A stretch of DNA of 24,803 nt, from positions 1-24,803 of the IMG/VR virus record IMGVR_UViG_3300020420_000056. The stretch is one strand, 5' to 3'. The stretch is from a virus. The notes beneath the pieces were generated by a model. The model was not told where the DNA came from. It was given only the letters and a program-made list of their open reading frames with translations, and did not search any database. Both the position numbers and the translations under genes were made by a program. Positions 1 to 24,803 of this stretch are shown here, piece by piece (the first letter of the stretch is position 1; each line of letters opens with the position of its first letter).

Positions 1-87
1 TTTAAAACTATAAGCTAATTCGCCAGCCGATAAACTTGAAGGAACAGCTGTTCCTGTACTTCTTTTAATTTGAATCGTTTGAGACAT
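1..87 (-). CDS. Receptor-binding tail protein, N-terminal part only (Mtd-N-like)
   Basis: An open frame starts at an ATG (complement of 85-87) and runs off the left edge after 29 codons without a stop. The protein begins MSQTIQIKRSTGTAVPSSL, followed by a 'GELAYS' motif. This opening is widely found on podovirus tail-tip proteins and resembles the N-terminal segment of the Bordetella phage major tropism determinant. An AAGGAT Shine-Dalgarno sequence lies upstream. It follows the short tail-fibre adaptor by about 11 bases in the same operon, so it probably carries or anchors the receptor-binding tip. The C-terminal domain, and so the real function, cannot be seen here. Confidence 0.75.
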   Translation of the reverse strand, partial: MSQTIQIKRSTGTAVPSSLSAGELAYSFK

Positions 88-98
88 AATATGTATCC

Positions 99-746
99 TT
101 AAAAATTGCCAGCATCAATCGTAATATTTGTTAAATTACGTGTTGAATTAATAAATGTAGTACCTCCGACAGCATATCCTACATTATTATTAAGTAATCC
201 TGTCATTGTATCACCTGTTTTTTCTACAAATCCAGAGCCAGAAAATGATTGTGTTGCTACTGGTTCGCCTGTAACTTCATCAAAACCTAAAAATTTACCC
301 TTACGTACATCCTTTAAAGGTAACTCCATAGTGCCTACAGCAGCATCTTGATCTTTTAATCGTAATGTTCTATTAATTGCAGTTTGTTGCTGATTACAAG
401 CTAACCATAATCTGTCGTAATCATTGTTTACTTCAGCAGCTAAAAATGGCCCATTTGGTTGAAATACTGTATCTCTATTTAATTCCATAGCCATAAATAT
501 AGTTATGGCAGTACCTTGTGTTGGAAAAATAGGATTGTTATTGCTGTCTTTTAACGTAAATGTAATTGTTCCTCCTGAACCTACACCTACATTTTCAACG
601 GTATAATCAGTATTTAAGGTTTGTAATACACCGCCTAGTAATACTTTTACGTCAGCAGCATCATTTAATTGAAATGTATAGTTGTATACATTCTGATCAT
701 TACCAGCGACATAATCGTTTCTAGTTGTATTTGCTGTTACTGTCAT
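99..746 (-). CDS. Short T7-type tail fibre / fibre adaptor protein
   Basis: A 215-aa virion protein. Residues 1 to about 155 follow the T7 gp17 N-terminal domain pattern: MTVTANTTRNDYVAGN start, 'YNYTFQLNDAADVKVLLGG', 'TDYTV', 'NNDYDRLWLACNQQQ' and 'RTLRLKD'. This domain attaches fibres to the tail. After it comes 'FVEKTGDTMTGLL', a motif common in phage fibre shafts, and the protein ends soon after. It is far shorter than T7 gp17 (about 550 aa) and has no receptor-binding tip, so it is probably an adaptor on which the next gene's product sits. Its ATG overlaps the TGA of the upstream internal virion gene (ATGA). Confidence 0.85.
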   Translation of the reverse strand: MTVTANTTRNDYVAGNDQNVYNYTFQLNDAADVKVLLGGVLQTLNTDYTVENVGVGSGGTITFTLKDSNNNPIFPTQGTAITIFMAMELNRDTVFQPNGPFLAAEVNNDYDRLWLACNQQQTAINRTLRLKDQDAAVGTMELPLKDVRKGKFLGFDEVTGEPVATQSFSGSGFVEKTGDTMTGLLNNNVGYAVGGTTFINSTRNLTNITIDAGNF

Positions 747-3700
747 AAACCTAATTCCCTTTTTTGTTTTTTGCTTTCTGCATATATTTTTGCTTGCAAG
801 TCAGGATATTCTTCTAATAACTGTGCTTTTGCCATTGATCTGTAATCTCTCCAAACTTCTTGTATTTGATCTGCTCTGCCACCTCTAGGCCCTGGCGTAA
901 GTTTTAAATATTGTGATGAGTTTATTTTTCTTGTAAGAGCTTGTTTTAAAGAAACTCCACGTGCATCTCGCAATCCTTTACCTGCTGCTAACAAAATATA
1001 TCTATCATATTGATCTGCATTTAATTCAATATAAACAGCATTTGGTAAACCCACAGATACTTGAATTGTTTTTCTTACGTTCTGCAAAGGCACTTGATTT
1101 CTTATAATTTCTCTAACTATTGGTTCGTCTGACTCTTTGCTTATATAAATAGGAGATAAAATATCTGGGCCAACACCTCCTTGCAACACAATCGGCTCAC
1201 CAAAAACATTTCTTCTTGGAGGAAGATCATCTGAATATCCTGGAGTTCTTGATTTAATATTACTTATTAAACCATTTAAAAAATTATATGTACTGTCTTC
1301 ATCAAAAATATCATCTTGTGCTCTCAAAGTAGGATCAATTTCACGAGCGAGTCCAGCTGCACCTGCTGGCACTATAGTTCCACCAAGTCTTTCAAAATAT
1401 CTTTTAAATTTTCTTTCATTTACTTCTTGATTGTCAGAAGCCGTTGCAAATAATTCAAAAAATTCTGTTAAATTTCTAACGTATGTTTTGCTAATCATAT
1501 TTTGACCAACAGATGCAGCACTTGCTGTTGCTAGTTGACCTACACTAAATTCATCTGCTTGACCCATAATTTCTGTAATATCCGCTGATAAACCAAGTAA
1601 AGCACCTACAGGATCAAGTCTATTGTAAGCATAATATGTATCGCCTATTTTAATTGAATAAGGTTGCCATTTTCCTGCTTCTCTTTGGAATTTTTTCATA
1701 TCGTTATTTATTGGCCCTGCTCCTGTAATATGTCCATTCATAGCTAAATCTGCCATTGCAGCCATTATCATAGAACCAGCCATCATTCTACTTCTTGCAA
1801 GCTGTGCTTCTGCACCTCCTTCTTTAATTGCTTCTTTATAAGATTTTGTGTAACGAGCAAGTGGTGTTCTTTCTAATGAATAGAAAAAAATATTTGTAGG
1901 CGTTCTTAAAAATGGCACGACAACTCTTCTAAAAATACTTTTATTTCTTATTTTTTCTGCTAACCTAGCAGTTCCTGTTAATTGATTTGTAAATGTTTGA
2001 TATCGTGACGCATCAACAGCTTTATATTTAATATTTTCAGGAGGATTTTCTATAATTTCTAATATTCTTTTACCTGCTGCTTCTCCATCTAAACCTTCTT
2101 GATATGCTTGCCTATAGGCTTGTGCATGTAATTCCATTCTATATCCGACTGCTTTAAAAAAAGCATCTTCAGCCAACAAAAATCTTCCAGGTAATCTTGT
2201 TGCATTACCAATAAAATCAATTCCTTGACCTACTGCTCCTGATGCTTCAAAAGTTTCTGCTGAAATTGATCTTTGATTAGATACTTCAATTTTTTGCAAT
2301 GGGTCTGTTGTTTCTCCTGTTTTAAGAGTTTGCCAACCCATTCTCATTCCGTCTTTTATTCCTTCAATCATTCCTCTTAATTGAGCATTTGCTTCTCCTG
2401 ATGGAATTTCATCACCAAGATATGATGCCAATTTTCTTTCTAAAGGTTGCATTGTTGCAACAAAAGCATTTGACGTAATATTTACCATATGAGTTTGTGG
2501 ATTAGACAGAAGGCCTTGATTAATCCATGCTTCAAATAACATATCTTTTGATGTTGCTTTTCGTGCTTTGTCTACAAATTTATTTAATTTTTTTGGATCA
2601 ATAACAGAAATCATTCTAGCCATTTCTTGTGCCATATCAGCACCACCTGATGCTGCTAACGCTTCAGATATAAGACGTTCTTGTTCTTTTGAGCTTTTTG
2701 CCATCACGTTAAAAGAATTTAAAGCTCTACCTGCTTCTGCCGTAAGCCCTGAAACTTGTGATTGGATAGCTTGATGTTGTGCTATTGCTCTTTTAAATAA
2801 TGCTAATGCTTCTTCGCTTCCTTTATTTTGCATAGCTTCTTTTGCAAAATTAATTACATTTTTTCCTGAAGCATCTAATATTTTTCTTGAGGCTAATATT
2901 TGTTCTGCATTAAAGGCTTCGCCTTTTTTTCTTTGTAATAAATCTTCAACTGTCATTCCCAAGTCATCAGCAAGTTCTGGTAAATCTTTATTTCTAATAA
3001 TTTGTCTTCTTGCTTCATTTATATTAACAGCATCTGCTTCAGCAACAGTATTAATTAAACTTTTTATATCTTCTGTAGTATCTAATTTTGATAAATTAAT
3101 ATTTTTTGCAGCTTTTTTTGGTGCTTTTTTTGCTCCTGTTTTGTATTCTGGTATTTCAATAGCTATTGATTTTTCATTTGCAATATCTTGTAAAGGTATA
3201 AATTCTTGATTTTCTAATTCAACATCAATTTTTTCTTTAGGTTCTTTTGCATCTTTAATTTCTTGTTTTTGTTTTTTGTATGCTTTAACTAATTTAACGC
3301 CTTGCACTAAAGGTTCTATAGCAGTACCAATAATTAATCCTTCAACTGCATTTTTAAATTTACCTTGTGCTTCTGTATCGTTTGGATCAGATGCAAGATA
3401 TTCTGAAATAGGATTTTCTAGCGCTGGAACTTCCTGCATCATATCTGACAATCTAGCTTCATGTGCATCAAAAACAGCTGCATCTGCTATGGCTCCAGCA
3501 CCAGCCGATCTTTTTATGTTACCTACAACTCCTACACCTTTTAATAATTTACCTGCTGGTATAAACCCTGTTAAAAATTGAGTAATTGACCTTACTCCTT
3601 GTCCTGTAACTGTTTTAGGGTCTCTAATAAGTTGCGTTGGTTCACTATATCCTTCAGAAATTACATAATATTCTTTTCGTTCTGGATCGTAGATACCTCT

Positions 3701-4078
3701 TTCTGATGCTGTGCGACCTTTTCCAATATATTTTCTTGAACCTGCAACATCGTTTTTATCAACAAATAATTCAAATGTTTCATTTACTGCATCTGCAAAA
3801 CCACCTACTGCTTGCAAAGGTGCTTCAATAACACCTCTACTTACATCACTTACAACATTTTTTGTAACATCAAAAGACTTTTGTAAAACAGTTTTTTCTT
3901 CTCCTTCTTGTTTTTTTCTTAATTCTTCTCTTTTTTGAAATTGCTGATAAGGAGTCAAATCAGAATTTTGTCTGGTATTTAAAATTTTGCCTGTTAAATC
4001 ATCGTTTTCAAATTCAACAAAAGATAATATTTCTTCAACATCTACATCTATTTGATTTATATTCAATGTCGTAGTCAT
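743..4078 (-). CDS. Large internal virion (ejection) protein
   Basis: A 1111-aa protein in the position of T7 gp16 or the 'internal virion protein D' of marine podoviruses: after the nozzle gene and two other ejection proteins, just before the tail fibre. It has a charged, helix-rich N-terminal half with Lys/Glu-rich stretches (about residues 270-330). A Met/Ala-rich hydrophobic helix (RMMAGSMIMAAMADLAM) lies at about residues 760-780 and could insert in the host membrane. I see no clear lysozyme or transglycosylase motif. Such proteins are packed in the capsid and ejected with the DNA to form a conduit through the cell envelope. The role rests on position, size and composition; no catalytic function is supported. 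Confidence 0.75.
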   Translation of the reverse strand: MTTTLNINQIDVDVEEILSFVEFENDDLTGKILNTRQNSDLTPYQQFQKREELRKKQEGEEKTVLQKSFDVTKNVVSDVSRGVIEAPLQAVGGFADAVNETFELFVDKNDVAGSRKYIGKGRTASERGIYDPERKEYYVISEGYSEPTQLIRDPKTVTGQGVRSITQFLTGFIPAGKLLKGVGVVGNIKRSAGAGAIADAAVFDAHEARLSDMMQEVPALENPISEYLASDPNDTEAQGKFKNAVEGLIIGTAIEPLVQGVKLVKAYKKQKQEIKDAKEPKEKIDVELENQEFIPLQDIANEKSIAIEIPEYKTGAKKAPKKAAKNINLSKLDTTEDIKSLINTVAEADAVNINEARRQIIRNKDLPELADDLGMTVEDLLQRKKGEAFNAEQILASRKILDASGKNVINFAKEAMQNKGSEEALALFKRAIAQHQAIQSQVSGLTAEAGRALNSFNVMAKSSKEQERLISEALAASGGADMAQEMARMISVIDPKKLNKFVDKARKATSKDMLFEAWINQGLLSNPQTHMVNITSNAFVATMQPLERKLASYLGDEIPSGEANAQLRGMIEGIKDGMRMGWQTLKTGETTDPLQKIEVSNQRSISAETFEASGAVGQGIDFIGNATRLPGRFLLAEDAFFKAVGYRMELHAQAYRQAYQEGLDGEAAGKRILEIIENPPENIKYKAVDASRYQTFTNQLTGTARLAEKIRNKSIFRRVVVPFLRTPTNIFFYSLERTPLARYTKSYKEAIKEGGAEAQLARSRMMAGSMIMAAMADLAMNGHITGAGPINNDMKKFQREAGKWQPYSIKIGDTYYAYNRLDPVGALLGLSADITEIMGQADEFSVGQLATASAASVGQNMISKTYVRNLTEFFELFATASDNQEVNERKFKRYFERLGGTIVPAGAAGLAREIDPTLRAQDDIFDEDSTYNFLNGLISNIKSRTPGYSDDLPPRRNVFGEPIVLQGGVGPDILSPIYISKESDEPIVREIIRNQVPLQNVRKTIQVSVGLPNAVYIELNADQYDRYILLAAGKGLRDARGVSLKQALTRKINSSQYLKLTPGPRGGRADQIQEVWRDYRSMAKAQLLEEYPDLQAKIYAESKKQKRELGL

Positions 4079-5677
4079 TTATTGTTGTCCTGTTTGAAAA
4101 AATTTTAAATAATTTTGATATTCCTTAAAATTTTCTTGTTGTTTAAAACTTTCTTTAATTTCATCATACAATGCATTATAAACTGCTTCATCCATTGGAT
4201 ATCCTTCTTTTTCTTCGTTTTGAGCACGCTGGTCTAATGCATTTATTGCTTCTTGTTCTGTTGCAAAACCTGACTGTATAATAGGTATAAGTTGATATAA
4301 ACTTTGGAACACTTCTTTAGGGTCTTCTCCTGATAAAACTCTTTCATCATAAACTAACAATAAATCTTGTTGTTGTTTTAATTTTTCTAAATCAATTTTT
4401 CCAGCATAATTTTTTGGAACAAATGCATTTTCTAAATATTCACTAAATCTTGCTGCTGCTCCTGCTTTTAAAATTCCTTCCTTGTCTTGAAAATCATCTA
4501 TACTGTTTTTTATTCGTATAGCTGTTGGCACTTCTACCCCTACACCTACCTCACTTTCTAATAATTGCAAAGCCTCATTTGGATTTTTTTTAGACAAATC
4601 TTGTATTTGAGCTATTGTTTGATAATCATTCGTACCTTGATTTTTACGAGTTATAATACCTTCAAATTTAATTTTATCATTTACAAGAATATCTGCGTTT
4701 AAAATATCATTTACTGTAGCTGTACCTGCTAATATGTTTGTAAGCAAATTGCTTTTAATAACTTCTTGTTCTTCCGTTTTAATTGTCGTTGCTTCTTCAT
4801 CTAAAATATTTTCACGATTTATAAATTCTTTTAATTCAGTAGTTAATGTTGCTACTAAATTATTTTTTTCATCAATAGAAAAATCTTTAAACGATGTGTT
4901 TTCAATTTCTTGGATGTCTTGTGTAACTAAAGAAACGCCATTTGGTTTTTGTAATTTTTGTTTTAAATTATAAACAGCAGTTTCTGTAACAAGTTCAACA
5001 TTAAAATTTCTTATTTTAGCATCTATTGATGATTGTGTTTCTTGATTGTTTTTTACTCTATTATTAAATTCTAATATGACTTGTGATTTATGAATTTCAG
5101 CATTTTGCAAATCACCACTGCTTGCTGCTGTTTTTGCTTTATTTTGTTCTCCATCTATAAAACTTAAAGAAATTTCGTCTGCTTCTTTTTGTTGTGTTTC
5201 AAGTTGATTTTTGTATATTTTTGCAGATGTTTCTGCTTGTATTGCATTTAAATTAGTTTCTACTTGAGTTTTAAAATTAGGATTTAAATTTGATAAAACG
5301 ACTTCTTTGTGAGCATTTATTGCATTTGTATAACCAGTTAAATCATTTTCAAATTCAACGCTTAATTTTGCATCTGCTTCATTAAAAGATATTTCTTTAG
5401 AATTTACATATGCTCGCTCAAGTGTTGCATTATAAATTTCTGCACCTCTTTCAAAGCGACCTCTTAATTTTATTTCTCCATCTGTTTCTTCAGCTTTTTT
5501 AACATCTTTAATAGCTTCTTCAGGAGCTTTTTTTGTCGCTTCTTCTTCAGACAATGTACGAACATAATTAGTAGCATTTCTAGCTAAACCTGCTAATTGC
5601 TCCATTTTACGAGCACGAGATTGATCTAAAGGCGAGGGCGTAAATGTTCCAAATCTTTGTATTCTTTGTATAGCCAT
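4079..5677 (-). CDS. Internal virion protein, coiled-coil rich
   Basis: A 532-aa, highly charged and mostly alpha-helical protein rich in Glu, Lys, Gln and Asn. It begins MAIQRIQRFGTFTPSPLDQ, an N-terminus resembling the second ejection protein of marine T7-like phages. Long heptad-like stretches (for example about residues 150-260) suggest coiled coils, and no membrane segment is evident. Its stop codon directly abuts the start of the 1111-aa protein, and it lies 5 bases after the 142-aa ejection protein, forming a three-gene ejection cassette as in T7 gp14-gp15-gp16. The Shine-Dalgarno sequence is weak, which suggests translational coupling. Function is inferred from position. Confidence 0.75.
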   Translation of the reverse strand: MAIQRIQRFGTFTPSPLDQSRARKMEQLAGLARNATNYVRTLSEEEATKKAPEEAIKDVKKAEETDGEIKLRGRFERGAEIYNATLERAYVNSKEISFNEADAKLSVEFENDLTGYTNAINAHKEVVLSNLNPNFKTQVETNLNAIQAETSAKIYKNQLETQQKEADEISLSFIDGEQNKAKTAASSGDLQNAEIHKSQVILEFNNRVKNNQETQSSIDAKIRNFNVELVTETAVYNLKQKLQKPNGVSLVTQDIQEIENTSFKDFSIDEKNNLVATLTTELKEFINRENILDEEATTIKTEEQEVIKSNLLTNILAGTATVNDILNADILVNDKIKFEGIITRKNQGTNDYQTIAQIQDLSKKNPNEALQLLESEVGVGVEVPTAIRIKNSIDDFQDKEGILKAGAAARFSEYLENAFVPKNYAGKIDLEKLKQQQDLLLVYDERVLSGEDPKEVFQSLYQLIPIIQSGFATEQEAINALDQRAQNEEKEGYPMDEAVYNALYDEIKESFKQQENFKEYQNYLKFFQTGQQ

Positions 5678-5682
5678 ATTAC

Positions 5683-6111
5683 TTAATCGTCACTAAAAAT
5701 TGTGTTAATATCTTTGCCTATTTGATCTGCATCTCTCATAAGAAGTGATACTCCTTCAATAAATCCTGATTGCTTTGCAAGCTCACCTTGTGTTCTCAAA
5801 TTTCTTAATCTATTGCTTAAATTAACAACATTAACACCCGTACTTTCGCCTAAAATTTTAGATGTTTCTAAAGCTATACTTGACGGTGTTCCTTCTGCTT
5901 TTATTCCAGCATTTGACAAAGCAACAATATTTGCAGCATTAATAGCATTTAATTGTTCTTGTCGTTTTAATTCTTCTGTTTGTGCAGCAAATTTTTCTTC
6001 TTCAGCTCTACGCTCAAGTGCTTCTTGCTGTGCTTTACCAGCTTGTATAGTTGCGTATGTTTGAGCTGCTGTACCTGCTAACCCCAAAGCTGCTAAAATA
6101 ATTTGATACAT
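5683..6111 (-). CDS. Small internal virion protein (gp14-like)
   Basis: A 142-aa protein with a short hydrophobic N-terminus (MYQIILAALGLAGTAAQTYA), an Ala/Glu/Gln/Arg-rich helical middle and a 'SNAGIKAEGTPSSIA' segment. This organisation is typical of the first ejection protein of T7-like and BPP-1-like podoviruses. A good GAGG ribosome-binding site lies 6 bases before the ATG. It follows the nozzle gene and precedes the two larger internal virion proteins. In T7 the equivalent protein (gp14) goes to the outer membrane during infection; the same role here is an inference. Confidence 0.75.
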   Translation of the reverse strand: MYQIILAALGLAGTAAQTYATIQAGKAQQEALERRAEEEKFAAQTEELKRQEQLNAINAANIVALSNAGIKAEGTPSSIALETSKILGESTGVNVVNLSNRLRNLRTQGELAKQSGFIEGVSLLMRDADQIGKDINTIFSDD

Positions 6112-6131
6112 AAAAAACCTCTATAATCTAA

Positions 6132-8978
6132 TTATGAAGATTGTACTTCATATTCAATCGCTTGTATGTGAAATGGCATAGGATTAGGCACAGTTATTTC
6201 TGGCACTACTTCTATGCTCCAACCATTACCACCGTTATTATCCTGTATAACGCCTGTAAATGGCGATAAATCGCTATTTAAGGGCGTAGATGATGCTGTC
6301 CCAAACTCTAGCGTAGGTACGGTATTACCGTCTATAACAACACCAGCAGATTCTAAAACACGTAAATTCATACGTGTAATCTTTTTATCTCTCATTTGAT
6401 TTTGACCCGCAATATTACCTGCTGTGGTATTTAATGGCATTGATTTTACTGTAGGTTGAAAGTTAAATCCTACTTGTACATTCATGGTTCCACCACTGGG
6501 ATCACCCGCTATAATAAATGCCTTTTCTGCATCTGTTAATGTAATTTTACCATTTTGATTAGAAACTGATGTAGCTGCTACAGTTTTATTTGGTAAGACA
6601 TTACCTCTTGCAACCAGGCTTACTGTAAATCCTGTCAAATGTGCAGAAGATAAAATTAATTCGTTGCCAACAATACTTGTTTGACTTAATAATTTTATTC
6701 CAGAATCAAGTAAATATGTTTGATCCCATCGTTCTATAGTGTAAGTTGTTGTAGTATCAGTAGTTCTTTTGTTTACAAAAAATAAATCATTGTGCACTGT
6801 AGATACAGAAATAATATTTAAAGGATATACTGTGCCTGTGCTTCCGTTTGTCCATTTTGTAAAACCATTTATATCTTGTGATCTCAATGTATTCAGTATT
6901 GCAGCAGAACCATCTTGATTAACTATAACAACATAGTTTGCATCTTCTGTTGTAGAGCCACTTAATACACCTACGTCTGCTGGATCATCAATCAAATGAG
7001 AAGATAATACTGATATGTCAACCGAATTGTATGCATCTTCGTTATAGTTATATAAATACTGTCGTAACGTCTTTCCGTTTTTATCAATAAATAATGTAGC
7101 ACCATCTAAAGATTTTGCTTCTAAAAATTTAGAACCATGTTGTGTTTGCGCTTGTATAGATACTGTAGATGGTGTATTGCCTGTTAATAAAAACTCTGCG
7201 CCTGATGTAAATATTTGCAATCCTCTATCTGGATTAATATCTACTATTTCAGTAAGATTTCTTGCAGATATTGTAACAAATATACCTTCATCATCATCAC
7301 CTTCTTCTGTAAAGAAATCAAAAAACGATCCAGCCCTAGATGCAAATACACTTTGACGTTTTGATTTACTGCCACCAAACCACAACCTGCCTTGGAAAAA
7401 AGTTGCTGTTCTTGGATATCCTCTTGTTTCTGACCAAACATCTTCAGACCTTGGTACACCAGCAGCAGAACGTGTAAATGTAATTGCATCTGTTGCTTTG
7501 CCACTTGTAAAAAATCCAGTAAATAATTCATATGTTCCTGATGAGTTGCCATCTAAAGTAATTGTGTATTGCAATGCGCCTGTTCTTGTTACAACAATTC
7601 CATCATCGCCAAATATAGGCATATCTTGTAAATTTTTACGTATATTTTCTATTGTAGAAGATTGCTCATTTGCGTTACCATCACCAGCAAAACTAATATT
7701 TTTACTCAAAACTCCTTCTACATCTATTTGAAACCTATCTCCTATTTGTACGCCAGAAGATGCATTACTTGGAAATGTCATTACCTGCACTGCTGCGGTA
7801 GGTGTTGGACTAAGAGCATCATTAAAATCAAACTGAGGTATATTTAAAAATGGTATGTTATCTATTACAAATGTATTTTCATCTGTATTAATAATTCTTT
7901 TAGGAAAATGTTCCATGTGGAACATCAACATTACATTTTCTGTTTGAACATCTCTTACATCTTGCACTTCTGAAGATGCAAAGGGCACTGTTAAAAATTC
8001 TGTTATAGATATGGAGTTAGGTGGTGCTACCTTCATTGCATTATTTACTCTGTAAAATGACATATTTCCAAACGAATCAGAATGATTTACTGCGCTATAA
8101 GTAAGTGTTGGACTGCCAGCTAATGTGCCTGATGAGGGTGGTGCATTAGTTCCTGCGGTTCTTTCTGCTTTTGCAACCCCACTTACAAATGATAAAACTC
8201 TGTAAGTAGCACTATTTACAGTGTAACTATTGCCTACTGTTGGTGTGCCAGTAGCTATTGTAAAATCAAATGTATCAAAACCACCTGTTAAAACACCTAA
8301 ATAATGTCTGTCTGACTCTATACTAAAGTCAAAAGTTTTTGCTATAGATGCTGTTGTAGACGCAAATAAAACATTAAATTCACTTAGTGATACTTTAAGA
8401 GATGATAAATCACCTGTGTCGTTTGCTCTAACAATTCTAAAATATTTAGCATCTACGGTGTCATCTACTCTTGCTTTTACAGATTGTGGATTTTGTGTAA
8501 CTGTAAGGGTTTTTAAAGTTCCAAAAGATACATTATCTACAGATGATTGAACTAAAAATGTTGCTGTGCCTGTTCCTGATAATTTAATATCTTTTACTTC
8601 TACAAACTTACCTCGACTACTTTCGCTTGCTAGATTGTAAAGTGCAACCACATAATCTGATTGACCAGAAGTTCCTAAAACACCTAAGTTTGTTGTTGTT
8701 ACGCTGACCGTACTAGGTGTAAAGTCATTTATATTAGCTGCTGTACCACCATTTGGTAATGTAATAAAAGATGTTCCTACAAATGGTGTAAATATTTTTT
8801 CTGCAACATCAATATGTTGTGTACCAGGTCTTCGCTTCAAACCACCTTGCGGTACAATAACTACGTTTTCAGCAGTTTGCATACCCTTATAGTATTGATC
8901 AATATCAACTCTACCTTTAATAAGGGGTGATAGCTCACCACTCATAAAAGCACTTTGGAAAAATTTTGACATGGGCAT
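6132..8978 (-). CDS. Tail tubular protein B / nozzle protein with inserted discoidin-like domain
   Basis: A 948-aa T7 gp12-like nozzle protein forming the distal part of the short tail. The family N-terminus is clear (KFFQSAFMSGELSPLIKG, then QYYKGMQTAENVVIVPQGG and KRRPGTQHID). Later conserved blocks include 'PRTATFFQGRLWFGG', 'FASRAGSFFDF' and 'TEIVDINPDRGLQIFTSGAEF'. It is longer than T7 gp12 (794 aa). The extra length includes about residues 65-205, where 'FLVQSSVDNVSF', 'AKYFRIVRAND' and 'SLSEFNVLF' follow the strand pattern of an F5/8 type C (discoidin) carbohydrate-binding domain. An AGGGG Shine-Dalgarno sequence supports the first ATG over the internal Met3. Confidence 0.9.
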   Translation of the reverse strand: MPMSKFFQSAFMSGELSPLIKGRVDIDQYYKGMQTAENVVIVPQGGLKRRPGTQHIDVAEKIFTPFVGTSFITLPNGGTAANINDFTPSTVSVTTTNLGVLGTSGQSDYVVALYNLASESSRGKFVEVKDIKLSGTGTATFLVQSSVDNVSFGTLKTLTVTQNPQSVKARVDDTVDAKYFRIVRANDTGDLSSLKVSLSEFNVLFASTTASIAKTFDFSIESDRHYLGVLTGGFDTFDFTIATGTPTVGNSYTVNSATYRVLSFVSGVAKAERTAGTNAPPSSGTLAGSPTLTYSAVNHSDSFGNMSFYRVNNAMKVAPPNSISITEFLTVPFASSEVQDVRDVQTENVMLMFHMEHFPKRIINTDENTFVIDNIPFLNIPQFDFNDALSPTPTAAVQVMTFPSNASSGVQIGDRFQIDVEGVLSKNISFAGDGNANEQSSTIENIRKNLQDMPIFGDDGIVVTRTGALQYTITLDGNSSGTYELFTGFFTSGKATDAITFTRSAAGVPRSEDVWSETRGYPRTATFFQGRLWFGGSKSKRQSVFASRAGSFFDFFTEEGDDDEGIFVTISARNLTEIVDINPDRGLQIFTSGAEFLLTGNTPSTVSIQAQTQHGSKFLEAKSLDGATLFIDKNGKTLRQYLYNYNEDAYNSVDISVLSSHLIDDPADVGVLSGSTTEDANYVVIVNQDGSAAILNTLRSQDINGFTKWTNGSTGTVYPLNIISVSTVHNDLFFVNKRTTDTTTTYTIERWDQTYLLDSGIKLLSQTSIVGNELILSSAHLTGFTVSLVARGNVLPNKTVAATSVSNQNGKITLTDAEKAFIIAGDPSGGTMNVQVGFNFQPTVKSMPLNTTAGNIAGQNQMRDKKITRMNLRVLESAGVVIDGNTVPTLEFGTASSTPLNSDLSPFTGVIQDNNGGNGWSIEVVPEITVPNPMPFHIQAIEYEVQSS

Positions 8979-8980
8979 AA

Positions 8981-9538
8981 TTAGCCCCTTACATCAACAA
9001 ATGGGTTACTTGCTAATGGTTCAACAGGATGTTGTTGTGAATCAGTATATCGCGCCATACGTGATGCATTGACGTATTGCCTTGCATTAGCATCCATAGC
9101 ACTACCGCTATCTCGTATAGAAGGTGCAAAATCCATAGCTAATGCATACTCTATCATCTTGCTAAAGTAAACAGGCCATGTAGATTCTGGCGCATTGTAA
9201 ATATAATCTATATGCAAAGTAGATTTTAAATTAGAATACAATTTATCGCCATACAAATTAAAAGGTACAGACGGATTTGTTTTAATTAAAAATAATAAAT
9301 CAGAAGGTAGCTGATAAATAGAATCCCACTCTGTTCCTACTGGGTCTTCTGACGTAAGATTTAATGATGCTTTTTTTCTTGCAAAGCTCCATTTAAATTT
9401 TGTTAATTCATTTTGCACAATATTATCGTACAAATTATTTGCGACAGTTTGTGCTCGTGAGTTACCTGTCAAAGATGTAATAGGTAAATCACCAATTAAA
9501 ATTAACGCATTAGATATAAGACCTATCTTAGAAGCCAT
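8981..9538 (-). CDS. Tail tubular protein A (T7 gp11-like gatekeeper)
   Basis: A 185-aa protein close to T7 gp11 (196 aa) in size, lying between the decoration gene and the nozzle gene. Family blocks are visible: 'LISNALILIGDLPITSL', 'ANNLYDNIVQNELTKFKWSFA', 'WDSIYQLPSDLLFLI', and a C-terminal 'MIEYALAMDFAPSI'. It forms the ring joining the portal to the nozzle and holds DNA in the head until ejection. A GAGG site lies 6 bases before the ATG. A strong GC hairpin sits directly upstream of this gene, so its expression may be lower than that of the capsid genes. Confidence 0.92.
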   Translation of the reverse strand: MASKIGLISNALILIGDLPITSLTGNSRAQTVANNLYDNIVQNELTKFKWSFARKKASLNLTSEDPVGTEWDSIYQLPSDLLFLIKTNPSVPFNLYGDKLYSNLKSTLHIDYIYNAPESTWPVYFSKMIEYALAMDFAPSIRDSGSAMDANARQYVNASRMARYTDSQQHPVEPLASNPFVDVRG

Positions 9539-9552
9539 AATTTACCTCATAA

Positions 9553-9573
9553 GAAAGGGGGGATAAACCCCCC
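9553..9573 (-). terminator. GC-rich hairpin after the capsid/decoration genes, probable (leaky) terminator
   Basis: On the minus strand, GGGGGG, a 5-base loop (TTTAT), CCCCCC and then TTTCTT form a 6-bp all-GC stem followed by a short T-rich run. It lies between the decoration-like gene (stop at 9585) and tail tubular protein A (start at 9538). The position matches T7 T-phi, the partial terminator after capsid gene 10. The T-run is interrupted, so partial read-through is likely, and it could instead act as an mRNA-stabilising or processing hairpin. Confidence 0.6.
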
Positions 9574-9584
9574 ATTCCATTTGG

Positions 9585-9860
9585 TTAGTCACTGTCTGTA
9601 GCAGATATTGTTGTACCGTCTGTAATATCTATTGCAGAACCAGTATTACTATTACAATAACTAATAGTTACTGCTGGTGTGCCGCCAGTTGAAGTTACTA
9701 AAAACATAACATCATTCAACTTAATCTCGTCTACTGCGTCTAGGAAGTAGTTAGCTGCCCTGACTGTTGCTATTGCATCAGCAGACTTGTAGATCCAAAC
9801 AGCACCTGCATCACTGTTAGCTGTACCGATACGTGCTAAACTTGATCTTGTAAAAGCCAT
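9585..9860 (-). CDS. Capsid decoration/cement-like protein
   Basis: A 91-aa, Ala/Thr/Ser-rich, beta-prone protein (MAFTRSSLARIGTANSDAG start, 'AANYFLDAVDEIKLNDVMF', and 'ITDGTTISATDSD' end). It sits directly after the major capsid gene, with a strong GGAG ribosome-binding site. Small proteins with this 'YFLDA...ND' pattern are common right after Bbp17-type capsid genes. In the Bordetella phage BPP-1 lineage this position holds the cement protein. The decoration role comes from position and composition; a head-fibre role is possible. Confidence 0.65.
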   Translation of the reverse strand: MAFTRSSLARIGTANSDAGAVWIYKSADAIATVRAANYFLDAVDEIKLNDVMFLVTSTGGTPAVTISYCNSNTGSAIDITDGTTISATDSD

Positions 9861-9871
9861 TTTGAATCTCC

Positions 9872-10705
9872 TTATACGTTATCTTTATATTCAACTTTGA
9901 TAATACCTTCAGCATCCCTGACTACTGCGCCAGCTTTTAACATTCCGTTACATAAGAACGCTGTCCTCTCTGGTATGTAATCAATAGATGTTTTCATTTC
10001 TATACCAATAGCAAGTCCGATTGCTTCTTTGTGATAGAAGAATGAATCAACGGTATTAGAAGTGACAGTCAAACCGCCTTCTGTCCTTGTTCCAACAACG
10101 TGTACAGCAAAACCAGCAAGTGTGTTTATATCACCTGATACTAATGCTTTTACAGTTTGAAAGTCAGAAGAAGTAGCTTTTGTATCCTTCAAAAGTCCTT
10201 TTAGTCCGTCACCATTTATAGCAGCGTGTAGTTCAGTGCTAGGAACATTTTGCTTACGCAAAGTTGCTTGCGCTTCTACAACCTTGTCCATAGTCAAACC
10301 CGCACTTCCATGCGCTATAGTTGTTGGTGATGCTCCATTCATAACATCAATGATAAGCTGATCTTCCCTTCGGCTTAAAGCACCAGCAATAGTTGTTGCT
10401 AGTTCTTGCTTTTCGTCAAAGTTTACTTCTGCTTGATCAAAGATATCTGTGTATTCTGGAGCGTTCCAGTTCTGCATAGTTGCAGTCTGTACTTCGTGGG
10501 TAACATCCATAGGAGTTACTAAGTCAGCAGTTGATTTCTGATTAGCAAGTCCTTTACCCATTTTACGAAACTTATATGTTTCGCCTACTACATTATTTCT
10601 AACAGTTACGGAGGGCTTAAGTAATCCCATGCCAGCATATGCGTGCTTAACTAATGAGTCAAACTCAATAACCGCTACCGCTGTTAGTGCAAGATTCTTA
10701 CTCAT
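9872..10705 (-). CDS. Major capsid protein (HK97-fold, Bbp17-like)
   Basis: A 277-aa protein (MSKNLALTAVAVIEFDSLV start) with features of the BPP-1/Bbp17-type capsid family: 'VVGETYKFRKMGKG', 'DIFDQAEVNFDEKQELA', 'ALSRREDQLIIDVM', 'GFAVHVVGTRTEGG', 'FYHKEAIGLAIG' and 'DAEGIIKVEYKD'. No Ig-like or protease domain is fused. It lies between the scaffold and the decoration gene. A GAGG ribosome-binding site lies 8 bases before the ATG but sits in the 3' arm of a leader hairpin. A dedicated promoter and a downstream hairpin bracket this gene and the decoration gene, consistent with high-level expression. Confidence 0.9.
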   Translation of the reverse strand: MSKNLALTAVAVIEFDSLVKHAYAGMGLLKPSVTVRNNVVGETYKFRKMGKGLANQKSTADLVTPMDVTHEVQTATMQNWNAPEYTDIFDQAEVNFDEKQELATTIAGALSRREDQLIIDVMNGASPTTIAHGSAGLTMDKVVEAQATLRKQNVPSTELHAAINGDGLKGLLKDTKATSSDFQTVKALVSGDINTLAGFAVHVVGTRTEGGLTVTSNTVDSFFYHKEAIGLAIGIEMKTSIDYIPERTAFLCNGMLKAGAVVRDAEGIIKVEYKDNV

Positions 10706-10713
10706 AATTATAT

Positions 10714-10746
10714 CCTCAAAAAGAGTAAATTAAATTTTTTTTGAGG
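10714..10746 (-). promoter_or_regulatory. Capsid mRNA leader hairpin covering the ribosome-binding site
   Basis: CCTCAAAAA (10714-10722) and TTTTTGAGG (10738-10746) are perfectly complementary 9-base arms with a 15-base loop. In the minus-strand mRNA the 3' arm contains the GAGG Shine-Dalgarno sequence of the major capsid gene, whose ATG follows at 10705. The stem is AU-rich apart from its base, so it could breathe. It may tune translation or protect the mRNA. Confidence 0.55.
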
Positions 10747-10759
10747 TTTTAGCTGAGTA

Positions 10760-10797
10760 CCCAGTAAATGGTCAGCATCCAACCTAAATTTACTGGG
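10760..10797 (-). promoter_or_regulatory. 10-bp inverted repeat in the capsid leader
   Basis: CCCAGTAAAT (10760-10769) and ATTTACTGGG (10788-10797) are perfect inverted arms with an 18-base loop in which GGT/ACC can pair further. It is transcribed from the promoter just upstream and lies before the ribosome-binding-site hairpin. No T-run follows, so it is not an ordinary terminator. An RNase III-type processing site, mRNA-stabilising stem or protein-binding operator are all possible. Confidence 0.6.
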
Positions 10798-10822
10798 CGA
10801 TATACGGTATCCAGTTGTCCCG

Positions 10823-10852
10823 ATTATAACTTAAGTTTTTTATAAATATCAA
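10823..10852 (-). promoter_or_regulatory. Sigma70-type promoter for the capsid gene
   Basis: Read on the minus strand, TTGATA (847-852 of the 10-kb block) and TATAAT (823-828) are separated by 18 bp, matching the consensus at 5/6 and 6/6 positions. The -35 box overlaps the stop codon of the scaffold gene, and the transcript would start near 10816, giving a leader of about 110 nt before the capsid ATG. Confidence 0.65.
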
Positions 10853-11565
10853 TCAGTTCCAGCAAATGCTTCTAACATTCTTTTTACTTTGCGGTCATGC
10901 TCTATATTTACACTTCTCAGAAGATTACCGTGCTCATCTTTCTTAAACATTTCTTCTTCTATCATTTCCATAGTAAGCCCTTCAGGATTTGGCCCACCTT
11001 CAATCGGTAACTTGACTGGTGCAGTAGCTTGCACAAGCATTTCTACTAGCTCTATGTTTTCAGCAGTTGTAACAAGTGAACGTGCTTTATCATAAGTATC
11101 AGGGTCAAGATTATTTTTAAGAAACCCTTCAACATTTTTAATCCTTGTTTGTGCGTTATCACCTAGTTTTTCAAGCTCTAGCTCTTGACTAACTTCTTCT
11201 ACTGCTTGTTCTTGTGCTGTTAGTAACTCCCATGCTTCTTCAAATGCGTCTGCACTCATGTTTGTTTTAGTAGCAAAGGCTTCTAACTCTTGATATAAGG
11301 CATCATCTTTTTCAACACCTTCTGGTGGCTGATAGCCATCTTTTGGTGATCCTTTAAATGATCCAAACTTTTTAGATAGTTCTGCATAACCTTTTGCTTG
11401 ATCTGATACGGTCTTATATTTTTTATCTAGCCAGTCTGGAGCTTCTCCAACGCCCTTTATGCCTTCTGCTAAAAAATATTCTCCTTCTGCCAATGTTGGT
11501 TCAGCTTGATCTAGCAGGGTATCGTTTGTTGTTTCTTCAACGGCCTGTTCAACTTCTTCTGACAT
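10849..11565 (-). CDS. Capsid scaffolding protein
   Basis: A 238-aa, strongly acidic protein (MSEEVEQAVEETTNDTLLDQ start) immediately upstream of the major capsid gene, the classic position for a podovirus scaffold. Middle blocks 'APDWLDKKYKTVSDQAKGYAEL', 'FGSFKGSPKDGY' and 'EAFATKTNMSADAFEEAW' resemble phage scaffold proteins. The C-terminal part is helical with basic residues (EHDRKVKRMLEAF), as expected for the segment that binds capsid subunits during procapsid assembly. An AAGGAA site lies 6 bases before the ATG. The end of this gene carries the -35 box of the capsid promoter. Confidence 0.85.
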   Translation of the reverse strand: MSEEVEQAVEETTNDTLLDQAEPTLAEGEYFLAEGIKGVGEAPDWLDKKYKTVSDQAKGYAELSKKFGSFKGSPKDGYQPPEGVEKDDALYQELEAFATKTNMSADAFEEAWELLTAQEQAVEEVSQELELEKLGDNAQTRIKNVEGFLKNNLDPDTYDKARSLVTTAENIELVEMLVQATAPVKLPIEGGPNPEGLTMEMIEEEMFKKDEHGNLLRSVNIEHDRKVKRMLEAFAGTD

Positions 11566-11575
11566 TGTTATTTCC

Positions 11576-11857
11576 TTAAAGTATTTCTGCTTGTTTAATT
11601 TGATTAATTACAAATTTGACAACACCTGACTCACCATCATGGTATGCAGCTTCATAATTAATGTTTGTAGAACCAAACTGTGTATCATTATCATAGATAA
11701 ACCGCTTGGTTAAGTCCGACAAAATACTTTGTCCATCTTCAGATGTAAAGACTCTGTGATATTTTTTTGCAAGCTCTTTGTGATTTTGCTTGCGGATTTC
11801 TGATTCCTTTTTAGCTTGCTTTGCTAATTCAGGATCATCTATGTTAGTCCAACTCAT
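11576..11857 (-). CDS. Bbp19-like small virion-module protein
   Basis: A 93-aa protein between the portal and the scaffold. The core 'YHRVFTSEDGQSILSDLTKRF' and the C-terminal 'DGESGVVKFVINQIKQA' match the pattern of the Bbp19 family of podovirus proteins found in this exact gene position. The N-terminal 35 residues are highly charged and helical. Its ATG overlaps the start-side neighbour: the portal stop TGA and this gene's ATG share bases (ATGA is formed at the portal end). The function of Bbp19 proteins is not established; an assembly role is plausible from context. Confidence 0.75.
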   Translation of the reverse strand: MSWTNIDDPELAKQAKKESEIRKQNHKELAKKYHRVFTSEDGQSILSDLTKRFIYDNDTQFGSTNINYEAAYHDGESGVVKFVINQIKQAEIL

Positions 11858-13425
11858 TGTTGTGGCATAGGCCTTTCAGATGTTTTCATACCAGCTTGCT
11901 CTGCTTGTGCGCCAGCTTGTATAACTTGTTCTTTTTCTGCTTGCGACCTAACAAGTTCTGCTGGCATACCAGTTTTAGATGCAACCCAAGCACCAAAATC
12001 TTCTAATTTAAAACCAATTAATGCTTGATCTGGCCCTGCGTTTTGCATAACAAACTGTACTGCTTGTTGTACATTGATAATATCTTCACCATCTTGCGCT
12101 TTTGCTAATGGCGATAAAAATTTAATTTCTACTTCTTTGCCATCTAACTCTATAGGTTGTAGTAAACCTCTACGTGTAAGTATATAAGTAACTCTTTTAA
12201 GTATTGGTATCAAAACTTCTGTTTGTAGCCTTCCAAATGCTGATCCTATTCTTCTTGCAAGCTCTCTGGAATCTAAAGCTATCTCTGTTGCTGATCTTAC
12301 TGGCCCTGTAGGATCACGCAAATCATTAAATAATGTGCGTTTAATTGCATTTTGTAAATCTTGTACCTCAAACTGCACTAATGATAAGTTTGTGCCTGTA
12401 TCTAACCGTTGTATAGATGGGTTTTGTGAATTGTTAGAGCCTACAGGTATAACAACACCTGGACTAATTACAATGTTGTATGGATTTGTAACGCCATCAT
12501 CTGTAGCTGTGTACATGCCTGACAAGTCTATGGCTGCTTTTTGCAATACAAACTCTTTTACTTTGTTTAAAGAGCGCACATCAGGTAATGCTTGTACTGC
12601 TGGCCCTCTACCACGTATTTCACCTGCTGTTTTTGAGTATCTTCCTGTTACCCAAGGGCTAGACTTACCATAGTCTTCCATCCAACTTATGCCATTGTCT
12701 TTGTCACTCCATACAATGCCGTAATATTTTTCTTTTTTTGGATCAAAAACAACACCCTCACGTATATCACACTCTGTATCAGGTTTATTTTCCATAATAG
12801 ACTGCATAGTTTGCGTAGGCTTGTAACCTCTGTACTTGCGAGGTATATCTCTAGCCTTCATTTTAAATCTACGCCAGTGTGTTTCTACAGTTCCGTATGG
12901 GCCTTCTTCAAATGCAATACCTTTTTGCGGTATAGCTGTAAATACGATAGGCATATCATTGTCATCAGCTTCATCAATACGTAATGTGCCTGTGCCTACT
13001 AATAAATCTAGTGCGTGCTCAAAAAATTGTGTAGCAAAGTTTGATCTGTTTATGTAATCAAAAACTATTGTTGCTTGATTTTCTAGGTTTTCGCGTATAT
13101 CTTTTTCTGTAACATCAAAATTACCTTCTGCTAACTCATTTACAATCTCGTTAGAGGGGGCAAATGTAGCCCAACGTGCTTGTATCGGTGCAATGTTTTC
13201 TTGAAGTTTGCTTGCAGCTTGTTGTATAGCTTCCATAGCGGTTGAATCAAAAATACGATCCATTTTTTTTTGACCTTTTGCAAAGTCATCAAACAAGTTT
13301 CTGTTAGGTAAAAAATATTCGTAGACATCATCTAATAAATCATGCCAGTTTGACATTCTTTTAAATGCATCTGCTTCTCGTCTTTTAATATCTTCGTATG
13401 AACCTAACTCTTTTGGGATTTGCAT
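11854..13425 (-). CDS. Portal / head-to-tail connector protein (T7 gp8-like)
   Basis: A 523-aa protein, close to T7 gp8 (536 aa). Family features include the N-terminal 'WHDLLDDVYEYFLPNRNLF', 'FDSTAMEAIQQAASKLQENIAP', 'TGTLRIDE', 'GPAVQALPDVRSLNKVKEFVL', and the C-terminal 'DLRDPTGPVRSATEIALDSRELARRIGSAFGRL' block (given here in parts: DLRDPTGPVRSATEI, then LARRIGSAFGRL). It forms the dodecameric vertex through which DNA enters and leaves the capsid. It lies downstream of the terminase genes and a small Gly/Arg-rich protein. The Shine-Dalgarno sequence is weak. Confidence 0.92.
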   Translation of the reverse strand: MQIPKELGSYEDIKRREADAFKRMSNWHDLLDDVYEYFLPNRNLFDDFAKGQKKMDRIFDSTAMEAIQQAASKLQENIAPIQARWATFAPSNEIVNELAEGNFDVTEKDIRENLENQATIVFDYINRSNFATQFFEHALDLLVGTGTLRIDEADDNDMPIVFTAIPQKGIAFEEGPYGTVETHWRRFKMKARDIPRKYRGYKPTQTMQSIMENKPDTECDIREGVVFDPKKEKYYGIVWSDKDNGISWMEDYGKSSPWVTGRYSKTAGEIRGRGPAVQALPDVRSLNKVKEFVLQKAAIDLSGMYTATDDGVTNPYNIVISPGVVIPVGSNNSQNPSIQRLDTGTNLSLVQFEVQDLQNAIKRTLFNDLRDPTGPVRSATEIALDSRELARRIGSAFGRLQTEVLIPILKRVTYILTRRGLLQPIELDGKEVEIKFLSPLAKAQDGEDIINVQQAVQFVMQNAGPDQALIGFKLEDFGAWVASKTGMPAELVRSQAEKEQVIQAGAQAEQAGMKTSERPMPQQ

Positions 13426-13438
13426 AATGAATACTCAG

Positions 13439-13753
13439 TTAGTAGCTTGACATCCTACCGCCTTCAGTTCTGTTGTTTGACACACCTCTCGTTCTAAATG
13501 TGCCACCTCCTCTAGTGCCTAGCATACTTCCTCTGCCTGTCCTCATAGAGCCACCAGTTCTTTTACCAGAGCCAGTAGATGTTTGTATACCAGGTGCAAG
13601 TAAAGAAGCTGCGCCTAATCTACCGCGTGCAATCGCTTTTAATCTCTTTTCTGATTCTTCTATCTCTTCATCAAGCCTTCTTGATTGTCTTTCAACAACT
13701 GCAAGCTCTTGCGCTGTGGGTTCTGGGGCTTTAGGTCTTTTTAAAAATCCCAT
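13439..13753 (-). CDS. Small Gly/Arg-rich protein between terminase and portal
   Basis: A 104-aa protein in two parts. Residues about 10-45 form a charged helix likely to be a coiled coil (ERQSRRLDEEIEESEKRLKA). From about residue 45 there is a low-complexity Gly/Arg/Ser/Thr tail with repeated 'TG/TRG' units. Small proteins of this plan (helix followed by 'RRGxxSLLxxG') are often found just before podovirus portal genes; their role is unknown. A GAGGA ribosome-binding site lies before the ATG. Its high positive charge could allow DNA or portal contact during packaging, but this is a guess. Confidence 0.6.
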   Translation of the reverse strand: MGFLKRPKAPEPTAQELAVVERQSRRLDEEIEESEKRLKAIARGRLGAASLLAPGIQTSTGSGKRTGGSMRTGRGSMLGTRGGGTFRTRGVSNNRTEGGRMSSY

Positions 13754-13754
13754 T

Positions 13755-14090
13755 TTATTTCCTCATATGCTTTAATAATTGATAGGGCGTAAGAATAAAT
13801 GGATTATTTATTCCTAAAAGTTGTTTGATGTGACCAACACATGTATTTAACATAAATAACGGCCTTTTTTTTTCTATTGGAACATAGTCCACAATAGCAT
13901 AAATGTTTTGGATTATACTATCTTGGTCTTTTACAGTAAATAAATCAAATCCTTCTTGTCTTTTGCCATGAATTATGTAGCCATTAGGCGATGGTTTTAC
14001 TAAATAACAATGCCGACAGCCTTTTTTTAACAACCATGACCACCAATTTGTCTTATCATCTTCAAAAATTACAAATACTTTGCTAATCAT
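13755..14090 (-). CDS. Conserved phage protein with Cys/His arrangement resembling permuted NlpC/P60-like peptidases
   Basis: A 111-aa protein between the large terminase and the portal module. It has a Trp-rich start (NWWSWLLKKGCRHCYLV, His27) and a C-terminal 'NTCVGHIKQLLGI' (Cys84) followed by 'NPFILTPYQLLKHM'. A His before the Cys, with the Cys in an N-x-C-x-x-H-like turn, is the order seen in circularly permuted NlpC/P60 (LRAT/YiiX-type) folds. Proteins with these blocks are common at this locus in marine podoviruses and are usually left unannotated. Its ATG overlaps the terminase stop (TAATG). The fold assignment is inference. Confidence 0.6.
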   Translation of the reverse strand: MISKVFVIFEDDKTNWWSWLLKKGCRHCYLVKPSPNGYIIHGKRQEGFDLFTVKDQDSIIQNIYAIVDYVPIEKKRPLFMLNTCVGHIKQLLGINNPFILTPYQLLKHMRK

Positions 14091-15547
14091 TAAAATACGC
14101 TAACTTGCACTTTTGCTGTTGTAGGTTTAGAAAAGTTAGATACTCTAGTTAATGCGGCTCTGCCTTCTCCTTCACCCTGTAATGCGTACTCTAGGGCTTC
14201 TACTGGGTGCGAATATTCGTTTTTATCTGGTTCATCAGTGTATTTTTCACCTTGAGTTTGTACTCTGCGGTAACAAAACCCACCCTGAAGTCCTTTTCTT
14301 ATCATAGATGCCTTTGCTAACACCAAAAATCTAGGCTTTCCATCCATGCACATTTCTTTCATAGGTACTTCTAGGGCTGCTCTACGTTTCATAGGGTCAT
14401 TTGTTATTGTAGGCTGACAGGGTATACCAGCTGCACGCAGTATTTGAAAGGGTGTATCAGAGTTTGCTTGATTTTTATTATTACCAGACGGATCGCCCCA
14501 TCCTTTGAAAGTGTTTTCTGGGTAATGTTCTTCAATATATCGCTTGAGTGATGGCGCAAAGTCTATTGCACCTGAGTCTTGCTGCACAAATTCATCAAAA
14601 CATATCCACCTACCCATAGATGTACGCTGTAAAAACGCACAAGCTGGTGTTCTACCAAAATCAAAGCCTAAAATTATGGGTGTAGACCTATCAACTGCAA
14701 AGTCTATGTGTTGACAGTGTACGCTATCAGTATACATAGGATGCACAGGCTTGCCATTAGAAACAAATCCATACTCGTTTGCTAGATTTACTTTTATCCA
14801 ATCATCAGATTTACCTTGCATGCCGCGATCATAATAGCCATCAGGCAGATTTTTTATGTTTTCTGCACGTTTATTGACAGCCCAACTCTCGCCATCTTTG
14901 TATACACCACCAGGTTGTCTAAAAAATGACCAGTTATCAGGGCGTTCTATCTCTGCTAGTTTAAAATACCAATGATCTTCATCAGGAGCGTTAGAATCGC
15001 CTATAATTCCATGATGTGTAGCTGTACATCCTTCTTTATTTGATGGGTATCTGCCATGTCGTAGGTCTAACATGTCCAAAACGGCCTTAGAATGCTCTTT
15101 CGTCTCGTTTAGCCACACCCAGGTAGTCTGGATACCCCTAGCCTTTTTAACGTGCTCTGGGCGATCAAATGCGATAAAAATGACATCGCAATGAACGTAT
15201 GTTCCATCCTCAAGTTTAAATCTTATAAAATGTGTTGGTGGTTCTTTGTTGCCTTGTTTGAACTCACCCAACTCGCCATGTATTTCTAGCCAGTCTTTGA
15301 TGGTGGTAGAAAAGAGTTCTGAGTAAGTATTTCGTGCTGCAATAATACGCGATAGTCTGACATTGTAATTTTTATGCGTTTTATTCTTAACTGGCTCTTG
15401 CTCACACATCAAATCAAACAATTTAAGAATACATTGTACGGTTTTACCTGATCCCAACGGCCCCATGATAAAAGAATTACGCGCACGACAATCGTTGAAT
15501 TGTTGAAGTACCTCACCCTGCGGCATAAGGTTATATTCAATACGCAT
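14090..15547 (-). CDS. terL: Terminase large subunit (packaging ATPase/nuclease)
   Basis: A 485-aa DNA-packaging motor. The ATPase has a Walker A GPLGSGKT (residues 29-36) and a Walker B-like VWLNE ending in catalytic Glu148. The nuclease domain shows 'ILGFDFGRTP' (Asp296) and 'GWGDPSGNN' (Asp352), and near the end 'YSHPVEALEYAL' (His447, Glu450) at the third acidic motif, where Asp is more usual. It cuts concatemeric DNA and drives it through the portal. The stop of the preceding 60-aa gene overlaps this ATG by one base (TAATG), so translation is probably coupled. Confidence 0.95.
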   Translation of the reverse strand: MRIEYNLMPQGEVLQQFNDCRARNSFIMGPLGSGKTVQCILKLFDLMCEQEPVKNKTHKNYNVRLSRIIAARNTYSELFSTTIKDWLEIHGELGEFKQGNKEPPTHFIRFKLEDGTYVHCDVIFIAFDRPEHVKKARGIQTTWVWLNETKEHSKAVLDMLDLRHGRYPSNKEGCTATHHGIIGDSNAPDEDHWYFKLAEIERPDNWSFFRQPGGVYKDGESWAVNKRAENIKNLPDGYYDRGMQGKSDDWIKVNLANEYGFVSNGKPVHPMYTDSVHCQHIDFAVDRSTPIILGFDFGRTPACAFLQRTSMGRWICFDEFVQQDSGAIDFAPSLKRYIEEHYPENTFKGWGDPSGNNKNQANSDTPFQILRAAGIPCQPTITNDPMKRRAALEVPMKEMCMDGKPRFLVLAKASMIRKGLQGGFCYRRVQTQGEKYTDEPDKNEYSHPVEALEYALQGEGEGRAALTRVSNFSKPTTAKVQVSVF

Positions 15548-15729
15548 TACTTAGACCAATTAATCTTATCGTAGTTATCTTCAAAACGCTGTCTAGATGT
15601 CTTAGTAGAGGTTCTAGGCATACTACCCTTACCTCCGTTATATTCAGGGAAATACCTATCACGTGTCTCCTTATCCAAAGAATGTACATGATTAGGCCCC
15701 TTTTTACCACGACTGCTCATTGATGTCAT
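15547..15729 (-). CDS. Small basic protein between terminase subunits
   Basis: A 60-aa basic protein (MSSRGKKGPNHVHSLDKET core; ends 'FEDNYDKINWSK'). It lies between the small and large terminase genes and overlaps the latter by one base. Two in-frame ATGs are possible, at 15729 and 15720; the Shine-Dalgarno signal is weak for both. I do not recognise a family function. The tight coupling to terL suggests a packaging-related or regulatory role, but nothing in the sequence proves it. Confidence 0.55.
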   Translation of the reverse strand: MTSMSSRGKKGPNHVHSLDKETRDRYFPEYNGGKGSMPRTSTKTSRQRFEDNYDKINWSK

Positions 15730-15798
15730 ATTTAATCCAATTTTTTTTTGTGGGGGATATATATATACATATGTACTGCGACTCCGACAGGGGGGTCG

Positions 15799-16113
15799 TT
15801 ATTCTGTGCTAGTACTATCTGTGTCTGTGTCAGCACCTGAGAACACTTTGCGTTGTACTGATACCACTAGCTCATTATCTGCTTTAACTTCTACAGCTTT
15901 TAACTTTGGTTCTGTGTATTGTGCTATACGATCCCATGCGTCAACGCTAGCCCGTAAGGCAGTAACATCATTTGATTCTTTTGCCATCTCATCAAGTCTG
16001 ACAGCGTTATCAGCTAGCCTAAGGATCGGGTGAAAGCTAGCCCCGTACATATCTTGGAGCCTGGACATCAAATAATTCTTGTTGCGGTTGGGTGAGCCTT
16101 TTCTACTGGGCAT
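15799..16113 (-). CDS. terS: Terminase small subunit (probable)
   Basis: A 104-aa protein from the ATG at 16113, chosen because AGGAG lies 7 bases upstream; a longer frame reaching 16176 has no such site. It begins MPSRKGSPNRNKNYLMSRLQ and has a helical middle ('ILRLADNAVRLDEMA', 'ALRASVDAWDRIAQYTEPKL') and a Ser/Thr/Asp-rich tail. Size, helical character, basic start and its place as first gene of the late operon upstream of terL fit a small terminase, which recognises the packaging site. Sequence families of small terminases are very diverse, so the assignment rests partly on context. Confidence 0.75.
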   Translation of the reverse strand: MPSRKGSPNRNKNYLMSRLQDMYGASFHPILRLADNAVRLDEMAKESNDVTALRASVDAWDRIAQYTEPKLKAVEVKADNELVVSVQRKVFSGADTDTDSTSTE

Positions 16114-16149
16114 ATATAAACTCCTATTTTCACACTTTGTGATTAAGTT

Positions 16150-16178
16150 ATTGTAATCATTGAATAAATAAAACACAA
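16150..16178 (-). promoter_or_regulatory. Candidate promoter for the late virion operon
   Basis: Read on the minus strand, TTGTGT (173-178) and TACAAT (150-155) are 17 bp apart; the -10 matches 5/6 and the -35 3/6. It lies 37 bases upstream of the terS start and its AGGAG site. The weak -35 suggests a need for an activator or simply a modest promoter. Confidence 0.45.
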
Positions 16179-16246
16179 TAAAAACGCTCTTTATATGTAT
16201 CTCTCCCCTATATATTAGACATATTTAATTTATTTTATCTTTGCTA

Positions 16247-16273
16247 TTGTACTCTGTGTGCCAATAATATAAT
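16247..16273 (+). promoter_or_regulatory. Candidate promoter for the rightward accessory operon
   Basis: TTGTAC (16247-16252) and a perfect TATAAT (16268-16273) have a 15-bp spacer, which is short. It is 37 bases upstream of the 149-aa gene, whose AAGGAA site precedes the ATG at 16310. The TTGTAC box is the same hexamer that forms the inverted repeat at 19808-19836. The rest of the 196-base divergent gap (16114-16309) is AT-rich with no other clear element. Confidence 0.4.
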
Positions 16274-16309
16274 ATATCACTTCAATCAACTTAAAAAAGG
16301 AATGTAGTA

Positions 16310-16759
16310 ATGGAATTAACATGTAGTGAAAAAATCAATGATCAGTTAGCTGATAGAGAAGCGGACTTCGCCAATGCTTACTATTATTTTAGTCAGGCAG
16401 ACAACTGCACAGAAGGGGGAAAGATTGGTTTAGATTGTTTCTTTCCTGATCTAAAAGATTATGAATCATTCTTTGATTACATTAATCAATATGGTCTGAG
16501 CTGGGATTATGTAGAAGCAGAAGACGAAACCGAATCTAGATATTATCGCTATCAGTTAAGCTGGGGCGGGCCATCTGATGAGTTTAGAATATATATAGAA
16601 GATTGCGAATTTAATCCAAATGATGGTTTTGATTTTGCAACCATGAAAGTTTTTTATCATTTCGCTGATTGGTTTGATGGTGCATTACTTGAAGTATCAA
16701 AAACATCAAAAGCGTTTGAAGCGTGCCGTCAACTAATGGAAGTGGAGGATATGCAATGA
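16310..16759 (+). CDS. Very acidic early protein, possible anti-restriction DNA mimic
   Basis: A 149-aa protein with about 33 Asp/Glu against about 11 Lys/Arg by my count, so strongly negative. It contains 'YRYQLSWGGPSDEFRIYIE' and 'VFYHFADWFDGALLE', blocks I associate with uncharacterised proteins on phages and mobile elements. It is the first gene of an operon ending in a DNA methyltransferase. A small, very acidic protein made early next to a methyltransferase fits an anti-restriction role of the Ocr/ArdA DNA-mimic type, but there is no direct homology evidence; the function is a hypothesis. Confidence 0.7.
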   Translation: MELTCSEKINDQLADREADFANAYYYFSQADNCTEGGKIGLDCFFPDLKDYESFFDYINQYGLSWDYVEAEDETESRYYRYQLSWGGPSDEFRIYIEDCEFNPNDGFDFATMKVFYHFADWFDGALLEVSKTSKAFEACRQLMEVEDMQ

Positions 16760-17013
16760 AACCAATTAAATTAACTGATGATCAACTTTTATTGTTAATT
16801 GATATTGTTCACAGATCAAATGATTTTGATATGCATATTGATGGAGAAACTCTTATAGAAGGTTATCCTTCCGTTGTAATGCTGCAAATGTATTACAAAT
16901 TAAAACGACTTGAAGACATATTGAAATCTACACATGAAAAAAATATTGTCTTTTGTCACGTTACACAATCACATGTATTTGAAGAAGATTTGGGATGGGA
17001 GGTTAAAAAATGA
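16756..17013 (+). CDS. Small unknown protein
   Basis: An 85-aa protein starting MKPIKLTDDQLLLLIDIVH. The ATG at 16756 overlaps the TGA of the preceding gene (ATGA) and has GGAGG about 10 bases upstream, so I prefer it to a longer frame starting inside the neighbour. It is mostly helical with two Leu-rich segments and carries no motif I recognise. Its end overlaps the next gene's ATG in the same ATGA manner, showing tight translational coupling through the operon. Confidence 0.7.
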   Translation: MKPIKLTDDQLLLLIDIVHRSNDFDMHIDGETLIEGYPSVVMLQMYYKLKRLEDILKSTHEKNIVFCHVTQSHVFEEDLGWEVKK

Positions 17014-17237
17014 CTGATTACACTTGGGATATACCAACCAGAAATATGCGCGCCCTGCGTTATATTGCACAGAAACGCTTTGAACAGGCCGAAAAACGCC
17101 ATATAAGGCTCATACGCCAACGAAATCGGATTACAGGTGTTATGACTACGGGTATCGGTACAATCGCTCTAATGGCCTTAATTTCAATTAGTGCACTTGC
17201 GCTTGTAACTTTTTTAACTGTAATTTTTAGGGGGTAA
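17010..17237 (+). CDS. Small single-span membrane protein
   Basis: A 75-aa protein with a basic N-terminal half (residues 10-42, many Arg/Lys) and one strong hydrophobic segment at about residues 44-72 (GVMTTGIGTIALMALISISA onward). This predicts a C-tail-anchored or single-span inner-membrane protein with a positively charged cytoplasmic part. It overlaps the previous gene by ATGA and ends just before the next ATG. Function unknown; the operon context (acidic protein, methyltransferase) suggests host takeover or defence evasion. Confidence 0.65.
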   Translation: MTDYTWDIPTRNMRALRYIAQKRFEQAEKRHIRLIRQRNRITGVMTTGIGTIALMALISISALALVTFLTVIFRG

Positions 17238-17238
17238 T

Positions 17239-17505
17239 ATGAAAACCACAATACAAAAAGCTATATATGAAGTGATGAAAGACGGAAATCTTTACACGAT
17301 TTGGGATTTAAAAGAGTTAATTGCATTACGTTATGAAGTTTACTCAATGGAGACTTCAATAAGTGCGATAATGCGCTCGTTTAGATGGGATGAGAATCGC
17401 GCCAGATTTAATTTACCTAGAGATATAAATGTTGAGGTATTGGTCAAACAAAACCGACCAAATGGTAAAGGCTATCTTTATAAACTTATAACAGAGGATA
17501 AATGA
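17239..17505 (+). CDS. Winged-helix-like DNA-binding protein
   Basis: An 88-aa protein. 'IYEVMKDGNLYTIWDLKELI', then 'METSISAIMRSFRW' and a basic beta-hairpin-like end ('NRPNGKGYLYKLI') follow the helix-turn-helix plus wing pattern of small phage regulators that resemble HTH subunits fused to methyltransferase or replication operons. GGGGG lies 5-8 bases before the ATG. It immediately precedes the methyltransferase and could control its operon or act as a specificity partner, but neither is shown. Confidence 0.6.
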   Translation: MKTTIQKAIYEVMKDGNLYTIWDLKELIALRYEVYSMETSISAIMRSFRWDENRARFNLPRDINVEVLVKQNRPNGKGYLYKLITEDK

Positions 17506-17506
17506 G

Positions 17507-18382
17507 ATGAATGTTTTATCATGCTTTGATGGTATGGGTTGCGCTAGGATAGCCCTGGATAAACTTGGAATACCTGTCAATAATTATTTTGCTGCAGAGA
17601 TAGATAAGTACGCTATAAAAATTGCAAAGAAAAATTACCCAGACATTTTCCACGTTGGAGACATTACAAAAATAAACGACTATTTTGAATTCTGCCAAGG
17701 CAATACACCCATTGATTTAATGATCGGTGGGTCACCCTGCCAGGGTTTTTCATTCGCGGGTAAACGACTTAATTTTGATGATCCACGTTCTAAACTTTTC
17801 TTTGAGTTTGCCTGGTTCTATTACCGTTTAAAACCAAAATACTTTCTGCTTGAGAACGTGCGTATGAAGAAAGAATGTCAAGACGTTATCTCAAAGTATC
17901 TGGGTGTTGAACCTATTGCCATAAACAGCAGTTTAGTGAGCGCACAGAATCGCTACAGACTTTATTGGACAAACCTACCTTTTGATAAACTGCCAGAAGA
18001 CAAAGGCATAATGCTTCAAGATGTTTTACTTGATGATGCTACTGAGCCTATGTTATCAAATATCTATGGTGGATTTGGTGAGAAGAAACCAAGGGTGCAT
18101 TATGGAAAGTCAGTCACCATGAGAACAGGCGCTGGCGGTGGTCATATACCATCAGTAACAATTAAGGATGGCATTAGACAATTACATCCCATTGAGGTTG
18201 AAAGATTGCAGACAGTTCCCGACAACTATACTGAGGGAGTATCAAATACTCAAAGATATAAAATGTTAGGAAATGGTTTTACTGTAGATGTTATCTGTCA
18301 TTTATTGAGGGGCTTGCAACAGCCCCTTTCTTTTACCAGTCAATATCATCATCAAAATTATTATCAGCTATCTTTGGTTTAG
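17507..18382 (+). CDS. DNA (cytosine-5)-methyltransferase
   Basis: A 291-aa C5-cytosine methyltransferase using S-adenosylmethionine. Motif I is SCFDGMGCARIAL (residues 5-17), motif II carries Glu31, and motif IV is GSPCQGFS with catalytic Cys78. Motif VI is ENV (116-118), motif VIII QNRYRLYW (147-154), the target-recognition region lies at about 155-223, motif IX includes 'HPIEVERLQTVPDNYT', and motif X is GNGFTVDVI (255-263). No cognate endonuclease is next to it, so it is an orphan enzyme, likely protecting phage DNA or altering expression. The last about 20 codons run past a terminator hairpin and over the opposite-strand SSB gene. Confidence 0.95.
   Translation: MNVLSCFDGMGCARIALDKLGIPVNNYFAAEIDKYAIKIAKKNYPDIFHVGDITKINDYFEFCQGNTPIDLMIGGSPCQGFSFAGKRLNFDDPRSKLFFEFAWFYYRLKPKYFLLENVRMKKECQDVISKYLGVEPIAINSSLVSAQNRYRLYWTNLPFDKLPEDKGIMLQDVLLDDATEPMLSNIYGGFGEKKPRVHYGKSVTMRTGAGGGHIPSVTIKDGIRQLHPIEVERLQTVPDNYTEGVSNTQRYKMLGNGFTVDVICHLLRGLQQPLSFTSQYHHQNYYQLSLV
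18308..18334 (+). terminator. Intrinsic terminator inside the 3' end of the methyltransferase frame
   Basis: AGGGGCT (18308-18314), loop TGCAAC, and AGCCCCT (18321-18327) form a perfect 7-bp stem followed by TTCTTTT. It reads as a rho-independent terminator only in the plus direction. It lies 48 bases before the methyltransferase stop codon and at the junction with the opposing SSB gene, so it would end the rightward operon. Confidence 0.7.
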
Positions 18383-18659
18383 TGTTTTGAGGTTCAACGG
18401 TAGGGTCACTTTTAGGATAAACCACTTTAGCTTTACCAATATTTGGCATTTCTGGGAGTTCAATCCCATTTCTTTGATTGTCAAAATCTTGCTTGTTTAA
18501 TGCTTGACTAACAAAACCGCTATTTCCGTAGTCATCATAGACTTTATCAGTGTTACAAAACACCGTAAAGTTTGCGTATTTACCACCCTTTTCTGACTCT
18601 CTAATCCTAGATTTATCTATTTTTGTTAAATCCATATCAAAATTAATTCTAAAATACAT
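18333..18659 (-). CDS. ssb: Probable single-stranded DNA-binding protein
   Basis: A 108-aa protein (MYFRINFDMDLTKIDKSRIR start, 'KGGKYANFTVFCNTDKVYDDYGN', 'GFVSQAL') of a kind frequent in marine phages and usually annotated as SSB. The last residues are the acidic, aromatic-ended tail 'NNFDDDIDW'; such tails in bacterial and T7 SSBs bind partner proteins. It is the last gene of the leftward early operon, next to a possible recombination protein. Its 3' 50 bases overlap the methyltransferase frame on the other strand. Assignment as SSB rests on family likeness and tail. Confidence 0.75.
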   Translation of the reverse strand: MYFRINFDMDLTKIDKSRIRESEKGGKYANFTVFCNTDKVYDDYGNSGFVSQALNKQDFDNQRNGIELPEMPNIGKAKVVYPKSDPTVEPQNTKPKIADNNFDDDIDW

Positions 18660-18660
18660 A

Positions 18661-19404
18661 TTACCCTGCCATAAGTTGTTTGAGTTGATTTGATTGTTGC
18701 TTGTCTATCATTGTGTGCAAGAACTTCAAGTCAAATGCACTAAGATTTTCTACTTCGTTTACCACATCAAAGTATGCATCTGGGTCAGACAATCCTATTT
18801 GCACATCATCTTTCAGCTTCTTCCATTGATTACTACCATGGCTGCTTAACTGTCTGATCTTATCTTTTTTAGCACTTACCTCGCCACGCCTAAACGAATT
18901 GAACAATCCAGTAGCTTGATCTTCTGTGCATTGTGACAACAATGCATGCATGGTTAGACTGTCATTACGTTGCAGCGCATCATCAAGCATAGCCTTTTGT
19001 TCTAACGTGTAAGATGGTTTGACCGCAAAATCGTCAGCTTCATCCTCTGAATACACATCACCATGCAATCCGACTAGCTTGAGAATCACCCTATCTTTAG
19101 CACGTTTCTCAGCCATCGCAAACGGATAACTATTCTTGCAGTTGTAAGGGGCTGACTCACCTACTGACCACTCCGACTTGTTGCCTAGATGACCAGTAAC
19201 TAACACCGCTACTTCTTTGTTTTTAATGCTTACCTCTATAAACTCAGGCTTATCAAACTGTATGCCCTTAAATGCAGCTAACTTCTCAAGTGTTTTATGC
19301 TTGATAACCATAGTTCCATGACAATCCCATAAGTTATCATGGTCTGGTTTGATTCCCATCTCTTGAAATACTTTCTTTACATTATCTGGTATGTTTGTTT
19401 TCAT
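18661..19404 (-). CDS. Conserved phage early protein, possibly recombination-associated
   Basis: A 247-aa protein with a core 'NLWDCHGTMVIKHKTLEKLA' near the start and 'NCKNSYPFAMAEKRAKDRV' followed by 'ILKLVGLHGDVYSEDEADDF' at about residues 85-125. The second block is very conserved in phage proteins that travel with SSB and recombination genes, and its 'AEKRAKDRVILKL' helix recalls the 'AE.NA.KRAL' helix of Rad52/Sak-type annealing proteins. The C-terminal third is helical and variable. It sits just upstream of ssb with a 1-base gap. A single-strand annealing function is inference only. Confidence 0.7.
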   Translation of the reverse strand: MKTNIPDNVKKVFQEMGIKPDHDNLWDCHGTMVIKHKTLEKLAAFKGIQFDKPEFIEVSIKNKEVAVLVTGHLGNKSEWSVGESAPYNCKNSYPFAMAEKRAKDRVILKLVGLHGDVYSEDEADDFAVKPSYTLEQKAMLDDALQRNDSLTMHALLSQCTEDQATGLFNSFRRGEVSAKKDKIRQLSSHGSNQWKKLKDDVQIGLSDPDAYFDVVNEVENLSAFDLKFLHTMIDKQQSNQLKQLMAG

Positions 19405-19405
19405 C

Positions 19406-19762
19406 TTATAACCCCAATAATTTTTCGTGAAATTGATTTAACGGATCTAGCTTTGCATCGTCCATTTGTTCTTTTGCGTACCTAGCACCATAAGCCCAGT
19501 CATATTCTTTTGATTGTCCTGGCATATGTGGCTTACCTAACTGACAGTCAGCATCACCACGATCAAAATCATTTAACCTTTGAAGTAATTTGTACTCATC
19601 TTCAGTTAGACAATCGTGACACACGTAGGTTGACCCATCGTCAAAGTCTCTTTTGTTGCTGCATATACCGTAAACATCAGACGTTACATACAAGTAACTA
19701 TCTCTGTATTCACCACACCTATCACAATAAGTGATCTCTTCATTTGGAAATTGCCATCCCAT
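19406..19762 (-). CDS. Small zinc-ribbon-like protein
   Basis: A 118-aa protein beginning MGWQFPNEEITYCDRCGEYR. Two Cys pairs, CDRC (residues 13-16) and CHDC (about 48-51), with an intervening Cys, suggest a zinc-binding ribbon. 'WAYGARYAKEQM' lies near the C-terminus. GGGAG lies 8 bases before the ATG. It is the first gene of the leftward early operon, directly downstream of the divergent promoter region. No family function is recognised. Confidence 0.7.
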   Translation of the reverse strand: MGWQFPNEEITYCDRCGEYRDSYLYVTSDVYGICSNKRDFDDGSTYVCHDCLTEDEYKLLQRLNDFDRGDADCQLGKPHMPGQSKEYDWAYGARYAKEQMDDAKLDPLNQFHEKLLGL

Positions 19763-19799
19763 TTTACTACTCCCTTTTATTTATTTATTGAAATAATGT

Positions 19800-19828
19800 T
19801 TTACACATTGTACCATAGCATAAATAAT
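19800..19828 (+). promoter_or_regulatory. Rightward early promoter (PR-like)
   Basis: TTTACA (19800-19805) and AATAAT (19823-19828) are 17 bp apart, each matching consensus at 5/6 positions. Transcription would start near 19835, giving a short leader with the AGGA site before the Cro-like gene. It overlaps the leftward promoter and the TTGTAC inverted repeat. Confidence 0.6.
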
Positions 19829-19836
19829 TAGTACAA
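19807..19836 (-). promoter_or_regulatory. Leftward early promoter (PL-like)
   Basis: On the minus strand, TTGTAC (831-836) and TACAAT (807-812) are 18 bp apart, and the -10 is preceded by TGG, making an extended -10. It would drive the Zn-ribbon, 247-aa and ssb genes, with a start near 19799. Confidence 0.6.
19808..19836. promoter_or_regulatory. Inverted repeat TTGTAC-N17-GTACAA, candidate operator
   Basis: The arms at 19808-19813 and 19831-19836 are perfect inverted copies. One covers the leftward -10 and the other the leftward -35 and the rightward start point, so a dimeric regulator such as the adjacent Cro-like protein could block both promoters. The arms partly coincide with promoter boxes, so chance symmetry is possible. 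Confidence 0.45.
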
Positions 19837-19852
19837 CAAGTATAGGAATAAT

Positions 19853-20053
19853 ATGAATATTACCAAAGCAATGAACCATTACATGGATCAATTAAACCTT
19901 AATCAATCGCAGTTTGCAGTAAAATGCGGCATGTCAATATCTATGACTTCAAAGATTGTAAGGGGCGAAAGGATACCGTCAGTAAGCACATTACAAAAAA
20001 TATCAGATGCTTGCGAAGTAAAACTATCTGAATTTATTAGGGCTGCTGAATGA
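19853..20053 (+). CDS. Cro/C1-type HTH transcriptional regulator
   Basis: A 66-aa single-domain XRE-family protein. The helix-turn-helix spans about residues 16-45: 'LNQSQFAVKCGMSISMTSKI', then 'VRGERIPSVSTLQKIS'. There is no cleavage or dimerisation domain as in CI, so its size and place as first gene of the rightward operon fit a Cro-like repressor. An AGGA site precedes the ATG. It lies just downstream of the divergent promoters and the TTGTAC inverted repeat, its likely target. Its TGA overlaps the next ATG. Confidence 0.88.
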   Translation: MNITKAMNHYMDQLNLNQSQFAVKCGMSISMTSKIVRGERIPSVSTLQKISDACEVKLSEFIRAAE

Positions 20054-20676
20054 ACGCATATAATTTTGTAAAGCCAAACTATTACGCAGTCATACCAGCT
20101 AGTGTTAGATATGATAAACGTCTAACAGCAAATGCTAAGTTGTTGTACGGTGAGATAAGCTCATTATGCAACAAAGAAGGCAGATGCTGGGCAACAAATA
20201 ATTACTTTGCTGAGTTGTACGGCATAGACAAACGATCTATTCAGAGATTAATACAATCACTGCATGCACTTGGTTATATAAAAATGACTGTAGAATACAA
20301 AGAAGGGACAAAAACAATTAGCAAAAGGTATGTACAAATTTGTCATGAGGGTAGCGACAAAAATGTCACCCCCCCTGGTGACAAAAATGTCACCCATAAT
20401 AATACAAGTATTAATATTAAATTTAATATACCTACTATTAACGAATTAGAAGAATATAAAAATAAAAAAGGTTATCAATGTGATGTACAACAATTTTATG
20501 ATTATCATTCATCAAAAGGGTGGGTAGTTGGTAAAGTCAAAATGAAAGACTGGAAACGTGCATTATCTTATTGGGAATCAAACGACAAAAAAAGGAGAAA
20601 CAACTATGGAACAGCAACAACTAAAACAGCTTATGCAGCAAGCATATACGACTACGAAAAAGCCACAGACTTTTAG
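20050..20676 (+). CDS. Replication initiator, lambda O-like
   Basis: A 208-aa protein with an N-terminal winged-helix domain (about residues 8-85): 'YYAVIPASVRYDKRLTANAK', 'WATNNYFAELYGIDKRSIQR' and 'LIQSLHALGYIKM'. This is the HTH_36-type DNA-binding domain of phage replication proteins. A low-complexity linker (about 98-125, with repeated 'DKNVT') is followed by a C-terminal domain with 'YDYHSSKGWVVGKVKMKDWK', a pattern seen at the end of many O-like initiators. Iterons and an AT-rich tract lie inside the linker-coding part. The 3' end overlaps the P-like gene by 71 bases. Confidence 0.85.
   Translation: MNAYNFVKPNYYAVIPASVRYDKRLTANAKLLYGEISSLCNKEGRCWATNNYFAELYGIDKRSIQRLIQSLHALGYIKMTVEYKEGTKTISKRYVQICHEGSDKNVTPPGDKNVTHNNTSINIKFNIPTINELEEYKNKKGYQCDVQQFYDYHSSKGWVVGKVKMKDWKRALSYWESNDKKRRNNYGTATTKTAYAASIYDYEKATDF
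20354..20393. repeat. Two 16-bp palindromic iterons within the O-like gene
   Basis: GCGACAAAAATGTCAC (20354-20369) and GTGACAAAAATGTCAC (20378-20393) repeat with a 24-bp period. The second is a perfect palindrome GTGACA-AAAA-TGTCAC; the first differs at one base. They encode the repeated 'DKNVT' of the linker. Weaker half-site likenesses occur at 20307-20315 and 20341-20346. Iterons inside the initiator gene are the hallmark of lambdoid origins. Confidence 0.75.
20354..20470. other. Putative lambda-type replication origin
   Basis: The two iterons are followed at once by an AT-rich stretch (about 20396-20469) with only about 9 G/C in 74 bases by my count. It contains a perfect 16-bp palindrome, ATATTAAATTTAATAT (20414-20429). 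Initiator-binding iterons followed by an easily melted region, both inside the O-like gene and upstream of a P-like helicase loader, reproduce the order of the lambda origin. This is inferred from structure, not shown. Confidence 0.7.
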
Positions 20677-21061
20677 CAAAAATCAAAAAGATGTAATCGC
20701 TTATTTCTTTTTTAGATTGCAAAACACTTATGGCATATCACGTATGCAAGCACAATGGCCTGATGATAACTCATTGTCCCTGGCAAAGAGAGAGTTTGGC
20801 AAGTCAATAGCAAAGATGAGCAGAGAAGAAGTCAACGCATTGTTTGATGAACTTCATGCAGAAAGGCAAAAAGGCAACGATAAGTTTACGTTTCCCGATA
20901 TTGATGCAATACTTAGTTTAGAGAAAACAAAGTACAGAATAGCTAGATATCATAAACTGTATATACCTCACCAGTTGCAGCCAGATAGTCAAAAAGAAAG
21001 GCGTGAAAAAAATATAATTGCACTTGCTAAACTCAAAGAAGAGTTAGGAATGAATGCATAA
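20606..21061 (+). CDS. Helicase loader, lambda P-like
   Basis: A 151-aa protein from the ATG at 20606, which has AAGGAGAAA 6 bases upstream; a longer frame from 20558 lacks this. It opens MEQQQLKQLMQQAY, and 'FFFRLQNTYGISRMQAQWPD' followed by 'LAKREFGKSIAKMSREEVNA', 'LFDELHAERQ' and 'KFTFPDIDAILSL' follow the pattern of P-type proteins, which deliver the host DnaB helicase to the O-bound origin. It overlaps the O-like gene by 71 bases in another frame, like the close O-P coupling of lambda. It is shorter than lambda P (233 aa). Confidence 0.75.
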   Translation: MEQQQLKQLMQQAYTTTKKPQTFSKNQKDVIAYFFFRLQNTYGISRMQAQWPDDNSLSLAKREFGKSIAKMSREEVNALFDELHAERQKGNDKFTFPDIDAILSLEKTKYRIARYHKLYIPHQLQPDSQKERREKNIIALAKLKEELGMNA

Positions 21062-21311
21062 AATAATTTACAGGGTATACAAAGGCCGTACTCGTAAACT
21101 TACTTACGGTGAAAAGTATTCTGCGTCAGATATTGCAAAAGCATTTGATAGATCGCCAACATTTGTTAGAAAACGTCTTAGAGACAAAGATTGGTTTGAT
21201 GATCAGGATATGGAGAAACGAAAGTATAAACCGTTTGTTACTAAGAAAGAAAAAAATCAATATAATCAAGCACTCAGTAAAAAATGGTTAAGTAAAAAGT
21301 TGGTAAAATAA
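21054..21311 (+). CDS. Small HTH protein of the nin-like region
   Basis: An 85-aa, very basic protein. 'YSASDIAKAFDRSPTFVRKRL' (about residues 22-42) is a homeodomain-like helix-turn-helix. The C-terminal half is Lys/Arg-rich. Its ATG lies inside the end of the P-like gene (8-base overlap). It could be a regulator of the rightward operon or later genes, but no family is certain. Confidence 0.65.
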   Translation: MHKIIYRVYKGRTRKLTYGEKYSASDIAKAFDRSPTFVRKRLRDKDWFDDQDMEKRKYKPFVTKKEKNQYNQALSKKWLSKKLVK

Positions 21312-21312
21312 T

Positions 21313-21735
21313 ATGGCGCGGCATTGGCATGTAGACAACGATCACAAACGAGAATGTTTTAAAAAGTTTGTTGATGAGATATGTGAAGAGCATGATTTTG
21401 TTACGTTTATTTGTAAGACTAGCCGACCAAGAACCCCTAAACAACAAGCAGCACTTGAGGTTTACTTTAGAAATGCAGCAGGTATTTTAAATGATGCTGG
21501 TTATTATCATCAACTTAACGCTGAGTTTTTAAGGGATGCTATTGAAATACCTTGGACTCAAGAATCATTTAAAGAGTTTTGGCGATCAATACAGAATACG
21601 ATGTACGGTGTATCATCAACAAAAGACATTGAAGCAGACAAAGTATCTGAGGTCTATGATGCAATTAATTTAGCATTAAGTGAGCGCACAGGTATACATA
21701 TACCCTTCCCATCAAAGTCAATGACAGACGAATGA
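21313..21735 (+). CDS. NinB-like recombination protein (probable)
   Basis: A 140-aa protein, equal in size to lambda NinB (Orf, 146 aa). 'TSRPRTPKQQAALEVYFRNA' corresponds to the 'R...KQ...' N-terminal part of NinB-type proteins. The C-terminal 'KVSEVYDAINLALSERTGIH' followed by 'IPFPS' is a conserved ending in phage proteins at this locus. It directly precedes the NinG-like gene, with which it overlaps by ATGA. NinB modulates recombination by binding SSB-coated single strands; a similar role here is inferred from likeness and context. Confidence 0.6.
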   Translation: MARHWHVDNDHKRECFKKFVDEICEEHDFVTFICKTSRPRTPKQQAALEVYFRNAAGILNDAGYYHQLNAEFLRDAIEIPWTQESFKEFWRSIQNTMYGVSSTKDIEADKVSEVYDAINLALSERTGIHIPFPSKSMTDE

Positions 21736-22145
21736 GTCAGAAACTACGCAAAAAGTGTCTAACTGCACTACAAAAGTTAGCCAGAATATCTGCTGCCGAT
21801 CAATTTGGTATGGTGCAATGCGTATCATGCGAAAAAAAACTGCATTGGAAAGATGCAGATGGCGGCCACTACATAGCTAAAGGAAGCTCATCATACTGGG
21901 CCTTAGAAGTAGAGAACGTGCATCCACAATGTAAAGGCTGTAATTGTTTTGGAATGAGCAAAGGCAGCGCAGAAGGTCAATATACGTTATGGATGATTGA
22001 CATGTATGGTGAAGACTTTGTAAGACAGATGCATCAAGACAAACGCAAGTTAAAAAAGTTATACAAAAAAGACTATGAAGATATGCTGCAACACTTTAAT
22101 GAACTAATTAAATACCATGAACAAAGATTAGCTTGCATTGATTGA
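21732..22145 (+). CDS. ninG: NinG/Rap-like Holliday-junction endonuclease
   Basis: A 137-aa protein with the NinG/Rap pattern: CVSC zinc pair (residues 30-33), 'ADGGHYIAKGSSSYWALEVE' containing the conserved His46, and 'NVHPQCKGCNCF' with the second Cys pair (67/70) in an HNH-like zinc fold. 'YTLWMIDMYGEDFV' and a Lys-rich helical end follow. Lambda Rap cuts branched recombination intermediates. It closes the rightward early operon: a promoter and a terminator follow at once. Confidence 0.85.
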   Translation: MSQKLRKKCLTALQKLARISAADQFGMVQCVSCEKKLHWKDADGGHYIAKGSSSYWALEVENVHPQCKGCNCFGMSKGSAEGQYTLWMIDMYGEDFVRQMHQDKRKLKKLYKKDYEDMLQHFNELIKYHEQRLACID

Positions 22146-22151
22146 TACACG

Positions 22152-22160
22152 TGGTATAAT
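22152..22160 (+). promoter_or_regulatory. Extended -10 promoter after ninG
   Basis: TGGTATAAT is an extended -10 element with a perfect TATAAT (22155-22160). The best -35-like sequence, TTGCAT at 22133-22138 with a 16-bp spacer, is weak, as tolerated by extended -10 promoters. Transcription would begin near 22167, only about 30 bases before the terminator hairpin. Confidence 0.55.
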
Positions 22161-22193
22161 TAAGTTCCTTTTTTAAGGTTGATACCCCCTTTT

Positions 22194-22218
22194 AAAGCCC
22201 CACACAGGGGCTTTTTTT
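22194..22218 (+). terminator. Strong rho-independent terminator
   Basis: AAAGCCCC (22194-22201), loop ACACA and GGGGCTTT (22207-22214) form a perfect 8-bp stem leading into seven T's (22212-22218). It is directional for the plus strand. It ends the rightward early operon and would also stop the short transcript from the promoter just upstream. Confidence 0.88.
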
Positions 22219-22226
22219 GTTATACT
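22218..22226 (+). promoter_or_regulatory. Possible extended -10 element for leaderless expression
   Basis: TGTTATACT is an extended -10-like sequence whose predicted start point lies at or next to the ATG at 22233. The following gene has no Shine-Dalgarno sequence, which would fit a leaderless mRNA. No -35 box is evident. Confidence 0.35.
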
Positions 22227-22232
22227 GAAAAA

Positions 22233-22517
22233 ATGGAAAAGAAAAGTTTACTTAAACGTATCGGTGTATCAGGTTATAACAAGCCAAAACGCACACCAAA
22301 TCATCCTACAAAATCTCACGTTGTTGTTGCAAAATCTGGTAATAAAGTTAAAACTATACGTTTCGGACAGCAAGGAGCTAAGACTGCTGGTAAACCAAAA
22401 GCTGGTGAATCAGATAGGATGAAAAAAAAACGTGCTAGTTTCAAAGCAAGGCATAGAAAAAATATAGCACGAGGTAATATGTCTGCTGCATACTGGGCAA
22501 ACAAAGTTAAATGGTAA
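22233..22517 (+). CDS. Conserved small basic phage protein (DUF6321-like)
   Basis: A 94-aa protein from the ATG at 22233; a frame opening at 22179 would start inside the terminator region. It has about 27 Lys/Arg to 3 Asp/Glu. Blocks 'GVSGYNKPKRTPNHPTKSHV', 'VKTIRFGQQG' and 'SFKARHRKNIARGNMSAAYW' recur nearly unchanged in many marine phages, and I associate them with the DUF6321 family, without certainty. Charge and conserved aromatic end suggest nucleic-acid binding. It is the first of six consecutive basic proteins. Confidence 0.75.
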   Translation: MEKKSLLKRIGVSGYNKPKRTPNHPTKSHVVVAKSGNKVKTIRFGQQGAKTAGKPKAGESDRMKKKRASFKARHRKNIARGNMSAAYWANKVKW

Positions 22518-22530
22518 AAGGAGATTAATC

Positions 22531-22593
22531 ATGCCATATCATAAAGGATCAAAGAGCAAACCAAAGCCAAAGAAAAGTAAGCCAAGGAAGTAA
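22531..22593 (+). CDS. 20-aa Lys-rich micropeptide
   Basis: A 20-codon frame, MPYHKGSKSKPKPKKSKPRK, with nine Lys/Arg and no acidic residue. A strong AAAAGGAGATTAATC leader puts GGAG 7 bases before the ATG, the best ribosome-binding site in this stretch, which is why I accept so short a frame. The start 'MPYHKGS' is seen on other small phage basic proteins, so it may be a remnant or a genuine peptide. Confidence 0.5.
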   Translation: MPYHKGSKSKPKPKKSKPRK

Positions 22594-22594
22594 C

Positions 22595-22768
22595 GTGGCA
22601 AAGGGTACAAAACATTACTTTGCTGATGGCAGAGAGTACACAGGTGGCACTCACAAAATGCCAAATGGTGAAACGCATAGTGGTTCAATGCATACGAGAA
22701 ACAGCAAAAAGTTGTTTCATTTCAAAGACTTATCAGAGAAAGCTAAGAAAAAAGCTATGGGTAAATAA
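22595..22768 (+). CDS. 57-aa small basic protein
   Basis: A frame starting at GTG (22595), one base after the micropeptide stop, encodes MAKGTKHYFADGREYTGGTH, then 'KMPNGETHSGSMHTRNSKKL' and a Lys-rich end. Small proteins with 'DG..YTGGTHKMPNGE.H.G..H...SK.LFH' are conserved in marine phages and unassigned. About 13 Lys/Arg, several His. The preceding ACG/AAG-rich end of the micropeptide serves as its leader, so coupling is likely. Confidence 0.65.
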   Translation: MAKGTKHYFADGREYTGGTHKMPNGETHSGSMHTRNSKKLFHFKDLSEKAKKKAMGK

Positions 22769-22770
22769 CT

Positions 22771-22893
22771 ATGGATATGAAGAAAAAGAAAAAACTTACT
22801 GCACGACAAAGAAAACTCGCAGCTATGTATGGTGACAAAAATAAAATTACTCGCGGTGATGTGATTGCTGCTGCTAGGAAAGGTAAAAAATGA
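22771..22893 (+). CDS. 40-aa small basic protein
   Basis: A 40-codon frame starting MDMKKKKKLTARQRKLAAMY and ending 'RGDVIAAARKGKK', with about 15 Lys/Arg. It begins two bases after the 57-aa gene and its TGA overlaps the next ATG (ATGA). The 'LTARQRKLAAMYGDKNKITR' core looks like a short helix-loop-helix. Similar 'LT.RQ..LA...P...KIT..D..A' pieces occur in small phage proteins; function unknown. Confidence 0.6.
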   Translation: MDMKKKKKLTARQRKLAAMYGDKNKITRGDVIAAARKGKK

Positions 22894-23066
22894 AACATAA
22901 ATCACGTGTCAATGAAGCTGGTAACTACACCAAGCCAAAGATGAGAAAGAGTTTATTTGAAGCTATCAAACGTGGTGGTAAAGGTGGTAGACCTGGGCAA
23001 TGGTCAGCACGTAAAGCACAGATGTTAGCAAAGCAATACAAAGCTAGGGGTGGTGGCTACAGATAA
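22890..23066 (+). CDS. 58-aa conserved small basic protein
   Basis: A 58-codon frame: MKHKSRVNEAGNYTKPKMRK, 'LFEAIKRGGKGGRPGQWSAR', 'KAQMLAKQYKARGGGYR'. About 17 Lys/Arg to 2 acidic. 'RVNEAGNYTKP.MRK' and 'GGKGG.PGQWSARKAQ.LAK.YK..GGGY' are strikingly conserved in many tailed phages of aquatic bacteria, with no known function. Overlaps both neighbours by short start/stop overlaps, showing coupled translation. Confidence 0.75.
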   Translation: MKHKSRVNEAGNYTKPKMRKSLFEAIKRGGKGGRPGQWSARKAQMLAKQYKARGGGYR

Positions 23067-23317
23067 TGTCCCTCAGAAAGCCACAGAAATCGCTTTTAGA
23101 CTGGGGTAAACAAGACTGGGGGACTAAGTCAGGTAAACCATCTACCGTTGGCCCTAAGGCCACAGGAGAGCGTTATCTGCCACGTAGAGCTAGACAGGCA
23201 TTATCATCTCAAGAATATGCAGCGACCAGTAGAAAGAAAAGACGAGACACTAAGGCTGGCAAACAGTTTTCTAAACAACCAAAACGCATATCAAAGAAGA
23301 CAGCCAGGTATCGTTAG
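23066..23317 (+). CDS. 83-aa conserved small basic protein (DUF5872-like)
   Basis: An 83-aa protein, MSLRKPQKSLLDWGKQDWGT, then 'KSGKPS', 'GERYLPRRARQALSSQEYAA' and a basic end 'KQPKRISKKTARYR'. About 25 Lys/Arg to 5 acidic. The 'W..QDWGTKSGK' and 'GERYLP..A..ALS..EYAAT' blocks recall the DUF5872 type found in phages and large DNA viruses; I am not certain of that name. Its start overlaps the previous stop by one base, and its end overlaps the opposing endolysin gene by 4 bases. Confidence 0.75.
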   Translation: MSLRKPQKSLLDWGKQDWGTKSGKPSTVGPKATGERYLPRRARQALSSQEYAATSRKKRRDTKAGKQFSKQPKRISKKTARYR

Positions 23318-23655
23318 TAAGACCACATAACAGGCGATGATGTTCTGTTATCAACGTGTATAAATGTTTTGGCTATACCTACACCATTAAATCCCATCTC
23401 TACAGCGTTCTTTACAATCAAGTATCTCTCCATACCATTGTTTACTTTTATATCAGATGCTATTCCTTGTGCATGAGTGCCAGGCTTAGCTTTCTTTGAT
23501 TCAATACTATGCGATGGACTTCTGTATCCACTAGTAATGATAAATGGAAAACCACATTCATGTCGTAGGTTATCAAGCTTACGCAAGAACTCAAGACACA
23601 TTTCATTCTCGCCTGTTTCCTGACAATCAAAGTCTGTTATATCAAAGTATTTCAC
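23314..23655 (-). CDS. Endolysin, M15-type peptidase
   Basis: A 113-aa zinc peptidase of the M15 (M15A / VanY-like) group that cleaves peptide cross-links of peptidoglycan at lysis. The motifs are 'TSGYRSPSHS' (residues 41-50), 'GTHAQGIASDI' with zinc ligands His61 and Asp68, and 'FIHVDNR' with catalytic Asp102 region and ligand His100. It has no signal peptide, so export would need the holin. The start is GTG with only a weak Shine-Dalgarno sequence, suggesting coupling to the upstream 65-aa gene. It is the last gene of the minus-strand lysis cassette. Confidence 0.9.
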   Translation of the reverse strand: MKYFDITDFDCQETGENEMCLEFLRKLDNLRHECGFPFIITSGYRSPSHSIESKKAKPGTHAQGIASDIKVNNGMERYLIVKNAVEMGFNGVGIAKTFIHVDNRTSSPVMWSY

Positions 23656-23661
23656 GATATC

Positions 23662-23859
23662 TTACTTGGTAGGCTTTTTTTTCTTTGCAACTGATTTCTT
23701 TTTTGGTGTTGCTTTCTTCTTGCGTACTGTTTTGTATGCTTCATTTTTATTAGGCGTAGACTTATCATCAGCAACGTACTTACCTTTCTCATCGCGGTTA
23801 CGTACTGTTACATCTTCTGTGCCTGTAAAAAAATTAACAACACTCCTAAATAAACCCAT
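23662..23859 (-). CDS. 65-aa basic protein in the lysis cassette
   Basis: A 65-aa protein starting MGLFRSVVNFFTGTEDVTVR at the ATG at 23859, chosen because GGAG lies 7-10 bases upstream; a longer frame from 23967 overlaps the 47-aa membrane protein. The start is amphipathic and the last 25 residues are a Lys-rich tail (ends 'KKKSVAKKKKPTK'), resembling a histone-H1-like tail. The gene lies between the single-span membrane protein and endolysin. Function unknown. Confidence 0.65.
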   Translation of the reverse strand: MGLFRSVVNFFTGTEDVTVRNRDEKGKYVADDKSTPNKNEAYKTVRKKKATPKKKSVAKKKKPTK

Positions 23860-23861
23860 AA

Positions 23862-24005
23862 TTAATCTCCATTCTCTGGTATTACTTCTGTAGTTTCTGG
23901 CCCAAAGAAAAACATTATACCCCACAATATGCCAAGGAGTACAAATAATCCAACAACATGATACCATCTGGTCTCTGCACCATTATAATCTTGCAGCCAT
24001 CCCAT
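23862..24005 (-). CDS. 47-aa single-span membrane protein
   Basis: A 47-codon frame found by reading the gap: MGWLQDYNGAETRWYHVVGL, followed by a hydrophobic helix (LFVLLGILWGIMFFFG, about residues 17-35) and a short acidic tail. Its start lies one base after the holin stop and its stop two bases before the next gene, with GGAG at its end serving that gene. Such small membrane proteins beside holins may be a second holin, antiholin or pinholin-like factor, which remains a guess. Confidence 0.65.
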   Translation of the reverse strand: MGWLQDYNGAETRWYHVVGLFVLLGILWGIMFFFGPETTEVIPENGD

Positions 24006-24006
24006 A

Positions 24007-24387
24007 TCATTTTCTCAGACTCATTAACTTGCTAACACCACGTATACCAAAGCTAGAGCTAATCGCAATAAACAGCAAGTATTGATACCAATCTGGGAGC
24101 GTGGATAATGCATCAAAGCCTAGATGCACTCTGTCAATGACAGTAGTATCGCCACTTGCTATCGCATATCCCACCATAAAGATAGGTATGCTAAGAACTA
24201 TTGTCCAGAACTCATCTTTCCAACTATCTTTAGATGACTCTGCCATGATCTGTTCCCAGTTAGCATCATTCTGTATGACATTCATCTTGGCTTGATGCTT
24301 GGCTTGCTTTTCTTCTTTCTTGTTATTGAGCCATGTACCTACAAGGTTAGATACTGGGCCTATAAAGTTATTCAGCATTTTCTTCAA
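24007..24387 (-). CDS. Holin
   Basis: A 126-aa protein with a charged N-terminal half containing an amphipathic helix, then membrane segments at about residues 61-80 (FWTIVLSIPIFMVGYAIASG) and 101-118 (WYQYLLFIAISSSFGIRGV). The 'SWKDEFWTIVLSIP' and 'LPDWYQYLL....SSFGIRG' blocks match the GTA-type/3TM holin pattern common in phages of alphaproteobacteria and marine bacteria. It would open the inner membrane to release the endolysin. It overlaps the upstream 80-aa gene by 20 bases. Confidence 0.8.
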   Translation of the reverse strand: MKKMLNNFIGPVSNLVGTWLNNKKEEKQAKHQAKMNVIQNDANWEQIMAESSKDSWKDEFWTIVLSIPIFMVGYAIASGDTTVIDRVHLGFDALSTLPDWYQYLLFIAISSSFGIRGVSKLMSLRK

Positions 24388-24610
24388 CCTCAGGCATAGG
24401 AATTACATTTAGGCGTGTGACTTTTGTCTCATCTGGAACCCATTCAGGACGACAGAATATAGAGCCTTCTTCAAACCCTTGAAAATACTTGCGTTCACGA
24501 GTCATCTCTTGAGCTATCCACTCGCAATGCTGTGCGTTCATAAAGTATGTTTTCTTAGTGTCATCTGGAACACCGTTAGTGATGACTACCAGTGCAATCA
24601 CCAGCTTCAA
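24368..24610 (-). CDS. Small secreted-like protein in the lysis cassette
   Basis: An 80-aa protein. The frame opens at TTG (24610), three bases after the preceding stop, with AAGG in front; a GTG three codons later is an alternative. The start 'MKLVIALVVITNGVP' is short and hydrophobic, signal-like, and two Cys (about residues 29 and 53) could form a disulfide in the periplasm. Small Cys-containing proteins of this kind are frequent near lysis genes of marine phages. A spanin role is conceivable, but no lipobox or transmembrane anchor is clear. Confidence 0.55.
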   Translation of the reverse strand: MKLVIALVVITNGVPDDTKKTYFMNAQHCEWIAQEMTRERKYFQGFEEGSIFCRPEWVPDETKVTRLNVIPMPEVEENAE

Positions 24611-24612
24611 CT

Positions 24613-24801
24613 TTATCGCCTTTCTTTCAGCATTATCTCTATGAGTGTACCCAACTTCTCATCAGTAGCTTGACTAATTTCTGTTTGCTTTGCTAAACCA
24701 TCAGCGATAGTTTGTATAGCTTGTTCGTTTAGTTTTGTGCGAACAGAGTTATCGGTAGTTGTAGTCTGTAATGTCTCAACAACACTAGCCACTTTCTTCA
24801 C
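24613..24801 (-). CDS. Small helical protein at the window edge (start uncertain)
   Basis: A 62-codon frame beginning with GTG at 24801: MKKVASVVETLQTTTTDNSV, then 'AIQTIADGLAKQTEISQATD' and 'EKLGTLIEIMLKERR'. It is an acidic to neutral, heptad-like helical protein suited to a coiled coil. Only two bases precede the GTG in the window, so the gene could start further upstream. It stands just before the 80-aa gene in the lysis cassette. Function unknown. Confidence 0.5.
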   Translation of the reverse strand: MKKVASVVETLQTTTTDNSVRTKLNEQAIQTIADGLAKQTEISQATDEKLGTLIEIMLKERR

Positions 24802-24803
24802 TT

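Follow-up and report, generated by a model that had tools for sequence, protein, structure and literature searches.

Do two tandem repeats inside a putative initiator gene of an uncultured phage mark its origin of replication, and which part of the encoded protein would read them? Origins inside initiator genes are textbook knowledge for lambda, and sequence does not in general reveal what sets origin specificity in different phages. We analyzed the window, which is the entire 24,803-base virus record, together with related initiator genes. The locus is very likely a lambda-type replication origin inside its own initiator gene, although binding and the start of replication are inferred, no binding or replication data being available for this phage.

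Anatomy of the iteron region and its neighbors

The features are listed in Table 1, and the anatomy described here is shown unless marked as predicted. The 16-mer GACAAAAATGTCACCC has exactly two copies (20356-20371 and 20380-20395) with a start-to-start distance of 24 bp, both in the linker-coding part of the HTH initiator gene. The sequence-only reading had described two 16-bp palindromic repeats at this place and spacing. Place and spacing held, and the palindromes failed: each copy contains the inverted repeat GACA-AAAA-TGTC and is not a perfect 16-bp palindrome. The inverted repeat of the second copy widens to GGTGACA-AAAA-TGTCACC (20377-20394), and the first copy has a single left-arm mismatch (GCGACA). 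The iteron unit is composed of the arm TGACA and the core AAAA. Only two iterons are clear in the window, one of them imperfect. A degenerate third one, read by eye, would be in register with the other two and is perhaps a chance resemblance. The AT tract was found to be the sole 74-bp stretch with no more than nine G/C among the 24,730 positions of the window. This tract, the perfect 16-bp AT palindrome in it, and the DKNVT peptide repeated in the linker as encoded by the two iterons had all been claimed earlier, and all held.

An exact 16-bp repeat at 18-30 bp spacing with such an inverted repeat occurred in none of 300 dinucleotide shuffles of the window. With the protein fixed, 4 of 60 synonymous-codon shuffles matched or beat the array score of the window gene, because most of the repeat is already dictated by the recurring DKNVT peptide. 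On its own, the window thus gives only weak support to selection at the DNA level, and relatives are needed.

Table 1. Features of the origin region (positions in the window)
Feature	Position	Strand	Basis or remark
Cro/CI-type HTH regulator, immediately upstream of initiator	19853-20053	+	HTH_3 2e-12
O-like replication initiator, 208 aa	20050-20676	+	HTH_36 PF13730 1.9e-14; PHROG 19658/270 replication initiation; AlphaFold model
Predicted recognition helix, residues 61-73 (KRSIQRLIQSLHA)	20230-20268	+	AlphaFold model
Arg62 codon	20233-20235	+	covaries with iteron arms
Arg66 codon	20245-20247	+	covaries with iteron arms
Possible degenerate third iteron TGTACAAATTTGTCAT	20331-20346	+	23 bp before iteron 1; 10/16 bases match consensus
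Iteron 1, GCGACA-AAAA-TGTCAC, one arm base off	20354-20369	+	repeat search; relative L093 reads GTGACA here
Iteron 2, GTGACA-AAAA-TGTCAC, perfect	20378-20393	+	24 bp past iteron 1; 18-mer GGTGACAAAAATGTCACC at 20377-20394
AT tract, 9 G/C in 74 bases	20396-20469	+	base count across window
Conserved AT element TAATAATACAAGTATTAAT, presumed unwinding element	20397-20415	+	exact 19-mer shared with other viral loci
Perfect 16-bp AT palindrome ATATTAAATTTAATAT, within AT tract	20414-20429	+	sequence
Putative P-like helicase loader, 151 aa, all helical, ATG at 20606	20606-21061	+	predicted structure versus lambda P
NinG-like gene, downstream	21732-22145	+	PF05766 2.1e-10; PHROG 171

The initiator matches HTH_36 (PF13730) with 53.6 bits against a curated cut-off of 25, and its PHROG matches include replication initiation families at 1.6e-32 and 2.2e-25. 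The O-like PHROG families 678, 345, and 391 match at 4.2e-10, 3e-8, and 9e-5, respectively, and other initiation families score far better. Pfam at an E of 1e-3 gave HTH_36 only, with no match to the O-family or RepA_N (PF06970), and a PDB search by sequence found nothing specific, the best hit being a riboflavin kinase wHTH (E 0.0053). The label of an O-like gene hence held in part: this is an HTH_36 protein having weaker PHROG O-like matches and no Pfam O-family hit. Its AlphaFold model is composed of wHTH helices and a wing (about residues 13-97; mean pLDDT about 90 over residues 21-80), a disordered linker (residues 101-123), and a helical C-terminal part (residues 130-185). The disordered stretch is encoded by both repeats and the beginning of the AT tract. 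The wHTH model was aligned over 99 residues with 4pql (Z 9.5), 4pt7 (Z 9.0), and 5kbj (Z 8.8), which we take to be RepA_N initiators, 5kbj being a Rep-DNA complex. Some other wHTH folds score within 1 Z of the 4pql match, and fold families missing from the structure-match lists (VIA) were not counted as excluded. The initiator is an HTH_36 protein whose predicted fold also resembles, among others, those of RepA_N plasmid initiators.

The sequence-only reading had also placed a P-like helicase loader next to the initiator. The model of this protein superimposes on lambda P in the DnaB complex (9oa1_Z) with a VIA Z of 8.8 and a root mean square deviation of 3.6 over 85 residues, and the next row has a Z of 2.6. 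Lambda P surfaced only in VIA, which served as a second-look aligner, while Foldseek alone gave no significant match (best E 3.7). No Pfam family scored above cut-off, the match to PHROG 109 (P-like) was marginal (E 0.033; weak also in 3 of 11 relatives), and a profile of 11 relatives gave no convincing alignment with lambda P (probability 0.7%). The claim held in part; we regard the gene as likely P-like with moderate confidence, as this label rests on a predicted structure and the sequence tests are weak.

The proposed lambda origin plan is supported part by part, namely by the initiator matches, the disordered linker encoded by the iterons, the unique AT tract, the predicted loader fold, and NinG. 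The virion genes include a head-to-tail connector (PF12236, 7.6e-82) and tail families, and the podovirus virion suggested earlier is plausible. GC skew, a check that had been proposed, was computed and rejected as an origin mark: it has its minimum and turn near 19.75 kb, yet it tracks gene orientation, so it is not diagnostic. Elsewhere in the window, a C5-cytosine DNA methyltransferase gene (17507-18382; PF00145, 7.5e-42) lies a few genes before the origin, and positions 22179-23317 hold a series of short basic ORFs with a high Lys and Gly content.

Recurrence of paired iterons and the AT element

Initiators were gathered by protein similarity, by DNA pattern, and from phage records, with redundancy cut by shared 5-mers. 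In 91% of 125 genes, versus 60% in codon shuffles, the best inverted-repeat pair directly follows the HTH, and for 56 of the 125 no more than 1 of 100 codon shuffles was as good as the real paired array. With a finder requiring an A-rich 4-bp core, arrays were detected in 112 of 179 genes against a codon-shuffled mean of 45.9 (maximum 53), and none in the other 67. Perfect units with 6-bp arms are present in 53 genes of this set, compared with 5.7 (maximum 10) in shuffles. Array spacing is 20-25 bp, most commonly 24, then 23 and 22, and 65 of the 112 arrays are spread over two or more reading frames. Recurrence in relatives is shown by these data; homologous initiators retain the A4 core and the 21-24 bp spacing, and their arms vary. 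Examples of the units are TTGACG-CAAA-CGTCAA in Staphylococcus phage 77, TCACGA-AAAA-TCGTGA in Fusobacterium FNU4, CCGA-AAAA-TCGG in Lactobacillus J-1, and CGACA-AAAA-TGTCG in Flavonifractor Cormatin, while no clear units are seen in iLp1308, KC5a, and Acetoanaerobium ANDSL2, whose repeats are weak or of another kind. Between the units of the 179-gene set, a run of C or G with TA after it (CCCTA/GGGTA) is frequent and is conserved besides the arms.

Widely different phages carry the TGACA-A4 iteron of the window in their initiator genes. A search of viral contigs for the exact 18-mer GGTGACAAAAATGTCACC yielded 18 stretches, eight of which have it in an ORF matched by our own wHTH profile (E below 0.01). 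Seven further loci (L001, L003, L004, L010, L013, L015, and L016) have ORFs too divergent for this cut; the five that were scanned (L001, L004, L010, L013, and L015) match PHROG replication initiation or O-like families, and L003 and L016 resemble near copies of L001 and L004. The remaining loci L006, L008, and L018 do not fit the initiator pattern. The doubled core TGACAAAAATGTCA was found in 30 stretches, with 21 in a wHTH ORF at the same E cut. The scan of genome contigs for the 18-mer was mostly noise: 6 of 33 loci are in a wHTH ORF by HMM, plus L057 (cut) and L070 by eye, and most of the rest look like single chance matches. The record titles of the six are Deltaproteobacteria, Acidobacteria, Treponema, Ruminococcaceae, Bacteroidales, and Ruegeria, and several of them have more iterons about 22-24 bp away. 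L070 (5200-5270), from a Lyngbya MAG, has four iterons at an exact spacing of 21 bp in an ORF without a Pfam or PHROG match, and an upstream helix SRRAILR was read by eye.

The TGACA-A4 unit is used in more than one reading frame, being translated as DKNVT, VTKMSP, or xQKCH, sometimes within one gene. Within the units of GACA-type genes, TGACA is never placed in the frame that would make it a stop codon, the counts for the other two frames being 40 and 11.

The conserved AT element sits behind many different iterons. The exact 19-mer TAATAATACAAGTATTAAT is present in at least 120 viral stretches, and 108 of the 119 loci examined have it within a wHTH initiator ORF. In these ORFs it keeps one constant frame (NNTSIN) at a median of 50 nt beyond the end of the HTH match. 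Among the protein-selected genes, the 16 of 118 that encode NNTSI use ACA in 16/16 (background 0.42), AGT in 13/16 (0.31), and ATT in 15/16 (0.43). This bias suggests, on small numbers and no more than tentatively, DNA-level selection on the AT element; the single frame leaves a protein-level reason open.

The iteron also occurs outside initiator genes. Two Fic/DOC-type gut genes, L049 (2789-3865, plus strand; Fic by Pfam) and L066 (722-1795, minus strand), have the 18-mer inside their coding sequence and a C-terminal wHTH with KRTAIR, that is, the Arg62/Arg66 pair predicted by the code described below. The iteron could be a self-operator rather than an origin in these genes. At L031 (11066-11113), L035 (308-345), L041 (944-985), and L062 (3727-3744), iterons that are doubled or accompanied by a half have no long ORF over them, and may be origins or operators lying outside an initiator gene.

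Recognition-helix residues and arm bases

We then compared the recognition helices with the iteron arms, the arms being read without reference to the protein. The first set has 79 arrays from 126 genes, and a held-out non-redundant set has 33 arrays from 53 genes. In the pooled data, C at arm base 5 occurs in 50 of 52 cases with Arg66 and 1 of 28 with Lys66, while G at arm base 3 occurs in 39 of 40 with Arg/Glu62 and 0 of 21 with Val62. For base 3 in the first set, Arg62 goes with G in 24/24, Glu62 with G in 4/4, and Val62 with A in 17/18; the corresponding held-out counts are 7/7, 4/5, and 3/3. For base 5, Arg66 goes with C in 39/40 and Lys66 with A in 15/19 in the first set, and in 11/12 and 8/9 in the held-out set. 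Mutual information between alignment columns and the six arm bases is highest for residue 66 with base 5, residue 62 with base 3, and residue 65 with base 1 (z 21.2, 15.5, and 13.9, respectively). GACA arms are present in 22 of 23 cases with Arg62 and Arg66, versus 2 of 89 with all other combinations. The covariation of residues 62 and 66 with arm bases 3 and 5 is thereby shown; direct contact of these residues with the bases is inferred.

Because some loci had been chosen by DNA motif, the analysis was rerun on protein-selected genes only (67 arrays from 118 genes). Arg66 goes with C in 24/25, Lys66 with A in 18/21, Arg62 with G in 13/13, and Val62 with A in 11/12, the Arg62/Arg66 pair itself being present in only 10 of the 118 genes. 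Codon shuffling was tried as a null and rejected, since the linker peptide itself encodes the iteron and shuffled genes retain part of the code (C at base 5 in 198/334 with Arg66 and 10/287 with Lys66). Sister pairs and a DNA-first scan were therefore used instead.

The sister pairs were matched by distance, computed without residues 55-70. Among the closest non-overlapping pairs that differ at residue 66, base 5 differs in 20 of 21, compared with 4 of 22 pairs that are alike at this residue and at least 0.30 apart. Base 3 differs in 11 of 11 pairs differing at residue 62 versus 2 of 14 alike pairs. For instance, Staphylococcus phage 77 and L176 are separated by a distance of 0.09 when the helix is left out, and the former combines KETISRR with TTGACG whereas the latter combines KVTVSRR with TTAACA (Glu or Val at 62, G or A at base 3).

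The DNA-first prediction was set down before scanning for TTAACA and TTAAAG iterons in doubled form. Of the loci found, 18 of 20 with TTAACA and 30 of 32 with TTAAAG lie in an initiator ORF. Residue 66 is Arg in 18/18 of the former and in 0/30 of the latter, where it is Lys in 23. At the 18 TTAACA loci, residue 62 is Asn in 12, which share one helix sequence, and Val in the remaining 6; at the TTAAAG loci it is Val in 26 of 30. The exact predicted residue pair is found in 6 of 11 (TTAACA) and 13 of 20 (TTAAAG) distinct proteins. Residue 66 is hence a strong predictor, its DNA-first prediction being fully borne out, and residue 62 a partial one, as A is also accompanied by Asn and a few other residues. 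When 22 loci found by the TGACA motif were re-profiled, the helix could be aligned in 19, and 16 of these have Arg62 and Arg66 (residues read by eye), comprising 14 initiator-like ORFs, near-copies among them, and the two Fic genes. L015, L020, and L021 lack the pair, L070 and L057 were unaligned over the helix, and L032 gave no row. L015 (7316-8314) is an exception to the code, being an initiator with Arg62 and Lys66 that still has TGACA iterons.

Close relatives of the window exhibit the same linkage. In a comparison with L093, L094, L095, and L096 (96-70% protein identity), the flanking sequence shows good conservation, and all five have TAATAATACAAGTATTAATATTAAATTTAATA without a change. 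The iteron blocks of L095 and L096 are wholly different from that of the window, and so are their recognition helices. Iterons and helix have been exchanged together while the AT element is unchanged. The sequence-only reading would have been refuted by relatives that keep the linker and lose the palindromic spacing, and the opposite was found, the iterons being replaced together with the helix. Its remark that the iterons differ from those of lambda held and can be extended, as arms track the recognition helix across the family.

A bolder reading, which we consider likely as a whole, is that HTH_36 phage initiators share a predictive code (residue 66 to arm base 5, residue 62 to arm base 3). 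The iteron block and helix would change as one cassette with the AT element kept, origin specificity would be switched by one or two residue changes plus rewriting of the linker, and Arg62/Arg66 with TGACA-AAAA-TGTCA would be either kept or repeatedly reached in phages of many bacterial phyla. If the code is true, an initiator protein predicts its origin iterons and vice versa, origins become callable in thousands of uncultured phages, and it becomes predictable which co-resident phages, prophages, and satellites could fire each other's origins. As the reader and its text are one DNA, such a gene is also well suited to clean studies of changing protein-DNA specificity. Searches of the open-access literature for the iteron, the code, or intragenic phage origins brought up neither a TGACA-A4 iteron nor a residue-to-base code, subscription papers being outside their scope. 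The code, the widely shared iteron, and the conserved AT element are apparently new, though the literature was not searched for the sequence of the AT element.

Proposed mechanism, rival explanations, and known systems

All steps of the following mechanism, namely binding, dimerization, bending, melting, loading, and the start of replication here, are inferred. Within the linker-coding segment of its own gene, the O-like wHTH domain would bind every arm-AAAA-arm iteron, probably as a dimer; Arg62 and Arg66 in the recognition helix would read the TGACA half-site, and the A4 core would supply a bend. Iterons about two turns apart would build an O-some of two or three units, which would open the adjoining AT element, and the P-like protein would deliver the host DnaB helicase. 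Mechanistic precedents are the O proteins and iterons of lambda and Stx phages (PMC7466680) and the RepA_N initiator of pSK41, whose Rep boxes lie inside rep (PMC5703833).

Three rival explanations were considered. The first attributes the covariation of residues and bases to shared ancestry instead of direct reading. In its favor, the genes are related to each other, and linked signals occur at several columns within or close to the helix. It is nevertheless unlikely: covariation persists in the distance-matched sister pairs despite the omission of residues 55-70 from the distance, phage 77 and L176 differ at residue 62 and arm base 3 despite their closeness elsewhere, and Arg62 and Arg66 are present in highly divergent initiators that had been picked up solely by their DNA pattern.

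The second rival holds that the repeats are autoregulatory operators repressing the initiator gene or downstream genes, with replication starting elsewhere. wHTH folds are common among repressors, and one Fic gene family with a matching HTH carries the 18-mer where no origin is expected. Against this, the repeats are in the middle of the gene, in the linker, and are followed by a unique AT tract and a gene for a putative lambda-P-like loader, and relatives are annotated as replication initiation proteins, often adjoining DnaB-like helicases. We consider this rival very unlikely, while autoregulation on top of the origin role is not excluded and remains possible.

The third rival, that the repeats merely reflect a DKNVT peptide important in the protein and the DNA palindrome is incidental, draws on the 4 of 60 protein-preserving shuffles that are as good as the window gene, and is all but excluded by the reading of one DNA unit as three different peptides, the 65 of 112 multi-frame arrays, the absence of TGACA from the stop frame versus 51 in the other two, and the 53 perfect units versus at most 10 in shuffles.

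The preferred reading, a lambda-type origin, was then compared with known systems. Lambda and RepA_N plasmids already exhibit the origin plan itself, and PLE satellites and pPR9 the covariation of initiator domain and origin. Like lambda ori, the window has tandem iterons with an A-tract center in the initiator coding sequence, in the linker between the DNA-binding and C-terminal parts, with a spacing of about 20-24 bp, an AT-rich tract adjoining the last iteron, and a loader gene next, predicted to have the lambda P fold. It differs in that its arms are TGACA around a 4-bp core, whereas lambda has TCCCT arms and the 5-bp core AAAAC (TCCCTC-AAAAC-GAGGGA); that it has two clear iterons, whereas lambda has four; that its initiator belongs to HTH_36 without a Pfam O-family match; and that its P-like protein has 151 instead of 233 residues.

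The initiators of the RepA_N plasmids pSK41 and pTZ2162 resemble that of the window in having Rep boxes and an A/T tract in the middle of rep, where the origin encodes the linker (PMC5703833), and may resemble it in the wHTH fold, given the alignment with solved initiator domains described above and the close scores of some other wHTH folds. They belong to another Pfam family, and the window differs in being a phage with a separate, putative lambda-P-like loader. The hybrid initiator of plasmid pPR9 has an HTH_36 domain and its own origin on a pSK41 backbone, the two having been exchanged together, and its mini-replicon works and is compatible with pSK41 (PMC5703833). Its likeness to the window, judged from the published description alone, is that an HTH_36 domain travels with its own origin. 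In the PLE RepA/Odn system of Vibrio, the RepA_N domain of RepA covaries and is swapped with the origin (PMC8263062). It differs from the window in that the origin is intergenic, and the passages bearing on it contain no residue-to-base code (PMC8263062).

Further counterparts are HTH_36 initiators of other phages, including Leuconostoc LLC-1, Flavonifractor Cormatin, Staphylococcus 77, and Lactobacillus J-1, with up to 59% identity in the wHTH. They have arm-A4-arm arrays at 21-24 bp in the linker, and their arms differ along with the helix. In LLC-1, J-1, Cormatin, Cellulophaga 39:1, and Acetoanaerobium ANDSL2, the next gene encodes a DnaB-like helicase, whereas in the window this place is taken by the putative loader.

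Follow-up and report, generated by a model that had tools for sequence, protein, structure and literature searches.

The early operon of this phage ends in a compact promoter-terminator-promoter junction, whose second promoter (P2) probably starts a leaderless mRNA of the phrog_7595 gene without read-through or an antiterminator. In the proposed mechanism, transcripts of the early operon and of the first promoter (P1) would end at the terminator, and a sigma-70-type host RNA polymerase would initiate from P2 on the A of the ATG (+1). The resulting leaderless mRNA would encode the phrog_7595 protein and up to five further small proteins, and P2 would need neither read-through nor an antiterminator for its output. 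P1 may yield an RNA of ~50 nt in the clade of the window or may control P2 through polymerases that pause or end over the P2 -10 region.

The window, that is, the whole stretch of DNA analyzed (24.8 kb), comes from a podovirus-like phage, probably of marine origin, whose large terminase shares 52% identity with that of the Burkholderia phage BcepC6B. The minus strand carries the head-tail adaptor, head, tail, and internal virion genes (identified by PHROGs), and the plus-strand early block contains an HTH regulator, a replication initiator, and, as its last member, the NinG/Rap-like gene. GTDB genomes were searched for a host with NinG and with the module string, and these searches gave no relative. 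The junction and its neighborhood comprise the following features.

21732-22145, plus strand: NinG/Rap-like gene, the final early-operon gene ahead of the module (PF05766, E 2e-10)
22133-22138, plus strand: -35-like element of P1, TTGCAT, weak, with a 16-bp spacer, within the last ninG codons
22152-22160, plus strand: extended -10 of P1, TGGTATAAT, invariant in lineage A while the spacer bases vary
22167-22219, plus strand: predicted short P1 transcript of ~53 nt (CCTTTTTTAAGG...GGGGCTTTTTTT), placed from the -10 position
22194-22218, plus strand: intrinsic terminator, an 8-bp stem (22194-22214) and a T-tract to 22218
22218-22226, plus strand: extended -10 of P2, TGTTATACT, with the final T of the terminator tract as the T of its TG
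22227-22232, plus strand: six-base spacer GAAAAA between the P2 -10 and the ATG, fixed in length and variable in sequence among relatives
22233-22517, plus strand: gene for a 94-aa basic protein (phrog_7595, function unassigned), its mRNA predicted to be leaderless from its own ATG
22532-23317, plus strand: small ORFs (20, 57, 40, 58, and 83 aa) included in the predicted P2 unit

P2 and the predicted leaderless start

On sequence evidence, the early replication/recombination operon ends at the terminator, whose T-tract runs into the extended -10 of P2. As in intrinsic terminators generally, a G+C-rich hairpin, AAAGCCCC-ACACA-GGGGCTTT (22194-22214), is followed by a T-tract, and relatives keep the stem with changed stem sequences. 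P2 has no recognizable -35 element, the place of which is occupied by the terminator stem, so that P2 would depend wholly on its extended -10. In sequence, TGTTATACT has the form of such an element, with TGn directly before a near-consensus -10.

From the end of the P2 -10 (22226) to the ATG that opens the 94-aa gene (22233), the distance is exactly 6 nt. In leaderless promoters the -10 is placed about 6-7 nt from the start codon, such that +1 coincides with it; at the usual spacing, +1 of P2 would be the A of the ATG, leaving neither a leader nor a Shine-Dalgarno sequence. Consistent with this, the 20 bases before the ATG contain only the T-tract, the -10, and the spacer, and no Shine-Dalgarno sequence. 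A 20-codon basic ORF (MPYHKGSKSKPKPKKSKPRK) lies directly 3' of the 94-aa gene (22532-22594) and is preceded by a clear Shine-Dalgarno sequence, AAAAGGAG; its absence is thus not general in the P2 unit.

Relatives were gathered by NinG, by the phrog_7595 protein, and by DNA patterns, and their upstream sequences were also printed without a spacing rule. TG[G/T]TATA[A/C]T was found exactly 6 nt before an ATG in all 48 distinct loci that have both a ninG relative and phrog_7595. Forty-five of these were counted directly at 6 nt; for the other three, the count was made from an in-frame TTG 15 nt (five codons) inside the gene, giving 21 nt, and they also have an ATG at 6 nt. The 48 loci represent one phage group, are related, and fall into about seven upstream lineages, denoted here by letters (the window belongs to A). 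When the sequences were anchored at the ATG, identity at the positions of the T-tract, TG, and -10 was mostly 94-100%, the exceptions being the third base of TGn and the fifth base of the -10, which are tolerated, and identity at each of the six spacer positions was only about 50%.

The P2 element was absent in 80 of 83 distinct phrog_7595 loci without ninG nearby, indicating that it belongs to the gene junction and not to the gene. Most phrog_7595 relatives found by protein likewise lack the module, which is therefore not simply a companion of the gene. The nearest phrog_7595 genes in named isolates (CRP-1, CRP-603, C72C1, CRP-5, and CRP-13) stand in other gene orders and, where the annotation was read, mostly lie close behind or overlap the preceding gene. 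In two loci (L086 and L114), a divergent 101-aa homologue (MNR(S/Y)SIRQRRASLLKR...) takes the place of the phrog_7595 gene, and the terminator-P2-six-base junction is unchanged despite this replacement.

We also scanned for CTTTTTTTGTTATAMT with no rule on what follows. Among the matches listed, ATG was present at offset 6 in 26 of 131 distinct sites and at any other offset in 0-9 sites. About 22 of these 26 listed sites were members of the phrog_7595 junction family, and the enrichment at offset 6 among the matches listed is therefore not established for unrelated phages; outside the family, about 4 of the listed sites were at offset 6 versus a background of about 2.4 per offset. A general use of terminator-TGTTATAMT-N6-ATG by unrelated phages was not retained, since the enrichment is not clear, though individual examples exist.

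If P2 acts as predicted, this would be a very economical way to end one operon and start the next gene: a single T-tract would serve as both the terminator tail and the upstream edge of the promoter, and the mRNA would be leaderless. With a 6-base distance that is constant throughout the phage group, a direct and cheap test becomes possible, and the string of T-tract, TGNTATAAT, six bases, and ATG could be used to seek leaderless genes in uncultured phages without a transcriptome.

P1, its predicted short transcript, and its possible role

The earlier note had described an extended -10 promoter and a strong terminator after ninG, and this pair was confirmed (TGGTATAAT, 22152-22160; stem, 22194-22214) and found to be conserved. 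Its estimate of a transcript of about 50 nt agrees with the ~53 nt predicted here from 22167, an RNA with a predicted fold of -15.2 kcal/mol (z -2.3; z -3.1 for the terminator part alone). The description was incomplete in that the second extended -10, P2 (22218-22226), had been missed.

TGNTATAMT occurs at two sites in the window on both strands (P1 and P2), compared with 3.75 expected by chance, so that the number of sites alone is uninformative. When the upstream stretch was shuffled, 11 of 300 shuffles scored as high as P1 of the window. Sequence alone is weak evidence for P1, and conservation lifts it above chance. P1 is likely a real promoter, with an RNA that would end at the terminator, although it is less certain than P2.

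Across lineages, P1 is kept in non-homologous forms, TTGC[A/T]T-N16-TA[T/G]AAT or TTGACT-N18-TATACT, located upstream with 33-145 nt between its -10 and the terminator stem (3' arm). In lineages A and C (L092/L093/L201), TTGCAT-N16 is combined with a TGn ahead of TA[TG]AAT, lineage B (L085-L091, L095, L114, and L133) has TTGACT-N18-TATACT, and in lineages D, F, and G TTGC[AT]T-N16-TA[GT]AAT overlaps the end of a small ORF; the layout TTGC[AT]T-N16-TA[GT]AAT of the window P1 is found in four other lineages. In A and B, the P1 hexamers are invariant and the neighboring bases change. Upstream of the module (within 400 nt), 28 distinct contexts contained TTGC[AT]T-N16-TA[GT]AAT, compared with 9 in the rest of the 2.95 Mb of fetched loci; owing to homology among the D/F/G copies, the 28 are not independent events, and one of the nine is at another terminator of the same phage group. 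Scored against shuffles, P1 was good in B (0-3 of 300 as high), fair in A, C, and F (9-19 of 300), and poor in several members of D and G.

These data also bear on the rather improbable alternative that P1 is no promoter, the string in D/F/G being the coding end of a small upstream ORF and that in the window a chance match. TTGC[AT]T...TA[GT]AAT does overlap a coding end (LLHPNFDV / LHHPSFNVE) in D/F/G, and the single-sequence score of the window P1, given above as 11/300 shuffles, is not extreme. Against this alternative, B and C have different promoter strings at the corresponding place, outside coding sequence and with the same RNA start.

In lineage B (L085-L091, L095, and L133), inverted half-sites CCCCAA(C/G)T and ACTTGGGG lie around and on the P1 -35 and could be the operator of a regulator. 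Between P1 and the terminator, members of lineage G (L096-L113 and L130) have a short stretch of hypervariable length and sequence, whereas their terminator, P2, and TTGCAT-N16-TAGAAT string are retained.

A functional short RNA, as the earlier note had suggested, would be a ~53-nt small RNA from P1 with the terminator as its 3' end and P2 as a separate promoter, a reading that we hold tentatively and regard as somewhat unlikely. P1 sequences differ among A (TGGTATAAT), B (TTGACT-N18-TATACT), and C (TGTTAGAAT), yet the RNA start is kept, and so is much of the RNA in A-C (AAGTCCTTTTTT or AAGTTCCTTTTTT, then ACCCCCTTTT..GCCCC); the invariant hexamers with variable flanks in A and B also fit this reading. 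However, A-C may share this RNA simply because the segment has a recent common ancestor, and a search of Rfam gave no family above the cut-off, only sub-threshold chance matches. The P1-terminator stretches of D, F, and G bear no likeness to one another, and the -10-to-stem distance varies from 33 to 145 nt. The RNA expected of a small RNA gene, with its own promoter and terminator, is conserved in A-C only. A conserved small RNA is therefore arguable for A-C, and the suggestion is weak for the wider group.

Transcriptional interference is possible though doubtful: polymerases from P1 and the early operon that pause and terminate on the T-tract, also the upstream edge of P2, would hold P2 down until P1 or early transcription is shut off. 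The terminator T-tract overlaps the TG motif of P2, and does so in every relative with the module, and a promoter-like element lies upstream in most lineages. This reading is purely architectural, and in the D sub-lineages L116, L122, and L123 no good P1 was found within about 100 nt, although in L127 one lies at a distance of 116 nt. We consider it unlikely that P1 and early-operon transcription, ending on the shared T-tract, physically gates P2 so that phrog_7595 would be on only when early transcription stops; if true, such gating would be an antiterminator-free handover from early to late expression.

Comparison with the lambda late switch and known leaderless genes

Because promoter and terminator come after ninG, the earlier note had likened them to the lambda PR' target of Q, with the downstream genes switched on late by an antiterminator. 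In such a switch, a Q-like antiterminator would load at P1 and read through the terminator, which we consider very improbable. Searches with PF06530 and PF03589 gave no match in 13 records (the window and 12 related contigs, all partial) with controls working; PF06323 also matched none of the 13 partial records but is uninformative, as it matched no control either. The 85-aa HTH protein, which had been put forward as a Q candidate, had no antiterminator match; its identity drops to about 40%, across part of the protein, in D and G, and it was not detected in lineage F, which keeps the module.

Gene order also argues against a Q switch. There are no lysis or structural genes downstream on the P1 strand, and behind the phrog_7595 gene every lineage read has no more than a few small ORFs, beyond which lie convergent endolysin and late genes. 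In the window, the small-ORF run (22532-23317) stops against a convergent endolysin gene (endolysin by PHROG). No terminator was found between this minus-strand gene and the last small plus-strand ORF, and the two overlap by 4 bases tail to tail (23314-23317). Moreover, read-through RNA would put the terminator hairpin directly before an ATG that has no Shine-Dalgarno sequence. P2, a promoter of the downstream genes' own behind the terminator, would make Q antitermination unnecessary. As the 13 partial records gave no match to PF06530 or PF03589, the late genes are convergent, and P2 lies behind the terminator, Q antitermination was rejected, and the likeness to the PR'/Q target is not supported.

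The junction resembles lambda PR'-tR' in having a promoter and then an intrinsic terminator behind a nin-type gene. The two differ in that no Q was found in the 13 partial records and no late genes lie behind the terminator in the module, whereas in lambda the lysis genes come after PR' and Q is directly before the promoter. The module terminator is about 30 nt from the start site, with a further promoter directly behind it; that of lambda is much further from its promoter. As to the Q-binding element and the sigma-dependent promoter-proximal pause of such a switch, inspection by eye showed a weak TAAGGT/TAAGAT/TATGAT near +8 in lineages A/B/C.

The predicted leaderless unit of P2 resembles lambda PRM-cI, a known leaderless mRNA: in both, a sigma-70-type -10 ends 6 nt before the ATG, with no room for a Shine-Dalgarno sequence. 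Unlike PRM, P2 is an extended -10 without a -35 and is joined to the terminator that closes the preceding operon, and its gene, phrog_7595, is not a known repressor. A -10 box lying about 12 bp ahead of the start codon is the published mark of leaderless genes in bacteria and is shared by the TA-led genes (Zheng et al., 2011; PMC3160421); that description concerned bacterial genomes and not a phage element fused to a terminator. A literature search for phage leaderless/terminator fusions found nothing specific.

Follow-up and report, generated by a model that had tools for sequence, protein, structure and literature searches.

The J protein of phiX174, gp6.7 and gp7.3 of T7 and the internal proteins of T4 are small, often basic proteins found inside virions, and small basic phage proteins are also often takeover factors. 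Further families relevant here are known from larger viruses. Tlr6F (DUF5754) is conserved in PLVs, virophages, Megavirales and some phages, and its function is not known (PMC4642659). DUF5754 and DUF5872 proteins are both encoded by a giant virus that infects a haptophyte alga (PMC12085832). For phage ICP1, a review predicts that Gp125 is a protease acting on the scaffold, that Gp124 is the scaffold and that Gp122 is the coat protein (PMC9040626). Procapsid-like particles can be made from the ICP1 coat and scaffold proteins in E. coli BL21 (PMC10945586).

The window analyzed here, the whole 24,803 nucleotides (24.8 kb) of a linear IMG/VR record, carries a cassette of six small genes, m1 to m6. 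Three of their products are full-length members of PHROGs without function: m1 of phrog_7595 (E=1.3e-41), m5 of phrog_17747 (E=1.5e-32) and m6 of phrog_14910 (E=4.3e-35). The original prediction that marine phages carry recurring blocks of these proteins, to which no function is assigned, is borne out by these matches. The families are already known and uncharacterized; their linkage, the reading of m5 and m6 as a split domain and the fusion of m1 to a protease were not found in the literature searched.

Organization of the cassette

On the - strand of the window lies a block of structural genes resembling those of podoviruses. The + strand carries replication and recombination genes, of which the last is a NinG-like gene (PF05766, E=2.1e-10), followed by the cassette. 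Convergent lysis-type genes, an endolysin-like M15 peptidase among them, lie 3' of it. The features are as follows.

22194-22214, + strand: intrinsic terminator that ends the upstream NinG-like operon, with an 8-pair stem (AAAGCCCC-ACACA-GGGGCTTT) and then a T-run
22218-22226, + strand: putative promoter of the extended -10 type (TGTTATACT), separated from the m1 ATG by exactly 6 nt
22233-22517, + strand: m1, 94 aa, pI 11.7, phrog_7595 family
22531-22593, + strand: m2, 20 aa, with 9 Lys/Arg, zero acidic residues and a good ribosome-binding site
22595-22768, + strand: m3, 57 aa, GTG start, moderately basic
22771-22893, + strand: m4, 40 aa, Lys-rich
22890-23066, + strand: m5, 58 aa, phrog_17747, apparent N-terminal half of a split DUF5872-like protein
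23066-23317, + strand: m6, 83 aa, phrog_14910, apparent C-terminal half of the same protein

The gaps are 13 bp (m1-m2), 1 bp (m2-m3) and 2 bp (m3-m4), and the last three genes overlap, by 4 bp for m4-m5 and by 1 bp for m5-m6, where the m5 stop and the m6 start share one base (TAATG). Given these overlaps, translational coupling is likely. The positions, sizes, common strand and close spacing originally predicted for the six genes were all verified, as were the ends NKVKW (m1), KARGGGYR (m5) and TARYR (m6) and the location behind a terminator, which is a strong one. The six proteins had also been described as all extremely basic. Their pI values are 10.1-11.7, and five of them are the top five in net charge per residue among the 42 gene models of the window, but m3 is the exception and the description does not extend to it. 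Two more small Lys-rich ORFs (KR fraction 0.31) are found near the cassette, at 23662-23859 (-) and 21054-21311 (+). A DNA cytosine methyltransferase-like ORF, read from the sequence by its PCQGFSFAGKR motif, lies amid the + strand genes at 17507-18382.

The terminator is kept in 13 aligned relatives. Directly after its T-run, the pattern TGTTATAMT-N6-ATG is found in the window and in all 13 of these relatives, with a spacer that varies in its letters and is constant in length; the site is unique within the window. It lacks a -35 hexamer and was for that reason missed by a promoter consensus scan. The m1 ATG has no ribosome-binding site in the window or in the 13 relatives. The extended -10 element is placed for transcription to start at the ATG, from which we infer that the m1 mRNA is a candidate leaderless message.

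Coding constraint and variation

Close relatives were taken from 15 loci fetched with m3, with 75-95% identity over the cassette region. The ORFs covered by these sequences retain frame, start and stop, and changes in length are by whole codons, such that m2 has 19, 20 or 22 aa and the length of m1 shifts as well. Pooled dN/dS against the window is 0.139 for m1, 0.144 for m2, 0.088 for m3, 0.119 for m4, 0.082 for m5 and 0.075 for m6, from 10-13 related sequences per gene, so that the comparisons are not independent. Given the conserved frames, the whole-codon length changes and the low dN/dS, all six genes are coding and under purifying selection, which disposes of the possibility, raised with the original prediction, that the short frames lack coding constraint.

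For the two smallest products, m2 (20 aa) and m4 (40 aa), the support comes from close relatives and motif matches. Relatives of the m4 motif occur in 7 further loci, never more than 1.5 kb from other cassette members, with 0 in a shuffled control. MPYxxG..KK peptides resembling m2 lie beside m1 in many loci, and a loose form of the motif gives 25 matches vs 11 in shuffled sequence. At L304:1192-1320, m2 and m4 are apparently joined (MPYKKYSPKQKKLAAVAGNPKKITAADLKGLRK).

An extra basic ORF of 103 aa lies between m3 and m4 in four relatives (L173:3094-3405, L174:2575-2886, L179:2949-3260 and L181:4177-4488), and in another, L180, a 97-aa ORF replaces m4. The number of genes in the cassette therefore varies. 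A short stretch (window 22770-22816) is matched on both sides of the 103-aa insert in the four relatives.

Distribution and linkage

At least 600 matches each to m1 and m5 were found in IMG/VR viral contigs, along with 335 tblastn-confirmed relatives of m3. A search of 84,980 bacterial and archaeal genomes yielded just 18 relatives of m1, every one in MAG contigs, and the m1 family is therefore essentially viral. The m1 homologue of Roseophage SIO1 (L162:6001-6213, record 24065-24277) lies in an unannotated part of the deposited genome. Among culturable relatives, Roseobacter phage CRP-603, CRP-1 and HMO-2011 have m1, m5 and m6, Methylophilales phage MEP402 has m5-m6 and Lentibacter phage ICBM2 has m1.

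Searches with the trimmed profiles place an m6 gene no more than 3 kb from m5, in the same orientation, in 121 of 122 cases, and m6 is downstream in 120 of these 121. Where the locus extends 4 kb to either side of m5, m6 is present in 44/44 and m1 in 30/44. A second count used only loci with 2.5 kb on each side. Here m5 is accompanied by m6 in 36/36 and by m1 in 20/36, m1 by m5 in 15/32, and the fused form of m5-m6 by m1 in 25/32; the count for m3, with m1 in 25/30, is inflated by several loci that are close relatives of the window. A divergent m1 variant ending in YWSC has m3 nearby in 13/41 and m5-m6 in only 3/41. The m5-m6 pair is thus obligate.

The genes m1, m3, m5 and m6 are clustered in many unrelated contigs and do not scatter independently, as the original prediction of a co-occurring set would have it. 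Its further expectation of a conserved order holds only for m5-m6, as m1 is found on either side of this pair and m3 is optional. A small basic DUF6321 protein (L044:5408-5713, E=6.3e-13, and 14 other loci) often lies about 1 kb upstream of m5-m6, and the DUF6321 domain also forms the C-termini of several large phage protein families without known function.

A probable split DUF5872-like protein

The products of m5 and m6 occur as a single protein in 8 loci, and m6 is fused to m1 in 5, in the first locus sets; a search with the fused m5-m6 protein finds the fusion to be widespread. A natural fusion matches DUF5872 (PF19197) over positions 2-111 of 116 (E=1.8e-6), the fusion in locus L084 scores above the curated cut-off (28.9 vs 27.5 bits), and 30 of the 43 rows of the family alignment, which also holds half-length rows, match the domain. 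Taken singly, the m5 and m6 of the window have zero Pfam matches, such that membership in DUF5872 would come only through the fusion. Since the fused form matches over both halves, the likeliest reading of m5 and m6 is a split protein: what is one domain in the natural fusions looks, from these matches, to be divided over two overlapping genes in the window. AF2 predicts a confident compact fold for the fusion.

In one locus, L030, m6 is joined to a tape-measure-like protein, recognized by its tape-measure motif. As this is a single contig, it may be an assembly error. In HMO-2011 gp63 (L002:5800-6156), m5 is preceded in the same protein by a basic MPLTTKGTKIKSAM...KGEQVFYAAANKG segment.

The m1 domain and its fusion to a predicted protease

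An alignment of 40 diverse members of the m1 family, including a variant ending in YWSCKAW, has nine invariant columns, among them FG, RH and the W at the C-terminus. AF2 models m1 (pLDDT 86, pTM 0.76) as a compact domain with a beta hairpin and three short helices. A Foldseek search with this model returned phage relatives, an uncultured-phage protein named XkdF, ORF125 of ICP1 and a protein from Tunisvirus. Searches of the PDB gave no meaningful match, either by fold for the m1 model or by sequence for m1, m5 and m6, where the best was a chance-like designed protein (E=0.003).

The C-terminus of ICP1 Gp125 (residues 184-261) is an m1 domain, as judged by phrog_7595 (E=5.8e-11) and by hhalign (97.1%, 7.3e-11), and its N-terminus is a Peptidase_S78_2/XkdF domain (E=6.6e-10). 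The ICP1 genes are ordered portal, Gp126, Gp125, Gp124, decoration and major head. The predicted prohead protease of ICP1 and the window differ in that m1 is free-standing in the window, where a Pfam search finds no Peptidase_S78_2/XkdF domain in it, and it is not itself counted among the prohead proteases. Gp125 is a single well-placed fusion. Matches to phrog_220, "minor head protein and DNA pilot", are weak and may be taken as supportive only (m1, E=0.001; locus L096, 7.5e-5; ICP1 Gp125, 4e-8).

Two other relationships were considered. Ten m1 members weakly match PF23980, a tail tube initiator (best E=0.0034); the strength is comparable to that of the DUF5754 matches described below, and membership is therefore claimed for neither family. 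The initial profiles of m1, m5 and m6 matched one another because their training sequences included fusion proteins; once the profiles were trimmed, hhalign detected no relationship between any of m1, m3, m5 and m6.

Gene neighborhood in relatives

The commonest large neighbor of m5/m6 or m1 loci is the terminase large subunit, in two clusters of 41 and 27 loci at medians of +1.7 kb and +1.5 kb, and the portal is next (34 loci). A putative major-capsid gene lies 2.3 kb upstream of fused m5-m6 in 39/80 loci. A portal-like gene lies 1.3 kb upstream of m3 in 28/80, with scaffold- and capsid-like genes downstream; several gene names in these last two sets of counts are taken from sequence and from similar named clusters. 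In KBS-S-2A, a free m1 gene is flanked by genes for a minor head protein of the MuF type and for a head scaffolding protein. The cassette genes of the relatives share a strand with the terminase, portal and capsid genes. In S-CRES1, a lysozyme adjoins m5-m6.

A portal or scaffold context was also expected for the m1 domain of HTVC008M, but its flanks are a cytidyltransferase-like protein and an unknown; HTVC008M is therefore excluded from the head context.

A probable role in head assembly or packaging

The cassette is probably a module of small proteins that builds or fills the phage head. This is preferred over takeover of the host nucleoid or ribosome because of the head-gene neighbors, the protease fusion and the predicted folded structures. 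The original prediction had offered DNA condensation, host takeover and a role in the capsid, and the capsid fits best, given the same neighbors and fusion and predicted folds that are not protamine-like. A neighborhood of head genes does not prove function, as late operons hold lysis genes too, and the cassette of the window itself speaks against a head role in being opposite in strand to the structural block and convergent with a lysis gene.

The genes, their coding constraint, linkage, fusions and neighborhood and the predicted folds are observations; upon them can be built a conditional mechanism for virion presence, binding partners, DNA binding and biochemical role. The six genes would be co-expressed, in the window probably via their own promoter behind the terminator. 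The chains of m5 and m6 would together form one DUF5872-like helical protein, with m2-m4 as small Lys-rich companions. The small proteins would be brought into the prohead by interacting with its coat, scaffold, portal or protease, with the m1 domain as the part that binds a prohead component, and their basic surfaces may touch packaged DNA or acidic scaffold. The literature searched yielded neither virion proteomics of relatives nor binding data.

Bulk charge neutralization or DNA condensation in the capsid, by largely unstructured basic peptides packaged along with the genome, is unlikely. The proteins have the extreme basicity and tiny size for it, with aromatic C-termini on m1, m5 and m6, and m2 and m4 resemble pure Lys/Arg tails. 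However, the compact folds predicted with confidence for m1 and the m5-m6 fusion weaken simple neutralization, the FG, RH and final W invariant across the 40 diverse m1 sequences suggest specific contacts, and the m1 domain is present on a protease too. The suggestion of charge neutralization in the capsid thus stands as to its setting and is weakened as to its mechanism.

Early binding of the peptides to the ribosomes or nucleoid DNA of the infected host is less likely still, and nothing here favored the original suggestion of such a takeover. Small basic phage proteins frequently act in this way, and the window cassette comes after the genes of the replication and recombination strand and may have its own promoter. 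The relatives, though, have these genes on the same strand as those for terminase, portal and capsid, the m1 domain forms part of a predicted prohead protease, and the cassette proteins match zero Pfam DNA- or ribosome-binding families.

Least probable is a late accessory role in lysis or DNA ejection outside the head, to which the convergent M15 endolysin-like gene, the S-CRES1 lysozyme and the one m6 fusion to a tape-measure-like protein would point, but lysis neighbors vary among relatives, an enzyme signature is absent, and the ICP1 fusion and the MuF/scaffold setting favor the head.

Comparison with known systems

The cassette proteins resemble the J protein of phiX174 and the T7 and T4 proteins named above in small size and basicity. 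J is unfolded, whereas AF2 models of m1 and of m5-m6 are folded, unlike J-like or protamine-like peptides.

The resemblance to eukaryotic viruses is of another kind. DUF5754/Tlr6F (PF19058) is weakly matched by 13-14 of 31-40 m1-family members (best E=0.0046), with 0/10 in a shuffled control; all fall below the curated cut-off (0/14 phage records above it), so that membership is not claimed, and window m1 itself has no match. In the Foldseek search, the m1 model matched a 95-aa protein of Tunisvirus, a Marseillevirid, with TM 0.58/0.58, E=9e-3 and prob 1.00. The weak DUF5754 signal and this structural match hint at a candidate module that phages would share with giant viruses of eukaryotes.

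Hundreds of marine phage contigs carry these genes, for which "hypothetical proteins" could now be replaced by a testable head-assembly module, with a possible route to the function of DUF5872 and perhaps Tlr6F. It is conceivable, though doubtful, that m1 and m5-m6 are the phage forms of Tlr6F and DUF5872, small basic domains common to tailed phages and giant or Polinton-like viruses that assemble or fill DNA-packaging capsids. If so, the ICP1 protease fusion would be the first functional handle on Tlr6F.
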